Below, piece by piece: positions 1 to 64,000 of a DNA stretch of 64,000 nucleotides. The notes under the pieces are model-generated. The model was not told the DNA's origin and made no database searches. It saw only the letters and a program-made list of their open reading frames with translations. The DNA is from Christiangramia flava JLT2011 (GTDB lineage: Bacteria > Bacteroidota > Bacteroidia > Flavobacteriales > Flavobacteriaceae): NCBI RefSeq assembly GCF_001951155.1, contig NZ_CP016359.1:947001-1011000 (forward strand), read 5' to 3'. Both the position numbers and the translations under genes were made by a program. How positions within the stretch are numbered: position 1 is the first letter of the stretch; each line of letters starts with the position of its first letter.

Positions 1-1110
1 GAGCGTATGCGCATAATTCTTGAGAAAATCGGCGTTCAGGCTGCTATAGGTATGTAATTCCAGACAGGCTATCAGCGTTTTATCTGGATATTGTTCTTTC
101 ACAGCCGCAGTGGTTGCAGCCACTTTTGAAGGACTGTGGGCAAAATCCTTGAAAATAACGGAAGAGGATGATTCCGCTAATTTCTCCAATCTTTTGGAAG
201 CTCCGCGGAAGGTGGCAATCGCTTCATAAAAATCATCCTCGTCAATTCCCATATGCTGACAGATCCATTTAGCACCGGAAAGGTTATTGAGATTGTGTTT
301 TCCGAAGATCTCCAGCGGCAAGTCACCCTCCGGAGTATCTAAAATGGTCACATCAGCCTCTGTATGATAGTTTGGCGTGGAATAAGGATGTTTCCTGATT
401 GGATTTTCTGTTTCAGAAACCAGTTTTTTCAGTCCTTCATCTTCTTCATTATACACCAGTATTCCGCCATTTACGATACTATCGATAAAAATTCTGAATT
501 GATCAACATAGTTCTCGTAATCTGGAAATACATTGATATGATCCCAGGCGATCCCGCTCAACAGCGCAATATTAGGCTGATAGAGATGGAATTTTGGCCG
601 GCGATCTATTGGAGAAGACAGGTATTCATCTCCTTCGATCACGATAAAATCGTTTTCTTCTGTAAGCTTTACAGGGTTTTCCAGGCCTTCCAGCTGGGCA
701 CCTACCATATAATCGACTTCTTTTCCGTGATAATTCATCACATGCAGGATCATGGAGGTAATACTCGTTTTACCATGAGAGCCGCCAATCACCACCCGGG
801 TTTTGAATTTTGACTGTTCAAAAAGGAATTCCGGATAACTGAAGATTTTCAAACCAAGGTCCTGTGCAGCCAGTAATTCAGGATTATCAGCTTTTGCGTG
901 CATCCCAAGGATCACGGCATCTATAGAATCGTTCAGGTTTTCCGGGTGCCAGCCCAATTCCTTCGGAAGCAGGCCTCTCGAGTCGAGCCGCGAGCGAGAA
1001 GGCTCAAAAATGGCATCGTCACTTCCGCTAATCTCGTAACCTTTCTCCTGAAGAGCAATAGCTAAACTGTGCATGGCGCTTCCTCCAATAGCAATAAAAT
1101 GAATTTTCAT
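1..1110 (-). CDS. mpl: Mur ligase family protein, Mpl-type (murein tripeptide ligase), 3' end cut by window
   Basis: The reverse strand reads open from an ATG at 1110 to the window edge (370 codons, no stop), so the C-terminus is missing. The N-terminus MKIHFIAIGGSAMHSLAIAL is the Rossmann-like domain of the MurC/Mpl branch. The ATP-binding loop GGSHGKTS lies at about residues 109-116. The later IEGDEYLSSPIDRRPKFHLY segment is the Mpl-type active-site region and is closer to Mpl than to MurC. Mpl joins recycled L-Ala-gamma-D-Glu-meso-DAP tripeptide to UDP-MurNAc in the cytoplasm, saving peptidoglycan precursors. The choice of Mpl over MurC rests on motif memory, not on an alignment. The downstream neighbour on the same strand is outside the window. 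Confidence 0.85.
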   Translation of the reverse strand, partial: MKIHFIAIGGSAMHSLAIALQEKGYEISGSDDAIFEPSRSRLDSRGLLPKELGWHPENLNDSIDAVILGMHAKADNPELLAAQDLGLKIFSYPEFLFEQSKFKTRVVIGGSHGKTSITSMILHVMNYHGKEVDYMVGAQLEGLENPVKLTEENDFIVIEGDEYLSSPIDRRPKFHLYQPNIALLSGIAWDHINVFPDYENYVDQFRIFIDSIVNGGILVYNEEDEGLKKLVSETENPIRKHPYSTPNYHTEADVTILDTPEGDLPLEIFGKHNLNNLSGAKWICQHMGIDEDDFYEAIATFRGASKRLEKLAESSSSVIFKDFAHSPSKVAATTAAVKEQYPDKTLIACLELHTYSSLNADFLKNYAHTL

Positions 1111-1171
1111 AGAAAAGATTTCCGCAAATATAATTGAAGAATAAGGGCTGATAAAGTCTCGAGGCAAAAGT

Positions 1172-2050
1172 TTACATTGCCATGATCTTGCGTTTCTCCT
1201 CGTCGGCTCTTTCCAGATGCGGGTCTATGGTCAGTGCCTGATTGATATATTTCATCGCGTTGGCCTTATTTTCCTGAGCCCGTTGGATCTGCGCCAGGCG
1301 GTAATAGGCCCAGGCCGGCGACTTCAGATCCTGGTAGCCGTAGTTTTCAATATAATCTTTCAGAAGTGCCGTTGCCGCCTCTGGTTCCAGCTCATAAATT
1401 GCTGCTGCTTCGCCAATTTCATATTTCAGGTAATTCCGAACGATCAATTCCGGTTTTTTTATAGCAGTCCGTAATGCCTGTTGATATTTTAAAGAAGCCA
1501 ATTCGTCGTATTGATCTTCCCGATAAATAAAACCCTCAGCCATTAGTGCATCCAACTCATTAAGCCTTTCAAGATCAGCCACGTAACTTTCAGCAATGGT
1601 TTTACTCCCCCCGATAATCTCAGGAAGTTGAGCATACAACTCTACCAATGCTCTTCTCGCTTCCAGGTGCCCCGGATCCAGATCAGCTGCTTTTTTCAGG
1701 TGTTTTTTGATATCACCCAGAATCAATGCAGCCTCGAACTTGGAGCCATAGTAGGCTTTCATGCCAAGGGCGCCTCCCAGCTTAAAGTGATAATCGGCTG
1801 AATCTGGATATTCTTTGACAAGAGTCTTGTAATAGTCGATTCCGCGGTCCCATTCTTTGCGAAAACAGGCTATATCACCCAGGTATTCCCGGGCAACCGG
1901 GGAATCTTTATATGTGAGAAAGATCGTACGAGCCTCCTCAATTTTGTGATTTTTTAGTAATTCAACACCCTCATCCACACCTTGCTGAGCCATAAGTTGC
2001 CCGGCAAAAAGTAAAAAAATACCGATGAAAGGCTTAAAAAATGTTAACAT
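1172..2050 (-). CDS. Secreted tetratricopeptide-repeat protein
   Basis: This 292-residue protein starts at the ATG at 2050, giving a clean signal peptide (MLTFFKPFIGIFLLFAGQLMA, cleaved near AQQ). The frame is open 16 codons further upstream, but that extension would bury the signal. The mature part is nearly all helical TPR-like units: paired helices with A/G-Y-L patterns, for example AREYLGDIACFRKEWDRGI, and a C-terminal unit YYRLAQIQRAQENKANAMKY. TPR proteins are scaffolds, and nothing here names the partner. The protein is probably periplasmic. It is divergent from the T9SS adhesin operon at 2227 and lies downstream of mpl on the same strand with a 61 bp gap, so co-transcription into mpl is possible. 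Confidence 0.75.
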   Translation of the reverse strand: MLTFFKPFIGIFLLFAGQLMAQQGVDEGVELLKNHKIEEARTIFLTYKDSPVAREYLGDIACFRKEWDRGIDYYKTLVKEYPDSADYHFKLGGALGMKAYYGSKFEAALILGDIKKHLKKAADLDPGHLEARRALVELYAQLPEIIGGSKTIAESYVADLERLNELDALMAEGFIYREDQYDELASLKYQQALRTAIKKPELIVRNYLKYEIGEAAAIYELEPEAATALLKDYIENYGYQDLKSPAWAYYRLAQIQRAQENKANAMKYINQALTIDPHLERADEEKRKIMAM

Positions 2051-2226
2051 ATTTAAAATTTTGCTAAATTTAAACCGATTTTTAAAAATGCATCTCAAAT
2101 GTTAGTAAATGACCCATTTTTAAGTAAAACTTCCTAGTTCATTTAACTGAGGGTTTTAAAAATTATTTTAATATTTGTGCATAATTCTAAAATAACTAAT
2201 ACTAATTTGAATTTAACACCTAGCCT

Positions 2227-5200
2227 ATGCAAAATTCTACTTTAAGGTTTAAGGGTAAGCTGTTTTACCTTTTAACCTTAACTATTCTTATCGGAAGTTT
2301 GCCCTCAATGTACGGGCAATCGTGTCCAACAGTCAGCGAGACAAGTCAGACTTTCTGTAACGGTCTTGCAACTGTTGCTGATCTAATGCCAATGTCTGCA
2401 GACTGGTATGACGAAGCAGGGGATGACACTCCACTACCTGCTGATGAAGTGCTTCAGGACGGAGAAGATTACTTCGCCGGAGCACCTGACTGTACCGGGA
2501 CAAGACAATCTGTTACGGTAACCCTTACTTCTCCTGACGCACCAGATGTTCAGGACGATTTCTTCACCCCATGTTCAGGAGGTGGACCCTACACAATTAC
2601 AGACCTAAAGGAAGCTATTGATGCTCCTGCTGCTCCAGCCGGTTACACTTTGGAAATCTTCTCAACCGAATATGGTAAAGACGATATGCCAATTGCTGAT
2701 GGAACTGAACTGGTAAGCGGCACTAATTATTTCGCAGGGTATTATGATGCTGATGGTGAAGGTGATGAAGATGCCTGCCAGTCAGACCGTACTCCTGTGC
2801 GTTTTGAAACGGTAGAAGCAAACGCTCCGGCCGCAACAAGTCCACAGGTTGTTTGTGAAGGAACAACTGTTAGTGAACTGGAGGCCGAAGGTACCAACCG
2901 CTGGTATCGTACTGCAACTTCCAACCCTGCATTGCCAGACGATTTTGAAGTTCAAGATGGTGCCACATACTATGCTTCTCAAATTGTACCGGTAGATGGA
3001 CCACCTTGTGAGAGCGTGGAAAGAACTCCTGTTACAGTAGAAGTTATCCCTGCTGATGCAGGTGAAGACAGCACAGATAACGTACTTTGTGTTTCTGATG
3101 CAGATTCTCAATTGAACAATACTACCAACGCTAGGGCCTATTTCATCAGTCTTTTAGAAGATGGAGTTCCTACTGATGGAACTTTTGATATGGCTACTAT
3201 AGCTGACATCGTTGCTGATTATAACGACGGAACCAAAACCGGCTATTTCGAAACAACGTATACCGCTACTTTCGATGCTGGATGTACTGATGATGTAGTA
3301 CTGGCAGTGACCGTTCAGGAAGACCCTTATGCAGGAGAAGATACGGAAGAAACGGTTTGTATTACAGATTTTGAAAGTTTCCTTCCATTAAATCCGATTT
3401 TTGTTCCTGCGGCCGAAGAGGCGATCATGGCCTATATAGAAGGAACAGATATCACTCCTGATGGAACTTTCTCTCCTTCGATTGCAGATCTTTTTGATCA
3501 GATTAATGAAGATTTCAATAATAATGCATTCCCTCAAACTTACACGGTTACCTATACAGTAGATAATGGCGGATGCATGGATTCTTCCACTTTAACCCTG
3601 AATGTACAATCTGCTAATGACGCAGGTGAGGATGCTTCAGAGCAACTTTGCGAAAGCGATGTGGATGACAGAGGGATTTTCGATAGCGAAGAAACTCTTA
3701 GAGCCTATTATGTAGACTTGTTAGGAGCTGAAGATTCAGATGGAACTTTTTCTCCTGATCTTTCTACTTTAATTGCGAATTACAACGACGGGGTATCAGA
3801 ACCTTCTGAAGACTTCGGAGTAACCTATACAGTAGATAGCAGTTCAGAATGCGAGCCATCAAGCGCGAACGCCACATTAACTGTTACAGCAGCGATTCCT
3901 GCCGAAGCCGGCACAATCGCCAATCAGGAATACTGCTCTAATGAAGAAGCAGTCAACCTTTTCACTCTATTGAGCGGAGACGCGAACCCTGATGGAGCAT
4001 TCTCAAGTGACAATGCTGATGTAGCCGACGGAACTTTTGACCCAATGGAAGAAGGTGCCGGATCTTACACGATCACCTACACCGTTTCTCCTGAAACCGC
4101 CTGTGTATCTACCACAGATACTGCTGAATTTACCATTTTGGTGAATCAGGCACCAAACGCAGGACCTGGAGGAGATTACTCTTTCTGCCAGGGTGAATTT
4201 GAAGCTTTAGCAGCTGCTGTTGCTGCAAATCCTTCCGGAATGGGAATAGAATTATTGAACGAACTTGACCCAACAATTACTCCTGGAGGAATGTTCAGCG
4301 ATGATGATTTAGCAACACTTTTAGCTCAATATGCTGCCGTTTCAGAAGCTGACGCTTTCCCTGCTACTTTCACCACTACTTACACTGTGAGCAATGATGA
4401 CTGTACAGACGCTGCATCCTACTCTATCACCGTAACTCCGAACACTCAAGCTGATGCTGGCGGAGACCAGGAGGTAACCTTCTGTACTACTGATGGAGAA
4501 ATGGATCTTTCAAATTATTTAGGTGACGGAGCTACAATGGGCGGAATGTTCATGAGCGATGACGCTGATGTGACCGACGGAATGTTCGACCCTTCTGCTG
4601 AAGGTGCTGGGACTTTTAAAGTGACATATACCGCTAATGGAGATGATGATCCATGTGTAGAAGGAGAATCTACTGCCACAATCACCATCGTTGTAGTTGA
4701 AGGCGTAGACGCCGGAGACGACGTCACAATCGTAATCTGTGAAAATGATCTTGCAGACGACTTCTTTACAGAAGCTAATCTTTCAGATTACTATATGGGA
4801 CTACTTGGAGATGATGTTCCTACCACAGGAGACTTCGATCCAAGTATCGCCGAATTGGTAAGTATGTATGAAGGAGGAATGATGACCGGAGATTTCACTA
4901 CTACCTATACTGTTGGAGATGGAACCTGCGAAGACTCAGTAGAACTTACAGTAACCATCAGAGAAAACTTCAATACAGAAGATCTTGAAGAGGTTGATGA
5001 TGTCACTCTATGCCAGAATGCAGGAATGCAGGATTTAACCAGTTTCCTTGGCGACAATCCAACATTCGGAAGCTTTGATGGCTACGAAGACGGAATGTTC
5101 GATCCTGGAATGATGGGACCTGGAACTTATGAAATCACTTACACCCTAAGTGAAGATACTGACTCTTGCGTAACAGGAACCGCTTCTGTAAGCTTTACGA

Positions 5201-6723
5201 TTACCGTTCAGGATTCTGCATATGCAGGGGAGAACTTTACAGTTACTGCTTGCCAAAATGCCGGAGATCAAAACTTGTATAACAGATTAGGAGATACAGT
5301 TGACGACTCAGGATCTTTCACCTATAATGGCGAAGAGGTCGAAGATGGGATTTTAATTACATCCGACTTTGCTCCGGGAAGTTATACTATTATATATACT
5401 GTTCCTTCAGAAAACGATTGTGGCACAGATATCTCTACAATCACTTTGAACATTAGACCAGTTCCTGAAGCAGGTGCCAATAACACTTTAGAGCTTTGCC
5501 AAAACGACGAATCTGTTGATTTATTAGATTTATTAAGTTCTGACGCTGCTTCAAACGGTCGATTCAGCATTAATGGTAACCAACTAAATAGTTCTATATT
5601 AAATCCTCGAGATTATGAAGCTGGCAACTACGTCTTAACCTATCAAGTTAGTAGTTCCGACGGAAACTGCTCAGATTCCGCAATAATTACACTAGCTATC
5701 CAAGATGCTGCAAACGCCGGTGAGGATATGGATCTTTCGGTTTGTATGAATGCAGGAGTTCAGAATCTATTCGACTTCCTTTCAGCAGATGCTGATACTA
5801 CCGGAGAATTCACTCTTGATGGAGATGCAATCGCAGACGGAATGATGGATCCGATGGATTTTGCCGCTGGAACTTATGAAGTAACCTATACCGTAGAAGC
5901 AATCAACGATTGTGGAGATGACACCGCTACGTTCAACATTACCGTTCAGGAAGCTGCAGACGCACCTACGGCTACAGATCTAACTTTCTGCGCAAGCGAG
6001 ATGCCAACTGGTGCTGATCTTACTGCTACCGGAGACAACCTGATGTTCTACTCAGATGCTGAAATGAATACCATGGTAATGCCTGAAGACGCCTTGATGA
6101 CAGGAACCTATTACGTAACACAGCGAACTAATGACGAAGGTTGTGAGTCTGACGCTGCTTCTTTTGAAGTAGTTGTAAATGACGGAGCAACTCCAACTAT
6201 TGATAATCCTGCTGTTTCATTCTGTGAGTACGATGATGCTACAGTACTTGACCTGACAGATGCCATTGACCAGACTGATAACATCACCTGGTACGATGCT
6301 GCAACTGGAGGAGAGATGCTAAGCACTGGAACTGCACTGCAAGACGGCGTTATCTACTACGCTTCTTATACCGATCCTGATTCAGGATGTGAAAGTGCAG
6401 TGAGACTGGCTGTAACAGTTTCAATTGAAAGCTGCCCGCTAGTTTTCCCAGAAGGAATTTCACCTAACGGAGACGGAATGAACGACACATTCACTATCGA
6501 AAATATTGATAGAGAATATCCTAACTACACTATTGAAATCTACAACCGTTGGGGTGATGTAGTGTACAAAGGAAACGCCAGCACACCAGATTGGGATGGT
6601 ACAAACACTCAGTCAGGATCTCTTGGCGACGACGTTTTACCTGTGGGAGTATATTTTTACCTACTTGAATTCAACGATGGAGCAACTGCGCCACGTAGAG
6701 GAAAAATTTACTTAAGCAGATAA
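2227..6723 (+). CDS. Giant T9SS-exported surface protein with tandem repeats and gliding-motility-type C-terminal domain
   Basis: This 1498-residue protein has an N-terminal signal peptide (hydrophobic LFYLLTLTILIGSLPSMYG, residues about 13-30). After two or so shorter modules with W-Y-D and Y-Y-A motifs comes a run of about eleven related 80-100 residue units. Each begins near an AGED/AG-x(4-8)-C motif, contains a DGTF or DG-F turn and ends in a TYTV/TYTL strand, which suggests immunoglobulin-like beta modules. A similar W-Y-D module recurs near residue 1360. The last 90 residues (FPEGISPNGDGMNDTF, IYNRWGDVVYKG, GVYFYLLEF) are the Bacteroidota gliding-motility-associated C-terminal domain, a T9SS sorting signal. 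The composition is very acidic with paired cysteines. The architecture is SprB-like but much shorter than SprB. It is first in an operon with a PorP/SprF protein and an OmpA protein, the usual partners. The adhesin role is inferred. Confidence 0.88.
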   Translation: MQNSTLRFKGKLFYLLTLTILIGSLPSMYGQSCPTVSETSQTFCNGLATVADLMPMSADWYDEAGDDTPLPADEVLQDGEDYFAGAPDCTGTRQSVTVTLTSPDAPDVQDDFFTPCSGGGPYTITDLKEAIDAPAAPAGYTLEIFSTEYGKDDMPIADGTELVSGTNYFAGYYDADGEGDEDACQSDRTPVRFETVEANAPAATSPQVVCEGTTVSELEAEGTNRWYRTATSNPALPDDFEVQDGATYYASQIVPVDGPPCESVERTPVTVEVIPADAGEDSTDNVLCVSDADSQLNNTTNARAYFISLLEDGVPTDGTFDMATIADIVADYNDGTKTGYFETTYTATFDAGCTDDVVLAVTVQEDPYAGEDTEETVCITDFESFLPLNPIFVPAAEEAIMAYIEGTDITPDGTFSPSIADLFDQINEDFNNNAFPQTYTVTYTVDNGGCMDSSTLTLNVQSANDAGEDASEQLCESDVDDRGIFDSEETLRAYYVDLLGAEDSDGTFSPDLSTLIANYNDGVSEPSEDFGVTYTVDSSSECEPSSANATLTVTAAIPAEAGTIANQEYCSNEEAVNLFTLLSGDANPDGAFSSDNADVADGTFDPMEEGAGSYTITYTVSPETACVSTTDTAEFTILVNQAPNAGPGGDYSFCQGEFEALAAAVAANPSGMGIELLNELDPTITPGGMFSDDDLATLLAQYAAVSEADAFPATFTTTYTVSNDDCTDAASYSITVTPNTQADAGGDQEVTFCTTDGEMDLSNYLGDGATMGGMFMSDDADVTDGMFDPSAEGAGTFKVTYTANGDDDPCVEGESTATITIVVVEGVDAGDDVTIVICENDLADDFFTEANLSDYYMGLLGDDVPTTGDFDPSIAELVSMYEGGMMTGDFTTTYTVGDGTCEDSVELTVTIRENFNTEDLEEVDDVTLCQNAGMQDLTSFLGDNPTFGSFDGYEDGMFDPGMMGPGTYEITYTLSEDTDSCVTGTASVSFTITVQDSAYAGENFTVTACQNAGDQNLYNRLGDTVDDSGSFTYNGEEVEDGILITSDFAPGSYTIIYTVPSENDCGTDISTITLNIRPVPEAGANNTLELCQNDESVDLLDLLSSDAASNGRFSINGNQLNSSILNPRDYEAGNYVLTYQVSSSDGNCSDSAIITLAIQDAANAGEDMDLSVCMNAGVQNLFDFLSADADTTGEFTLDGDAIADGMMDPMDFAAGTYEVTYTVEAINDCGDDTATFNITVQEAADAPTATDLTFCASEMPTGADLTATGDNLMFYSDAEMNTMVMPEDALMTGTYYVTQRTNDEGCESDAASFEVVVNDGATPTIDNPAVSFCEYDDATVLDLTDAIDQTDNITWYDAATGGEMLSTGTALQDGVIYYASYTDPDSGCESAVRLAVTVSIESCPLVFPEGISPNGDGMNDTFTIENIDREYPNYTIEIYNRWGDVVYKGNASTPDWDGTNTQSGSLGDDVLPVGVYFYLLEFNDGATAPRRGKIYLSR

Positions 6724-6747
6724 TAAAAGGATAAACAAGAGAAAGCA

Positions 6748-7680
6748 ATGAAAAAATTAATCACAAAATATTTATTATTCGCAGGCATTATCCTTTTCTC
6801 TATAAAAGGTATTGCCCAGCAAGACCCTCTCTTCACTCAGTATATGTATAACATGAGTGTGGTAAACCCGGCCTATGCTACCGATGATCCAGGTATGCTA
6901 AACCTGGGAGGGATCTACAGAGCTCAATGGACAGATGTTGAAGGTGCACCACGCACCCTCAACTTCTTTGCCCACACTCCCGTTAGCGAACGTGTAGAAC
7001 TTGGTCTAACCGTAGTTCATGACGAAATTGGAGGCTGGGTAAAAGAGAACAATATCACGGCAGATTTCGCGTATGTGATCCCTGCCAGTGAAACCACCAA
7101 ACTTTCCTTTGGTGCCAAAGGAGGACTTTCTACATACAGTGCTAATTTCAACGGAATTATCCTGAATGACCCGAACGATCCTGCTTTTGAAAATCAAAGT
7201 GAAGTATTTCCGGTTTTTGGTGTTGGAGCCTTCTGGTTTGGAGACAAGCATTACTTAGGTATTTCTGCTCCTAACCTGTTCACTTCAAAACACATCGAAA
7301 ACATTAACGGGCTTCAGGCTTTAGGAGTTGAAGAAATTCACTACTACCTTACTGGGGGTTACGTATTCGGTTTAAGCGATAACTTCAAATTAAAGCCATC
7401 TTTCATGGCTAGAGGAGTACAAGGCGCACCGCTTTCTATAGACGTCAATGCAAACGTTTTGCTTTACGATCGTCTGGAAGCAGGAGTTGGTTATCGTTTC
7501 GACAAAAGCGTTACCGGTCTGGTAAACTTCAGAATCAGTCCTTCCTTAAGAGTAGGATATGCTTATGACTACCCAACTTATAACCTGAGCGAAGACGGAT
7601 CACACGAAATCATGCTGTTGTTTGATCTTGACTTGTTCGGTCTTAAGAAAGGATATGACAAATCACCGAGATTCTTCTAA
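6748..7680 (+). CDS. PorP/SprF family type IX secretion outer-membrane protein
   Basis: This 310-residue protein has a signal peptide (MKKLITKYLLFAGIILFSIKGIA) followed by QQDPLFTQYMYNMSVVNPAYA, the signature start of the PorP/SprF family. The rest shows alternating aromatic strands (GVGYRFDKSVTGLVNFRISP and similar) of an outer-membrane beta-barrel and ends in an aromatic residue, RFF. Family members act with a dedicated cargo adhesin carrying a type-B sorting domain. SprF is needed for SprB export in F. johnsoniae, and PorP participates in the PorK/N machinery. The gene starts 24 nt after the giant surface protein and 12 nt before the OmpA-family gene, so it is very probably the cargo-specific partner of the upstream protein. 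Confidence 0.92.
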   Translation: MKKLITKYLLFAGIILFSIKGIAQQDPLFTQYMYNMSVVNPAYATDDPGMLNLGGIYRAQWTDVEGAPRTLNFFAHTPVSERVELGLTVVHDEIGGWVKENNITADFAYVIPASETTKLSFGAKGGLSTYSANFNGIILNDPNDPAFENQSEVFPVFGVGAFWFGDKHYLGISAPNLFTSKHIENINGLQALGVEEIHYYLTGGYVFGLSDNFKLKPSFMARGVQGAPLSIDVNANVLLYDRLEAGVGYRFDKSVTGLVNFRISPSLRVGYAYDYPTYNLSEDGSHEIMLLFDLDLFGLKKGYDKSPRFF

Positions 7681-7692
7681 AACCCGACTAAC

Positions 7693-9369
7693 ATGAAAAA
7701 ACTATATAGTACACTTTTAATCTTAACAATAGGCTTTACGAGTTTTGCTCAGCGCTCTGACATCAGGGAAGGCGACAAATACTTCGCCCAGGCTGCTTAT
7801 GTAGACGCAGCGACTGCCTATGAAAAAGTAAACGATAAATCTAAAGAAGTACTTCAAAACCTGGGAGATTCGTATTTCTATACGAACCAGATGCAAAATG
7901 CTGTTGAAGTATACGACCTCTTATTCCTTCGTCACGAAGCAGAGACCACACCGGAATATAAATTCCGTTACGCTCACGCTTTAATGGCAACCGGAAATTA
8001 TGTAAAAGCTGATAAGTATATGAACGAGGTAACCGGTGAAAACTGGAACCATGAAGAATGGGCCAGCAATCTTGATACCGTTGCACCTCACCAGTTCAAA
8101 TACGACCAGGTTATGAACAACCAGAGTTCTTCAGACTTCGGAATTGGTTTCTATGGCGACCGCGTAGCTTTCGCTTCAACCAGAAACCAGGAGCGCCCGA
8201 TCTATCCTTGGAACAAACTTCCAACCCTGGATCTTTACAGCGCTGCCGTTGATGATGAAGGAGAACTTTCTGATATCGTTCTTTTTTCTGATGCGATCAA
8301 TACCGACGAGCATGAGAGTTCTGCGACTTTCAGTACTGACGGTACCGTGATGTTCTTCGACAGAACGAACGAAGACCGCGTGAAAAACGAAGAAGGTAAC
8401 CGTATCGCCCACATCAGCATGTATCGTGCTGAAAAAGTAGATGACGAATGGACCAATGTAGAAAAACTGCCTTTCAGCAGCGAGAATTATTCAGTAGAGC
8501 ATCCAAGCCTTAGCGCAGATGGTAGCAAGCTGTACTTCTCCAGCGACATGCCAGGTGGCAGCGGTTCTTTTGATATCTACGTGGTAGATGTGAACGAGGA
8601 CGGAACTTATGGAGAACCAAGAAACCTTGGCCCGGGAGTGAACACCGCACACCGCGATCAATTCCCATTCATCAGTTCACAGGATACGCTTTATTTCTCT
8701 TCTGATGGTCGTCAGGGCTTCGGAAATCTCGATATCTACAAAAGTGGAGGTGATTTTTCTGAATCTGAAAACCTTGGAAAAACGATCAATAGCGGAAGTG
8801 ATGATTTCGCTTTCGTGATCAAGGAAGATCAGGAAAAAGGATTTTTTGCTTCCAACCGAAGAGGAACAGATAACCTGTACCAATTCGTTCGCGAAGACAA
8901 CGAATTGATCCCGGCTCCAACGAAGACCGATCCAACTTCAGGAAACCAGACTATCCCTGTTGATGGTAGCAAGATCTATTTCGACTTCGATAAAGCCACT
9001 ATCAAGCCAGAATCTAAACCAGTACTTGATTCCGTTGTAACATACATGAACCAGTACCCGAACATCAACGTAAAAGTGGAATCTCACGCAGATGCTCGTG
9101 GAACTGACAAATACAACATGGATCTTTCTGAAAGAAGAGCCGCTGCAACTGTTGATTACCTTGTTGAGCATGGTATTGACAGATCAAGGTTAACTTCTCA
9201 GGGTTATGGAGAAAGCAGGCCTGTTAACGACTGTACAGAACCAACTGGTTGTACCAACGAGCAATATGCTAAAAACCGTAGAAGTACATTCGTAGTATCT
9301 AACAGAAACACTTCTGCTGGTGATATGGATGATACCGAAATGGAGGAAGATATGGAAGACGGCAACTAA
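7693..9369 (+). CDS. OmpA-family protein with PD40 beta-propeller repeats
   Basis: This 558-residue protein has a signal peptide (MKKLYSTLLILTIGFTSFA). Residues about 20-130 hold TPR-like helices (GDKYFAQAAYVDAATAYEKV). Residues about 170-400 hold WD40-like PD40 blades (HPSLSADGSKLYFSSDMPGG, FISSQDTLYFSSDGRQGFGN). Residues about 430-540 form an OmpA C-terminal peptidoglycan-binding domain (IYFDFDKATIKPESKPVL; SHADARGTDKYN; LSERRAAATVDYL; GYGESRPV). The TPR-PD40-OmpA order matches the PorE-like proteins that tether T9SS parts to peptidoglycan. The acidic tail (DDTEMEEDMEDGN) is unremarkable. It is last in the three-gene operon and is followed by a strong terminator. The PorE-like role is inferred. 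Confidence 0.9.
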   Translation: MKKLYSTLLILTIGFTSFAQRSDIREGDKYFAQAAYVDAATAYEKVNDKSKEVLQNLGDSYFYTNQMQNAVEVYDLLFLRHEAETTPEYKFRYAHALMATGNYVKADKYMNEVTGENWNHEEWASNLDTVAPHQFKYDQVMNNQSSSDFGIGFYGDRVAFASTRNQERPIYPWNKLPTLDLYSAAVDDEGELSDIVLFSDAINTDEHESSATFSTDGTVMFFDRTNEDRVKNEEGNRIAHISMYRAEKVDDEWTNVEKLPFSSENYSVEHPSLSADGSKLYFSSDMPGGSGSFDIYVVDVNEDGTYGEPRNLGPGVNTAHRDQFPFISSQDTLYFSSDGRQGFGNLDIYKSGGDFSESENLGKTINSGSDDFAFVIKEDQEKGFFASNRRGTDNLYQFVREDNELIPAPTKTDPTSGNQTIPVDGSKIYFDFDKATIKPESKPVLDSVVTYMNQYPNINVKVESHADARGTDKYNMDLSERRAAATVDYLVEHGIDRSRLTSQGYGESRPVNDCTEPTGCTNEQYAKNRRSTFVVSNRNTSAGDMDDTEMEEDMEDGN

Positions 9370-9412
9370 ACCGCTTCCCGTTTTTGATTCCAACTAACCA
9401 ATCAAAAATTGA

Positions 9413-9440
9413 AAAGCCCCGGAAATTCCGGGGCTTTTTT
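9413..9440 (+). terminator. Rho-independent terminator of the T9SS surface operon
   Basis: A perfect GC-rich stem, AAGCCCCGGAA / TTCCGGGGCTT, is followed by a run of T. It lies 43 nt after the OmpA-family stop. The upstream A-run is short, so it may also work weakly for the convergent gene at 9462. Confidence 0.9.
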
Positions 9441-9461
9441 ATTTCCAATAATTATTGAAAG

Positions 9462-9983
9462 CTATTTCTTCGGAGGATACCCTTCCAGGGCTTTTGCCAC
9501 AATCTTATCAAACTGCGCCTGTCTTTTTTCAGGAGACGCGTCATAATTGAACGGACTTTCCACTACCGCCTGCCAAACCAGGTTATCGTTCTTGACATCG
9601 ATGAAATCAAAAGTCAGCTTAAGATAAGTATTCATTTGTCCTAGCGGAATACCCACAGATCCTCCTACTCCAACGTTTCCACCGCCACCACCAAGACCAA
9701 CACCTACTCTGCTACGATTGTCCTGCTGAAATTCTTCCGTGTAGACATTAATATAGATGCCGGGTTCTTCAGACTTTATAAAACCCTTTTGCTGCATCGC
9801 CGTTTCCAGGCTGTTAAGGAGCCTGTTTTCATCCAGCTGACTCAGTCCCGATCGGAAATCCGGAAACAGGGCATAATTAGAATATTGCTGAAAATCGATC
9901 TGCTGGTCATAATCATAGACCGCGTGCGGAGTATTGCAGGCCGCAAAGACCAGCAATACCAAAAAATATTTGGATAATTTCAT
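9462..9983 (-). CDS. DUF4136-type lipoprotein
   Basis: This 173-residue protein has a lipoprotein signal (MKLSKYFLVLLVFAAC, lipobox FAAC with Cys16). It continues with the DUF4136 pattern: Y-D-Y-D-x-x-x-D-F-x-x-Y-x-x-Y near residues 23-40, a Gly-rich loop (GLGGGGGNVGVGGSVG) and a strand pair around TFDFIDVKNDNLVWQAVVE. Such lipoproteins sit in the outer membrane or periplasm and have no known biochemical role. The gene is monocistronic and convergent with the T9SS operon. A short inverted repeat (CTGAATTT...AAATTCAG, 9986-10015) lies just upstream of the start and could be an operator or a 5' leader hairpin. Confidence 0.82.
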   Translation of the reverse strand: MKLSKYFLVLLVFAACNTPHAVYDYDQQIDFQQYSNYALFPDFRSGLSQLDENRLLNSLETAMQQKGFIKSEEPGIYINVYTEEFQQDNRSRVGVGLGGGGGNVGVGGSVGIPLGQMNTYLKLTFDFIDVKNDNLVWQAVVESPFNYDASPEKRQAQFDKIVAKALEGYPPKK

Positions 9984-10041
9984 AACTGAATTTTACTAAA
10001 ATTAAGCAAATTCAGCTCTATAAGAGATTGTTTAACAGGAT

Positions 10042-11049
10042 TTAAACAGGATTCTTATTCAGGATTTCCCAGAGTTTATCCTTCAATTCCTGCAAGCCCG
10101 TTTGAGCCACCGAAGAGATAAAGATATAGGGCAATTGCAGTTTTTCATCAAGTTCCTGCCCAAGTTCTTTTTTTAGTTCCTCATCTAACAGGTCACTTTT
10201 AGAAATGGCGATGATGCGGTCTTTATCCATCAATTCAGGATTATAACGCCGCAGCTCATCCAACAGTACTTCGTATTGCTCCGCCACATCCGGGGCATCT
10301 GCCGGGATCAGGAATAATAATGTAGAGTTTCTTTCAATATGTCTTAAAAAACGATGTCCAAGACCTTTACCTTCCGCAGCACCTTCAATAATACCCGGAA
10401 TATCAGCAATTACAAATGTTTTAAAATCGCGATATTTTACGATTCCAAGGTTTGGTTTCAGCGTCGTAAATTCATAGTCAGCGATCTTCGGCTTTGCGGC
10501 CGTAATAACCGAAAGCAGTGTTGACTTACCAGCATTTGGAAAACCAACCAGGCCAACATCTGCTAGCACTTTTAATTCCAGAGTAATATCCACCTCCTGC
10601 CCATCAATTCCCGGCTGTGCATAACGCGGGGTTTGATTGGTCGAGGTCTTAAAATGCCAGTTTCCGCGGCCACCCATTCCACCTTCGGCAACAATAAATT
10701 CCTGCCCGTCCTCGGTGATTTCCTTCAGGATTTCATTGGTTTCGGTATCGCGAATAACGGTTCCCAAAGGCACATCAATATATTCATCAGAGCCATTGGC
10801 ACCGGTACTTCGTTGTTTCCCTCCGTCACCACCATGCTCTGCGCGAATATGCCTTTTGAATTTTAAATGGAATAATGTCCAGAGGTTCTCATTTCCCCTT
10901 ACGATCACGTGACCGCCACGACCTCCATCTCCTCCATCGGGTCCACCTTTGGCGATATATTTTTCCCGGTGAAGGTGAGCAGAACCCTTACCTCCTTTTC
11001 CGGAAAATACATGCACCTTTACGTAATCAACAAAATTCCCCTCTGTCAT
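10042..11049 (-). CDS. obg: GTPase Obg/CgtA
   Basis: This 335-residue protein is of the usual length for a short-form Obg. The N-terminal Gly-rich Obg fold covers about residues 1-160 ([34 protein letters not shown]). The G domain follows with the P-loop GFPNAGKST at 169-177, the TTLKPNLG switch [10 protein letters not shown] for G3 and SKSD for G4. Obg binds the 50S subunit and links ribosome maturation to GTP and ppGpp levels. The ATG at 11049 lies 4 nt after the stop of the upstream hpt-adk gene, so the two form an operon. Confidence 0.97.
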
Positions 11050-11053
11050 TTTA

Positions 11054-12169
11054 TTATTTTTCCATTAATTCATCAATCACAGCGCTCAAACGATCTGTAA
11101 TTTCCTGTATAGTTCCAACACCATCAACTCCGTAAAACTTATCCTGTTTCTTATAGAAATTTTTCAGAATGGCAGTTTCCGCATAATACACCTTAATCCG
11201 GTTTCTGATAACGGCCTCATCAGCATCATCTACGCGACCTGAAGTTTTCCCGCGTTCCAGTAAACGCTGTACCAGGATCTCATCATCAACTTCCAAAGCG
11301 ATCATGGCATGAACTTCCGTACTTTTTGAATTCAGGTACACCTGCAAAGCTTCCGCCTGGGCTTCAGTTCTTGGGAAACCATCAAAAATGAATCCGTTAC
11401 AGCCTTCATTTTTTTCCACTTCAGCATTCAGCATATTAATGGTCACCTCATCTGGCACCAGCTGGCCTTTATCAATAAAAGACTTGGCACTGATCCCAAG
11501 TTCGGTCTGGTTTTTAATATTGTACCTGAAAATATCCCCGGTTGAAATATGTACCAGATTATACTTTTCCTTTAAAATATCTGCCTGTGTTCCTTTGCCT
11601 GCTCCCGGAGGGCCAAACAATACAAGATTTGTCATTTTTTGCTCTTTGCGTTTATATACCTGTCGCAGGTTTCTACCAAGACCATCGTAGTCCAGGCCAT
11701 AACCCACTATGAATTTATTTTCGATATCCATCCCGCGATAATTCACGGCTATAGACTTTTTGTAAGCTTGCGGTTTAAAGAAAAGCGTTGCCACTTCATA
11801 TCTTTTTACTTTAGCTGAAAGTAACATTTTATCTATCTCCTCTAAAGTATTTCCGGTATCAACGATATCTTCAAGAAGGATCACCGTCCTGCCTTCGATA
11901 TCCTGGTTTAACCCGACCAGATTCTTAATATCGCCAGTACTTTCGGTTCCTTTATAGGAAGCCATTTTAACAAAACTGATCTCACAATCACCATTAAAAC
12001 GTTTGATAATTTCTGAAGCAAACATGAAAGCTCCGTTTAAAACCCCTATAAAAACCGGATTCTGATTCCCAAATTCCTCGTTCAGCTGTTTCGCCAGACC
12101 ATCGATCGCGTTTTCTATTTCTTCTTCTGAAATAAACGGCTCGAATTCAAGATCATGTAATTTTACCAA
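11054..12169 (-). CDS. hpt-adk: Hypoxanthine phosphoribosyltransferase-adenylate kinase fusion
   Basis: One uninterrupted 371-codon frame encodes two complete enzymes. Residues 1-about 172 are a type I phosphoribosyltransferase (PRPP loop [13 protein letters not shown]; the [15 protein letters not shown] segment) that makes IMP/GMP from hypoxanthine/guanine. Residues 179-371 are a short-LID adenylate kinase (P-loop [38 protein letters not shown]). The linker is only about six residues (KRKEQK) before an internal Met179 (ATG at 11635) that would be the normal Adk start, so internal initiation giving free Adk is possible. The gene starts at TTG (12169); no in-frame ATG exists before an upstream stop. 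Both activities belong to purine salvage and nucleotide balance, and purK/purE are divergent next door. Confidence 0.93.
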
Positions 12170-12190
12170 AGCGGATGAAATTTAAAGACG

Positions 12191-12198
12191 CAAAGATA
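12191..12198 (-). promoter_or_regulatory. Probable -7 element for hpt-adk-obg
   Basis: TATCTTTG on the reverse strand matches the Bacteroidota TAnnTTTG box exactly and lies 22 nt before the TTG start. No clear TTG -33 element is seen at the expected spacing. Confidence 0.5.
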
Positions 12199-12244
12199 AG
12201 GAATTGCATTCAGCCGCCCATCTTGATTTATTCCCGATTCTACA

Positions 12245-12274
12245 TTGCCGTCAAACTAGTTTAAATTATTTTTG
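12245..12274 (+). promoter_or_regulatory. Bacteroidota-type promoter for purK-purE
   Basis: TTG at 12245-12247 and TATTTTTG at 12267-12274 are separated by 19 nt, matching the -33/-7 consensus. The element ends 17 nt before the purK ATG, which implies a very short leader. Confidence 0.7.
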
Positions 12275-12291
12275 CGGAAAGCCTTGATTTT

Positions 12292-13452
12292 ATGGTCAAT
12301 TACTTTTCTTCAGATTTCAAGTTAGGCATTCTCGGCGGCGGACAGCTGGGTAAAATGATGCTTTACGAAACCCGAAAATACGATATACAAACGCTTGTTC
12401 TGGATCCCAGTAGCGAAGCACCCTGTAAAATTTCCTGTAATCATTTTCAGCAGGGAGACCTGAGGGATTATGACACTGTGCTAAATTTTGGAAGGCAGGC
12501 AGATGTGGTCACCTTTGAAATTGAAGGCGTGAACGTAGATGCTTTGAAACAACTGGAATCTGAAGGAATAAAAACCTATCCTTCGGCTGCAACCCTGGAG
12601 AAGATTCAGAATAAGGCTACACAGAAGAAATTCTATTTATCGAAAGAAATTCCAACAGCCGATTTTGAAGTTTTGGATTCCATCACAGATTTGAAAAATG
12701 CGGTTAGTTCAGGTAAAGTTTCCATTCCATTTGTATGGAAAAGCGCTACCGGCGGTTACGACGGGAAAGGCGTTTCGGTGATCAAAATTACAGATGCCCT
12801 GGATGAGCTGCCTGATGGTGAATGTATCGCTGAAAAACTGGTGCCGTTTAAAAATGAGCTGGCTGTGATCGTAGCCAGAAATCCTTCCGGAGAAATTAAA
12901 ACCTATCCAGTTGTGGAAATGGAATTTCATCCTACCGCCAACCAGGTCGAATATGTAATTTGCCCGGCAAGGATCGATGATTCGGTTGCTGAAAAAGCCA
13001 GAAAAACAGCAGAGAAGGTTTCCGAAGCATTTGATCATGTTGGCCTTTTAGCCGTAGAAATGTTCCAGACGAAAGATGACGAGATCCTGGTAAATGAAGT
13101 CGCACCGAGACCACATAATAGTGGGCATTACAGCATCGAGGCTTCGTACACCAATCAGTTTGAACAGCATATCCGCGCTATACTCGATCTGCCACTGGGT
13201 AACACCAATAGTAAAGTCGGTGGAATTATGGTAAATTTGGTTGGCGACAAAGAGCATGAAGGAGAAGTGGTTTACGAAAATATTGCCGAGATCATGAAAT
13301 TGGACGGCGTCACTCCTCATATCTACGGAAAAAAGATCACCAGGCCTTTCAGAAAAATGGGTCATGTCACGATTGTGAACGAAGATATCAGCGAAGCTCG
13401 CAAAACTGCCGAAAAAGTAAAGAACAGCATTAAAGTAATCAGCAAAAGATAA
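12292..13452 (+). CDS. purK: 5-(carboxyamino)imidazole ribonucleotide synthase
   Basis: This 386-residue ATP-grasp enzyme has an N-terminal motif LGILGGGQLGKMM (residues about 11-23), the nucleotide-binding VWKSATGGYDGKGV segment near 150, and the catalytic VNEVAPRPHNSGHYSIEA stretch near 270-288. PurK carboxylates AIR with ATP and bicarbonate to N5-CAIR in de novo purine synthesis. Its product goes to PurE, encoded 3 nt downstream in the same operon. It is a full-length family member with nothing unusual. Confidence 0.97.
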   Translation: MVNYFSSDFKLGILGGGQLGKMMLYETRKYDIQTLVLDPSSEAPCKISCNHFQQGDLRDYDTVLNFGRQADVVTFEIEGVNVDALKQLESEGIKTYPSAATLEKIQNKATQKKFYLSKEIPTADFEVLDSITDLKNAVSSGKVSIPFVWKSATGGYDGKGVSVIKITDALDELPDGECIAEKLVPFKNELAVIVARNPSGEIKTYPVVEMEFHPTANQVEYVICPARIDDSVAEKARKTAEKVSEAFDHVGLLAVEMFQTKDDEILVNEVAPRPHNSGHYSIEASYTNQFEQHIRAILDLPLGNTNSKVGGIMVNLVGDKEHEGEVVYENIAEIMKLDGVTPHIYGKKITRPFRKMGHVTIVNEDISEARKTAEKVKNSIKVISKR

Positions 13453-13455
13453 ATT

Positions 13456-13941
13456 ATGGGAAAAGTTGCAGTCATCATGGGAAGCACCAGCGATATGCCG
13501 GTAATGAAAGACGCGATCGAGATTTTAGAAAGCTTCGGTATTGAGGTAGAAACCGATATCGTTTCGGCTCATCGCACTCCGGAAAAGCTTTTTGAATTCA
13601 GCAAAAATGCCCATAAAAACGGTATCCAAGCGATCATAGCCGGTGCCGGTGGTGCCGCGCATCTTCCAGGGATGGTTGCTTCCATGTCTCCGCTTCCCGT
13701 CATTGGCGTACCTGTAAAATCCAGAAATTCTATTGATGGCTGGGATTCGGTACTGTCAATTTTACAAATGCCGGGCGGTGTTCCCGTTGCCACCGTTGCT
13801 CTGGATGGAGCAAAAAATGCCGGCATTTTGGCCGCTCAGATCCTTGGCGCTTCAGATAAGAATCTGCTCGAAAAGATCGTTGAGTATAAAGAAGGCCTAA
13901 AGGATAAAGTGATCGAAGGCGCAAAATCTCTTAAAAAATAA
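13456..13941 (+). CDS. purE: N5-carboxyaminoimidazole ribonucleotide mutase
   Basis: This 161-residue protein is the standard class I PurE size. It has MGSTSDMPVMKDA at the N-terminus, the substrate loop VSAHRTPEK near residue 35-43 and the GAGGAAHLPGMVAS active-site loop near 68. It converts N5-CAIR to CAIR and works as an octamer in the cytoplasm. It is translated directly after purK (3 nt gap). Confidence 0.97.
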   Translation: MGKVAVIMGSTSDMPVMKDAIEILESFGIEVETDIVSAHRTPEKLFEFSKNAHKNGIQAIIAGAGGAAHLPGMVASMSPLPVIGVPVKSRNSIDGWDSVLSILQMPGGVPVATVALDGAKNAGILAAQILGASDKNLLEKIVEYKEGLKDKVIEGAKSLKK

Positions 13942-13967
13942 AAGAGACCGTCGTCACGGTCTCTTTC
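13941..13967 (+). terminator. Terminator-like hairpin after purE
   Basis: AAAGAGACCGT / ACGGTCTCTTT is a perfect stem around a CGTC loop, starting at the purE stop codon. It lacks a long T-run immediately after the stem, so termination strength is uncertain. Confidence 0.65.
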
Positions 13968-14113
13968 GAAGTAGTTTTTGAATCTGTAAATTATTTATTA
14001 ACCATTCTAAATAGTAAACCAGAACTTTTGAAACTACTGTATTTTAAATAACCTGAAGGTTACCTGAATTTAATTAAAGCGGCTAAGTTAGTTAAATTTA
14101 GTTTAAACCTTTC

Positions 14114-14127
14114 TTATAACGTTATAA
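14114..14127. promoter_or_regulatory. 14-bp palindrome upstream of the M3 peptidase, with a half-copy downstream
   Basis: TTATAAC|GTTATAA is a perfect palindrome 36 nt before the start codon at 14163. AAAACGTTATT at 14137-14147 repeats the core AACGTTAT. The placement suits an operator; the regulator is unknown. Confidence 0.3.
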
Positions 14128-14162
14128 AAAAAACCTAAAACGTTATTAAACCATCTTAAAAC

Positions 14163-16193
14163 ATGAGTAATTCCAACATTTTATTACAGGATTTTGAATA
14201 CGCCCCTTTCTCTAAAATCAAAACCGAAGATTACAAACCGGCTATTTTGGAAGCAGTGGAGCTGGCCAGGCAGGAGATTGATGACATTGTAACTAATTCG
14301 GCGGAACCTACTTTTAAAAATACCGTGGAAGCCCTGGAATTTTCAGGAGAAAAACTGGATCGTATCACCAGCATCTTTTTCAATATTAATTCTGCGGAAA
14401 CCAATAAGGAGATTCAACAGGTCGCACAGGAAATATCACCGGTGCTTTCGGAATTCAAAAACGATATCATTCTGAATAAAGCCCTTTTTGAAAAGATTAA
14501 AACTGTCTATCAGCAAAAAGACGATCTAGGCCTGAATACCGAACAGCTGATGCTACTCGACAAAAAATACAAGGCCTTTACCCGAAATGGCGCAAACTTA
14601 CCCAAAGAAAAGCAGGAGGAACTTCGGGAAATAGATAAGAAGCTGGCAAGCCTAAAACTGAAATTTGGCGAAAATGTGCTCGCAGAAACCAACCGCTATG
14701 AATTACCGATCACCGAAGAATCAAAATTGGAAGGTCTTCCGGAGTGGTTCAAAGACGAAGCGGCCAGCGTGGCAAAATCTAAAGGAAAAGATGGCTGGGT
14801 GATCACACTCGACTACCCGAGTTACATTCCTTTTATGAAATATGCCAAAAACAGGGATTTACGGAAAGAGCTGGCATTAGCCTTTGGTTCTCGAGCTTTT
14901 CATAATGACGAACTGGACAACCAGGAAAATGTGCTACAGATTGCCAAATTACGTTACCAGAGGGCACAACTTTTGGGTTTTAAAACACATGCTGATTTTG
15001 TGTTGCAGGAGCGTATGGCAGAAACTCCTGAAAAAGTCAATTCCTTCCTGAATGAGTTACTGGAAAAAGCAAAACCGGCTGCAGAAAGAGAATTCAGGGA
15101 ACTGGAAAATTTCGCCAAGGATCTTGAAGGTATTGACCAGCTGCAAAAATGGGATTCGGCTTATTACAGCGAAAAACTGAAGCAGAAATTATTCAATCTG
15201 GATGACGAAAAACTAAAGCCTTATTTCAAGCTTGAAAATGTCATAAACGGAGTGTTCACTGTTGCCAACAAACTTTACAGTCTTAAATTCCAGGAAATCG
15301 ACACGGTAGACAAATATCATGAAGATGTAAAAACCTATGAAGTAACCAATGAAAACGGGGAAGATATCGCATTGTTTTATGCCGATTTTCATCCTCGTTC
15401 TGGGAAACGCGACGGTGCATGGATGACGATCTATAAAAATCAGTATATCAAAAATGGCCAAAATGAGCGCCCACATGTTTCTATTGTTTGCAATTTCACC
15501 AAACCTTCAGAAAAAGAACCCTCTCTCCTAACCTTTAATGAAGTGACCACACTTTTCCATGAATTTGGACATGCGCTTCACGGGATGCTTGCCAACACGA
15601 CTTACCCCAGTTTATCAGGACCAAATGTGTACTGGGATTTTGTAGAATTGCCTAGCCAGGTCCTGGAAAACTGGTGTTACGAGAAAGAAGCGCTTCAGCT
15701 TTTTGCCAGACATTATAAAACCGGAGAAACCATTCCACAGGAATATATAGACAAGATCAAGGAATCTGCCAATTTCCTGGAGGGAATGGCTACCGTTAGA
15801 CAATTGAGCTTTGGGATGCTGGACCTTAGCTGGCACGGGATTGACCCTACAAACGTCAATAATGTAAAAGCTCACGAAAAAGAGGTTTTTGAACCAACCA
15901 AACTGTTCCCTGATGTGGAAAGCAATTGCATGAGCACCGCTTTTTCCCATATTTTCCAGGGCGGTTATTCCGCAGGATATTATTCCTATAAATGGGCGGA
16001 AGTCCTGGATGCCGATGCTTTTGAATATTTTACCGAAAATGGCATTTTCAGTAAAAATATCGCTGATAAATTTCGTGATAACATTCTCTCACGCGGAGGC
16101 ACGGAACATCCTATGGAATTGTATAAAAGATTCCGCGGAAAGGAACCGAATCCCGAAGCGCTCCTGCGAAGAGCCGGATTACTCGCCAAATAA
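14163..16193 (+). CDS. M3-family metallopeptidase (oligopeptidase A / Dcp type)
   Basis: This 676-residue protein matches the length of Dcp/PrlC enzymes. The zinc site HEFGHALHG begins at His466 and the downstream ligand Glu lies in NVYWDFVELPSQVLENW. The closing FSHIFQGGYSAGYYSYKWAE motif is typical of the family. There is no signal peptide, so the enzyme is probably cytoplasmic, degrading short peptides by zinc-dependent hydrolysis. It is monocistronic, with a palindrome (14114-14127) in its upstream region. Whether it is an endo- or a dipeptidyl-carboxypeptidase cannot be told from sequence. Confidence 0.95.
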   Translation: MSNSNILLQDFEYAPFSKIKTEDYKPAILEAVELARQEIDDIVTNSAEPTFKNTVEALEFSGEKLDRITSIFFNINSAETNKEIQQVAQEISPVLSEFKNDIILNKALFEKIKTVYQQKDDLGLNTEQLMLLDKKYKAFTRNGANLPKEKQEELREIDKKLASLKLKFGENVLAETNRYELPITEESKLEGLPEWFKDEAASVAKSKGKDGWVITLDYPSYIPFMKYAKNRDLRKELALAFGSRAFHNDELDNQENVLQIAKLRYQRAQLLGFKTHADFVLQERMAETPEKVNSFLNELLEKAKPAAEREFRELENFAKDLEGIDQLQKWDSAYYSEKLKQKLFNLDDEKLKPYFKLENVINGVFTVANKLYSLKFQEIDTVDKYHEDVKTYEVTNENGEDIALFYADFHPRSGKRDGAWMTIYKNQYIKNGQNERPHVSIVCNFTKPSEKEPSLLTFNEVTTLFHEFGHALHGMLANTTYPSLSGPNVYWDFVELPSQVLENWCYEKEALQLFARHYKTGETIPQEYIDKIKESANFLEGMATVRQLSFGMLDLSWHGIDPTNVNNVKAHEKEVFEPTKLFPDVESNCMSTAFSHIFQGGYSAGYYSYKWAEVLDADAFEYFTENGIFSKNIADKFRDNILSRGGTEHPMELYKRFRGKEPNPEALLRRAGLLAK

Positions 16194-16240
16194 GAGCAGA
16201 AAGGGAATCGATCGCCAAATCTTATCTTTTCTATAACTTT

Positions 16241-16266
16241 CCCTAGTGGGAGTTTTGCTATTTTTG
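16241..16266 (+). promoter_or_regulatory. Candidate promoter of the ECF sigma gene
   Basis: TATTTTTG at 16259-16266 fits TAnnTTTG, 22 nt before the ATG at 16288. In place of TTG at -33 there is ACTTTCCC inside an imperfect inverted repeat (CCC TAGT GGG, 16241-16250). A non-housekeeping or autoregulated promoter is possible. Confidence 0.4.
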
Positions 16267-16287
16267 AGGTTTAGGCACCGAAAGTCT

Positions 16288-16839
16288 ATGGCAACACATA
16301 CTTTAAATCCGGATAAGTGGGTAGATCGCTATTCAGATTATCTTTTTAACTATACGATCGTTCGGGTGAACAATCGTGAGGTGGCCAATGACATCATTTC
16401 TGAAACCTTTTTATCGGCATTGAAATCAGCCAAATATTTCAAAGGTGAAGCCAGCGAAAGAACCTGGCTGATTTCGATTTTAAAGAGAAAAATCATAGAT
16501 TACTACCGAAAAATCAATTCTAATAAAGGCAAAGCCGAGGTACATATCGACTATTCAGACGAGGAAAACCAGGGCGAATGGCTGGAAGAACAGGTAGCAG
16601 ATCTTAGCGATCGCACGGCCGAAGACGAAATGGAAAACAACGAGTTGGGAATGGCCATTTTGGACTGCCTGGATTCGATCAACGAAAAACACGCTGCAAT
16701 TTTTAAACGCAAAACTATTGATGGCGCTGAGACTGAAGTGATCTGTAATGAGTTCAATATCACTCCGTCTAACCTGTGGGTTATCATTCACAGGGCCAGG
16801 ACCGCACTGGCTGCCTGCCTGGAAAAAAACTGGTTTTAA
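16288..16839 (+). CDS. ECF-type RNA polymerase sigma factor
   Basis: This 183-residue protein starts at ATG 16288 (MATHTLNPDKW). A frame extension upstream to 16246 has no supporting sequence and would overlap the promoter. Region 2 spans about residues 10-75 (YLFNYTIVRVNNREVANDII, RTWLISILKRKIIDYYRKI). After an acidic linker, region 4 lies at about 125-175 (LDSINEKHAAIFKRKTIDG, ICNEFNITPSNLWVIIHRAR). It would direct RNA polymerase to a small regulon. The small Cys-rich gene 2 nt downstream is the likely anti-sigma or sensor partner. The target regulon cannot be read from this window. Confidence 0.92.
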   Translation: MATHTLNPDKWVDRYSDYLFNYTIVRVNNREVANDIISETFLSALKSAKYFKGEASERTWLISILKRKIIDYYRKINSNKGKAEVHIDYSDEENQGEWLEEQVADLSDRTAEDEMENNELGMAILDCLDSINEKHAAIFKRKTIDGAETEVICNEFNITPSNLWVIIHRARTALAACLEKNWF

Positions 16840-16841
16840 TT

Positions 16842-17108
16842 ATGGGGTTTTTACAAAAGCTGTTTCATATAGACTGCGCTGAAGCGAATAATTGCTGCGA
16901 TAAAGCCCAGTACCGAAACGCCAATTTTTTCGATAAATGCAGGCTCATGCTGCATCTGGCTTATTGTAAGGCCTGCCGGAAATACACTTCCAAGAATAAG
17001 AAGTTAACAAAGCTGATGGAGAACTCAAGGATTGAACGCTGTACCGAGGCTCAGAAAAAACAGTGGAAAGATGCCATTCAGAAGGAATACGCTAAAGAAA
17101 ATCCCTGA
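16842..17108 (+). CDS. Small cysteine-rich putative anti-sigma (zinc-binding) protein
   Basis: This 88-residue protein starts at ATG 16842, 2 nt after the sigma factor stop; the longer frame would overlap the sigma gene. It contains LHLAYCKACRKY, the H-x(3)-C-x(2)-C arrangement of zinc-finger anti-sigma domains, plus an N-terminal Cys cluster (DCAEANNCCDK). No membrane segment is visible, so it is probably a soluble ZAS-type regulator binding the partner sigma factor. The tight coupling and the Cys/His motif support the pairing; the signal (redox, zinc) is unknown. Its 3' end overlaps the convergent gene at 17092 by 17 nt. Confidence 0.72.
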   Translation: MGFLQKLFHIDCAEANNCCDKAQYRNANFFDKCRLMLHLAYCKACRKYTSKNKKLTKLMENSRIERCTEAQKKQWKDAIQKEYAKENP

Positions 17109-17910
17109 GAAACCAATAAAAGCCTAAATAGGCAATGGGCGCTGCTTCCACCCAGAAAGATGCATAATATTTATGCTGGTCCAGCCTGGAATTCCATAGA
17201 AAAAAAGCCCCTAATAAACACACAAAACTCGTCGCGATAAAATAATCAGAACTGAAGTCCTTTTGAAAAAGTTCGATCAAAAAGATCAATAGGAAAAGGA
17301 TGGTCCCGAAAATTTTGGTCTCCCAAAGCCCGAGCTGTTGCGGAATCGTTCCCAGCTCTTCATCGTCGAACTTCAGGTCGCGGATTTCAAACGGAAGAGT
17401 TAAGGCCAGCACCAGCATGAACCGCTGAACGAAATCTACCAGAATTTCCATATCCAGTAATTTATCGGCTTCGATCAATGGCAGAATCACGGTACTCCCG
17501 GCCCAGACAATCGCAATGATAAAAATTTTCATTCCGGATAAATTCCGAAGGTTTTTACCTGAAACGGGCACAGCATATAAAGCCGTAAGCAGTCCTAAAA
17601 TCCCACCGGCAACCCAGGTTCTCCAGGCGAGATGCCAGGCAAAATAACACATCGCAATAAAACAGAAGAAAGAGAAAATCTGGATGAGTCTCAGGTTTGG
17701 CGTCAGGCTCAAATGATGCAGTTGCGCAATACCGGAATATTTCACAAAATTGTAACCGGTAATTCCGGCGAAAAAGACAAAAAGCAGGAAATTCCTATCC
17801 AAAGAAAGTCCATGTTCAAAATACGTGAGAATACTGAAGGATAAAATCGCCAGGGAAACATGAATGCTGCTACTGATGTAGAGATTGAAAACCTTTTGGA
17901 ACCAGTTCAT
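17092..17910 (-). CDS. UbiA-like polytopic membrane protein
   Basis: This 272-residue protein has about eight hydrophobic segments across its whole length. The loop LPFEIRDLKFDDEELGTIPQ near residues 178-197 resembles the second Asp-rich motif of UbiA prenyltransferases. The first DxxxD motif is replaced by GYNFVKYSG, so prenyl transfer is doubtful. It may be a divergent member of the superfamily. It is convergent with the sigma/anti-sigma pair and overlaps its last 17 nt. No substrate can be named. Confidence 0.6.
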   Translation of the reverse strand: MNWFQKVFNLYISSSIHVSLAILSFSILTYFEHGLSLDRNFLLFVFFAGITGYNFVKYSGIAQLHHLSLTPNLRLIQIFSFFCFIAMCYFAWHLAWRTWVAGGILGLLTALYAVPVSGKNLRNLSGMKIFIIAIVWAGSTVILPLIEADKLLDMEILVDFVQRFMLVLALTLPFEIRDLKFDDEELGTIPQQLGLWETKIFGTILFLLIFLIELFQKDFSSDYFIATSFVCLLGAFFLWNSRLDQHKYYASFWVEAAPIAYLGFYWFLRDFL

Positions 17911-18009
17911 AAGAGCTAAGATACTTATTAATTTCAGGCTGAATTTGGAACCGCTTAAATCTTAACAACTGTGCAATTGGAATATGCAAATTATTAGCCT
18001 GAAATTATG

Positions 18010-18017
18010 TACTTTCG
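18010..18017 (+). promoter_or_regulatory. Probable -7 box of gcvP
   Basis: TACTTTCG, one mismatch from TAnnTTTG, lies 32 nt before the gcvP ATG. No well-placed TTG -33 element is evident. Confidence 0.4.
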
Positions 18018-18049
18018 CAGCGTTAAAAAACACACAACTTTAAAGTTTA

Positions 18050-20899
18050 ATGAGAACAGATTCTTTTGCTCTTCGCCACATCGGCCCTAAGGAAGAAAAC
18101 CTTCAGGAAATGCTTGATACTATTGGCGTTGAATCGGTAGATCAACTTATTTACGAAACCATTCCAGATGATATTCGCCTGGAAAAGCCGCTGGATCTTC
18201 CAAAGGCCATGAGCGAAAATCAATACGCGGAACACATCAAAAAACTGTCTGAAAAAAACAAGATCTTCAAGACCTATATAGGTTTGGGATATCATCAGGC
18301 AATTTTGCCGGCTGTGATCCAGCGAAATATTCTGGAAAACCCGGGATGGTATACCGCCTATACTCCCTACCAGGCTGAAATTGCCCAGGGCCGACTGGAA
18401 GCTTTATTGAATTTCCAGACGATGGTAAGCGATCTTACCGGGATGGAAATCGCCAACGCCTCGCTTTTAGATGAATCTACTGCGGCTGCCGAAGCGATGG
18501 GAATGCTTTTCGCTGTTCGTGACCGCAAGCAAAAGAAAGAGAATTACAATAAATTTTTCGTTTCGCAGCAGGTACTTCCTCAAACCATTTCTTTGATGGA
18601 AACCCGCGCGAACTTTCTCGGAATTGAAATGGTAGTTGGTGATCACGAAGAATTTGACTTTAGTGAAGGCTATTTCGGAGCTTTAGTGCAGTATCCGGGA
18701 AAATTCGGTCAGGTTTTTAATTATGCCAACTTTGTTTCAAAATGTCAGGATGCAGGAATTAAAACTGCTTTTGCTGCCGATATCTTAAGTCTGGTAAAAT
18801 TGCAGGCGCCGGGTGAATTGGGTGTGGATGTAGTTGTTGGAACCACTCAACGATTTGGAATTCCTTTGGGATATGGGGGGCCTCATGCCGCTTTCTTCGG
18901 AACAAAGGAAGAATATAAAAGAAACCTTCCGGGTAGAATTATTGGGGTAACCAAGGATCTTGATGGGAACAATGCTTTGAGAATGGCGCTTCAAACCCGT
19001 GAACAGCATATTAAGAGAGACAAGGCTACTTCCAATATCTGCACAGCGCAGGTATTGCTGGCAGTTATGGCAGGAATGTATTCGGTCTATCACGGTCCGA
19101 AAGGCCTAGAATATATCGCTGATACGGTTCATCATACGGCAGTGAGCCTGGAAGAAAGCCTGAAAGAACTCGGATTTGAACAATTAAATTCGGCTTATTT
19201 CGATACCATTCATGTGAAAGCAGATGCGAAAAAACTTCGCGAGATTGCTGAAAGTCACGAGATCAACTTCTTCTATCCAGATGCCGAAAGCGCCTGTATC
19301 GCTATTAATGAAACAACCACTTTAGACGATCTGAATGCGATCATTTCTGTTTTTGCTGAATTGGCCGAAAAAGACGCTAAAGAAACCGATGAACTTTCTG
19401 AAAATTCCAGGATTCCGGCCGATCTACAACGCCAGACTGAATTTTTAACCCACGAAGTTTTCAATATTTACCATTCAGAAACTGAATTGATGCGCTACAT
19501 CAAAAAACTGGAGCGTAAAGATCTTTCGCTGAATCATTCCATGATCTCTCTTGGGTCCTGTACCATGAAGCTGAACGCAGCTTCGGAAATGCTTCCGCTA
19601 TCCAACCCGCAATGGGGAAATTTACACCCTTTTGTTCCGGTAGAGCAGGCAGCAGGTTACCAGGAGGTTTTAAAAGAACTGGAAGCCAATCTTACTGAAA
19701 TTACCGGATTTTCCGCAACCTCTCTTCAGCCAAATTCTGGTGCACAGGGAGAATATGCAGGACTTATGGTTATTCGTGCGTACCACGAGGCCAACGGCGA
19801 AGGTCACAGGAACGTTTGCCTGATCCCTTCATCGGCTCACGGAACCAATCCTGCTTCCGCCGTTATGGCTGGAATGGAGGTAGTGGTCACCAAAGCTACC
19901 GAAAACGGAAATATCGACGTAGAAGACCTGCGTGAAAAAGCGATCAAGCACAAAGACAACCTTGCCGCATTGATGGTGACTTACCCGTCTACTCATGGCG
20001 TATTCGAATCAGCCATTCGAGAGATCACCAATATCATCCACGAAAATGGCGGACAGGTTTATATGGATGGTGCCAATATGAATGCCCAGGTGGGACTCAC
20101 CAATCCTGGACGAATTGGTGCTGATGTTTGCCATTTGAATTTGCATAAAACATTTGCCATCCCTCACGGAGGTGGTGGACCTGGCGTTGGGCCCATTTGT
20201 GTTGCTGAACAATTGAAACCTTTCCTTCCGGGAAATCCTATCATTAAAACCGGAGGAGAAAATGCGATAGGTGCGATTTCGTCGGCGCCATGGGGATCGG
20301 CCCTGGTTTGCCTCATCTCATACGGGTACATCAAAATGTTAGGAACTGGCGGACTTCAGAAGGCTACGGAATATGCCATTTTGAACGCTAATTACATCAA
20401 AGAACGACTGAAAGATCACTATAAAACACTGTATTCCGGGGAACGCGGTCGTGCTGCTCACGAAATGATCGTGGATTGCCGCCCGTTCAAGGAAAAAGGA
20501 ATTGAGGTGACCGATATCGCCAAAAGACTGATCGATTACGGGTTCCACGCCCCTACCGTTTCGTTCCCTGTGGCCGGAACCGTGATGATCGAACCTACGG
20601 AAAGTGAGAGCAAGGCAGAACTGGATCGTTTCTGTGATGCGTTGATCTCCATCAGGAGGGAAATTGATGAAGTTTCAGCTGATGAACCGAACAATGTTTT
20701 GAAGAATGCTCCGCATACGATTCATATGCTGACTTCTGATGAATGGAAACTGCCATATTCGCGCGAAAAAGCGGCTTATCCGCTGGCGCATCTTCATGAA
20801 AATAAATTCTGGCCGAGTGTCAGGAGAGTTGACGAGGCATTTGGAGACCGAAATCTCATGTGTACCTGTCCGCCGATTGAAGAATACATGGAAGCTTAA
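18050..20899 (+). CDS. gcvP: Glycine dehydrogenase (decarboxylating), single-chain P-protein
   Basis: This 949-residue protein is of the fused (GcvPA+GcvPB) length. The N-terminal half starts [17 protein letters not shown] and includes [20 protein letters not shown]. In the C-terminal half the PLP lysine is Lys700 in [19 protein letters not shown]-protein decarboxylates glycine and passes the aminomethyl group to the lipoyl H-protein. It is monocistronic, as is common in Flavobacteriia, with its own terminator. Confidence 0.98.
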
Positions 20900-20904
20900 A
20901 AATA

Positions 20905-20930
20905 AAACCTGTCTTCGGACAGGTTTTTTT
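20905..20930 (+). terminator. Rho-independent terminator of gcvP
   Basis: AAAACCTGTC-TTCG-GACAGGTTTT: a perfect 10-bp stem with a UUCG tetraloop and a T-run, 6 nt after the stop codon. Confidence 0.93.
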
Positions 20931-20992
20931 ATGAAACGACTAATTTTCTAACCAGATTTGTTAAATTGTCTGATTCACAATAAACTCTGAAA

Positions 20993-22051
20993 ATGTCCTG
21001 CAAAATTACCGGAACCGGAAGTTACATCCCTTCAGTAGTCACCAAAAATGACCACTTTCAGCAACATGAATTTTTAAATTCTGATGGCAGCCTTTTCCCT
21101 GGTGATAATGAAGCTACCATTCAGAAATTCAAAGCCATCACCGGCATCGAGGAGCGTCGCTACATCAACGACAAGCTCAACACTTCCGATATTGCGGTGA
21201 TCGCCGCCGAGGATGCCATCAAAAATGCCGGCATTGATAAGGAAACCCTGGATTACATTATCGTGGCGCACAATTATGGCGATGTGAAAGCCGGTTGCAT
21301 CCAGAGCGACACTGTGCCGAGCCTGGCCACTCGCGTCAAGTCCAAACTGCGCATAAAGAACCCGAAATGCGTGGGATACGACGTGCTGTTCGGCTGCCCG
21401 GGCTGGATCGAAGGAATGATTCAGGCCAATGCTTTCATCAAAGCCGGGATTGCTAAAAAATGCCTGGTCATTGGTGCTGAAGCACTTTCAAGGGTTGTTG
21501 ACAAGCATGACAGGGATTCGATGATCTTTTCTGATGGCGCCGGAGCTACGATTCTGGAAGCTTCTTCGGAAGAAGGTGGAATCCTCTCTCACCAGACCGC
21601 CACATTTTCCTTTCAGGAAGCGGAATATATCTATTTTGGCAAATCCAATCATTCCGAAGCACCGGAAGACGTACGATACATCAAGATGAATGGCCGCAAG
21701 ATCTATGAATTTGCGCTGGTAAATGTTCCCAAGGCCATGAAAGAATGCCTGGAACAAAGCGGAAAAAACATTGAAGAGGTTAAAAAGATCTTTATCCACC
21801 AGGCCAACAAGAAAATGGACGATGAGATCATCAAACGCTTTTACCGACAGTACAAAATGGCGCCACCCGAAAACGTGATGCCTATGACCATTCAGGAACT
21901 TGGAAACAGCAGTGTGGCCACTGTCCCGACACTTTTTGACCTGGTCAATAAAGGAAAAATCGCCGATCAACACCTGGAAAAAGGAGATATAGTGATTTTT
22001 GCCAGTGTGGGTGCAGGAATGAACATCAACGCCATCACATACCAGGTTTAA
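20993..22051 (+). CDS. 3-oxoacyl-ACP synthase III-type ketosynthase
   Basis: This 352-residue thiolase-fold enzyme keeps the KAS III triad: Cys135 (VLFGCPGW), His269 (IFIHQAN) and Asn305 (ELGNSS). The sequence fits the 3-oxoacyl-ACP synthase III family, but the N-terminus and context differ from the fatty-acid FabH, which normally sits next to rpmF/plsX. It would condense an acyl-CoA or acyl group with malonyl-ACP. Its stop (TAA 22049-22051) directly abuts the ATG of a methyltransferase, and a glycosyltransferase follows. This suggests synthesis of a modified lipid or acylated glycan rather than bulk fatty acids. Confidence 0.85.
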   Translation: MSCKITGTGSYIPSVVTKNDHFQQHEFLNSDGSLFPGDNEATIQKFKAITGIEERRYINDKLNTSDIAVIAAEDAIKNAGIDKETLDYIIVAHNYGDVKAGCIQSDTVPSLATRVKSKLRIKNPKCVGYDVLFGCPGWIEGMIQANAFIKAGIAKKCLVIGAEALSRVVDKHDRDSMIFSDGAGATILEASSEEGGILSHQTATFSFQEAEYIYFGKSNHSEAPEDVRYIKMNGRKIYEFALVNVPKAMKECLEQSGKNIEEVKKIFIHQANKKMDDEIIKRFYRQYKMAPPENVMPMTIQELGNSSVATVPTLFDLVNKGKIADQHLEKGDIVIFASVGAGMNINAITYQV

Positions 22052-22573
22052 ATGTACGAAAATACCTATCCGGAAAAGCGCTTCAACAAAACGCTGGCAT
22101 TTTTACAAAAACATATTCCGCAGCCGGCTAAAATCCTGGATCTTGGCGTGAGCAATCCGTTTTCCGAGATCATGAAGGCCGAAGGTTATGAGGTGCAGAA
22201 TACTACCGGAGAAGATCTGGACGATGATTTTCATGCGGTACAAACCGGTGAATACGATGTGGTAACCGCTTTTGAAATCTTTGAACATCTACTGGCTCCC
22301 TATAATATTCTGAAGGAAATACAGGCTGAAAAACTCGTAACATCGATCCCGCTGAAATTGTGGTTTTCGCCTGCCTACCGAAGCAAAAGCGATAAGTGGG
22401 ACCGGCATTATCATGAATTTGAAGACTGGCAATTCAACTGGCTTCTGGAAAAAAGCGGCTGGCAGATTAAAGATTCGATCAAATGGGCACACCCTGTAAA
22501 AAAACTGGGAATTCGGCCCATCCTTCGGAATTTTACTCCGCGATACTACGCTGTTTACGCCGAAAAGATTTGA
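22052..22573 (+). CDS. SAM-dependent methyltransferase (class I, short)
   Basis: This 173-residue protein has AKILDLGVSNPFSEIM (motif I, residues about 23-38), GEYDVVTAFEIFEHL (motif IV, about 65-79) and the IPLKLWF stretch after it. It is shorter than most class I methyltransferases and lacks the late strands, but it is intact between its neighbours. It starts immediately after the ketosynthase stop, so translational coupling is likely. The substrate is unknown; the operon suggests a lipid or sugar-linked lipid. Confidence 0.75.
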   Translation: MYENTYPEKRFNKTLAFLQKHIPQPAKILDLGVSNPFSEIMKAEGYEVQNTTGEDLDDDFHAVQTGEYDVVTAFEIFEHLLAPYNILKEIQAEKLVTSIPLKLWFSPAYRSKSDKWDRHYHEFEDWQFNWLLEKSGWQIKDSIKWAHPVKKLGIRPILRNFTPRYYAVYAEKI

Positions 22574-22595
22574 GCTGTAAATTTGATCCATCCTT

Positions 22596-23444
22596 TTGAG
22601 AATCTACATTGTCATACCCGCGCATAACGAAGCAAATTTCATCGGTGAGACGTTGGAATCCCTGTTAAACCAGACCAAACTTCCGGAAAAAATTGTGGTG
22701 GTAGACGATAATTCCAGCGATGACACTTTTTCAGTAGCACAGGCATTTGCTAAGAATTATGGTTTTATACAAGTTGTTCAGAATCATTCGGAAGCGGAAC
22801 ACGCGCCTGGCAGCAAGGTGATCAATGCGTTTTACAAAGGCTATTACGAGCTCGACGATCAGTTTGACGTTATTTGCAAATTTGATGCTGACCTGATTTT
22901 CCCAAACAATTACCTGGAAACCATTGCCAGGCATTTTCAAAGCGATCCCAAAATTGGAATGGCCGGAGGCTTTTGCAGTATTCAGAAAGGAACTCACTGG
23001 CAAACCGAAAACCTCACCGGGAAAGACCATATTCGCGGCGCTTTGAAAGCTTACCGCAAACACTGCTTTATACAGATCGGGGAATTGAAACCTGCAATGG
23101 GTTGGGACACTGCTGACGAATTGCTGGCACGTTATCACGACTGGAAAGTGGTGACCGACGAGCGCTTGCTGGTCAAACATCTTCGCCCTACGGGCATGAG
23201 CTATTTCGAACATTCCGGTTACCGCCAGGGAGAAGCTTTTTATCGTTTGCGATATGGTTTCAGTCTTACACTGATCGCTTCCGCGAAACTGGCGGCAATG
23301 AAAATGAACCCATTCGCTTTTCTTCATTATGTTGGCGGCTACCTAAGGGCCGCAAAGAAAAAACGACCTTTTCTCGTCTCTGCGGAAGAAGGCCGTTTTA
23401 TTCGTAAACTTCGCTGGGCGAATATTCGGAAGAAATTATTCTGA
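22596..23444 (+). CDS. Family 2 glycosyltransferase (TTG start)
   Basis: This 282-residue GT-A protein begins IYIVIPAHNEANFIGETLES, with VVDDNSSDDT near residue 35 and the metal-binding CKFDADLIFP near residue 92. A TTG at 22596 is the only start that keeps the beta1 strand intact. The C-terminal part is basic and amphipathic, as in membrane-associated transferases. It follows the methyltransferase by 22 nt in the same operon. Its 3' end overlaps the convergent phosphatase gene by 9 nt. Donor and acceptor are unknown. Confidence 0.85.
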   Translation: MRIYIVIPAHNEANFIGETLESLLNQTKLPEKIVVVDDNSSDDTFSVAQAFAKNYGFIQVVQNHSEAEHAPGSKVINAFYKGYYELDDQFDVICKFDADLIFPNNYLETIARHFQSDPKIGMAGGFCSIQKGTHWQTENLTGKDHIRGALKAYRKHCFIQIGELKPAMGWDTADELLARYHDWKVVTDERLLVKHLRPTGMSYFEHSGYRQGEAFYRLRYGFSLTLIASAKLAAMKMNPFAFLHYVGGYLRAAKKKRPFLVSAEEGRFIRKLRWANIRKKLF

Positions 23445-25076
23445 TTCTGCAGGCAGGTCCAGCATTTGGAAAAGCGGTTTTCCGCTGGTCGCATTCGGAT
23501 ATTCAATACCCAATAGGGCAGCCATTGTTGGTGCGATATCGATAATTTCAGTTCGTTCAAAAGTACTACCGTGCGGAATTCCTTTTCCGAAGAAGAGCAA
23601 AGGCGCGTGCGTATCGTAATTCCAAACACTCCCGTGCATCGAGCCTTTTTCAAAGCCGCTGCCAGGATACTTCACAAAAGCGATATCCCCGCTGCGTTTC
23701 TGGTTGAACCCATTCTGAACCACGTAGCCCACACCCGAATCAAATGAACCGCTGGTAAGCTCTGTTCTTGTAAATACTTTATAGATCCCTGGCTGCTGTA
23801 AAAGGTATGCGGAGATGACCTTTTCAAAATCTTCCGTATTGATCTCCTCTTCTTCCAGCTTTTTATAATTGAAGAATATTTGCTGATTGGAAACATTGCT
23901 GATCAGGCCTTCCGTATCATATTTTTCCTGAAGAAAAACTTCCATCGCGTCTATAAAATCTCCGTACTCGAGGTTATTGGTAGGGATCCTCACTGATTCC
24001 AGGTAACCGGAAACGTGATTTCCTGCATGATCTGAAGTAAGAAAAACGGTATAATTATTTTCACCCACATTCTGGTCGAGGAATGTCAGCAGGTCTGAAA
24101 TATTCTTATCCAGCCTAAGATACGTATCTTCCAGCTCCTTGGAATTCACCCCGAAATTATGACCAACTTTATCGGTACTAGAAAAGCTTAAAGCAAGAAT
24201 ATCAGTATCCGCATCCTGCCCCAACTGTTCTCCCAAAATAGCCGCTTCGGCAAAATCTAAGGTAATATCATCGCCATAAGGTGTTTGCGGGATGATGCTG
24301 TAACGACCATTGTCTTTATTGATCTTTCCAAGTTCATAGGGAAATTCAGCAGTTTCATTTCCTTTGAAACCTCCCTCAAAATTGTTCTTATCTGGGCCGC
24401 TCATGATATAAGAATCAATTTCATAAAGCGTATTCCAGGTTTTCAGATAACTCTTGTTCTTACCTGAATTATTAAAATCTTTAGCCCACTGTGGTAATTC
24501 ATTCATGTAGTACGAGCTCGTCACAAATTTCCCTTCATCACCTCCCACGAACCAGTAGGCCGCGTTTGCTGTATGACCGGCTGGCAAAATAGCACCACGA
24601 TCTTTAATGGAAACACCTATGGTTTTCCCACGGAACTGTGTGTGCAGCCTGTTCTGATCGGCCAGCGTAGTGGAAACCATTCGGTGTGGAGACATTTTCC
24701 CTGCAGCTGATTCGGTTCCCACCGGGTCTACGCGATCATCGCCCGCGCAGTAAACCATTTGATCTTCAAATTTACTGTACCAGTCATTTCCAATAATCCC
24801 GTGATTCATGGGGCTTGTCCCGGTCCATACAGAAGTATGACCAGGCCCGGTGAAAGTAGGGGCATAATTGTAATGATTGTTTTTGAAATTATAGCCTTCG
24901 TTGATCATCCTCTTAAAACCACCGTCTTCGAATCTTGACCAGAATTTCTGAAGGTAATCATAACGCATCTGGTCTATAACGATTCCCACCACCAGTTTTG
25001 GTTTATCCTGAGTTTCCTGTGCATGTGCCTGCACTACTAGAAATGATATAAAAAGAAGAAAATAAAAGCGTTTCAT
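23436..25076 (-). CDS. Secreted alkaline phosphatase superfamily enzyme (PafA-like)
   Basis: This 546-residue protein starts at ATG 25076 with a good signal peptide (MKRFYFLLFISFLVVQAHA). Metal-binding VVGIVIDQMRYDYL comes near residue 30. The Thr nucleophile lies in APTFTGPGHTSVWTGT. Later metal ligands lie in ALSFSSTDKVGHNFG and FLTSDHAGNH, with THAPLLFFGKG near the end. This is the pattern of calcium-independent PafA-type phosphomonoesterases of Bacteroidota. It would act in the periplasm or outside the cell to free phosphate from organic esters. It is monocistronic and divergent from the MlaEF genes. Confidence 0.88.
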   Translation of the reverse strand: MKRFYFLLFISFLVVQAHAQETQDKPKLVVGIVIDQMRYDYLQKFWSRFEDGGFKRMINEGYNFKNNHYNYAPTFTGPGHTSVWTGTSPMNHGIIGNDWYSKFEDQMVYCAGDDRVDPVGTESAAGKMSPHRMVSTTLADQNRLHTQFRGKTIGVSIKDRGAILPAGHTANAAYWFVGGDEGKFVTSSYYMNELPQWAKDFNNSGKNKSYLKTWNTLYEIDSYIMSGPDKNNFEGGFKGNETAEFPYELGKINKDNGRYSIIPQTPYGDDITLDFAEAAILGEQLGQDADTDILALSFSSTDKVGHNFGVNSKELEDTYLRLDKNISDLLTFLDQNVGENNYTVFLTSDHAGNHVSGYLESVRIPTNNLEYGDFIDAMEVFLQEKYDTEGLISNVSNQQIFFNYKKLEEEEINTEDFEKVISAYLLQQPGIYKVFTRTELTSGSFDSGVGYVVQNGFNQKRSGDIAFVKYPGSGFEKGSMHGSVWNYDTHAPLLFFGKGIPHGSTFERTEIIDIAPTMAALLGIEYPNATSGKPLFQMLDLPAESE

Positions 25077-25189
25077 TGAAATAATTTTTGAGACTCCCAA
25101 AAATACGAAACTCAGAACGCTAAACTTTAAATAAGCGTTAAATACTTTCGGATTAAAATTTAGTATTTTAGCTTCACAAAAATGATTTG

Positions 25190-25927
25190 ATGACGTACCT
25201 GCACTCGATTGGGGAATATTTTTTAATGCTCAAAGGAGTTTTTGGAAGGATGACCAAGGCATCTGTTCTCCGCAGCCTGATCTTTAAAGAGATAAATGAC
25301 CTGATCATGGGATCGATGGGAATTGTAGCATTTCTCTCCTTCTTTATCGGGGCAGTAGTCGCTATTCAAACTGCACTCAACCTGAACAATCCCCTCATAC
25401 CGTCCTCGCTGGTGGCTTACGCCGCAAGACAATCGGTAATTCTCGAGTTTTCCCCAACTTTTATTTCTATCATCATGGCTGGAAAAGTTGGTTCATTCAT
25501 CACTTCCAGCATTGGATCCATGAGGGTGACGGAACAGATCGACGCCTTGGAAGTGATGGGGATTAACAGTAAGAACTACCTTATTTTCCCCAAGATCATC
25601 GCGATGCTTACATATCCATTTGTGATCGCCATTTCGATGTTCCTCGGCATTTTAGGCGCTTATTGCGCAGCAGTTTTGGGAAATTTTGTGACTTCAGATG
25701 ATTTTATTAGTGGTTTGCAGGACGATTTCATACCGTTTCATTTAATATACGCCTTCATCAAAACTTTCATGTTTTCCTTTATTCTGGCAACGGTGCCTGC
25801 CTATCACGGTTATTATATGAGAGGTGGAGCGCTTGAAGTTGGTGAAGCCGCCACGACTTCATTTGTCTGGACCAGTGTGATCCTGATTATTACGAACTAT
25901 ACCGTAACCCAATTATTGTTGAGCTGA
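25190..25927 (+). CDS. mlaE: MlaE-family lipid ABC transporter permease
   Basis: This 245-residue protein starts at ATG 25190 (a TTG lies one codon upstream). It has five to six hydrophobic segments and the MlaE core pattern: AVVAIQTALNLNN, EFSPTFISIIMAGKVGSFITS and SIGSMRVTEQIDALEVMGI. MlaE partners with the MlaF ATPase and an MCE protein to move phospholipids between outer and inner membrane. The ATPase starts 1 nt after its stop. The MCE (MlaD) component is not in this window. Confidence 0.93.
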   Translation: MTYLHSIGEYFLMLKGVFGRMTKASVLRSLIFKEINDLIMGSMGIVAFLSFFIGAVVAIQTALNLNNPLIPSSLVAYAARQSVILEFSPTFISIIMAGKVGSFITSSIGSMRVTEQIDALEVMGINSKNYLIFPKIIAMLTYPFVIAISMFLGILGAYCAAVLGNFVTSDDFISGLQDDFIPFHLIYAFIKTFMFSFILATVPAYHGYYMRGGALEVGEAATTSFVWTSVILIITNYTVTQLLLS

Positions 25928-25928
25928 T

Positions 25929-26690
25929 ATGATTGAAGTGAAGAATCTACATAAGTCTTTTGGCGGTCAGCAGGTGCTGAAAGGGATCGACTATGTCTTT
26001 GAGAGAGGAAAGACCAACCTGATCATTGGCCAGTCTGGGTCTGGGAAAAGTGTTTTTCTGAAATGTATGCTGGGCCTTTTTAAACCTGATGAAGGTACGA
26101 TTGCCTACGACGGAAAGCCTTATTCTTCATTTTCAGATGAAGAACAGCGTGAACTCCGGAAAGAGATCGGAATGCTGTTTCAGGGTGGCGCTTTGTTCGA
26201 TTCCATGACCGTGGAAGAAAATGTGATGTTTCCGCTGCGAATGTTTACCAATCAGCGGAAAAAGGAAATGAGGGAGCGCGTACAGGAAGTACTGGAACGA
26301 GTAAACCTGGAAGGTTCCAATCAAAAAATGCCTTCCGAAATTAGCGGTGGTATGCAGAAACGGGTGGCGATCGCACGCGCGATCGTTAATAAACCAAAAT
26401 ACCTTTTTTGCGATGAACCCAACTCTGGTTTGGATCCAAAAACTGCCACGGTAATTGATAATTTAATCCAGCAGATCACGCACGAAAACGATATTACCAC
26501 GGTGCTGATCACGCACGATATGAACTCAGTACTCGAAATTGGAGAACGAATCGCTTTCTTAAAAGACGGAGTTCTTGCCTGGAAAGGCACGAAAGAGGAA
26601 ATCTTTAAAACCGACGATAAAGCGGTGACAGAATTTGTATATTCCTCAGATCTTTTTCAGCAGGTGCGTGCCGCACAATTGAAAGGCTAG
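25929..26690 (+). CDS. mlaF: MlaF-type ABC transporter ATP-binding protein
   Basis: This 253-residue ATPase has Walker A GQSGSGKS near residue 34, a Q-loop LFQGGALFDSMTVEENV of the Mla type, the ABC signature SGGMQKRVAIARA, Walker B YLFCDEPNSGLDP and the H-loop LITHD. It energises the permease encoded just upstream. The stop lies 1 nt from the stop of the convergent DUF389 gene, with no terminator in between, so read-through antisense is likely. Confidence 0.94.
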   Translation: MIEVKNLHKSFGGQQVLKGIDYVFERGKTNLIIGQSGSGKSVFLKCMLGLFKPDEGTIAYDGKPYSSFSDEEQRELRKEIGMLFQGGALFDSMTVEENVMFPLRMFTNQRKKEMRERVQEVLERVNLEGSNQKMPSEISGGMQKRVAIARAIVNKPKYLFCDEPNSGLDPKTATVIDNLIQQITHENDITTVLITHDMNSVLEIGERIAFLKDGVLAWKGTKEEIFKTDDKAVTEFVYSSDLFQQVRAAQLKG

Positions 26691-26691
26691 C

Positions 26692-28122
26692 CTAACGAAT
26701 ATTTTTGATCGCCAGCGTATCCAGTTTCAGTCGTAACTTCAACCATTCCCCGAATTTCTGCTGTTGCTGGCGCAAGTCTTTTCCGGATACTTCTGAATTC
26801 CACTGAACGGTAAAAGTAGGCAGCGTATCAATTTTGCTGAAATTGGTCGAAATTTCATTGGAATACCCAATTTGTTCGATATTCTCGTAATTCACTTTGG
26901 CTTCCTTACTGATATCTACAAAAGAAAATCCGCTCGCCTGGTATTTGGAAAGTTCATTTTCGAGCAATTGGATGCGTTTGTCCTTATCTTCCAGCGCCTC
27001 CTGATTTTTGACATACAGATCTTCCAGAATTCCGCTTCTAAGCTGTGTGGAAAGCACATTGATATCTTCACCCTGGCCCATTCCCTGATGAATCACTAGT
27101 TTGGCATTTTTCAGAGGTTCAATATTCAGCAACTGATCCCGCCAGGTATTGATCGTCTTTTCAGGCACTTGTTCCCCGATCATATAAACCGAAATCACCT
27201 TACTGTCATAATCACGGTTAAATTTAATGATCTCGGTACCATCGTACATGACGTGATCGTTCACGAAACTATCGGCCTGGGCTTCAAAAACCGTTTTCCG
27301 AAGCAGGTTTACAAATAAGATAATACTGGGAATCATGACGATAATGGCAACGGCTGAAGCGATCTGTGCGGTCCTTCTCCTTCGCTTACTGTTCGCATAT
27401 CGAACCAGCGGAAAACCGAGCAATTTCACCACCAGGAAGGTTGAAAGAGCGATGAAAACGGCGTTGATCGAAAACAGGTACAAAGCGCCGGCTGCGTAAT
27501 CCCATTTCGCATTGGCAATTCCGTAACCCACGGTGCAGAGAGGAGGCATCAAAGCCGTAGCAATGGCTACACCAAGGATCACGCTGGCAATCGTGCCTTT
27601 TTTGGTTTTTCCAACGATCAGGGCAAGTCCGCCAAATAAAGCCACCAGCACATCCAGGATCGTGGGATAGGTGCGTCCCATCAGTTCTGCGTTCTCTCCT
27701 TTAAAAGGTGAAATGAAAAAATATAAAGTGGCAGTGAGCACACTCAGCCCAACCATGATCCCGAGGTTGACCAGGGAGCGCTTCAATGTTTCCACATCGT
27801 TGATCCCCACAGACATCCCGATACCCACGATCGGCCCCATTAATGGTGAAATAAGCATCGCACCGATTATCACTGCGGTACTTCCCACATTCAGCCCGAT
27901 CGAGGCCACGAAAATGGAAAATATCAGGATCCAGGCATTATGGCCTTTAAAGGAAATATCTTTTTTAACCGCTTCCAGGGTAGATTCCCGATCGGTATCC
28001 GGACGAATGTCTAGTAACCTGCTAATAAAACTACGCGCTTCCGAACCAATTCGGATGGCATCATCAGCCAGTTTCTTATCTTCTTTCTTTTCCGGCTCGT
28101 TGGTATTCGTTGTATTTGTCAT
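26692..28122 (-). CDS. DUF389 family membrane protein
   Basis: This 476-residue protein has an N-terminal cytoplasmic stretch and then six or so membrane helices between residues about 50 and 270 (GLNVGSTAVIIGAMLISPLM, GIGMSVG, ALFGGLALIVGKTKKG, VAIATALMPPLCTVGYGIA). That is the DUF389 (TIGR00341-like) core. A long soluble C-terminal region contains a coiled-coil-prone stretch (KDKRIQLLENELSKYQ). The function is unknown. It is the last gene of a tight five-gene operon (M28 peptidase, SDR, SprT-like, ManC, DUF389), starting 2 nt after ManC's stop. Confidence 0.88.
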   Translation of the reverse strand: MTNTTNTNEPEKKEDKKLADDAIRIGSEARSFISRLLDIRPDTDRESTLEAVKKDISFKGHNAWILIFSIFVASIGLNVGSTAVIIGAMLISPLMGPIVGIGMSVGINDVETLKRSLVNLGIMVGLSVLTATLYFFISPFKGENAELMGRTYPTILDVLVALFGGLALIVGKTKKGTIASVILGVAIATALMPPLCTVGYGIANAKWDYAAGALYLFSINAVFIALSTFLVVKLLGFPLVRYANSKRRRRTAQIASAVAIIVMIPSIILFVNLLRKTVFEAQADSFVNDHVMYDGTEIIKFNRDYDSKVISVYMIGEQVPEKTINTWRDQLLNIEPLKNAKLVIHQGMGQGEDINVLSTQLRSGILEDLYVKNQEALEDKDKRIQLLENELSKYQASGFSFVDISKEAKVNYENIEQIGYSNEISTNFSKIDTLPTFTVQWNSEVSGKDLRQQQQKFGEWLKLRLKLDTLAIKNIR

Positions 28123-28124
28123 AT

Positions 28125-29216
28125 TTAACCCAGATCATCACCATATTTCTTCATCACCGCTTCCCTTAGAGATTTGATATCCTGTTCGTCCTCCTTGGGA
28201 ACGATCATCAGGACCTCCTCGTCTTCCACGATAATGAGATCGGAAATATTCTTTAAAACTACAATTTTCCGGTCATATCCGGAGATGATATTATTTTCAG
28301 CGTTTTCAGCAACCAGCCTGCTGTTAATGATGGTATTCCCCTCTTCATCGCTAGCCAGATGATCTTTCACCGAAGACCAGGTGCCCAGGTCACTCCACTT
28401 AAAAGAAACCGGAATCACATAAATGGCGTCTGATTTTTCCATCACCGCATAATCGATAGAAATATTGGCAGCGGTCTTATAATATTGTTCTAAAAATGCC
28501 TTTTCGTGTTTGGTATTGTAAACGTCTTTTCCCTTTTCAAAAAGTCGGTACATTTCTGGGGCGAACTGTTTAAAACATTCCAGAATGTACTTGGCACTCC
28601 AAATGAAAATACCGGCATTCCACAAGTAATTTCGTTCACTCAGGAACTGGTTCGCTTTTTTCAGGTTTGGTTTTTCAGTAAACTGAAGCACTTTTCGCAC
28701 CTCCGCTGCATCTCCTTTTTCAAATTGGATGTAGCCGTATCCGGTATTGGGATAGGTAGGCTCGAATCCCAATGTGATCAAACGATCCTCTTTTTCAGCA
28801 GCAGAAAATGCCATTTTCAGGGACTCGGTAAATGCATCCTGATCTTCGATCCAGTGGTCACTTGGCGCAATGACCGTAATGGCATCAGGATTCTTCAGAA
28901 ATATTTTCATGGAACCTAGCAGAATGCTGGGTGCCGTATTTCTCATTTCCGGCTCGGGGACGATCTGCTCATCGATGATCTGTGGCACCTGTTCTTTGAT
29001 CAGTCCTACGTAAGCCTTGTTTGTAAGAATATAAATGTTTTCTTTCGGAATAAGCTGACTTAACCTCTTAAAGGTTGTTTGAAACAAGGTCTCGCCCACA
29101 CCAAGAATATCGATGAACTGTTTCGGGTTTTTCGCCTTGCTTGAAGGCCAGAACCGCGATCCAACGCCACCTGCCATCACAATTGCATAATAATTCCCAT
29201 TTTTTTTCTCACTCAT
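28125..29216 (-). CDS. manC: Mannose-1-phosphate guanylyltransferase
   Basis: This 363-residue nucleotidyltransferase has VMAGGVGSRFWPSSKAKNPK (residues about 14-33), the GTP/metal site VIAPSDHWI near 112, FTEKPNLKKA near 175, and WNAGIFIWSA near 196. It lacks the C-terminal isomerase domain of bifunctional ManC/AlgA, as is usual in Bacteroidota. It makes GDP-mannose for polysaccharide or glycoprotein synthesis. It has 1-2 nt gaps to its operon neighbours. Confidence 0.94.
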   Translation of the reverse strand: MSEKKNGNYYAIVMAGGVGSRFWPSSKAKNPKQFIDILGVGETLFQTTFKRLSQLIPKENIYILTNKAYVGLIKEQVPQIIDEQIVPEPEMRNTAPSILLGSMKIFLKNPDAITVIAPSDHWIEDQDAFTESLKMAFSAAEKEDRLITLGFEPTYPNTGYGYIQFEKGDAAEVRKVLQFTEKPNLKKANQFLSERNYLWNAGIFIWSAKYILECFKQFAPEMYRLFEKGKDVYNTKHEKAFLEQYYKTAANISIDYAVMEKSDAIYVIPVSFKWSDLGTWSSVKDHLASDEEGNTIINSRLVAENAENNIISGYDRKIVVLKNISDLIIVEDEEVLMIVPKEDEQDIKSLREAVMKKYGDDLG

Positions 29217-29217
29217 G

Positions 29218-29817
29218 TTAAGCCTTGATTAATTGTACTTCAGCATTTGGCTGAAAAAGGTATATTCTTCCGGTATCTACTTCCAGGCATTCATACCTTT
29301 TGATCTTCCTGGGACCTCTTTTGAATGTTTTACCATTATAAATTCGGAAAAGTGCTCCCATCGGAATTTCAAAGATATAACTCTTATCATTTTCCGGATC
29401 GAAAGATTTCAATGCTACCGATAATTGGGCATCGGTATCGCTGCTGGCTCTCGGGTTTTTGAAATGTCTTGCGATCAGCGGTAGCAAAGCATTCGGAAAG
29501 ATTTCCGGCCTGATAAAGGGCAGCATCAGATTCCGAAAACAGAATTTCCACTCGGCTCCATGTGGCTTGATCGCTCTCCCATACTTTTCAAAAGCAACCA
29601 GGTGTGCGATCTCATGCACCGTAGTGATCAGAAACCGATATTTATTAAGGTTTGCATTCACGGTGATCTGCTGGCTACCGTCTGGCATCCTCCTGTAATC
29701 ACCATGCCGGGTCACCCGTTCGTTCACGATCTTCAGATGCACCGAATTCATTTTAATGAGCTCAGACACCGGCTCCACCGCGTGAGAAGGCAAATATTTC
29801 GCAAGAATATCTCTCAT
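29218..29817 (-). CDS. SprT-like zinc metalloprotease-fold protein
   Basis: This 199-residue protein carries HEIAHLVAFEKYG (HExxH, about residue 67) followed by KPHGAEWKFCFRNLM, the SprT third-ligand region. The C-terminal Cys-rich zinc finger of classical SprT is absent; instead there is a basic IYNGKTFKRGPRKIKRYECL segment. The SprT fold is related to SPRTN proteases acting on DNA-protein cross-links, but the role of bacterial members is not settled. Its ATG at 29817 shares a base with the SDR stop codon. Confidence 0.85.
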   Translation of the reverse strand: MRDILAKYLPSHAVEPVSELIKMNSVHLKIVNERVTRHGDYRRMPDGSQQITVNANLNKYRFLITTVHEIAHLVAFEKYGRAIKPHGAEWKFCFRNLMLPFIRPEIFPNALLPLIARHFKNPRASSDTDAQLSVALKSFDPENDKSYIFEIPMGALFRIYNGKTFKRGPRKIKRYECLEVDTGRIYLFQPNAEVQLIKA

Positions 29818-30497
29818 TAAGGAGTGCTGTTGGAAACCTGCATGATCTTCCCGTTATAAAATTTGTGGCCATTAAGACTGAAATTCACGATATATTCCCC
29901 CATTTGCGTGGCGGTAACCGGAGCTTCATAGCCAGGAAAAGCTTCCTGCAGCATTTCTGTTTGAACCGCACCAAGAGCAAGCACGTTGAAAGAAGGGCCT
30001 CCGTCTTTATATTCTTCAGCAAGGAGCTCGGTAAGGGTGATCAGCGCTCCTTTACTACTACTATAGGCGGCAAGACCGGGAAACTTCATACTACCCTGTA
30101 CCCCACCCATACTACTGATATTTACCACATGGGAATTGGCCTCCATAAAAGGTAACAGAACACGGGTCACTTCCGCAACGCCAAAAACATTCACTTCGTA
30201 ACTTTTGCGAAAGTCTGCAAGACTAAGCTCTTCAAAAGCCTTATTTACCAAAGCACCTGCGTTATTGATGAGCACATGCACACTGCCCCAGTTTTCAGCC
30301 ACAAAACTACTGACCCTGGAAATTGCTTCGGAAGAGGTGATATCAAAAGAAAATGCATGGACATTTTCGAGCTGTTGTGCAAGAATGGGCTCTTCATTTC
30401 GGGATAGGGCAAGTACCCGGTGTCCCATTTCAGAAAATATCCGAACCATCTCAAAACCGATTCCCCGGCTGGTACCGGTAATCACTATATTCTTCAT
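29817..30497 (-). CDS. Short-chain dehydrogenase/reductase
   Basis: This 226-residue Rossmann protein has the cofactor motif TGTSRGIGFE near residue 7, the NNAG motif (LINNAGAL) near 80, the active-site Ser (VNISSMGG) and YSSSKGA (YxxxK). The length is typical of a classical SDR. An Arg after the Gly motif suggests NADP(H). The substrate is unknown. The start overlaps the stop of the M28 peptidase by one base. Confidence 0.9.
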   Translation of the reverse strand: MKNIVITGTSRGIGFEMVRIFSEMGHRVLALSRNEEPILAQQLENVHAFSFDITSSEAISRVSSFVAENWGSVHVLINNAGALVNKAFEELSLADFRKSYEVNVFGVAEVTRVLLPFMEANSHVVNISSMGGVQGSMKFPGLAAYSSSKGALITLTELLAEEYKDGGPSFNVLALGAVQTEMLQEAFPGYEAPVTATQMGEYIVNFSLNGHKFYNGKIMQVSNSTP

Positions 30498-31462
30498 TAT
30501 TCGTTCATTTTTATTTCCCGTTCTGATGTGCGCGTCATTTCCAGGATCGCAGGATACAGATCTTGCAGCAGGTTGGCCATATGATCGGTATTCATAAATG
30601 GCGCCTCATCATCTACATGATGGTAAAAATCATAATTGGAAAAATCGAAAGTCGATACCGTTTGCGCAGGAATATGAAATTGCTGGTAAAACGGGTAATT
30701 ATCACTTCTACGGAAAAGATTCAGCTGGCCCGCCTGAGGCAGAAAACCAACCAGTTCCATCCCTGCATATTTGTTCATTTTTTGGGCCATATTAGATTCT
30801 TTGTAACCCGTTAGATAAGCTTCATAGGTTTTGGCTTTCATAGGAACGCCAATCATTTCGAGGTTTACCATGGTATATAAATCTAATCCCTGTTCCTTCA
30901 AATGTTGCGCGAGACTGGCCGAACCTCTCAAACCCAATTCCTCCCCGGAAAATAGTGCGAAAATCAGGGTCCTCTTATTTTGCCTGTTTTCAGCAAATGC
31001 TTCTGCCAGTTTCAGCACACCCACAGTTCCGGAGGCATTGTCATTAGCGCCATTGGCGATACTGTCACCCTCTACGGGGCTCGCCTTTCCTATATGGTCG
31101 TAATGGGCACCTACCAATACATATTCTTTCTTCAGCGCAGGATCACTTCCTTCGATCACCCCGAGAATATTGAAACCGGTCACCTCCCCGACCTGGAAAC
31201 TGTCCCGATAGGTTTCAAAGAATGGTGGAATTTCTGCATTTTCGAAGGTATTCTGAATAAAATCAGCGGCTTTATCAATTCCTTCAGATCCCGTATTTCG
31301 GCCCTCGAGTTCATCTGAAGCCAGATAATTTATGTACTCCGCGATACTTTCAGAAGAGATACTTGGCTTCAGTGTTTTCTTAACCGACTGGCTGCTACAG
31401 GCAACCAGTAAAACACTGGCAAAAACCATCGATAACCGAACTAAAATGTTGTTTTTCCGCAT
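30497..31462 (-). CDS. M28-family aminopeptidase-type lipoprotein
   Basis: This 321-residue protein begins at ATG 31462 (MRKNNILVRLSMVFASVLLVAC), with Cys22 as the lipidated residue; an upstream ATG at 31489 would add a stretch overlapping the pdh terminator hairpin. Zinc ligands of the M28 family are visible: His in LVGAHYDHIG, Asp in GANDNASGTVG, the Glu pair in GEELGLRGS, and a later His in FYHHVDDE. It is probably an envelope-anchored zinc aminopeptidase or carboxypeptidase. It is first in the five-gene operon running to DUF389. Confidence 0.9.
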   Translation of the reverse strand: MRKNNILVRLSMVFASVLLVACSSQSVKKTLKPSISSESIAEYINYLASDELEGRNTGSEGIDKAADFIQNTFENAEIPPFFETYRDSFQVGEVTGFNILGVIEGSDPALKKEYVLVGAHYDHIGKASPVEGDSIANGANDNASGTVGVLKLAEAFAENRQNKRTLIFALFSGEELGLRGSASLAQHLKEQGLDLYTMVNLEMIGVPMKAKTYEAYLTGYKESNMAQKMNKYAGMELVGFLPQAGQLNLFRRSDNYPFYQQFHIPAQTVSTFDFSNYDFYHHVDDEAPFMNTDHMANLLQDLYPAILEMTRTSEREIKMNE

Positions 31463-31474
31463 AAGTTTAAAGAT

Positions 31475-31502
31475 AAAAAAATCCCGCAAAATAGCGGGAT
31501 TT
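31475..31502 (-). terminator. Rho-independent terminator of pdhA-pdhC
   Basis: On the reverse strand, AAATCCCGC-TATTTT-GCGGGATTT is followed by a T-run. It lies 22 nt after the pdhC stop and separates pdh from the M28 operon. Confidence 0.9.
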
Positions 31503-31524
31503 GAATTATAGAGTCGGCTTAAAA

Positions 31525-33198
31525 TTAAGCCAGCATCGTCACGGGATTTTCCAGATACGTTTTAAGCGTCTGAAGGAATGCTGCTCCGGTTGCACCGTCA
31601 ACAGTCCTGTGATCACAGGCAAGTGTCAATTTCATGGTATTTCCAACCACGATTTCACCATTTTTCACCACCGGTTTTTCTACGATCGTTCCCACTGAAA
31701 GGATCGCGGAATTTGGCTGGTTAATGATACTGGTGAATTCCACGATTCCGAACATTCCCAGGTTTGATACGGTAAAGGTACTCCCCTCCATATCGCTCGG
31801 CTGGATCTTCTTGTTTCGGGCTTTCCCGGCAAGGTCTTTTACGTTCGACCCGATTTGCGTAAGCGACATCTGGTCAGCAAACTTCAATACCGGCACCACA
31901 AGACCTTCTTCTACGGCTACTGCCACACCCATGTGAATGTGCTTGGCAATACGCGTATTATCACCTGTCCACTGGCTGTTCACCTGAGGATGTTTTCTCA
32001 ACGCCATTGCTGAAGCTTTGATTACCATATCATTGAAAGACACCTTTGTATCAGGCATTTCGTTGATATATTTCCTTGAAGCCATCGCGTTAGCCATGTC
32101 AACCTCAATGGTAAGATAATAGTGCGGCGCGGTGAATTTAGATTCTCCCAGTCGCTTCGCAATGGTCTTACGCATTTGAGAATTCTTCACATCCTCAAAA
32201 CTCTCTTCTCCTGCCGGAGTATATGGCTGAGCGGCAGCAGTGGTTTGTTCTGCGGTTTGTTTCTTAGCTTCTGCAGGTTTTTCTTCTCCTTTGAAGTTTT
32301 CGATATCTTTTTTAACGATTCTTCCGTTCTCTCCTGAACCTTCTACCTTCGACAGATCGATTCCTTTATCTTCGGCCATTTTTTTGGCTAGCGGAGAAGC
32401 AAAAATGCGTTTTCCGTCGTTTGATGAAGAAGATTTCTCTTTCGAATCTTCTGAAGATTCTGCAGCATCTGTCTGCTCTTCTTTTGCTTCAGATTTAGCA
32501 GATTCTTTTTTGGCTTTTTTCTTTTTACCGGAAGTATTGATACTGGAAACATCAGTCCCTTCAGGCCCAATGATTGCCAGAAGACTGTCTACTTTGGCAG
32601 TTTCGCCTTCCTGGATCCCAATTTTCAAAAGGGTTCCGGAATAGAAAGATTCAAATTCCATGGTCGCCTTATCGGTCTCGATCTCGGCAAGGATATCACC
32701 TTCTTCCACTTTATCGCCTTCCTGCTTCAACCAGGAGGCAACGGTACCTTCTTCCATGGTATCGCTCAAACGCGGCATATTGATGATCTCCACACCTTCC
32801 GGAATTTCACCGCCTCCGCTTTCCTCTTCGGAAGCGTCTTCAGTATCCTCCTCCGTTTCTTCGTCTTCAGACTCGTCTTTATCGGTATCATCTTCGGCAC
32901 TCTCCTTTTTAGAAGAACCTTCCGAAGCACCACCGTTGATCAGGTCAGAAATATCTTCTCCCTCTTCGCCAATAATTGCCAGAAGTTCGTCAACGGGTGC
33001 CCCGTCACCTTCTTCCACACCTATATGCAGCAAAGTTCCTTCGTAGAAAGATTCAAATTCCATCGTAGCCTTATCGGTTTCGATCTCGGCCAGGATATCT
33101 CCTTCTTCTACTTTATCTCCTTTTTTCTTCAGCCACTTCGCCACAACACCTTCTTCCATGGTGTCACTCAAACGTGGCATTTTGATAACTTCTGCCAT
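31525..33198 (-). CDS. pdhC: Pyruvate dehydrogenase E2 (dihydrolipoyl acetyltransferase), two lipoyl domains
   Basis: This 557-residue protein has two N-terminal lipoyl domains, each with the lipoylation motif ETDKATMEFESF (near residues 42 and 170). They are separated by Ser/Glu/Asp-rich linkers. An E1/E3-binding domain (RIFASPLAKKMAEDKGIDLS) follows at about 265. The C-terminal catalytic domain has its active His near 530 in DHRTVDG. It transfers acetyl groups to CoA. It starts 4 nt after pdhA. The E1-beta gene is not in this window, as is common in Flavobacteriia. Confidence 0.96.
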   Translation of the reverse strand: MAEVIKMPRLSDTMEEGVVAKWLKKKGDKVEEGDILAEIETDKATMEFESFYEGTLLHIGVEEGDGAPVDELLAIIGEEGEDISDLINGGASEGSSKKESAEDDTDKDESEDEETEEDTEDASEEESGGGEIPEGVEIINMPRLSDTMEEGTVASWLKQEGDKVEEGDILAEIETDKATMEFESFYSGTLLKIGIQEGETAKVDSLLAIIGPEGTDVSSINTSGKKKKAKKESAKSEAKEEQTDAAESSEDSKEKSSSSNDGKRIFASPLAKKMAEDKGIDLSKVEGSGENGRIVKKDIENFKGEEKPAEAKKQTAEQTTAAAQPYTPAGEESFEDVKNSQMRKTIAKRLGESKFTAPHYYLTIEVDMANAMASRKYINEMPDTKVSFNDMVIKASAMALRKHPQVNSQWTGDNTRIAKHIHMGVAVAVEEGLVVPVLKFADQMSLTQIGSNVKDLAGKARNKKIQPSDMEGSTFTVSNLGMFGIVEFTSIINQPNSAILSVGTIVEKPVVKNGEIVVGNTMKLTLACDHRTVDGATGAAFLQTLKTYLENPVTMLA

Positions 33199-33202
33199 AT
33201 TA

Positions 33203-34204
33203 TTAGTCTAATTTATGCGCCAGGAATGGATAATCCTCCTGTTGGTAAACTACGTCATACATTACGTTTGCATCAGGGAAATCTGACTCATCGGCAAATT
33301 TCTCACATTCAGAAACCTTGTCTTTAACGCGTTTCTCTATTGCTTTAATTTCTTTTTCTGAAGCGTATTTCTTTTCCTTGATCACGTCTAAAACCTGGGT
33401 GATAGGATCCAGCTTCTGATATTCTGCGACTTCCTCTTTGGTTCGGTACTTTTGAGCATCACTCATAGAATGACCTCTGTATCGGTATGTTTTTAACTCA
33501 AGGAAAGTAGGTCCTTCACCTTTACGAGCTCGAGTAATCGCTTCATCAAGAGCTTCCGCCACTTTAATCGGGTTCATCGCATCTACCGCCCCACAAGGCA
33601 TTTCATAGCCACGCCCCAGTTTCCAAATCTCGGTATCTTTAGAAGTACGGGCCACAGAAGTTCCCATCGCGTACCCGTTGTTCTCCACACAGAAAACCAC
33701 CGGAAGATTCCAGTTTACGGCCATGTTCAAAGTTTCATGAAGTGACCCCTGCCTCACGGCACCATCCCCCATAAATGTAAGGGTAACGGCATCTCTTTTG
33801 AAATATTTATCAGCAAAAGCCAATCCAGCTCCTAAAGGAATCTGACCTCCAACGATCCCGTGACCACCATAAAAACGATGTTCTTTTGAGAAAATGTGCA
33901 TGGATCCTCCAAGCCCCATCGAAGTCCCGGTCTTTTTACCGTAAAGCTCGGCCATCACTTTCTTGGGATCAACTCCAAGACCAATTGGCTGAACGTGGTT
34001 ACGATAAGCAGTGATCATACGATCCTTATCTGTATCCATCGCATGCAATGCTCCAGCCAAAATGGCTTCCTGACCATTATATAAATGCAAAAAACCTCTT
34101 ACTTTCTGCTGAATGTAAACCTGCGCAAGCTTGTCTTCGAATTTGCGCCAGAACAGCATATCCTCATACCACTTCAGATACGTGGCTTTTGTAACTTTCT
34201 TCAT
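33203..34204 (-). CDS. pdhA: Pyruvate dehydrogenase E1 component, alpha subunit
   Basis: This 333-residue protein has the E1-alpha pattern: ITAYRNHVQPIGLGV, GKKTGTSMGLGGSMHIF near 95, the thiamine-diphosphate motif GDGAVRQGSLHETLNMA...NN, and the phosphorylation-loop-like TYRYRGHSMSDAQ. It forms a heterotetramer with the beta subunit to decarboxylate pyruvate and acetylate E2. It is the first gene of the pdhA-pdhC operon with a well-matched promoter at 34256-34283. Confidence 0.96.
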   Translation of the reverse strand: MKKVTKATYLKWYEDMLFWRKFEDKLAQVYIQQKVRGFLHLYNGQEAILAGALHAMDTDKDRMITAYRNHVQPIGLGVDPKKVMAELYGKKTGTSMGLGGSMHIFSKEHRFYGGHGIVGGQIPLGAGLAFADKYFKRDAVTLTFMGDGAVRQGSLHETLNMAVNWNLPVVFCVENNGYAMGTSVARTSKDTEIWKLGRGYEMPCGAVDAMNPIKVAEALDEAITRARKGEGPTFLELKTYRYRGHSMSDAQKYRTKEEVAEYQKLDPITQVLDVIKEKKYASEKEIKAIEKRVKDKVSECEKFADESDFPDANVMYDVVYQQEDYPFLAHKLD

Positions 34205-34255
34205 TTAAAAACTCTATTTTAAAGGCCAGACAGAATGGTTTTGCCAAGCGGATAA

Positions 34256-34283
34256 CAAAAATACTATTTTCAATAAGAATCAA
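34256..34283 (-). promoter_or_regulatory. Bacteroidota-type promoter for pdhA-pdhC
   Basis: On the reverse strand TTG (34283-34281) is followed after 17 nt by TATTTTTG (34263-34256), matching the -33/-7 consensus. It ends 51 nt before the pdhA ATG. Confidence 0.7.
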
Positions 34284-34316
34284 AAACAGTTTTTCAGCAA
34301 AATAATTACGAAAACC

Positions 34317-34799
34317 TTATAGACAGGAATTATCAAAAACCAACGGCAGTAAATCTTTTACCGATTCCGCCTTGACCACCTTTCCTGTTTCCCCCATAAA
34401 ATAGATCTCAATAGGCTTTTCCTGCTTCACTTCATACTCGACCAAAGCCTGCCTGCAGGCGCCACATGGTGGAACAGGAGACACGACCTGGTGTTTCAGT
34501 GATTTGGCCGAAATAGCCAGGTGCTCTATTTGCGCTCCGGGAAATTGGGCCCCCGCGGCATACACAGCCGTACGCTCGGCACAAAGACCCGACGGATACG
34601 AGGCATTTTCCTGGTTACTTCCAACCACCACCTGGCCATTATCTAATTTCATCGCAGCGCCAACCTGGAAACTGGAATAAGGCGCATAGGCCGTATTTCG
34701 GGTTTCGATCGCCTGTTTCATAAGCGACTGAATATGTTCCGGTAATTCGTCCAGAGAATCGTAAACTTCCAGGCGGGAAGTTATCGTAAGTGGTTTCAT
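34317..34799 (-). CDS. cdd: Cytidine deaminase
   Basis: This 160-residue zinc enzyme has CAERTAVYAAGA (the C-A-E motif with proton-shuttle Glu) near residue 74 and PCGACRQALVE near 112, which supplies two more zinc Cys. The substrate segment YAPYSSFQVGAA lies near 38. It deaminates cytidine/deoxycytidine in pyrimidine salvage. It is on the same strand as porV, 77 nt downstream of its stop. Confidence 0.95.
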   Translation of the reverse strand: MKPLTITSRLEVYDSLDELPEHIQSLMKQAIETRNTAYAPYSSFQVGAAMKLDNGQVVVGSNQENASYPSGLCAERTAVYAAGAQFPGAQIEHLAISAKSLKHQVVSPVPPCGACRQALVEYEVKQEKPIEIYFMGETGKVVKAESVKDLLPLVFDNSCL

Positions 34800-34876
34800 A
34801 TACTTTTATTGGAAATACAAGGTAACGGAAAGCTTAGCGTTTTCCAATACCGATAAGATACTTTTAAGAGTATGTC

Positions 34877-36031
34877 TTAATTCGCGTAGTTATCTCCGAA
34901 ATTGAAGCTCAATCCAAAGCGTAAGGTTCCTTCTAACGGGCTTGGCACACTGGAAGTATTAAAAAGGTAAGAAGCATCAATGACAACCGATTGGTAGGCA
35001 AACCCTGCTCCCAGGGAAAAGAATTTACGGAAACCTTTTTGATCGCTTTCGTTGAAATATCCTGCGCGAAGCGCGAATTTTTCACGATACCAGTATTCTG
35101 CTCCCAGAGCCAAAGTAAATTCTTTTAGCTCTTCTGAAAATCCATCAGGAGCATCTCCAAAAGACTTAAAAATTCCTTCAATGGAACCAATACTATTGTA
35201 CTCTACGTCATCTTCTCCATCAATATCTCCATCGCCATCAAAATCCTGCGGGGTTGGAACCAGCAGTTTATTGACTTCCAGGTAAGTTCCCAGTTTATTT
35301 TCAGAATCAAATATAAAATCGAAGCCCCCTCCAATTTTCAGGTTGGTAGGAATGAAATTTTCCTGCCCGGCATCGTCATATTTCATCTTCGGGCCAATAT
35401 TCGAAATATTCGCACCCAATCTCCACTGGCCGTCAAAACTACTCATAGTGATCTGGTCACTTTCATAGTAGGCCGCAACATCGACTCCAAAGGTTGAAGC
35501 AGCACCAAGGTCTTCCTCATCCTGTAGCCCAAGATCGGAACGCAAATACCTACCAGCCACCGCCATCGATACCTGTTCGCTCAATTTCAAGGAATAAGAA
35601 AGGTCGAACGTGAGTTCATTCGGGTTTACCAGAATTGGGTTTTGCTCGAAGTATTGTCTTGTTTCAATAGACCCCAGACTAAAATAGCGAAGGCTCCCTG
35701 CCAGCGCACTGCGGTCGTCTAGTTTATGATAGTAGTTTAAACTTCCGAGGAAAATATCATTAACGATTTCACTTAAATAAGGAGTGTAAGAAACAGAAAT
35801 ACCATTTTCGCGACTGGCAAAAGCATATTTTGCAGGGTTCCATTGCTGGGAAAAAACGTCTGGGGAAGTAGCCACACCCTGGTCTCCCATACCCGCAGCA
35901 CGAGCATCTGCCGCTACTAACAAAAATGGAACAGCAGTAGTAATCACCCTGTTTCTATCTTCTTCCTGAGCCTTCATAGAAAAACCGGAGATCAGAAAAG
36001 CTCCGATTAATAGATATGTAATTTTCTTCAT
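34877..36031 (-). CDS. porV: Type IX secretion outer-membrane protein PorV (LptO)
   Basis: This 384-residue protein has a signal peptide (MKKITYLLIGAFLISGFSMKA) and then AVPFLLVAADARAAGMGD, the PorV signature, followed by amphipathic strands of a FadL-like barrel. The C-terminus ends LRFGLSFNFGDNYAN. PorV shuttles T9SS cargo from the translocon to the attachment complex and normally works with the PorU sortase. In F. johnsoniae, as I recall, porU sits between porV and gldJ; here only about 400 nt of non-coding sequence separates them. The ATG at 36031 is preceded by TATATTTG. Confidence 0.95.
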   Translation of the reverse strand: MKKITYLLIGAFLISGFSMKAQEEDRNRVITTAVPFLLVAADARAAGMGDQGVATSPDVFSQQWNPAKYAFASRENGISVSYTPYLSEIVNDIFLGSLNYYHKLDDRSALAGSLRYFSLGSIETRQYFEQNPILVNPNELTFDLSYSLKLSEQVSMAVAGRYLRSDLGLQDEEDLGAASTFGVDVAAYYESDQITMSSFDGQWRLGANISNIGPKMKYDDAGQENFIPTNLKIGGGFDFIFDSENKLGTYLEVNKLLVPTPQDFDGDGDIDGEDDVEYNSIGSIEGIFKSFGDAPDGFSEELKEFTLALGAEYWYREKFALRAGYFNESDQKGFRKFFSLGAGFAYQSVVIDASYLFNTSSVPSPLEGTLRFGLSFNFGDNYAN

Positions 36032-36051
36032 TATGCTAATTAATGATAAAA

Positions 36052-36059
36052 CAAATATA
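36052..36059 (-). promoter_or_regulatory. Probable -7 box of porV
   Basis: TATATTTG on the reverse strand is an exact TAnnTTTG match 20 nt upstream of the start. A TTG -33 element is not obvious. Confidence 0.45.
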
Positions 36060-36364
36060 TAGTAATATTCCTGTTAAGAAAGAACTGACAGGGAAAAATA
36101 CCACGAGCACACCGGTCCAAGCTTTTCATAGATTACAGGCAGACAGCAGTTTGCACCACTTTGTAAAACTGTAAATTAGTCAAATTATTGTACAATCCCT
36201 CCACTAGCTCTTCAAAATAATAGTCAGCCTGAAAAGTCTTCGATTCCTTCATGCCGCAAAAAATCCTAAAACACTAAGTTTCAGTTACTGAAGTTTTCGA
36301 GTTATCACTTCATATATCAGACAGTTATACGAATTTCAGCAGTTTTATAAATAACAAAATAAAC
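36060..36364. other. Non-coding stretch between porV and gldJ
   Basis: About 300 nt in which I see no open frame of useful length, no hairpin terminator and no recognisable fragment of porU on either strand. It is the divergent control region of porV and gldJ. Confidence 0.6.
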
Positions 36365-36394
36365 TTGTACATTTAGCGTTAATTAGTATATTGC
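36365..36394 (+). promoter_or_regulatory. Candidate gldJ promoter
   Basis: TTG at 36365-36367 and TATATTGC at 36387-36394 are separated by 19 nt, close to the -33/-7 consensus with two mismatches in the -7 box, 36 nt before the gldJ ATG. Confidence 0.4.
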
Positions 36395-36429
36395 AAGGCC
36401 TAAATTTCTATCATAAAGAAAGGAAAACT

Positions 36430-38112
36430 ATGAGATCGAATATAGCTTTAAAAGCCCTTATTGCTGTTGTTTGTGGCGCTGGTATCGTAAGCTGTAATAA
36501 TTCTAACAATTATAAAAACACCTCTCGTGCAACGGGTTGGGACATCAATTCCAAAGACGGAGGTTTTCAGTTTAATTCAGATTACAAAGAGCAGGAAGCC
36601 GCACCGGGATTGGTATTTGTGGAAGGAGGAACCTACACGATGGGAAGAGTGGCAGACGACCCTCTTCACGATTGGAACAACTCGCCAACTCAGCAACATG
36701 TTCAGTCTTTTTATATGGACGAGACCGAGGTGACCAACAAAATGTACCTCGAATATCTCGACTGGCTGAAGAGAGTTTTCCCGCCTACAAACGAAAATTA
36801 TCGAAACATTTATAATGGTGCTCTTCCAGATACACTTGTTTGGAGAAACCGCCTTGGTTATAACGAAACCATGGTGACCAATTACCTGAGACATCCTGCG
36901 TACGCAGATTATCCGGTAGTAGGCGTTAGCTGGATTCAGGCTACTGAATTTAGTAAATGGAGGACAGATCGTGTTAATGAAAAACAGTTGGAGGACGAAG
37001 GTTTTATTGCAGAAAATGCGAAATACAGCACGGAAGCCGCTTCAACCTTCAACACCGCAACCTATATCAATGCACCTACTAAAGTCTACGGTGGTAATAC
37101 TGAAATGATCGACGGAAAAGAAGTTCAGGATCGTCTGGAAGATACCGACGAAAATGGAAATCCAATCAAAAAGGTCTACCCAGGAAGAGAAAGCGGGATG
37201 ATCTATCCTGAATATCGCCTTCCAACCGAGTCAGAATGGGAATATGCTGCTTTAGGTCTGGTAGGAATTAGAAATTACAATGTCTACCGCGGAAGAAAAA
37301 AGTATCCATGGGATGGGATGTATACGCGTAATGGCGACGTTAAAAACATGGGCGACCAGTTAGCCAACTTCAAACAAGGAGATGGAGATTATGGTGGGAT
37401 CGCTGGATGGAGTGACGACGGAGCCGACATTACTGCGGAAGTAAAATCTTACGAGCCTAACGATTTTGGTCTTTATGATATGGCCGGAAACGTTGCAGAG
37501 TGGGTAGCCGACGTGTACAGACCGATTGTAGATGATGAATTCAACGATTTTAACTACTATCGTGGGAACGTTTACACCAAAAATGCCATTAACCCTGACG
37601 GAACTGTAAAAGTTCTGGGCGTGGATGACGTGGAATATGACACCCTAAGCAACGGGAAGCTGGTAGCTAAAAACCTTCCGGGCGAGATAGCCCAGGAAGC
37701 TATTAATGCCGACGATACGTATATGAGAACGAATTTCACTGATAGCGATCAGAGAGACTACCGCGATGGAGACAAGTCTTCTTCCAGGTATTATCAGCCT
37801 TTCCAGGATGTAGATGATCCTTCAAAAAGAATGTACAACTCTCCTACTTACGACAACTTTACAATTAGTGATTCTACTGATACCGTGGAGAACAAAGGTT
37901 ACGACAAAGAAGAGCGTACCACTTTGATCAGTAACGAAGTTCGCGTGTATAAAGGAGGAAGCTGGAGAGATCGAGCTTACTGGCTGGATCCAGCACAAAG
38001 GAGATTTTTCCCTCAGGACATGGCAACCGATTATATCGGATTCAGAAATGCAATGTCCCGTGTAGGTTCAAAATCCCTCAACAAGAACAAAACAGCGCGC
38101 AATACCAAATAA
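36430..38112 (+). CDS. gldJ: Gliding motility/T9SS lipoprotein GldJ
   Basis: This 560-residue protein starts at ATG 36430, giving a lipoprotein signal MRSNIALKALIAVVCGAGIVSC (Cys22). The frame is open to 36391, but that extension would hide the signal. The body is a formylglycine-generating-enzyme (SUMF1) fold: VFVEGGTYTMGRVADD, YMDETEVTNKMYLEYLDWL, YPVVGVSWIQATEFSKW, RLPTESEWEYAA, YDMAGNVAEWVAD, YKGGSWRDRAYW. GldJ supports the GldK/N ring and helical tracks in gliding bacteria. It is followed by a terminator and murF, the usual F. johnsoniae neighbour. Confidence 0.95.
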   Translation: MRSNIALKALIAVVCGAGIVSCNNSNNYKNTSRATGWDINSKDGGFQFNSDYKEQEAAPGLVFVEGGTYTMGRVADDPLHDWNNSPTQQHVQSFYMDETEVTNKMYLEYLDWLKRVFPPTNENYRNIYNGALPDTLVWRNRLGYNETMVTNYLRHPAYADYPVVGVSWIQATEFSKWRTDRVNEKQLEDEGFIAENAKYSTEAASTFNTATYINAPTKVYGGNTEMIDGKEVQDRLEDTDENGNPIKKVYPGRESGMIYPEYRLPTESEWEYAALGLVGIRNYNVYRGRKKYPWDGMYTRNGDVKNMGDQLANFKQGDGDYGGIAGWSDDGADITAEVKSYEPNDFGLYDMAGNVAEWVADVYRPIVDDEFNDFNYYRGNVYTKNAINPDGTVKVLGVDDVEYDTLSNGKLVAKNLPGEIAQEAINADDTYMRTNFTDSDQRDYRDGDKSSSRYYQPFQDVDDPSKRMYNSPTYDNFTISDSTDTVENKGYDKEERTTLISNEVRVYKGGSWRDRAYWLDPAQRRFFPQDMATDYIGFRNAMSRVGSKSLNKNKTARNTK

Positions 38113-38135
38113 GCCCGCTTATTTAAAATATACTT

Positions 38136-38165
38136 AAAGCCCTGATTTATTCGGGGCTTTTTTTA
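38136..38165 (+). terminator. Terminator after gldJ
   Basis: AAAGCCC...GGGCTTT stem with a 10-11 nt loop followed by a T-run, 24 nt after the gldJ stop and just before murF. Confidence 0.85.
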
Positions 38166-38177
38166 TAGCTTTAATCT

Positions 38178-39488
38178 ATGAACACAGCCCAGTTACATCA
38201 ACGCTACCTGCTTTGCTCGGGCGTTGACACCGATACCCGAAAGATCAGAAAAGACAGTATTTTCTTTGCCTTGAAAGGCGATAATTTTAATGGAAACCTA
38301 TTCGCGGAAGAAGCCTTAAATAAAGGCGCTCGATACGTCGTGGTAGACAAAAAAGAATGTGCCAGGGATAAGGAACATTATATTTTGGTGAAGAACTGCC
38401 TGGAGAGTCTACAGAAACTGGCCATTTTTCACCGAAATTATCTAGGAATCCCAATTCTGGCCATTACAGGCAGTAACGGAAAAACCACCACCAAGGAGCT
38501 GATCAACGCCGTTCTTTCCAGGAAATTCAAAACCGTAGCCACCAAAGGCAACCTCAACAACCATATAGGAGTTCCATTGACTCTTTTATCTATGGACGAG
38601 GAAACGGAATTCGGGATTGTCGAAATGGGCGCTAATCATCCGCTGGAAATAGAATTTCTGTGCAGTATTGCAAATCCGGATTACGGTTATATCACCAACT
38701 TCGGAAAGGCCCATCTTGAAGGCTTCGGGAGCCTGGAAGGTGTCATTCAGGCGAAGACCGAATTATACCGCGATATTCAAAAAAGGCACAAATTACTATT
38801 CCTGAATCTGGATGATGAAGTTCAGAAAAAACACGCCAATTACAATCATGTTTTTACATTTGGCGAGGACCAAAATGCCCATATTACCGTTCAATATCCT
38901 GAAGGCGATGCTACGGCAAAGGTTTTTTATAATCAAACCGAATTTACCAGCCGTTTAACCGGAAACTACAACGCCAAAAATATGGCGGCGGCGATCTGCA
39001 TTGGTTTATATTTCAAAGTGCTGTTCAACTCGGTAAAAGAGGCCATTGCTTCCTATGAACCCGGAAATAATCGCTCACAAACCATTCAAAGTGACAGCAA
39101 CACGATCATTATGGATGCTTACAACGCGAATCCTACGAGCATGCAGGCCGCATTAGACAATTTCAGCAAACTAAAAACCTCCAAAGAGAAAATCGTGATT
39201 TTAGGTGATATGTTCGAACTGGGACCCTCTGCCGCCACCGAGCACCAGGTGATCGTGAATTTTGTGGAAAATGCAGGTTTTTCCGAAGCCTATCTGCTAG
39301 GAGAAAATTTCAGGAATACTACGACCAGCAACAATACCACTTTTAAATTCCGGGACATGGAAGCCCTGAAAAAACACACTTCGGAGATCAATTACAAAAA
39401 TTGCTATTTCCTGATAAAAGGCTCCAGGGGTATGGCTTTAGAAAGAGTGCTTGATTCCATTGAGAAGAAAAATTATCCGTCAGAATAA
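38178..39488 (+). CDS. murF: UDP-N-acetylmuramoyl-tripeptide--D-alanyl-D-alanine ligase
   Basis: This 436-residue Mur ligase has the N-terminal substrate domain start (SGVDTDTRKIRKDSIFFALK), the P-loop ILAITGSNGKTTTKELI near residue 95, the GIVEMGANHPLEIEFL segment, YNAKNMAAAICIG near 260 and the C-terminal MDAYNANPTSMQAALDNF motif diagnostic of MurF. It adds D-Ala-D-Ala to the UDP-MurNAc tripeptide in the cytoplasm. It begins 12 nt after the gldJ terminator and ends beside a terminator shared with the convergent tRNA-Val gene. Confidence 0.96.
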   Translation: MNTAQLHQRYLLCSGVDTDTRKIRKDSIFFALKGDNFNGNLFAEEALNKGARYVVVDKKECARDKEHYILVKNCLESLQKLAIFHRNYLGIPILAITGSNGKTTTKELINAVLSRKFKTVATKGNLNNHIGVPLTLLSMDEETEFGIVEMGANHPLEIEFLCSIANPDYGYITNFGKAHLEGFGSLEGVIQAKTELYRDIQKRHKLLFLNLDDEVQKKHANYNHVFTFGEDQNAHITVQYPEGDATAKVFYNQTEFTSRLTGNYNAKNMAAAICIGLYFKVLFNSVKEAIASYEPGNNRSQTIQSDSNTIIMDAYNANPTSMQAALDNFSKLKTSKEKIVILGDMFELGPSAATEHQVIVNFVENAGFSEAYLLGENFRNTTTSNNTTFKFRDMEALKKHTSEINYKNCYFLIKGSRGMALERVLDSIEKKNYPSE

Positions 39489-39491
39489 AAT

Positions 39492-39520
39492 AAAAAATCC
39501 CGCCATAAGCGAGATTTTTT
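39492..39520. terminator. Bidirectional terminator between murF and tRNA-Val
   Basis: AAATCCCGC / GCGAGATTT stem with one mismatch, flanked by an A-run on the left and a T-run on the right, so it can serve murF (+) and the tRNA transcript (-). Confidence 0.8.
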
Positions 39521-39521
39521 G

Positions 39522-39596
39522 TGAAGTGTACTGGATTCGAACCAGTGACCCCTACCCTGTCAAGGTAATGCTCTGAACCAACTGAGCTAACACTCC
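39522..39596 (-). tRNA. tRNA-Val (anticodon GAC)
   Basis: Reading the reverse strand from 39596, a full cloverleaf forms. The acceptor is GGAGTGT / ACACTTC with discriminator A. The D stem is GCTC/GAGC. The anticodon stem TTACC/GGTAG encloses loop TTGACAG, so the anticodon is GAC (codons GUC/GUU). The variable loop is GGGTC, and the T arm is ACTGG-TTCGAAT-CCAGT. The 3' CCA is not encoded. The gene is convergent with murF. Confidence 0.95.
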
Positions 39597-39655
39597 AATT
39601 CGATTTCAAAGCTAAAAATTTCCTGATAATATCCTCGAAAAACCAACCAGAATTT

Positions 39656-40384
39656 CTAAAAAATAAATTGCTGTAATTTATCCTTGTATCCCCTGCTCAC
39701 CATTACTTTTTCCTGATTTTTCATTAAAAGCTGGTAACCTTTTCCATATTTATCAGCAGACTTGATCTGATCCAAATTTATAATTGCTGATCTATGCACG
39801 CGCAAAAAGATCTTGGGGTCCATTTTTTCTTCCAGAATTGAAATCCCGTAATTTGAAACAAACACCTCTTCACCTGCATGTATTTTGGAATAATCCCCGT
39901 ATGCTTCGATCCAAACAATATCGCTAACAGCTACGGTAACAAGCTTTTTTTGAAACTGCACCAGGATCCTTTCAGGATAATCTGTGGTATCCATGAGCAA
40001 ACTATTGGTTAAAGGAGCCAGACCGGAATTGCCATCAGAATTCGGAATTCGACTGAGCGCCATCTTGAAGCGTTCTTTTGTATAGGGTTTCAAAAGGTAA
40101 TCGATGGCATGTACTTCAAATGCCTGTAAAGCGTACTTATCATAAGCAGTAGAAAAAATGATCTGTGGAAGTTCTTCCAGCCTAGTCAAAACTTCAAAGC
40201 CTGTCATTCCAGGCATTTGGATATCCATAAAAACCAGATCGGGCTTAAATTTATTGATTTCCCGAACCGCGTCCACCCCATTATTGGCTTCCGCAACAAT
40301 GATCATATCTGGAAAATCCTCGAGATACTCTCGAATTAATTTTCTGCCAGCGCTTTCATCATCAATGATCGCTACTTTTTTCAT
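39656..40384 (-). CDS. LytTR-family response regulator
   Basis: This 242-residue protein has an N-terminal receiver (KVAIIDDESAGRKLIREYL; phospho-acceptor Asp in DLVFMDIQMPGMTG; Thr in FSTAYDKYALQAF; Lys in YLLKPYTKERF). The C-terminal LytTR DNA-binding domain covers about residues 145-242 (DIVWIEAYGDYSKIHAG, FLRVHRSAIINLDQI, KVMVSRGYKDKLQQ). Its ATG overlaps the last base of the sensor kinase stop, so the two are translationally coupled. A direct repeat with LytTR geometry lies upstream of the divergent outer-membrane gene at 41600-41629. Confidence 0.95.
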   Translation of the reverse strand: MKKVAIIDDESAGRKLIREYLEDFPDMIIVAEANNGVDAVREINKFKPDLVFMDIQMPGMTGFEVLTRLEELPQIIFSTAYDKYALQAFEVHAIDYLLKPYTKERFKMALSRIPNSDGNSGLAPLTNSLLMDTTDYPERILVQFQKKLVTVAVSDIVWIEAYGDYSKIHAGEEVFVSNYGISILEEKMDPKIFLRVHRSAIINLDQIKSADKYGKGYQLLMKNQEKVMVSRGYKDKLQQFIF

Positions 40385-41442
40385 TATATCGAAAAACTTA
40401 TAGTGAGTCCGCTGGGTTCATTATCTGAAACTTCAACGGTTGAATTATACATTTTTTGAAGCCTTTTTCGGGTATTCTGCAAACCAATTCCAGAGTGAAA
40501 AATTGCTTCTTTATTCTGAATTCCCACGCCGGTATCGGAAATAACAAATTTCAATTTGCCTTCTTTTCTGAAAATCCGAATAGTAATTTTTCCACCATCA
40601 ATTAAAGAACTCAATCCATGTTTTACACTATTTTCAACTAATGGCTGCAAGATCATAGGCGGCACTTTTTCCTGCATCAATCCATCTTCCACATCGATCT
40701 CAACCCTCAACCTCTCTTCAAAACGGGCTTTTTCAAGATCCAGATATTTTTTTACGAAAGAGATTTCATCCCGAAGCGGAACGAGATCTTCTTTAGTTGC
40801 CTGAAGCTGATAACGAAAAAGATCAGACAGCTCGGCTATAAGTTGCCTTGTTTTTTCATTTTCAGCAGGAACAGAGGCGTTGATGGTATTGAATACATTA
40901 TACAAAAAGTGCGGATTCAATTGTGCTTTGATCGCACTTAGCTCGCTTTTTAAAGCCGCCTGCCTAAGCTCTCCCTCAACCAGTAATTTCTTCTGATTTT
41001 CCCGGTAATGCTCATAAGCGAAAAGAAAACCGAACTGGATCATCATAAACAAGCCGGGTATATAAATATCCCAAACCATTCCCGTACCCTGAAGATGTCC
41101 CCACCCCCTATAGTCATTAATGGAATAATGGATAAACCTTATAAGATACAATAGTGGTACAATAAGAATAAATAGCGCTGCCAGACGAAGGAGCAATGGC
41201 TTATTTGCTAAAATTCGAAAAATCAGGAACCATAGAGGTAGCGTTGCCAGGAAGAATAAAAAATACTGCATCCCCGCTGTGCCCCAGTAACTTCTTAGAC
41301 TGAAAATAGCCCAGAACCCTTGACTCTGTAAAGAACCCTGGTTAACAAAAAGTGTTAGATAATATAGAGATGAAAAGAAAATGTAAAAGACAAAAATTGC
41401 CAGACACTCTAATATCCTCCTTTTTTTTAAATAAGCGTTCAT
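40384..41442 (-). CDS. LytS-type (HisKA_5/His_kinase) sensor histidine kinase
   Basis: This 352-residue kinase has four N-terminal hydrophobic segments (residues about 10-155), a coiled-coil-like link (YRENQKKLLVEGELRQA), the phospho-His motif LNPHFLYNVFNTINA and the ATPase N and G boxes (LVENSVKHGL, VISDTGVGI, GIGLQNTRKRL). I chose ATG 41442; an in-frame TTG four codons upstream is possible. No separate sensing domain is visible, so the membrane helices probably sense the signal. It partners with the LytTR regulator directly downstream. Confidence 0.93.
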   Translation of the reverse strand: MNAYLKKRRILECLAIFVFYIFFSSLYYLTLFVNQGSLQSQGFWAIFSLRSYWGTAGMQYFLFFLATLPLWFLIFRILANKPLLLRLAALFILIVPLLYLIRFIHYSINDYRGWGHLQGTGMVWDIYIPGLFMMIQFGFLFAYEHYRENQKKLLVEGELRQAALKSELSAIKAQLNPHFLYNVFNTINASVPAENEKTRQLIAELSDLFRYQLQATKEDLVPLRDEISFVKKYLDLEKARFEERLRVEIDVEDGLMQEKVPPMILQPLVENSVKHGLSSLIDGGKITIRIFRKEGKLKFVISDTGVGIQNKEAIFHSGIGLQNTRKRLQKMYNSTVEVSDNEPSGLTISFSI

Positions 41443-41569
41443 CTCCTCAACCAATTATAATTCGGGTAATCCATTCCAGAAACATCAGTACCAAAATAGC
41501 CATAATTCAATTTTTTACAAGAGTAAAAATAGGATAGTCAATTGCAAGTTTCTTTTAAATTCAGATGAA

Positions 41570-41596
41570 CGGACCTATAAGCAGTCGAATGGTCCG
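41570..41596. promoter_or_regulatory. Inverted repeat CGGACC-N15-GGTCCG
   Basis: Perfect 6-bp arms about 90-118 nt upstream of the outer-membrane protein start and next to the candidate LytTR site. It could be a second regulator site or an attenuating hairpin. Confidence 0.3.
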
Positions 41597-41599
41597 GAG

Positions 41600-41629
41600 T
41601 CAATTCAGCCCCTCTTTGTACCAGTTCAG
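41600..41629 (+). promoter_or_regulatory. Candidate LytTR binding site (two 9-bp direct repeats, 12-bp gap)
   Basis: TCAATTCAG (41600-41608) and CCAGTTCAG (41621-41629) each differ by one position from the known LytTR consensus [TA][AC][CA]GTTN[AG][TG], and the 12-bp spacer is the canonical one. The site sits 59 nt before the start at 41688. Confidence 0.5.
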
Positions 41630-41687
41630 CAGATTTTTATTTCCGACGAAAATGTAAAGCCTGAAGTTTGCTTTAAATATTCAAATC

Positions 41688-44087
41688 ATGAAACGAACAT
41701 TACTCATCTTGCTTTTCTTTGCCTATTCAATTAGCCAGGCACAGGAACTTTCAATTACCGGATCTGTCAAAGACGATTCAAACCAGCCCCTGGCTGGGGC
41801 GACCATTCTTTTAAAAACGATAGAGAATGACACGTTGATCAAGGCAACTATAAGCAATATCGAAGGGGTATTTCTAATGGAAAACCTAAAACCCAAATCC
41901 TATAAACTAGAAATTTCCAGTATTGGATATGCAAAATTTGAAAAACAGATCCAGTTAAAAGGAACAACAAACCTAGGTGAGATCTCCATGACGCAATCTG
42001 AAGAAACACTGGACGAAGTCCTGGTAGAAGCAGAGAAACCAATAGTCCAGGTACTTGCCGACAAAACCGTATTCAACGTGGAAAACACCTTGAATACAAC
42101 AGGCACCAATGCCTTTGAATTATTGCGGAAAGCTCCGGGAATTTTGATAGATAACTCCGGTGGGATTATAGTAGAAGGTAAGGCTGGCGTTCAGATTTAC
42201 ATAAACGATAAACCATCAGTTCTGAGGGGTGATGACCTGCAATCATTCCTGAAGGGTTTACAGGCAGATGATATTGCATCGCTGGAAATCATTACCCAGC
42301 CATCTTCGAAATATGATGCAGCAGGTAATGCCGGGATCATTAATATTAAATTGAAAAAGAACAAAAGTCTGGGAACGAATGGAAATATGAATTCCAGTCT
42401 CACCATTGGAGATTATGCCAGGATTAATAATGGCCTTAGTTTCAATAACAGAGAGAAAGGTCATAATCTTTACGGCAGTTATAGTAACCGCTTCGGAAAA
42501 AGCACCAACTATCTTTATTTACTGCGGCAACAGAATGGAATTGAGTTTGACGCAAAAACCAATTCGGTTTTCGATAGTAACTCAAATAATTTCAGAATTG
42601 GCTATGACTTTTTTGCTTCAGACAAAAGTACCATTGGCGCGATAGTACAGACGAATTTCAATAATTTTTTCAGTGACAATAATTCGCGTACGCCTATACG
42701 CCAAATTGGTGAGACTTCATTTGATTCGATCCTTATTGCTAATAACAGGTCTCATACGATTTCCAAAAATCTTAGCACGAATTTAAATTATCGATACAGT
42801 GATACGCTAGGCCGAAGCCTGAATATTGATCTTGATTACGGAAAATACGATCGCGATGGAAATGCTTTTCAACCGAATATCTACTACGGAAGTGATGAAA
42901 TGGAAATATTGAACCAGAACATCACCAGGCAGCTTACCCCAACAAACATCGATGTCTGGACCGCTAAAACCGACTTTGAAACTAATTTTTTAAATGGAAA
43001 ACTGGCGTCAGGTTTTAAATTTTCAAGCGTGGTAACAGACAATAATTTTCAATTTTATGATATCGAGAATTCAATTGAAAGTTTAAATAAAGATCGAAGC
43101 AATAGATTTGAATACCGTGAAAATATTAATGCCGGATATATTTTTTTCAATAAAAAGTGGGCAAAATGGAGTTTCCAGGGAGGTTTAAGAGTGGAACAAA
43201 CCATTTCTGAAGGCAACCTCAGCAGCGCACAGAATAATCAGAATCAAACAGTAAAACGAAACTATACCAATCTTTTTCCCAGTGGAGGTTTTACCTATCA
43301 ATTGAACCGGATCAATCAATTCGCCATTAATTATAGCCGAAGGATCGAAAGGCCGAATTATCAATCTTTAAATCCGTTTGAATATAAGATAGATGAGTTA
43401 TCCTATCGTCGTGGAAATCCTTTTCTTCAGCCGCAATACACGAATAATTTAAAACTAAGTCACACCTATAAATACAAGTTCACAACTTCTCTGTCGTACA
43501 GCCACGTTTCCGACTTTTTTGCCCAGATTACCGAAGCAGAAGGTGAAAGAAGAAATTATATAATGGAGCGAAATATCGCAAATCAGGAAGTATGGAATTT
43601 AGGTATTTCCTGGCCATTCAAATTACAGGAATGGTGGAATGTTTATGTTAGCTTAAATGGAAGCACCAATTCATACAAATCAGACAACCCAGACTTTCAG
43701 CCAATTTCACAGGAAACTTTAAGTTTTTATGCCCAAAACACGATTGCCCTTCCTGCGGAAATCAGCATGGAGATTAGTGGATGGTATAGTTCCCCAACGG
43801 TTTGGGGCGGAACTTACCAAACGAAAGCGCTTGGATCATTAAACCTCGCTTTTCAGAAAAAATTCTTAGATGAGAACCTCAGCGCAAAGATCGCGATGAA
43901 TGATATTTTATATACTGCCCCATGGCGCGGTAATACGAGGTACGGAAATTTATATATTCAGGGTCAGGGAGGTAGCGATTCAAGAAATATCGTTTTTAGC
44001 CTCAGCTATAATTTCGGGAGCCAGCAGATCAAAAAAGCCAGGGATCGTAAAACAGGCCTGGAAGATGAAAGCAGCCGAATTCAATAA
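41688..44087 (+). CDS. TonB-receptor-like outer-membrane beta-barrel protein
   Basis: This 799-residue protein has a signal peptide (MKRTLLILLFFAYSISQA). Residues about 20-110 form a carboxypeptidase-regulatory-like domain (SITGSVKDDSNQPLAGATIL). A plug domain follows (FELLRKAPGILIDNSGGIIV, ASLEIITQPSSKYDAAGNAG) and then a 22-strand-type barrel of the outer-membrane beta-barrel family 3 with NYSRRIERPNYQSLNPFEY near residue 545. No TonB box is obvious. Ligands of this family are mostly unknown. It is divergent from the LytS/LytTR pair, with a candidate LytTR site in between, and is followed by its own terminator. Confidence 0.9.
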   Translation: MKRTLLILLFFAYSISQAQELSITGSVKDDSNQPLAGATILLKTIENDTLIKATISNIEGVFLMENLKPKSYKLEISSIGYAKFEKQIQLKGTTNLGEISMTQSEETLDEVLVEAEKPIVQVLADKTVFNVENTLNTTGTNAFELLRKAPGILIDNSGGIIVEGKAGVQIYINDKPSVLRGDDLQSFLKGLQADDIASLEIITQPSSKYDAAGNAGIINIKLKKNKSLGTNGNMNSSLTIGDYARINNGLSFNNREKGHNLYGSYSNRFGKSTNYLYLLRQQNGIEFDAKTNSVFDSNSNNFRIGYDFFASDKSTIGAIVQTNFNNFFSDNNSRTPIRQIGETSFDSILIANNRSHTISKNLSTNLNYRYSDTLGRSLNIDLDYGKYDRDGNAFQPNIYYGSDEMEILNQNITRQLTPTNIDVWTAKTDFETNFLNGKLASGFKFSSVVTDNNFQFYDIENSIESLNKDRSNRFEYRENINAGYIFFNKKWAKWSFQGGLRVEQTISEGNLSSAQNNQNQTVKRNYTNLFPSGGFTYQLNRINQFAINYSRRIERPNYQSLNPFEYKIDELSYRRGNPFLQPQYTNNLKLSHTYKYKFTTSLSYSHVSDFFAQITEAEGERRNYIMERNIANQEVWNLGISWPFKLQEWWNVYVSLNGSTNSYKSDNPDFQPISQETLSFYAQNTIALPAEISMEISGWYSSPTVWGGTYQTKALGSLNLAFQKKFLDENLSAKIAMNDILYTAPWRGNTRYGNLYIQGQGGSDSRNIVFSLSYNFGSQQIKKARDRKTGLEDESSRIQ

Positions 44088-44094
44088 ATCAACA

Positions 44095-44120
44095 AAGCCG
44101 GAGGACTGCTCCGGCTTTTT
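44095..44120 (+). terminator. Rho-independent terminator
   Basis: AAAGCCGGAG / CTCCGGCTTT stem with a 5-nt loop and T-run, 7 nt after the stop of the outer-membrane protein. Confidence 0.93.
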
Positions 44121-44302
44121 GTTAGGCTAATTCAATGATTAAACAAATAGTTTTCCATCTATTAATTCATTGATCATTTTTTTTCATCATATTCACCTCC
44201 TTTTTTCGTAATTAACCTAACATACTGGAAACAAAGCATGTTCCAAATTTCGCAGTACTTGAACCGCATTGGAAGTATTATTAACTCAAAAAAGAAAAAT
44301 GA

Positions 44303-45550
44303 CTAAAATTTCCGCTCCGGTTGGAATGGCTGAAGGTCCAGAGAAGGTTTTTTGTTATCGATAATCTCGGAAATCAGTTTTCCGGTCGCCGGGCCCAAAC
44401 TCCACCCCATCATAGCATGACCTGTACCAATACTGAGATTTTTCCATTTGGCTGAACGACCAATATAAGGTAGCCCATCTGGGGAGCAGGGTCGCAGACC
44501 GGTGCTCACACTTTCCTTTTCCGTAGAGGAGATTTTTAAACCGGAAAAATAATTTTCTGCTGCATCTGCAATCGCATTCACCCTAACCGGATTTACGATA
44601 TTATTGATCCCACCCAGTTCCATGGTTCCTGCAAACCTCGTAAATCCATGCATAGGAGTAACGGCCACCTTGGCTTCGACCAGGATCGAAGGTAATTTTA
44701 TACCAGTATCCCGGTACACATTAAAACTGTAGCCCTTGCCCGCCTCCACTAAAATCTTGAGACCTAACTGGCGGGCCAGTACTGGAGACCAAGAACCGGC
44801 AGCCAGAATGACTTCATCTGCCTGCCATTTTTTATCCCCGCTTTTCACTTCACTGATCCGGTCACCCGAAAAATTAAAATTAGTCACTTCCGTACCTGTA
44901 TGAATTTTCACACCGCTTCGGAGGAGATAATTCTTCAGTTGCTTCATAAATTCATTGGGCGTCATGTGTGCATCGCAATCGTAATACCACGCGCCCCGCA
45001 CGTTGTAATGAGCATCAGGAAACTGATTTTGAAGATTTTCGCTGGTGAGATGCATCACTTTCATACCCTCTCTTTCGGCCATTTCCGCAATACTGGCTTC
45101 ATCCTGCTCCCCCTTGCTCGTCTGGTAGCACATAAGCAGGCCGTTGCGTTCGTAAGCAAAAGGAAATTCCTGGGCTTTCTTCATATCTTCATATAATTCC
45201 CGACTCAGGAGATTGATATCGCGGATCACCGGAACCGACTTCTGCACCTTCGGAAAATTGGCAGATTTCTTAAAACTCCAGGCCCACTTTAAAAACTGTC
45301 CGTTCAGCCTTGGTTTCACGTAAAACGGGCTCCGGCTATTCAGCATCCACTTCAGTCCTTTGGCAATAATCCCAGGCGAACTCAAAGGAATAATGTGGCT
45401 CGGGGTGATATAACCGGCATTTACGTAAGAGGCACCGCCGTCCATATTCCCCTTTTCCAACACCTGCACATGGTGCCCCTCCTTATGAAGGTAATAGGCC
45501 GTACAAAGACCAATAATTCCGCCGCCAATGATCACACAGTTTTTTGACAT
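44303..45550 (-). CDS. FAD-dependent amino-acid oxidoreductase (DadA/DAO family)
   Basis: This 415-residue flavoprotein begins with the dinucleotide motif VIIGGGIIGLCTAYYLHKEG and VLEKG at the end of beta2. The C-terminal FAD contact is SIGTGHAMMGWSLGPATGKL. The sequence resembles D-amino-acid dehydrogenases and hydroxyproline-type dehydrogenases. It would oxidise an amine or imino acid at the membrane or in the cytoplasm. It has no signal peptide. It is divergent from a NUDIX-type regulator, and a 14-bp palindrome (45581-45594) lies 30 nt upstream. The true substrate cannot be assigned from sequence alone. Confidence 0.85.
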   Translation of the reverse strand: MSKNCVIIGGGIIGLCTAYYLHKEGHHVQVLEKGNMDGGASYVNAGYITPSHIIPLSSPGIIAKGLKWMLNSRSPFYVKPRLNGQFLKWAWSFKKSANFPKVQKSVPVIRDINLLSRELYEDMKKAQEFPFAYERNGLLMCYQTSKGEQDEASIAEMAEREGMKVMHLTSENLQNQFPDAHYNVRGAWYYDCDAHMTPNEFMKQLKNYLLRSGVKIHTGTEVTNFNFSGDRISEVKSGDKKWQADEVILAAGSWSPVLARQLGLKILVEAGKGYSFNVYRDTGIKLPSILVEAKVAVTPMHGFTRFAGTMELGGINNIVNPVRVNAIADAAENYFSGLKISSTEKESVSTGLRPCSPDGLPYIGRSAKWKNLSIGTGHAMMGWSLGPATGKLISEIIDNKKPSLDLQPFQPERKF

Positions 45551-45580
45551 TTTGAGTATTGAGATTAAGGTTAATTCTAA

Positions 45581-45594
45581 ATTTTAATTAAAAT
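45581..45594. promoter_or_regulatory. 14-bp AT palindrome between the flavoprotein and the NUDIX regulator
   Basis: ATTTTAA|TTAAAAT is a perfect palindrome in the divergent control region. Its A+T content makes chance occurrence plausible. Confidence 0.25.
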
Positions 45595-45711
45595 ATAGCT
45601 GTTGGCCGCTTGTTAAGCTACAAAATCTGTTTCATTAAATCGAATTAGTTAACTTCGTAAGATCGAAAGCTGCTCTTTCAAGCGACTTTCCTCTCTAATA
45701 TTACACATTTC

Positions 45712-46401
45712 ATGATAGATAGTTATTCTTCCGAAGACAAAGTACTACTCGCGGTAGATTGTATCATTTTCGGATTTGATGAAGAAGATTTGAAAATTCT
45801 CCTGATCAAAAGGGATTTTGAACCTGAAAAAGGTAAATGGTCCCTGATGGGTGGCTTTTTAAAGAAAAACGAAAACCTCGACGAAGCCGCCAACCGAATT
45901 CTTGAAAACCTTACCGGGATCAACAACGTGTACATGGAACAGCTGCACTCCTACAGTAAAATAGATCGTGATCCCGCACAGCGTACTATTTCTGTAGCTT
46001 ATTTTGCACTGATCAATATCCAGGAACACAATGAGGAACTTATTGAGCAATACAGCGCGCAATGGTTTAGTATCGCCGAAGCTCCGGAACTGATCTTCGA
46101 CCATAACAGCATGGTTAAACATGCGATTAGCAGATTGCGCTACCGTACTTCTAAGGAACCGATCGGCTTTGAGCTATTACCTCCAAAATTTACCATGCGC
46201 CAGTTACAGAAGCTCTATGAGTCTATTCTGGATGAAAAGCTGGACAAAAGAAATTTCATTAACAAGATCAACTCAATGGATATTCTCATCAAACTGGAGG
46301 AGAAAGATATGAGCTCGTCACGAAAGGGTTCTTTTCTTCACCAATTCGACCATGAGAAGTACGAAAAGAAAAAGGCGAAAGGATTCGACTTTAAGGTATA
46401 A
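45712..46401 (+). CDS. NUDIX-domain transcriptional regulator (NrtR/AraR type), apparently catalytically inactive
   Basis: This 229-residue protein has an N-terminal NUDIX fold (VDCIIFGFDEEDLKILLIKR, KWSLMGGFLKKNENLDEAAN). The C-terminal winged-helix region, about residues 150-215, contains FTMRQLQKLYESILDEKLDK and FINKINSMDIL, as in NrtR and AraR regulators. In the Nudix box GX5EX7REUXEEXGU the R-E pair is R-I and the E-E pair is N-L, so metal-dependent hydrolysis is very unlikely. It probably binds a nucleotide-sugar or ADP-ribose-type effector. The divergent flavoprotein gene is the obvious target. A terminator follows. Confidence 0.88.
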   Translation: MIDSYSSEDKVLLAVDCIIFGFDEEDLKILLIKRDFEPEKGKWSLMGGFLKKNENLDEAANRILENLTGINNVYMEQLHSYSKIDRDPAQRTISVAYFALINIQEHNEELIEQYSAQWFSIAEAPELIFDHNSMVKHAISRLRYRTSKEPIGFELLPPKFTMRQLQKLYESILDEKLDKRNFINKINSMDILIKLEEKDMSSSRKGSFLHQFDHEKYEKKKAKGFDFKV

Positions 46402-46427
46402 ACTACAATCACAAAATCAGGTAAATA

Positions 46428-46457
46428 AAAAAGCCTCACATTTCTGTGAGGCTTTTT
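46428..46457. terminator. Bidirectional terminator
   Basis: AAAAAGCCTCACA-TTTC-TGTGAGGCTTTTT: a perfect 13-bp stem with A- and T-runs on both sides, after the NUDIX gene. The arrangement copies that of murF/tRNA-Val, where the terminator abuts a convergent tRNA gene. Confidence 0.93.
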
Positions 46458-46460
46458 CTG

Positions 46461-46490
46461 TGGGCGCGAAGGGACCATGAACCTCCCTGG
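46461..46490 (-). pseudogene. tRNA 3'-end-like remnant (possible island boundary)
   Basis: On the reverse strand the segment ends GGTTCATGG-TCCCTTCGCGCCCA, resembling a T loop, a T-stem 3' side and the acceptor 3' half CGCGCCC plus discriminator A. No D arm, anticodon arm or 5' acceptor follows upstream, so it is not a working tRNA. It abuts the terminator at 46428-46457 exactly as tRNA-Val abuts its terminator. An alternative reading is a simple hairpin (AGGGA/TCCCT). Confidence 0.35.
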
Positions 46491-46739
46491 CAACGCCTAT
46501 TTTTAGTAACCTTTTGATCTTATCTATCGAAATAAGTAACCGCATAATAGACCGATTTAGAATCTTTTACAATCGTCATTTAAATATAATCATTTTATAT
46601 TAAAAAATTAGGTGTAATTAACCATGAAAAATTGAAAGAATAATAATTTCGTTTTAATCCATTATAATTTTTTTCAATATCAACAACTTCCATTTTTTTA
46701 TAAAAGTTAGCAACTTTAAATACCAACCAATCCTTAAAA
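46491..46739. other. AT-rich non-coding stretch upstream of the AraC gene
   Basis: No supported gene or hairpin is seen here. The base composition turns sharply A+T-rich after 46500, which marks the start of the accessory island. Confidence 0.5.
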
Positions 46740-47744
46740 ATGATGAAAACCTTTTCTTTCGAAATAGAGGGAAATTCGTGCATTTTTGATTCATTATCTT
46801 CCGAGCGAGATATTTATAAAGAAGAGGAAAATTTTAAGATCTTTAATTTACCACAAGACCTTGGCACTGGTGTAATTGAATTTTATAAGCTAAATGAAGA
46901 ATTAAATTATTATAGGTGGACTGGAAAAATAAATCAATCAATCAAAATCACCTTTAATTTCCCCAAAGGTTGGCCCTTTAACTTATTTCAATCTTTTGTA
47001 GGTCAATTATACTTTGTACCTGAGCAGGAAATAAAAGTTTTATACCCATATCAGCAGTTAATTTTCAATCCTTTACAGAATTCCAAGATTTCTTTCATCC
47101 CACCAATAAATTGTAATTTCCAATACAGCTATATTCAAATTTTTAAGAAAAAAAAATCAAGACATCATACTCCATTCCCTCTTTATTCGCAACTAGTCAA
47201 AATTCCGCATTCAGACAAATTAGTGATTGAGGAAAGTTGCAATCAAAGTTTAATTAGAATTGGACAAGAACTAGCCAAAATAAATCGCTTCAATTCAGGA
47301 AGACAGATATATGTCCAGGCCAAAGTTCTGGAGATTATCTCCATGGCACAAAGTAGTTTTAATAGAAAAAGTGACCTACAGCTACAGGGAATTTCTTCCT
47401 ATGAATATAATAAGTTACAAGAAGCTAAAAATTACATTGAAGCCAATTTTCATACAATAAAAAGAATCCAGGAAATTGCATATCAAATCAATTTACCTAT
47501 TAATTCCTTACAACACCTATTTAAAATTTGCGAAGGACAGACGATTAATGAGTATTTGAAAAATTATAGGCTAAAATATGCTTGGAATCATATCAATGAG
47601 GGAAAAACTACAATTTCTGACATTGTATATCGAATAGGATTAACTAGTAGAAGCTATTTTTCTAAAATATTTAAAAACAAATATGGCTATTATCCTAGTA
47701 AGTTATTGGAGATGAACTCAATTTCTAATAAAACTAAGGATTAA
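46740..47744 (+). CDS. AraC-family transcriptional regulator
   Basis: In this 334-residue protein the last 100 residues form the double helix-turn-helix of AraC/XylS proteins (AKNYIEANFHTIKRIQEIAY, INEYLKNYRLKYAWNHI, TISDIVYRIGLTSRSYFSKI, FKNKYGYYPSKLL). The first 220 residues have no recognisable ligand domain. Codons are much A/T-richer than in the core genes, suggesting horizontal acquisition. It lies 74 nt upstream of the acyl-CoA dehydrogenase gene on the same strand and is a likely local activator. The ATG at 46740 is followed directly by a second ATG. Confidence 0.88.
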   Translation: MMKTFSFEIEGNSCIFDSLSSERDIYKEEENFKIFNLPQDLGTGVIEFYKLNEELNYYRWTGKINQSIKITFNFPKGWPFNLFQSFVGQLYFVPEQEIKVLYPYQQLIFNPLQNSKISFIPPINCNFQYSYIQIFKKKKSRHHTPFPLYSQLVKIPHSDKLVIEESCNQSLIRIGQELAKINRFNSGRQIYVQAKVLEIISMAQSSFNRKSDLQLQGISSYEYNKLQEAKNYIEANFHTIKRIQEIAYQINLPINSLQHLFKICEGQTINEYLKNYRLKYAWNHINEGKTTISDIVYRIGLTSRSYFSKIFKNKYGYYPSKLLEMNSISNKTKD

Positions 47745-47818
47745 ATTTCCGACATTTTTAGTATGCTCTTAACTATTATGGCGACCGCTTTCCTCTATTT
47801 TTATTAAAAAAATTGCCT

Positions 47819-48874
47819 ATGAAACATACTGCAGAATTAGAAAGAATTGTAAGTAGGTTTAATGGGCAAAAAAACTTCATTGATAAACTTACAACTTTTC
47901 TAAGCAGCAACAATTACTTAGTTACAGCTATCCCCCCTAATGATGATTTATACTCCTGGTCTCAGAATCTTTTCAACCTATTATTTCATTTCGGTAAAAC
48001 AGACTTGTCAGTAGCTAGAGTATACGAAGGACATGTTAATGCCATCAAGCTGATTAAGGATTTTGGGACTGAATCTCAAAGAGCATTTTATTTCAATGAA
48101 GTTTCAAAGGGAAAAATTTTTGGCGTGTGGAATACAGATGCTCCCAAAAATCCACTGAAAGCCTCATTTACTGAGACAAAAATGGAATTAAATGGTTCCA
48201 AAATATTCTGTTCTGGAGGATATAGGATTGATTATGCTATCGTCACCTATGGCTCGAGTAGCAATAGACAAATGGCGGTAGTACCAATAAATTCTAGGAC
48301 TTCTGTTCAGGAAAATTATGCATTCTGGCAGGCAATGGGAATGGAAAACTCCAGAAGCACGGAGCTTACTTTTACAAATTATCACATAGAAAAGAATGTA
48401 CAACTAGGAAACCCTAATGATTATGAACTACAACCATGGTTTTCTGGAGGCTCCATCCGTTTTTGTGCTGCACAAATTGGAGGTGCCACCTCTTTGTATG
48501 AAGAAACAATAGAACATTTAAGAAGAAAAGGGAGGCATGAAAATTCTCAACAACTGGATCGGATTTCACAGATGAGAGTAGAAATCGAGACCGGAAAACT
48601 TTGGATTAATAAAGCTAAAGAAGTCTACGGCAATGCTAACCGTTATAGCTCTCCCGAAATAGTTGACTTTAGTAATATGATGAGAAATGTCACTACTACT
48701 ATTTGCGAAAAAATATTGCTGCTTTCCACTAAATCCATCGGTCTTCCAGCATACATGAATGGACATCCTGTAGAACAAAAACTGAGAGATTTAATGGTTT
48801 ATGTGAGACAGCCTAATCCGGATATGGTTTCTCATAATATTGGTCTTTATGGCGTTAACCAAACAATGGAATGA
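47819..48874 (+). CDS. Acyl-CoA dehydrogenase-like flavoprotein
   Basis: This 351-residue protein starts at ATG 47819 (a TTG two codons upstream also exists). It shows the acyl-CoA dehydrogenase layout without the full N-terminal helical domain: a middle beta-domain (GKIFGVWNTDAPKNPLKA, LNGSKIFCSGGYRIDYAIVT) and a C-terminal helical domain ending HPVEQKLRDLMVYVRQPNPD. It is shorter than typical members (about 380 residues). Its last codons overlap the PIG-L/methyltransferase start by 4 nt, so it is not a stand-alone beta-oxidation gene. It may oxidise an acyl or amino group on the product of this cluster. AT-rich codon use. Confidence 0.85.
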   Translation: MKHTAELERIVSRFNGQKNFIDKLTTFLSSNNYLVTAIPPNDDLYSWSQNLFNLLFHFGKTDLSVARVYEGHVNAIKLIKDFGTESQRAFYFNEVSKGKIFGVWNTDAPKNPLKASFTETKMELNGSKIFCSGGYRIDYAIVTYGSSSNRQMAVVPINSRTSVQENYAFWQAMGMENSRSTELTFTNYHIEKNVQLGNPNDYELQPWFSGGSIRFCAAQIGGATSLYEETIEHLRRKGRHENSQQLDRISQMRVEIETGKLWINKAKEVYGNANRYSSPEIVDFSNMMRNVTTTICEKILLLSTKSIGLPAYMNGHPVEQKLRDLMVYVRQPNPDMVSHNIGLYGVNQTME

Positions 48875-50181
48875 AATATACAGCAGAAGAATTAAAAAAC
48901 GCACCAGACTTTAACAAACAAAAAATTGCTGAAGATCTGGGAAATTGTGTGATCTTTTCTCCTCATCCTGATGACGAAAGTTTGGGTTGCGGGGGCCTTA
49001 TTAAATCATTAACCAATTCTCATTCTGATGTCTATGTTATATTCGTTACCAATGGGGAAAAAAGTCATACTAATTCAAGGATTTATCCACCAGATATTTT
49101 AGGAATGCTGCGACAGCAAGAAGCAATGGACGCATGTAAAATACTAGGAGTGAAGAATTCTAATGTCTATTTTTTAAATTGTGGAGACGGTAATATTAAA
49201 AATTCATACAATCAGTTTAAAAGAAACGCTAAACTCTTTAACAAGATCTTTTCAAGTAAGAATATTAAAACGGTTCTTATGCCCTGGAGAAGAGATCATC
49301 ATATCGATCATATTGCCACCAATGAATTAGTTAGAAAAATTCTTCCAGAGCATATTCAAACAATTGAATACCCGATATGGTTATGGAATAAAGGTATAGA
49401 TTCCGATTGGCCTGAAACGGATGAAATTTTGCCATACAAATTAAATATAGAAGACGTTTTTTCTTATAAAAAACGTGCAATCTTTCAACATAGAAGTCAG
49501 ACAACTAATTTGATTAAAGACGACCATAATGGTTTTCGACTAACTTCTAAATTGTTGAAACCTTTTATGGGAAATTACGAATATTATTTCTTCCCTAAAT
49601 TGGAGAAACCTAATGTTCCAGAAGAATATTTCGATAAGATCTATGATCAGACGGACGACCCTTGGAATTTTGAGACAAGTACGTATGAAAAAGATAAATA
49701 TGAACAAACTATCAAATCATTGCCCAATAACTATTACAATAATGCATTGGAAATTGGTTGTTCAAACGGCGTTCTAACAAAATTGATAAGCACTAAATGT
49801 AAAAAATTGCTCGCTTTCGATCATAACCAAAAGGTACTGAATGCTGCAAAATCGAGATGCAAAGAATTAAAAAATATAAATTTTACTATAGGAGATCTAA
49901 AATCTTATTTTCCCGATGGACAATATGACCTGATAATATTTTCCGAAGTAGGTTATTATTTTAATAAAGAAACGCTTCTAAAAATTCTTTCTAAGATTGA
50001 TAGAAGTTTAGTGATAAAAGGTCATTTTGTGATGGTTCATTGGACACCATATGTGGCAAGTTATTCACTCACTGGACGAGAGGTTCACATGATATTTGAT
50101 GAAAATTTCAGCACAAATTACAGGTTGCGATCTATGTATCGCTCTGAATTGTATGAAATCGTAGTTTGGGAAAAACGATAA
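48871..50181 (+). CDS. PIG-L family deacetylase fused to class I SAM methyltransferase
   Basis: This 436-residue fusion has an N-terminal PIG-L/LmbE domain, residues about 20-235, with zinc motifs FSPHPDDESLGCGG and HHIDHIATNEL. These enzymes usually deacetylate N-acetylglucosamine-type sugars. The C-terminal domain, about residues 250-436, is a NodS-like methyltransferase (NALEIGCSNGVLTKLI, AFDHNQKVLNAA, YDLIIFSEVGYYF). NodS N-methylates deacetylated chitin-type amino sugars, so deacetylation followed by N-methylation of one amino sugar is a coherent guess. The start overlaps the acyl-CoA dehydrogenase stop (ATGA). Its last 64 nt overlap the convergent glycosyltransferase. Confidence 0.92.
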   Translation: MKYTAEELKNAPDFNKQKIAEDLGNCVIFSPHPDDESLGCGGLIKSLTNSHSDVYVIFVTNGEKSHTNSRIYPPDILGMLRQQEAMDACKILGVKNSNVYFLNCGDGNIKNSYNQFKRNAKLFNKIFSSKNIKTVLMPWRRDHHIDHIATNELVRKILPEHIQTIEYPIWLWNKGIDSDWPETDEILPYKLNIEDVFSYKKRAIFQHRSQTTNLIKDDHNGFRLTSKLLKPFMGNYEYYFFPKLEKPNVPEEYFDKIYDQTDDPWNFETSTYEKDKYEQTIKSLPNNYYNNALEIGCSNGVLTKLISTKCKKLLAFDHNQKVLNAAKSRCKELKNINFTIGDLKSYFPDGQYDLIIFSEVGYYFNKETLLKILSKIDRSLVIKGHFVMVHWTPYVASYSLTGREVHMIFDENFSTNYRLRSMYRSELYEIVVWEKR

Positions 50182-51233
50182 TAGTAATCAAACTGGCCGA
50201 TTGCTTTCTCTAATTGAATCTTTGGATATTTGTAATTCCAATCTTTATTTGATTGTAAATAGCAATCAATTTGTAGATTGATTCCTTGGTAAGTTTTATA
50301 GGTGCTAAACAAATCCTTTAATTTCGCTGAACTTATACATAGTTTGGAGCTTAATGCTTCTAAATCGTAGTAATCCCGATGCTGATATCTGTCCTTTATT
50401 TCACTCATAGCCTCAAACTTCGAAATTAGCCCCTGGACTCCCTCTACTTTCTTACTGATGCAATTTTCGACATTCCTTAATTCATCCCCAAAACCACCTC
50501 GTACTCTAGAATTAATTCTAGCGGAAGTGAAAGAAATGGGGGAATGAGAATGTTTTATACGCAAACCCGATTCTAAAACACGATTATATAATGCAATATC
50601 TTCCAAACATGCTAACGGAGGTATTCCCCCTATCTTTTTGTAAACCTTTCCTCTAATAGCCATATTAGGTCCAGAATTATGCGAATGATCAGGCCCTCCC
50701 TCAATATCAATGGCATATAATTCTCTCTGGAGTTTCGCTACATATTCTAAATATGTACGGGTAAGCTTAATGTACTTAAGCTGTAGGGTAGATAGCTTAT
50801 CTGTTTGTGGAATGATTATCCCACAAATTAAATCAAAATTAGTTTTCAATAATTGATTATAAGCCGCCAACCAACTGGAATGAAAAACCGTATCAGCATC
50901 AGTCATTATAATCCATCCACTCCCTTTGATTTTATTACTCGCATAATCCATTAAAATTTTTCTGGCTATTCCCACATTATTGATAAAATCTTCATTACTA
51001 ATAAGGATTTCGATGGGAAAGGTCGGATTTGTACTTTTAAATTGATTGCAGAGATTGACAGTGCTATCAGAGCATCCATTACAAAACACTATTACCAGAA
51101 ATTCCTTGTCTATAGGCTCTTGTGTTTTAATTGATTCCAGAGTTTTTAAAATAGTTTTCTCTTCATTCCTTGCGGGAATAGTAATAACGATTTCTTTCAA
51201 ATTATAAGGCTCGAGTTGTTCTATTTTTTCCAT
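50118..51233 (-). CDS. Family 2 glycosyltransferase of the PIG-L cluster
   Basis: This 371-residue GT-A protein starts at ATG 51233 (a TTG lies one codon upstream). It has VITIPARNEEKTILKTLESI near residue 16, SGWIIMTDADTVFHSSWL with the DxD metal site near 116, GGPDHSHNSGPNMAIRGKVY and ACLEDIALYNRVLESG (ED acid/base region) near 208. The C-terminal 130 residues are variable helices. It is convergent with the PIG-L/methyltransferase gene and overlaps it by 64 nt. It probably supplies the sugar that the PIG-L and methyltransferase domains modify. Confidence 0.9.
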   Translation of the reverse strand: MEKIEQLEPYNLKEIVITIPARNEEKTILKTLESIKTQEPIDKEFLVIVFCNGCSDSTVNLCNQFKSTNPTFPIEILISNEDFINNVGIARKILMDYASNKIKGSGWIIMTDADTVFHSSWLAAYNQLLKTNFDLICGIIIPQTDKLSTLQLKYIKLTRTYLEYVAKLQRELYAIDIEGGPDHSHNSGPNMAIRGKVYKKIGGIPPLACLEDIALYNRVLESGLRIKHSHSPISFTSARINSRVRGGFGDELRNVENCISKKVEGVQGLISKFEAMSEIKDRYQHRDYYDLEALSSKLCISSAKLKDLFSTYKTYQGINLQIDCYLQSNKDWNYKYPKIQLEKAIGQFDYYYRFSQTTISYNSERYIDRNL

Positions 51234-51236
51234 CAA

Positions 51237-51453
51237 TGTTTAAGTTCCATTAATGAAATTAAAATGTTCCTGTAAACAGGTATCATAATTTTTATACAAT
51301 TAACTAATTGTTAGTTTTGATAACATCTTTACATTGTGAGAATATATACTTATAGGTTTACTAATAGTAGATATAGATCTGATTATAATGGATGATAAAA
51401 AGGTGGAAAATATAATTAGCTTTTTAATTATTTTAGTTTGCATTGCTTCAATA
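51237..51453. other. AT-rich stretch without supported gene
   Basis: Only a low-complexity hydrophobic frame crosses this stretch, with no start signal or family resemblance. Nothing else is seen. Confidence 0.4.
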
Positions 51454-51823
51454 TTAGTAAGCTTGCTTTTTTTTACCAATAGTATGAGGTTCATAAAACC
51501 CGTCAAATAAAATTAGGCATCTACCCTCCTGTATATAATTCTTATAAGATTTAGTCTCCCAAAAATCTTCCCCCCTAGCATTCAAATGTATAAGAATTTT
51601 TAGCTAAGAATTCACTTGGATTCTTCTTACCCCAAAATGGAACTAATCCCCACGTAGCAGAAATTTCAAACTCAGGATTTTCCTGTGCAATAATTGGAAT
51701 AGTTGGATTGGTGAAAGCATTAATATGATGACTTAATTTAATAGGTTTCACCCCTTTATTCCCCTTTGAGCCATATCCTTTTAACTTTCTTTCTTGCGTT
51801 GTGAGCGTTCCTTTATAACACAA
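51454..51823 (-). pseudogene. Frameshifted SRAP (SOS response-associated peptidase, YedK/HMCES family) remnant
   Basis: Frame 1 from 51823 reads (M)CYKGTLTTQERK, then SHHINAFTNPTIPIIAQ and ATWGLVPFWGKKNPSEFLAK, clear SRAP motifs including the position-2 Cys. It then hits TAG at 51575. Shifting by one base near 51583 restores TLNARGEDFW and GRCLILFDGFYEPH, the next SRAP motifs, until TAA at 51454. One extra T (ACATTTGAAT versus the expected ACATTGAAT) explains the shift. The initiator is TTG and the C-terminal third (the HN..RMP region) is missing. SRAP proteins shield abasic sites in single-stranded DNA. Confidence 0.8.
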
Positions 51824-51831
51824 TTTAATTT

Positions 51832-52083
51832 TTATTGTATGGTTGGATATGTACTTCCAGGTTTATGAACTAATTTATTTGTAGAAAGACTTAATTCCAT
51901 TAAATCAATAAGAACCTTATGAAATTGGTCTTGTAATTCGCTTATATCCGCTGTGGACTAATTATTTTCATCCGGTAAATGAAAATCCTCTAATTGCCGA
52001 TTATAAAAATCAAAGTATGCCGGTATGCTTTGATTCACCTTTTTTCGAATCAATGTACCATCTCGTAGGGCAATTGCTATAAA
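51832..52083 (-). pseudogene. Degraded coding remnant upstream of the SRAP pseudogene
   Basis: The frame from 52083 to the TAA at 51832 reads like protein: LRDGTLIRKKVNQSIPAYFD, then a TAG, then ADISELQDQFHKVLIDLMEL. It has a single in-frame stop and no ATG at its beginning. I do not recognise the family. It ends 9 nt before the SRAP remnant's TTG, suggesting a former operon. Low confidence because only composition and helical pattern support it. Confidence 0.35.
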
Positions 52084-52124
52084 TCAGCTAAGGGTTGCAT
52101 GAATAATTATTTAGTAAAGGAAAA

Positions 52125-52148
52125 AAGGCAATGCATGTGCATTGCCTT
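52125..52148 (-). terminator. Terminator of the 30-residue peptide gene
   Basis: AAGGCAATGCA / TGCATTGCCTT, a perfect 11-bp stem with a 2-nt spacer, is followed on the reverse strand by six T. It lies 18 nt after the peptide's stop. Confidence 0.85.
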
Positions 52149-52166
52149 ACGCTGTTAAGCCTTAAC

Positions 52167-52259
52167 CTAATCTTCAATTTCCATAGAATTGAGATAGATA
52201 ATGGTTGCGCCAATAATTAAACCTAATGTCAAACCTGCAATAATTATCAACTCATCCAT
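52167..52259 (-). CDS. 30-residue single-pass membrane peptide
   Basis: An ATG at 52259 opens a 30-codon frame. It has an acidic N-terminus (MDEL), a 20-residue hydrophobic span rich in I, L, G and A from about residue 4 to 23, and an acidic tail (NSMEIED). This is the layout of a small inner-membrane protein. A strong terminator begins 18 nt past its stop, and the nearest gene on this strand upstream ends at 52603, so it looks independently transcribed. I do not recognise a family. Possible roles include a regulator of a membrane complex or a toxin of a type I system. Confidence 0.55.
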   Translation of the reverse strand: MDELIIIAGLTLGLIIGATIIYLNSMEIED

Positions 52260-52363
52260 AGTTATTCAATTATTTATTGAAACTAAAAAATTAAATACTC
52301 TGAAAGCTAATAATTTAAAGAGTTTAATACTATTAAATAAGCCCAAACATTTGTTAAAAAAAA

Positions 52364-52387
52364 AAGGGTGAGGCAGGGCTCACCCTT
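52364..52387 (-). terminator. Rho-independent terminator of a small transcript
   Basis: AAGGGTGAG / CTCACCCTT stem, 6-nt loop, followed on the reverse strand by about ten T. No protein gene of credible size ends before it on this strand, which points to a non-coding RNA or short leader. Confidence 0.88.
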
Positions 52388-52540
52388 AGGTTGAATTCTG
52401 GCAATACCCCTATTACACGAATTCATAATTAGAGGGTTTACCACCTCCAAACCCTCAACATCATATACTTGATACCAAAACCCCAACAAAATAGATTAAG
52501 CCAAAAAGTATATATTATTTCAAATTTAAGAAATTATTTA
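52388..52540 (-). ncRNA. Candidate small RNA upstream of the terminator at 52364
   Basis: Besides the terminator, this stretch holds a second hairpin (GAGGGTTT-N9-AAACCCTC, 52432-52456) and a GAATTC...GAATTC pair (52393-52424). A tiny frame, MMLRVWRW, lies in the left arm region and could be a leader peptide. The 5' end is a guess; no consensus promoter is clear. It is AT-rich except in the stems. Confidence 0.4.
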
Positions 52541-52602
52541 GAAATGTAAATTATGTAACATGCATCGTCAGGTTTTTTCTCAAAATCTTTTACAAGCCTA
52601 CT

Positions 52603-53283
52603 TTACTTCTTATCAATATTTACTAAGTAAGGCTTTAGAATATCGGCCCATTTTAGATAACCATTTTCATTCAGATGCAACCCTTCATCCGTATAATCGG
52701 GATCTAAGCGTCCCTGAGCATCCAGAAATTCGGGGTAAATATTAATTAGTGTAACACTAGTCTGCCTTGCCAGTTTCTTCAGCTCTTTATTAATATGGAT
52801 AATATGCTCATCCTTATGGTAATGCCGTTCGTAGACCTCAAACAAAGCATTTACCGGTAGAATTGTTTCAATATAGATCTTTGTTTCGGGCGATTCTTTC
52901 TGAATACGATGGATAATTTTTCTATAATTTTGAAGAATGATTTCATCGGGGAAGTTGCGAGATATATCATTGATACCGATTAAAAGAAATACTTTAGCTG
53001 GATGACCTTCGGTGACTTCATCGAGTCTTTCTAGTATTCCAAAAGTCGTATCACCAGAAATACCTCTATTTCTAGCCTTTGGAATTTGGAGCAATTCATT
53101 CCAATGTGCTCTTGCAGTGATACTATTTCCCAAAAAGATAATATCTGAAGTATCATTAGGATAAGTTCTGAACTGCCTCACCTGAACGGGATACGTCTTT
53201 GGTCGGTAGGTCGTATCAATTTCATTTTGAGCCATCCCGACAGTCACCGTCAAAATTACCACTAAAAAAACATATCTCTTCAT
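52603..53283 (-). CDS. Secreted SGNH/GDSL-type esterase
   Basis: This 226-residue protein starts at ATG 53283, where a signal peptide begins (MKRYVFLVVILTVTVGMA). The block I Ser lies in IIFLGNSITARAHW (GNSIT), the block III GxND in LIGINDISRNF, and the catalytic Asp/His in DEGLHLNENGYLKW. The SGNH fold removes acyl or acetyl esters from lipids or glycans. It is last in the susCD operon, 22 nt after the HAD gene. With its neighbours, a lysophospholipase-type deacylation feeding the phosphodiesterase is plausible but inferred. Confidence 0.9.
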   Translation of the reverse strand: MKRYVFLVVILTVTVGMAQNEIDTTYRPKTYPVQVRQFRTYPNDTSDIIFLGNSITARAHWNELLQIPKARNRGISGDTTFGILERLDEVTEGHPAKVFLLIGINDISRNFPDEIILQNYRKIIHRIQKESPETKIYIETILPVNALFEVYERHYHKDEHIIHINKELKKLARQTSVTLINIYPEFLDAQGRLDPDYTDEGLHLNENGYLKWADILKPYLVNIDKK

Positions 53284-53305
53284 CATTAATAAATTCATTT
53301 TAATC

Positions 53306-54232
53306 CTAATTATTTTCATGTTCTGCATTCTTTCGGATGTTCAGATCTTTTGAAATATATGAATGATCTCCTTCAGGAAGATCCTCACAGGTGACGATTA
53401 AAGCTTTTTGAGATTCCCAGTATTCCTTTAAGGTTTGACCATTTAAACTCGAATCTTCCTCATGTTGCAATTTTTTCGAATCATCTGGATTAATGATCAT
53501 TTTTAAACCGACAGATTCATTCATCATTTCCCAATCACCTCGACTATTCCCGGCAACGAATAAGGGCTTTGCTTTAATGAAAGTCTGGATAGCATCGGCT
53601 TTCCCCGCATCTTGCGGAACCGGCTGAACCAAGGTTCTGGTTACCTTCCCATCATGGATGACAGATTTCACTCCGATGATCCGATTCAATGGAATTCCAG
53701 TATTTTCACTTACAAATTGTTGATATAAGACTTCTGGTGACGCTGTGACCACCCAGATCTCAAAACCATAATCTTCCAGGTTTGCCAGCAATTGTTTCAT
53801 CTGCGGATAGAATTTGTTTTGGTATTTCTCCTGAAACATCTCTTCTCCTATTTGTTGAACTTCTGTTGCGCTTAGGCCAGATAGAAAACTGATCCTTTTT
53901 TGCACATAGTCCATTCCCACATTATTGCCATTCAGCAAAGAATCAATAACGGCCATTTTTGCAATCGAAAGACTATCCTTTTTATCGGAAAAATGAGTTC
54001 CTGCATAATTATAAAGTGCTTCATCTGCCAGATAGTATGGTGACTGACCTAATAAAGTTCCGTCACAATCAAACACGGCCACTTTCCTTTCTTTAATGAT
54101 TCTACTCCCTTCCAGGAAAGTTTCCAGCTTATTATTGATGTCCTCATTCCACCCAGAAATTTTATGAAATTCCTGAGCAAAACTTGAGAAAGCAATAACG
54201 CAGAATATAAAAACGAGCATTTTACTTCGCAT
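53306..54232 (-). CDS. Secreted HAD-family phosphatase
   Basis: This 308-residue protein has a signal peptide (MRSKMLVFIFCVIAFSSFA), HAD motif I VAVFDCDGTLLGQ near residue 50, motif II WVVTASPEVLYQQF near 157 and a motif III/IV region VAGNSRGDWEMM near 238. The helical cap between 80 and 140 is of the C1 type, like phosphoserine and phosphorylcholine phosphatases. A periplasmic head-group phosphatase (for example on phosphocholine) would fit the operon but is inferred. The start overlaps the GDPD stop by 11 nt. Confidence 0.88.
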   Translation of the reverse strand: MRSKMLVFIFCVIAFSSFAQEFHKISGWNEDINNKLETFLEGSRIIKERKVAVFDCDGTLLGQSPYYLADEALYNYAGTHFSDKKDSLSIAKMAVIDSLLNGNNVGMDYVQKRISFLSGLSATEVQQIGEEMFQEKYQNKFYPQMKQLLANLEDYGFEIWVVTASPEVLYQQFVSENTGIPLNRIIGVKSVIHDGKVTRTLVQPVPQDAGKADAIQTFIKAKPLFVAGNSRGDWEMMNESVGLKMIINPDDSKKLQHEEDSSLNGQTLKEYWESQKALIVTCEDLPEGDHSYISKDLNIRKNAEHENN

Positions 54233-55001
54233 TGTTCAGCAATTGAAGTAGAAGTTCCGGCTCATTTGTTGTAATAAATTCCGCGTTCTGATCGATCAAA
54301 TATTTCATATCCTCTTCAGTATTTACTGTCCATGCATTGATTGACAATCCGATATTATGAGCCTGAGAAATCCAGTCGGGATTCTCTTTATATTTACTGA
54401 AGTGATAATCCAGACCTGTGTAGCCATCTGCTTTCGCTATGGCAGGCGCTACATCTCCATTCAAATAGGCAATTTCCGCATTCGGAGCAAGTTCATGAAC
54501 TAATTTCCCTGCTTCGTAATCAAAGGTGATATAATCAACCCATTTTTCGGCGTTCATTTTTTTAACTAATGCGACCGCGTCCCGCGTAAGCTCAAGAGTA
54601 CGTTCCTGGTCTTCTGCTTTCTTTATTTCCAGAATCAGTTTCGTGGTTTTTTGCTTCATACCTTCTGCCAGATATTCACGTAAAGTTGGTAATTTTTCAC
54701 CATTCGGTAATTTCACCTTAACAAGATCACCATATGTAGTTTCCTCGATCAACATTCCATTGAAATCATCATCATGATTTACCACCATACTATCATCTGC
54801 AGTGATATGAACATCAAATTCAGAACCGTGGGCTCCAATAGCTATCGCCTCTTTTAAGGAAGCCAGTGAGTTCTGCGGCAGGTCTTTTGCTTTCCAGGCT
54901 CCGCGGTGAGCAATAACAATGTTATCATGAAATTTAGGTTTAGGACCGCCTGAGCATGAAATGATCATCACACCCAGAAGAAGGAATATCAGCTTTTTCA
55001 T
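54222..55001 (-). CDS. Glycerophosphodiester phosphodiesterase lipoprotein
   Basis: This 259-residue protein starts at ATG 55001, giving MKKLIFLLLGVMIISC with Cys16 lipidated; a longer frame upstream has no signal. GDPD motifs are present: IAHRGAWKAKDLPQNS (His-Arg and Glu/Asn region), GSEFDVHITADDSMVVNHD (E-x-D and catalytic His), KLILEIKK and YITFDYEAGKL. It hydrolyses glycerophosphodiesters to glycerol-3-phosphate and an alcohol in the envelope. It sits in the susCD operon, opposite glpD/glpK, the genes that use its product. Confidence 0.94.
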   Translation of the reverse strand: MKKLIFLLLGVMIISCSGGPKPKFHDNIVIAHRGAWKAKDLPQNSLASLKEAIAIGAHGSEFDVHITADDSMVVNHDDDFNGMLIEETTYGDLVKVKLPNGEKLPTLREYLAEGMKQKTTKLILEIKKAEDQERTLELTRDAVALVKKMNAEKWVDYITFDYEAGKLVHELAPNAEIAYLNGDVAPAIAKADGYTGLDYHFSKYKENPDWISQAHNIGLSINAWTVNTEEDMKYLIDQNAEFITTNEPELLLQLLNNAK

Positions 55002-55173
55002 TTTGTATATTCTGTTTATTTGTAGTCTAATTGGAAGACTCTTATTCAATGACCCTGCCTCGACCAGCATCCATGGGAAATTAGAAATCATCCTTTCTTT
55101 ATTTTCTTCTTTTTTACTTTTAAACATATTTCATTTTCTGAATCTATTTCATTCATGCAATTCTAATATAATT
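55002..55173. other. Intergenic gap inside the susCD operon
   Basis: 172 nt between the metallophosphoesterase stop and the GDPD start. No terminator or consensus promoter is evident; read-through is likely. Confidence 0.4.
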
Positions 55174-56757
55174 TTATTCCAGTCGGTAACTGGCTTCAGC
55201 CATATGAACCTGACCAAACATATCTGTTGCTTTAACTTCAATAAGATGCTCCCCATTTTCAATTTTGGTAGGAATTCTTGCGTGCCATAGGTGTTTGCTG
55301 TCAATAGGGTTTGAAGGTCGTATTCCATCAATTAACGTATCGGAAAGATCCCAGTCATAAACCATATTGGAATAATTAGGATCGTGGTCTTCTATATAAT
55401 CCATTTTCTTCCAATCACCCTTATCGACGCGGAAAAATACCTCATCGCTTTTGGACCCCATGAAAAAGTTGGCATAAATTCCTGCTTTGGAATACTGTCC
55501 CTGCTTCATCACCTTCGGAACAAAAAGCTTGATCTGGTAATCTTCATTTTCGCCGGCCACTTTGTAATCAATAACATACTGGTTGCCCTTAACCTTCAAA
55601 AATGCATAACCACGCGGAGTTCCATCTCGCATGTCAGCCTTTGGAATACCATCTACAAATTTACCGGAATTCCAATCGCCACAGGTAGTTCCCGCATTAA
55701 AATGATGATGTAAGCCCTTTCCCTTCCAGCCATCTTCTGCACTAAAAAAATCCTGGCGCTGGATGTGTGTATGCGCCGAAATTGATAGTGTATTCGGGAA
55801 GTCTTTTAAGATCTCAAACAAATTATTCCGGTCCTCATCGCGAAAAGAATCTCCTTCCGGCTCACTAATAGGTATGTGAAAGTTTAAAACTACCAGATAA
55901 TCTTTCGGAACCAGCTTTAAATCATTTTCAATAAACTTTAATTGCTTTTCTGTAAAGCCTCCCCAATAACCCTTGCCATCACGGGGATCTGGATATAGTA
56001 TATCATCCAGGATTAAAATGTGCGTTTTTGCATAATTATAAGAATACGTCGCTGGCCCGAAGTACGCTTCAAAGGTCTCATCAGAATCATCCTCGTTTTT
56101 TGCATCCAGGTTCATATCGTGATTCCCCATAACGTCATACCATGGGATATTCAGCGAGGCAATGGATTTCTTATATGGTTCAAAAAGACTCAGGTCATTC
56201 CAGACCAGATCACCCAAACTAATCCCGTATGCGATTTCGGTATTTTTATCAATATCCTGGACCACACTTTTTTCGAAGTATTTTAATTCGTCCAGGTTTC
56301 TTGGCTGTGGATCCCCAAAAATTAAGGCAGTATAATCTTCATTTTCATCCTGTCTCACCAAGCCAAAATCAATTTTCTTAGGCAGTTTCCCAGTTGGTTC
56401 CACTCCCTTATATTTTGCTTCAGGAGATCCGTCTGGTTTGTAGATATAGTAAAATTTGGAACTACTATTTTTCCCTTTGGAAACTTTATAGTCGGTTGGT
56501 TTGATAACAAAAATGATGGCATCGTCCTCAACAGGCAATTCGTAACTACCGGTCGCATCGGTCAACACCACATCAGATCCATTACTTACCGCTACTTCAG
56601 AAATTCCTTTTTCAGAAGATTCCTTTTTTCCATTTTGATTGTTGTCTAAAAAAACGGTTCCCTTAGCAACAGTTTGGGTATTCCCTAAGAAGGAAATACC
56701 CATGAAAACTGAAACTACTAGACTTTTACACAGAAGGCTAATTCCTGTCTTAATCAT
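55174..56757 (-). CDS. Secreted calcineurin-like metallophosphoesterase with N- and C-terminal accessory domains
   Basis: This 527-residue protein starts at ATG 56757, with a hydrophobic export signal in the first 27 residues (MIKTGISLLCKSLVVSVFMG). An N-terminal beta domain (KGTVFLDNNQNGKKESSEKG; the metallophosphatase N-domain) precedes the catalytic core: FGDPQPRN, GISLGDLVWND, DVMGNHDMN, LNFHIPISEP, SAHTHIQRQ. The C-terminal domain is Ig-like (DWDLSDTLIDG, HLIEVKATDMFG). Such enzymes often travel with susC/susD pairs. It probably cleaves phosphomono- or diesters of the imported substrate. The start overlaps the susD stop by 8 nt. Confidence 0.92.
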   Translation of the reverse strand: MIKTGISLLCKSLVVSVFMGISFLGNTQTVAKGTVFLDNNQNGKKESSEKGISEVAVSNGSDVVLTDATGSYELPVEDDAIIFVIKPTDYKVSKGKNSSSKFYYIYKPDGSPEAKYKGVEPTGKLPKKIDFGLVRQDENEDYTALIFGDPQPRNLDELKYFEKSVVQDIDKNTEIAYGISLGDLVWNDLSLFEPYKKSIASLNIPWYDVMGNHDMNLDAKNEDDSDETFEAYFGPATYSYNYAKTHILILDDILYPDPRDGKGYWGGFTEKQLKFIENDLKLVPKDYLVVLNFHIPISEPEGDSFRDEDRNNLFEILKDFPNTLSISAHTHIQRQDFFSAEDGWKGKGLHHHFNAGTTCGDWNSGKFVDGIPKADMRDGTPRGYAFLKVKGNQYVIDYKVAGENEDYQIKLFVPKVMKQGQYSKAGIYANFFMGSKSDEVFFRVDKGDWKKMDYIEDHDPNYSNMVYDWDLSDTLIDGIRPSNPIDSKHLWHARIPTKIENGEHLIEVKATDMFGQVHMAEASYRLE

Positions 56758-58186
56758 CCCACCATACTTTTGTATTAATATCGTCTGGTCCTCCAAGAAG
56801 ATCCAGGGCTTTTTGATAGTTCTCAGAGTTGTTGATCTGTACATCCTGCGGATAGTAGAATCTTGCCGGCATTACACCGTCATTTTCCATTGCAGTAGTT
56901 GTAGGCAATTCCGGAAGTCCTGTTCTCCGGTATTCAAACCACTGCTGGTAATCCACAAAATAGAGCGCATAATATTTCTGAAGCATGATCTGCTCCAATG
57001 TCCCGTCGTAGGCCACTTCCGGATTATCAAAATATCCATCAGGCACTTCAGCTCCTACCTGCTCTATGGCAGCTTTCACTCCATTCATATAATGCTCTTC
57101 CGCGCCTGAAGTATATCCTCTCAGGGCCACTTCCGCCTTTATAAATTCCACTTCAGAATAAGGTAATAAGATTATCTCCATTGGGTTGGTGACCTGTTCG
57201 ATATTAAAAGTGGATGCATTGTAAGTAAATTGAGATTCTGCACCTGCGTAAGCACTCGGTATACCCTTATAGCCAATGCTATTTCCATCTTCATCCTGTG
57301 CCATGGTTTCTATAAATGGTCTTCGCGGATCTTCCCAGTTATTCAGATTTTCTGCAAAAAATTCAGCGATTTTAACGCTTAATCTGAAATCCTGAGGTCG
57401 TCCCCAAGGGGAAACATTTGGCGTTTCGCCCGTCACTTCCAGAATAGCCGATTCTTCGGTACTTTCAAAAACCGGGTACATGTCAGGATTATCGATTATA
57501 GTGGTAAGCTTCTGAAATGCATTGGTTTCTGATCTATTTGAAATCCTTAACAACAAACGCATATGCAGTGAATTCGTAAATTTCTGCCATTTTGAGACAT
57601 CATTATGAAACAGGATATCATCAGCATAAACCATTGATTCATCTAAATTATAAAGCTCGTTGGCTCTTTCAAGGTCTGCCAAAATCGACTCGTACACAAA
57701 CTGCTGTGAATCGAAGGCAGGATAAAAATTCCCTTCTTCTCCCATGGTTGCTTCCGTAAACGGAATGGGTCCAAACATATCGGTAAGATTAGCAAAAACC
57801 ATGGCTCTAAAAGTCAAGGCAATTGCTTCATAATTCTCATCTTCAGCAGCCACTGAAGCTTCCAGCATTTCATCAATATTATTCAACCATCTATAATACC
57901 AGTACCAGCTGGAATTCCCGATATTCTGGCTAACATCATATCTATGCAATCCACCCGAAACACTTGGGAACGGCAAGGAAACCTGCATCAAATCGAATGT
58001 GATACTGGCACTTCTATCGGCATTATGACTTGCCAGACCGTAAATAATAGGATTGATTAATGTTCCTGGGCTAATTTGAGCGATCCTGTTTGGATCTTCA
58101 TTCACTTCTTCAAAATCTCCAGTACAACCAAAGAGAATCAAAGAACAAAGTATACCTGTGATTAAGTATTTAATATTTTTCATCAT
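56750..58186 (-). CDS. SusD/RagB-family substrate-binding lipoprotein
   Basis: This 478-residue protein has a lipoprotein signal MMKNIKYLITGILCSLILFGC (Cys21), then the SusD-like early motif EDPNRIAQISPG and TPR-like helices (NADRSASITFDLMQVSLPF). The C-terminal stretch FVDYQQWFEYRRTGLPELP and ARFYYPQDVQINN is typical of the shorter SusD subfamily. It is an outer-membrane surface lipoprotein that caps the SusC channel and binds the nutrient. It follows susC by 8 nt. The ligand is inferred from downstream genes. Confidence 0.95.
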   Translation of the reverse strand: MMKNIKYLITGILCSLILFGCTGDFEEVNEDPNRIAQISPGTLINPIIYGLASHNADRSASITFDLMQVSLPFPSVSGGLHRYDVSQNIGNSSWYWYYRWLNNIDEMLEASVAAEDENYEAIALTFRAMVFANLTDMFGPIPFTEATMGEEGNFYPAFDSQQFVYESILADLERANELYNLDESMVYADDILFHNDVSKWQKFTNSLHMRLLLRISNRSETNAFQKLTTIIDNPDMYPVFESTEESAILEVTGETPNVSPWGRPQDFRLSVKIAEFFAENLNNWEDPRRPFIETMAQDEDGNSIGYKGIPSAYAGAESQFTYNASTFNIEQVTNPMEIILLPYSEVEFIKAEVALRGYTSGAEEHYMNGVKAAIEQVGAEVPDGYFDNPEVAYDGTLEQIMLQKYYALYFVDYQQWFEYRRTGLPELPTTTAMENDGVMPARFYYPQDVQINNSENYQKALDLLGGPDDINTKVWWDD

Positions 58187-58194
58187 TGAATCGA

Positions 58195-61100
58195 TTATAA
58201 ATTCACTTTAAGGTTAAATCCGTAGGTGGCAGGAGAAGGCATCTGTCCCATTTCAATACCCGGTAAAATAGTATCACCGTTCAAGGCAGCCGTTTCAGGA
58301 TCATAAATTGGGAAATCAGTGATCATGGCAAGGTTTCTTCCGAAAAGCGAAACATTCAAACCTCTGATTGGGGTATTCTGTAGCAACTTTTTAGAGAAAT
58401 TATACTGCAGGCTCAATTCTCTTAATTTCAGGTAAGAGGCATCAAAAGAATTTGACTCTACGTTGGCTCTGCGATAGTACCTGTTATACCAGTCTGGAGG
58501 CAATACTTCAGTCGTATTTGGAGAGAAGGTTCCATCTTCATTTTCAACCACTCCATCTCCAACTATGAATCCTTCTTCTCTACCCATGAAGTTAGAACGC
58601 AATTTTCCTTGCTGAGTTAATTTATGATGTGTTTGTGAGTAAATGATTCCTCCATACTTTCCATCAAGCATGACGTTTAAGGTAAAGTTCCCCAATTGAA
58701 AGCTATTGAAAAGTCCTGCTTCCCAATCCGGACTAGCATCCCCGATATATTGAATCTCATCTGGATATGCTGGCAAACCACCTTTATCATAAACAATTTG
58801 CCCATCAGGAGATCTTACAAAACCATATCCATAAATTGCCGTGGTCGTACCACCTACTTTGGCAATTAGGGTTGCGTTGCCCCCAGATCCAATTTCTTGT
58901 TGGTTATCAATTCCATCGGCCAGTTCCAGAACTTCGTTCCAATTTTTAGACCAGGTAAGAGTAGAGGTCCACTTGAATCTATCATTGCTTACGATTTTTC
59001 CAGTAAGTGTTAATTCCACTCCCCTGTTGCGAACTTCTCCCGAGTTCAATACTCCAGAACTGTATCCCGTGGTAATATCCAAAGGCACCGAAATAATCTG
59101 GTTTTTAGTAGTGGTCTGATAAACAGTCCCATCAAAATTTAAACGATTTCCAAAAAATCGGGATTCTATACCGGTTTCAAAACTTGTTGTGATCTCTGGT
59201 TTAAAATTAGGATTGTACAGTGTTGTAGGAACTGTTGCTGAACTTGGAAAAGCATTCTGACTATAATATTTGCTTGTTTTATAAGGATCTGTATCATTAC
59301 CAACCTGAGCAAAAGAAAAACGATATTTCAGGTAATTGAATTTCTCACTCTTGAAATCAAACATATCTGAAAGAATAAAACTCGTATTTACCGAAGGATA
59401 GAAGAACGAATTGTTTTCTACCGGCAATGTACTTGACCAATCATTACGGCCTGTTAAGTCGAGGAAAATATAATCTCTAAAGGAGAATGAAGCAAGACCA
59501 TACAAACTATTTACTTTCTTGTTGCGATCGTATGTATTAATAATCGGTGAATTGATTCCGTTTGCCAGTTTATACACCCCAGGAACCACAAGTCCTTCTA
59601 CGGATGCATCAGTTCTACGATATTTATAGTCCCGCATATTTCCTCCAGCCGAAAGATTAATAGAAAAGTCTTTTGAAACATCCTTATTATAAGTCAATAA
59701 GAAATCTGAGTTCACTTCCTGCTTCCATATATCCTGAGCTTCAAAATATCCCTTTGCGTATCGATTAATACTATAAGGTCTATGTTGCTCTCGATCCTGA
59801 TTATAAGTGTTCAACGCAGTTCTTAATAACAGATCCAGATTCGGAGCGAGGTTTATAGTTGCGGAAAGATTCCCAACTATCTGACTACTTGCCAATGAAT
59901 TTGTGGCTTCATAAGCAATCAAGTAGGGATTATCTATATACGAACTAAATGGCTGAATTTGCTGAATATTTTCCTGTCCCTCCTGCCAGATTGGACGATA
60001 CCAATCCAAGTCTACGTTTGGATTCTGGAAAATCATAAAATAAGCGATCGACCCATTATTGTATCCTGTACTAGGAAGGTTATCACTATTCCTCGTATTA
60101 TAGTTGATGACGGAATTCACTTTAATCCTGTCAGAAATTTGATAATTGGCATTTACTGAAGCAGTGACACGATCATAGCCTGTATTAGGCATGATCCATT
60201 CATTATCCGTATATCCTACAGAAGCTCTCATACTACCTTTATCATTACTACCTTGCAGCGATATATTATTTATAGAAGTCACCCCTGTTCTCCAAAATGC
60301 CTTACGATTATCTTTATAAGGTCTCCATGGCGTACGTTCTAATCCCTGACCCTCTAATTCAGGATCATACTGAAAGAAATTTTGCCCTTCAAACCTTGGT
60401 CCCCAGGCACTACTGGTACTACCCGTATTATTCCCATCCTCGGAAGACCCATAAGAATAATAAGGATCGCCATTTTCATCAAACGATTTTCCCGTTCCCT
60501 GACCATATTCATATTGCCAATCTGGCCATCTTTGAATTACATCTAAACTCACGCTGGAGGTATAAGTTATTCCAAGGCCTTTTGACTGCTTACCTGATTT
60601 CGTAGTAATGATCAACGCTCCGTTTGCTGCGCGACTACCGTACAAGGCTGTAGCACCAGGTCCTTTTAAAACAGTTACACTTTCAATATCATCGGTGTTT
60701 AAATCTGATATCGCATTTCCGTAGTCAATTGGGGAATCGTTCCCGGTGTAAGCGCTACTAGAACCTGAAGTGGTCATTTCGGAACTTACAGGCACACCAT
60801 CAACCACAATAAGTGCAGCATTGCCATTCGGATTCAATGAATTATTGCCTCGTAATGTGATTTGCTGAGAATTCACCGGTCCAGAACCAGCCGAGACAAT
60901 ATTAAGTCCTGCAACTTTCCCTTTTAATCCTGAAGACCAGTTGGTAGGTACAGCCTGGGAAAGCTTATCGGAATTTACTGTCGCCTGGGAAAACCCAAGC
61001 TTTTTTTCTTCCCTCTTAATCCCCAAGGCGGTTACAACTACTTCACTCAAGGCGTTTTCATCCTCAGTTAAAGTAATTTCCGAGATTCCTGGATCAGAAG

Positions 61101-61353
61101 CCGGAATTTCCTTTGACTGAAAACCTAAAAATGAAATTTCCAGTATGGCGGTTTCACTGGAAACCGTAATAGTAAAGTTTCCATCAAAGTCGGTAGAAAC
61201 ACCATTGTTAGTACCCTTTTCCATTACGGTGGCACCGGGTAGCGGCAAACCTTCCTGATCAACCACTTTTCCTTTTGCATCAAATTGTTGTGCAAAAGTA
61301 TTTGAAACACAACATAATAAAGTGAAAATTAATAAAAGGATCTTTTTTTTCAT
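58195..61353 (-). CDS. SusC/RagA-family TonB-dependent outer-membrane importer
   Basis: This 1052-residue protein starts at ATG 61353 (signal MKKKILLLIFTLLCCVSNTFA); an upstream extension is unlikely. A carboxypeptidase-regulatory-like domain (AKGKVVDQEGLPLPGATVME) is followed by a TonB-box-like segment, SEVVVTALGIKREEKKLG, the plug (QITLRGNNSLNPNGNAALIV, VTVLKGPGATALYGSRAANG) and a 22-strand barrel ending YGFNLKVNL. It forms the import channel with SusD. It is first in the six-gene operon ending at 52603 and is divergent from glpD. Confidence 0.96.
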   Translation of the reverse strand: MKKKILLLIFTLLCCVSNTFAQQFDAKGKVVDQEGLPLPGATVMEKGTNNGVSTDFDGNFTITVSSETAILEISFLGFQSKEIPASDPGISEITLTEDENALSEVVVTALGIKREEKKLGFSQATVNSDKLSQAVPTNWSSGLKGKVAGLNIVSAGSGPVNSQQITLRGNNSLNPNGNAALIVVDGVPVSSEMTTSGSSSAYTGNDSPIDYGNAISDLNTDDIESVTVLKGPGATALYGSRAANGALIITTKSGKQSKGLGITYTSSVSLDVIQRWPDWQYEYGQGTGKSFDENGDPYYSYGSSEDGNNTGSTSSAWGPRFEGQNFFQYDPELEGQGLERTPWRPYKDNRKAFWRTGVTSINNISLQGSNDKGSMRASVGYTDNEWIMPNTGYDRVTASVNANYQISDRIKVNSVINYNTRNSDNLPSTGYNNGSIAYFMIFQNPNVDLDWYRPIWQEGQENIQQIQPFSSYIDNPYLIAYEATNSLASSQIVGNLSATINLAPNLDLLLRTALNTYNQDREQHRPYSINRYAKGYFEAQDIWKQEVNSDFLLTYNKDVSKDFSINLSAGGNMRDYKYRRTDASVEGLVVPGVYKLANGINSPIINTYDRNKKVNSLYGLASFSFRDYIFLDLTGRNDWSSTLPVENNSFFYPSVNTSFILSDMFDFKSEKFNYLKYRFSFAQVGNDTDPYKTSKYYSQNAFPSSATVPTTLYNPNFKPEITTSFETGIESRFFGNRLNFDGTVYQTTTKNQIISVPLDITTGYSSGVLNSGEVRNRGVELTLTGKIVSNDRFKWTSTLTWSKNWNEVLELADGIDNQQEIGSGGNATLIAKVGGTTTAIYGYGFVRSPDGQIVYDKGGLPAYPDEIQYIGDASPDWEAGLFNSFQLGNFTLNVMLDGKYGGIIYSQTHHKLTQQGKLRSNFMGREEGFIVGDGVVENEDGTFSPNTTEVLPPDWYNRYYRRANVESNSFDASYLKLRELSLQYNFSKKLLQNTPIRGLNVSLFGRNLAMITDFPIYDPETAALNGDTILPGIEMGQMPSPATYGFNLKVNL

Positions 61354-61436
61354 TGAGATTGAATTTTGTTTTTTGAATTCATTGCAAATCTTCCTTTTTC
61401 TCAGCAATAGTTGTTTAAGTACGTATTAACAAAAGG

Positions 61437-61447
61437 TTTCGATTTCG
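61437..61447. promoter_or_regulatory. Candidate GlpR/DeoR-type half-site pair (susC side)
   Basis: TTTCGATTTCG is a direct repeat of TTTCG, 84 nt upstream of the susC ATG. TTCG-containing direct repeats are typical operators of DeoR-family repressors. Confidence 0.35.
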
Positions 61448-61550
61448 CTATTTATAACATAAACCATTAACAAAGTGATAATTTTTGTACCTTACTGATG
61501 CGAATGTAATAAAAAATAAGAGTAAAAAACAAAAAATTACTTATTTTTAG

Positions 61551-61558
61551 TTTCGAAA
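61551..61558. promoter_or_regulatory. TTTCGAAA element upstream of the glpD promoter
   Basis: An 8-bp palindrome with the same TTTCG core, 3 nt before the glpD -33 element. Confidence 0.3.
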
Positions 61559-61561
61559 GGT

Positions 61562-61591
61562 TTTGTTTTGTTCAATTTAATTTTACTTTTG
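61562..61591 (+). promoter_or_regulatory. Bacteroidota-type promoter for glpD-glpK
   Basis: TTTG at 61562-61565 and TACTTTTG at 61584-61591 (exact TAnnTTTG) are separated by 18 nt. It is 20 nt before the glpD ATG. Confidence 0.72.
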
Positions 61592-61610
61592 TTTCGATAA
61601 TTAGTCGAAA
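61592..61610. promoter_or_regulatory. Inverted repeat TTTCGA-N7-TCGAAA at the glpD transcription start
   Basis: Perfect 6-bp arms directly after the -7 box and ending one base before the glpD start codon, where a bound repressor would block initiation. It matches a GlpR-like pattern. Confidence 0.5.
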
Positions 61611-61611
61611 T

Positions 61612-64000
<2,389 letters not shown>

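Follow-up and report, generated by a model that had tools for sequence, protein, structure and literature searches.

What unites a protein with the fold of an acyl-CoA dehydrogenase, a deacetylase, a methyltransferase and a glycosyltransferase in one short block of a flavobacterial chromosome, and does this assortment amount to a functional unit or to a chance assembly? The block lies in a stretch of 64,000 nucleotides from Christiangramia flava JLT2011, referred to here as the window, and its features are collected in Table 1. The first-pass annotation had described an AT-rich block with an AraC regulator, a dehydrogenase homologue coupled through an ATGA overlap to a PIG-L/methyltransferase fusion, and a convergent family 2 glycosyltransferase (GT2); open reading frames, Pfam matches and base composition all agree with this layout. 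The GC content of the block is 33.2% vs 41.2% in the window, whose lowest 4.5-kb stretch stands at 32.6%. The dehydrogenase-like frame starts with ATG at 47819, with an in-frame TTG at 47813, and the glycosyltransferase frame on the minus strand with ATG at 51233, with a TTG at 51236. The latter gene overlaps the 3' end of the fusion gene by 64 bp on the opposite strand. A 19-residue Kyte-Doolittle scan of the four window proteins gives no hydrophobic stretch above 1.6, so no membrane segment is indicated in any of them. At the blastn level the block has no match that would relate it to phage DNA.

Table 1. Genes and junctions of the block (positions within the window).
Feature	Position	Strand	Basis
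AraC-family regulator	46740..47744	+	ORF; C-terminal HTH_18
Acyl-CoA-dehydrogenase-fold protein, 351 aa, probable DszC/MsuC-type flavin-dependent monooxygenase	47819..48874	+	ORF, Pfam, profile search, Glu alignment
PIG-L zinc deacetylase (approximately residues 1-250) / NodS-like SAM methyltransferase (approximately 260-436) fusion	48871..50181	+	ORF, Pfam, motifs
ATGA stop/start overlap, dehydrogenase-like gene to fusion	48871..48874	+	Sequence
GT2, convergent	50118..51233	-	ORF, Pfam, TDAD motif

The block represents one instance of a four-enzyme biosynthetic cassette, conserved and patchy in its distribution, that occurs in at least five phyla. Neighbourhood comparison covered 88 loci: 80 genome loci picked by the dehydrogenase-like gene, seven plasmid loci picked by the PIG-L/methyltransferase pair, and the window. 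Far from being rarely linked elsewhere, the PIG-L and methyltransferase genes lie within 5 kb of the dehydrogenase-like gene in 81 of the 88, and 65 contain all three partners. Among 395 Bacteroidota genomes the dehydrogenase-like protein is encoded in eight, and the PIG-L and methyltransferase are present in those same eight; within the genus, the seven carriers among 24 genomes are likewise identical for both. The remark in the first-pass annotation that similar sets recur in distant bacteria is borne out by 38 regions from Pseudomonadota and Cyanobacteriota, in which PIG-L is found in 33, the methyltransferase in 37 and GT2 in 31, vs 0, 0 and 1 of 40 control regions. Controls were placed by hand, and only in the genomes that have longer contigs (27 of 38). 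Two regions with more distant relatives (L253 and L254, approximately 200 bits) and neither PIG-L nor methyltransferase are left out of the 38; their addition brings the methyltransferase to 37/40 and PIG-L to 33/40. The Pseudomonadota sample comprises 31 of 38 matching genomes, omitting G559, already represented as L016, and six genomes whose best match was weak (91-104 bits). For the 13 matching Cyanobacteriota genomes, one strong match (G1173), two weak ones (G1045 and G1085) and G560, already included as L021, were left out; G1125 contributes only its second place (L254), its strong place having been taken as the plasmid of L008.

Co-inheritance extends to sequence divergence. The distance matrices of the cassette members correlate at r 0.75-0.89 across 109 loci and at 0.74-0.88 across the 103 that remain after removal of near-copies, with a permutation maximum of 0.19. 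Loci were analysed by six-frame searches, an ORF caller having missed core genes in GC-rich loci. The full set of 153 loci collapses into 145 groups at 95% identity and includes near-copies such as L256, which is the region of L084, and L156, which is the region of L020. PIG-L and methyltransferase share a single ORF in 18 of the 153, and in one locus (P0138) the dehydrogenase-like protein is fused with a NodS-like methyltransferase. Of the members GT2 is the least constant: in 20 of the 153 loci the other three occur without it, and the dehydrogenase-like gene stands alone in nine. In seven loci of Nostocales the methyltransferase is fused to a HAD-like domain, hinting at a phosphorylated intermediate that is missing from the scheme proposed below.

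The regulator does not belong to this unit. It carries a C-terminal HTH_18 domain (8.6e-13), preceded by approximately 240 residues with no significant Pfam match. It had been described as the cluster's own, and was considered as a conserved partner, but no relative of the gene was found in 13 further regions from Bacteroidota, although two of these stop approximately 340 bp upstream, too short to reveal it. The AraC regulator is therefore regarded as local to this strain, and as a cassette member it is rejected.

The class of the flavoprotein required closer scrutiny. In Pfam it gives a weak match to PF00441 (Acyl-CoA_dh_1; 25.1 bits vs a cut-off of 22.4), while the middle domain scores 22.2 vs a cut-off of 33.3. 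When a profile of the family is compared with the PDB, the top five matches are three entries of DszC (9e-30), a thermophilic DszC homologue (1.2e-24) and methanesulfinate monooxygenase, MsuC (1.3e-24), followed by 5z8t and 5gj7 (6-7e-21), both named acyl-CoA dehydrogenase type 2 domain protein, and by the acyl-CoA dehydrogenase 4u83 (7.8e-21). Profile similarity to DszC/MsuC thus exceeds that to dehydrogenases. The glutamate near the C-terminus that is catalytic in acyl-CoA dehydrogenases is present in 20 of 20 ordinary enzymes but in only three of 32 cassette-family members, although its column falls where the alignment is gapped. Further observations count against a monooxygenase: hydroxyphenylacetate hydroxylase, another flavin monooxygenase, ranks below many dehydrogenases in the same profile search; the window sequence used singly retrieves two acyl-CoA dehydrogenases best (7e-6 and 1.5e-5), with DszC after them; and acryloyl-CoA reductase (47 bits) heads the NCBIfam models, ahead of SfnB and DszC, each of which falls far short of its cut-off, as does the first. 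On balance, a flavin monooxygenase of the DszC/MsuC type that lacks the conserved catalytic glutamate is the probable identity of the window protein. A true acyl-CoA dehydrogenase is considered less probable on the PDB profile ranking and the scarcity of the glutamate, with the NCBIfam and single-sequence matches pointing the other way.

The kinship with DszC and methanesulfinate monooxygenase extends to a common FCSG-type segment and an unconserved glutamate. The cassette family differs from them in segments of its own (YEGHVNA and YLRQPAPD), in sugar-enzyme partners at most loci and in that no flavin reductase regularly accompanies it in the annotated plasmid loci. Amino-sugar nitrososynthases and N-oxygenases (3mxl, DnmZ 4zxv, 4kcf and 3m9v, the last two presumably KijD3) belong to the same fold family and match the profile at 6e-15 to 4e-13, more weakly than DszC and several dehydrogenases do. 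These enzymes act on amino sugars, as nucleotide sugars, in antibiotic clusters.

Pfam identifies PIG-L (2.4e-27) and NodS (1.8e-17) in the fusion protein and Glycos_transf_2 (5.8e-14) in the GT2. Broken zinc or SAM motifs in relatives, which had been named as a sign of chance assembly, were looked for; instead, the zinc, SAM and glycosyltransferase motifs are intact in most. Both PIG-L zinc motifs, HPDD and HxDH, occur in the window fusion, and across loci H.DH is found in 137/137 and the HPDD type in 135/137. The SAM motif reads EIGCSNG in the window, and the pattern used matches 124 of 143 loci; the DxD-type motif of the window GT2 is TDAD, with TD[AG]D in 106 of 120. The nearest solved relatives of the two fusion halves include diacetylchitobiose deacetylase and NodS. 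Curated models fall far short, with 78 bits vs a cut-off of 300 for NodS, indicating a related domain only, and 50.7 vs 182.5 for BshB1; substrates can therefore not be read from orthology, and membership in a Nod factor or bacillithiol pathway is rejected.

In Nod factor synthesis a GT2 enzyme is followed by de-N-acetylation and then N-methylation of glucosamine, and the NodC-NodB-NodS set of rhizobia resembles the cassette in its NodS-related methyltransferase domain alongside a GT2 and a deacetylase. NodB, however, belongs to another family than PIG-L, and the cassette has a PIG-L deacetylase, an extra flavin enzyme, no acyltransferase and, in the window, a GT2 with no indicated membrane segment. 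The cassette PIG-L has its zinc motifs in common with the bacillithiol PIG-L and with diacetylchitobiose deacetylases, the latter being the nearest solved relatives; unlike these, it is fused to a methyltransferase here and its partner glycosyltransferase is of family 2.

Stress-related genes accompany the cassette in part of its range. One or more of 15 markers, picked after the plasmid neighbourhoods had been viewed, lie near it in 17 of the 38 Pseudomonadota and Cyanobacteriota regions vs 1 of 40 controls (p = 5.6e-6), or in 16 of 37 (p = 1.1e-5) when one region seen beforehand is removed. None of the 15 is in the window; just two Bacteroidota loci among 13 have one, as do 14 among the 80 named loci. 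The EcfG-like motif GGAAC-N15-18-GTT, the best of three forms tried, lies upstream of 8 of 35 alphaproteobacterial copies and is missing from the remaining 27; among other genes it occurs at 9 of 321 (p = 5e-5). Both enrichments concern carriers outside the window's own group. A study of the EcfG regulon lists catalases and Ku as well as trehalose genes and a number of glycosyltransferases (PMC6599016); its main text, as far as accessible, yields no match for acyl-CoA, deacetylase or LmbE.

A tentative reading, given somewhat less than an even chance, is that the conserved cassette makes a soluble amino-sugar metabolite under stress. GT2 would place an N-acetyl-hexosamine, probably from UDP-GlcNAc, on a soluble acceptor; the PIG-L domain would remove the acetyl group; the NodS-like domain would N-methylate the freed amine; and the DszC-like monooxygenase would oxidise the methylamino sugar, with N-oxygenation as the first candidate reaction. 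In many carriers this compound would be formed under general stress. The order of addition, deacetylation, N-methylation and oxidation suggested by the first-pass annotation fits the enzyme families, with the amendment that the oxidiser is probably a flavin monooxygenase and not an acyl-CoA dehydrogenase.

An unlikely alternative is that the four activities modify a lipid-linked glycan or a polymer, such as capsule, LPS or a cell-wall sugar, instead of producing a free metabolite. In two sphingomonads and one Paracoccus the cassette forms one run with four glycosyltransferase genes, among which annotation marks one as GT4-type in two of the three, and relatives of the extra transferases occur in approximately ten loci. 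These loci are a minority, the annotation of the plasmid loci shows no regularly adjoining flippase or polymerase, and the four window proteins have no indicated membrane segment. More improbable still would be a flavoprotein that works as a genuine dehydrogenase or reductase on an acyl thioester, which then ends as an acyl group of the sugar. The Pfam match barely over the cut-off, the single-sequence search, the acryloyl-CoA reductase model and the name given in the source annotation speak for it; the scarcity of the glutamate and the precedence of DszC, its thermophilic homologue and methanesulfinate monooxygenase over every PDB entry named dehydrogenase speak against it, as does the finding that neither an acyltransferase nor an acyl carrier regularly accompanies the cassette in the annotated plasmid loci.

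Very improbable, finally, is linkage that simply reflects a small number of islands, inherited or transferred, with no common pathway. The patchy occurrence within the genus and a tree on which each large phylum needs just 2 to 4 label changes would accord with it, and horizontal transfer may have contributed to the distribution. Against this, the set persists across the 153 loci while gene order and orientation vary among lineages, fusions unite its members, and six tested genes flanking the window cassette are missing from the 13 other Bacteroidota regions. A pathway leading to a soluble amino-sugar metabolite is the preferred reading.

A single flavoprotein pattern yields at least 534 confirmed stretches, a lower bound for the family, in a collection of one genome per species (84,980 species), and carriers span Bacteroidota, Cyanobacteriota, Pseudomonadota, Deinococcota and Verrucomicrobiota. 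The literature open to search yielded no account of the gene set or its product. Two candidates were discarded on partial sources: Acinetobacter A1S_1379 to 1383 are other genes, and for the Pseudomonas syringae trehalose locus the methods passage retrieved (PMC8719888) deals with other genes. The Rickettsia aminoglycoside cluster contains PIG-L and a methyltransferase (PMC8770908), with no match for acyl-CoA dehydrogenase in the accessible portion of that article; the accessible part of a Streptomyces synteny paper (PMC13118837) has none for PIG-L.

Deinococcus, Hymenobacter and terrestrial cyanobacteria are stress-tolerant. It is conceivable, though doubtful, that such carriers use the GT2, PIG-L, NodS-like and DszC-like enzymes to make an undescribed, widespread stress metabolite. 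This would be an amino-sugar glycoside both N-methylated and N-oxygenated (as a hydroxylamine or nitrone), which might serve as a redox-active or water-replacing protectant. For a group of proteins called acyl-CoA dehydrogenase, the cassette flavoproteins suggest that the name is wrong. A cassette this common for which no product was found described represents a gap in bacterial metabolism, and the four proposed steps are open to testing in vitro.

The first-pass annotation had placed an AraC regulator, an acyl-CoA dehydrogenase homologue, a PIG-L deacetylase-methyltransferase fusion and a family 2 glycosyltransferase (GT2) at 46740..51233, and re-examination by ORF, Pfam, NCBIfam and sequence checks confirmed both the coordinates and the gene calls.

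Features of the block and of its surroundings in the window
Feature	Coordinates	Strand	Remarks
D-amino-acid-dehydrogenase-like oxidase	44303-45550	-	adjoins the Nudix regulator
Nudix regulator	45712-46401	+	NrtR/AraR-type winged helix
AraC-like regulator	46740-47744	+	74 bp before the dehydrogenase-like gene
Acyl-CoA-dehydrogenase-fold protein	ATG 47819 to 48874	+	351 aa; overlaps the fusion ORF by ATGA
PIG-L (N-terminal)/NodS-like methyltransferase (C-terminal) fusion	48871-50181	+	436 aa
GT2	51233-50118	-	convergent; 64 bp overlap with the end of the fusion
Short ORF	51575-51823	-	resembles the first third of the SRAP profile, below the match threshold
HAD-type phosphatase and GDSL lipase	52603-54232	-	genes overlap by 23 bp; hydrophobic N-terminal stretch in each

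The GC content of the block is 33.2% versus 41.2% for the window, whose minimum of 32.6% is close to the block value. The C. flava genome consists of a single 4.0-Mb contig and carries one full-length copy of the fusion, the named relatives of which, at 47-50% identity, belong to Christiangramia (Gramella), Salegentibacter and Autumnicola. No membrane segment is indicated in any of the four window proteins. The short ORF is a possible remnant adjoining the block. The phosphatase and lipase are probably exported and unrelated to the cassette, and among 24 genomes of the genus the phosphatase gene is present in two, that of C. flava and one other.

The linkage of the three enzymes across genomes, for which a neighbourhood search had been proposed, is real: a species-wide scan, samples blind to the cassette and control regions all agree. 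The scan, based on one dehydrogenase-like pattern and one genome per species, covered 84,980 species and returned 534 confirmed stretches, the best 80 of which were taken with their flanks and combined with seven plasmid loci, picked by PIG-L and methyltransferase, and the window. In 81 of these 88 loci PIG-L and methyltransferase genes both lie no more than 5 kb from the dehydrogenase-like gene, 65 of them with GT2 as well; two have methyltransferase and GT2 without PIG-L, and in five (L041, L053, L076, L086 and L089, three of them Methylobacterium) the dehydrogenase-like gene stands by itself.

Samples of Bacteroidota, the genus and the family were drawn independently of cassette presence. 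Of 395 Bacteroidota genomes, eight encode a dehydrogenase-like family member at E <= 1e-40, and these eight are also the ones with the PIG-L/methyltransferase pair; three further genomes each give one partial domain match. Within the genus both are found in the same 7 of 24 genomes and neither in the other 17, and among the 149 genomes of the family draw the pair is confined to the window's own, the dehydrogenase-like match of 430 bits being followed by a next best of 93 bits. All four genes are present in each of 14 Bacteroidota regions (13 fetched plus the window), and in 13 of these GT2 is encoded on the other strand; neither the window AraC gene nor any of six tested flanking genes of the window were detected in the 13 other regions, two of which stop ~340 bp upstream. 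Family matches were obtained in 38/398 Pseudomonadota and 13/386 Cyanobacteriota genomes. In 38 regions from these two phyla (mean 17 kb) PIG-L is found in 33, methyltransferase in 37 and GT2 in 31, versus 0, 0 and 1 of 40 control regions taken from 27 of the same genomes. Two loci fetched but outside the 38, L253 and L254, contain a more distant flavoprotein relative without PIG-L or methyltransferase, and in Gloeothece (L172) a distant relative lies beside another methyltransferase, an SDR, a flavin reductase and an LLM oxidoreductase; the relatives at these three loci probably belong to a different system.

Gene order varies. Across 153 surveyed loci (145 distinct at 95% identity), 60 have the dehydrogenase-like, PIG-L and methyltransferase genes with the glycosyltransferase convergent, 34 have the glycosyltransferase first and 18 have it last on the same strand; it is absent from 20, the dehydrogenase-like gene is alone in 9, and the remaining 12 display different orders or miss PIG-L or the methyltransferase. 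Pairwise distances of the four proteins are concordant (r 0.75 to 0.89, 109 loci), as they are once near-copies are removed (r 0.74 to 0.88, 103 loci; permutation maximum 0.19). On a tree of 81 dehydrogenase-like proteins phyla are clustered, yet each of the three large phyla falls into more than one group, with 2 to 4 changes, a pattern that is no proof of transfer. One Pseudomonadota change corresponds to L024, a suspect contig of a Tatlockia MAG, and the place of the window protein is unsure because its branch is very long. The L024 flavoprotein and its counterpart in the cyanobacterium Chlorogloea (L040) are nearly identical, and the L024 contig is probably misbinned.

PIG-L and methyltransferase share one ORF in 18 of the 153 loci. 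Other fusions join the dehydrogenase-like part to a NodS-like methyltransferase (P0138) and a HAD-like domain to the methyltransferase (seven Nostocales loci, two verified by Pfam). The dehydrogenase-like part of two Deinococcus is extended by a fused N-terminal domain of 425 aa, whose relatives adjoin the cassette in L161 and L067, where they are without a Pfam match; one relative, ~9 kb from the cassette in L011, matches glycosyl hydrolase family 1 (7e-7). The Deinococcus cassettes with this domain fusion are interrupted, by a TnpB gene in L004 and by a helicase gene in L165. A second PIG-L gene lies just past the cassette in L224, L229, L232 and L233, and on an Acinetobacter soli plasmid (L010) the flavoprotein gene appears as two unannotated pieces in different frames.

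When the flavoprotein family profile is compared with solved structures, DszC ranks top (9e-30), followed by its thermophilic homologue (1.2e-24), methanesulfinate monooxygenase (1.3e-24), two entries called just acyl-CoA dehydrogenase type 2 domain protein (6-7e-21) and the acyl-CoA dehydrogenase 4u83 (7.8e-21). Amino-sugar nitrososynthase-type entries match at 6e-15 to 4e-13, beneath several dehydrogenases, and hydroxyphenylacetate hydroxylase ranks lower still (1.3e-9). The glutamate of the GEGT segment, where the alignment is gapped, is present in 20/20 ordinary acyl-CoA dehydrogenases from related genomes versus 3/32 members of the flavoprotein family; segments common to the family are YEGHVNA, FCSG and YLRQPAPD. 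Two rankings count against a flavin monooxygenase: the single window sequence places two acyl-CoA dehydrogenases (7e-6 and 1.5e-5) slightly ahead of DszC (5.5e-5), and its NCBIfam order is acryloyl-CoA reductase, SfnB and DszC, all far under the cut-off. Judged from sequence, the flavoprotein is nonetheless probably a flavin monooxygenase.

Nineteen plasmid loci were viewed, one of them unannotated. Stress-type genes lie near the cassette in 11 of the 18 annotated ones, and comprise catalase, manganese catalase, trehalose synthesis, Ku and LigD together with Dps, DUF892, PA2169-type, BrkB and DUF421/YetF genes. Fifteen markers were made from these plasmid neighbours and then tested on the genome sample: at least one is present in 17 of the 38 regions versus 1 of the 40 controls (Fisher p = 5.6e-6), and catalase in 9 versus 0. 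Exclusion of L256, equivalent to region L084, in which catalase had been seen beforehand, leaves 16 of 37 (p = 1.1e-5). A marker is also found in 14 of the 80 named loci and in 2 of the 13 Bacteroidota regions; none of the 15 was detected in the window. The alphaproteobacterial general-stress promoter motif GGAAC-N15-18-GTT, its form guided by a table in PMC6599016, lies within 450 bp upstream of 8/35 alphaproteobacterial copies versus 9/321 other genes of the same loci (p = 5e-5), this being the best-scoring of three pattern forms tried and the strictest giving 3/35. In other phyla the best-scoring form precedes 2 of 19 copies (p = 0.06).

No description of the gene set was found in the searched literature, which lacked most subscription papers and all bioRxiv preprints. 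The component families are all known; their combination and the stress setting appear undescribed in that literature. GT2 enzymes add sugars, PIG-L enzymes strip the N-acetyl group off glycosides of the GlcNAc type, and NodS transfers a methyl group to the nitrogen of a deacetylated glucosamine. Enzymes of the DszC fold use reduced flavin for oxygen insertion, some of them at the nitrogen of amino sugars. The zinc residues of the PIG-L domain are intact and its nearest solved relatives are diacetylchitobiose deacetylases; those of the methyltransferase domain are NodS and 4isc, which we take to be a Pseudomonas protein without a known role, and GT2 has weak solved relatives only. Since GT2 is the least constant member, the core of the cassette consists of the deacetylase, the methyltransferase and the flavoprotein. 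We infer the acceptor, donor, step order and oxidation site of the putative pathway, the product of which would be an N-methylated, oxidised amino-sugar glycoside.
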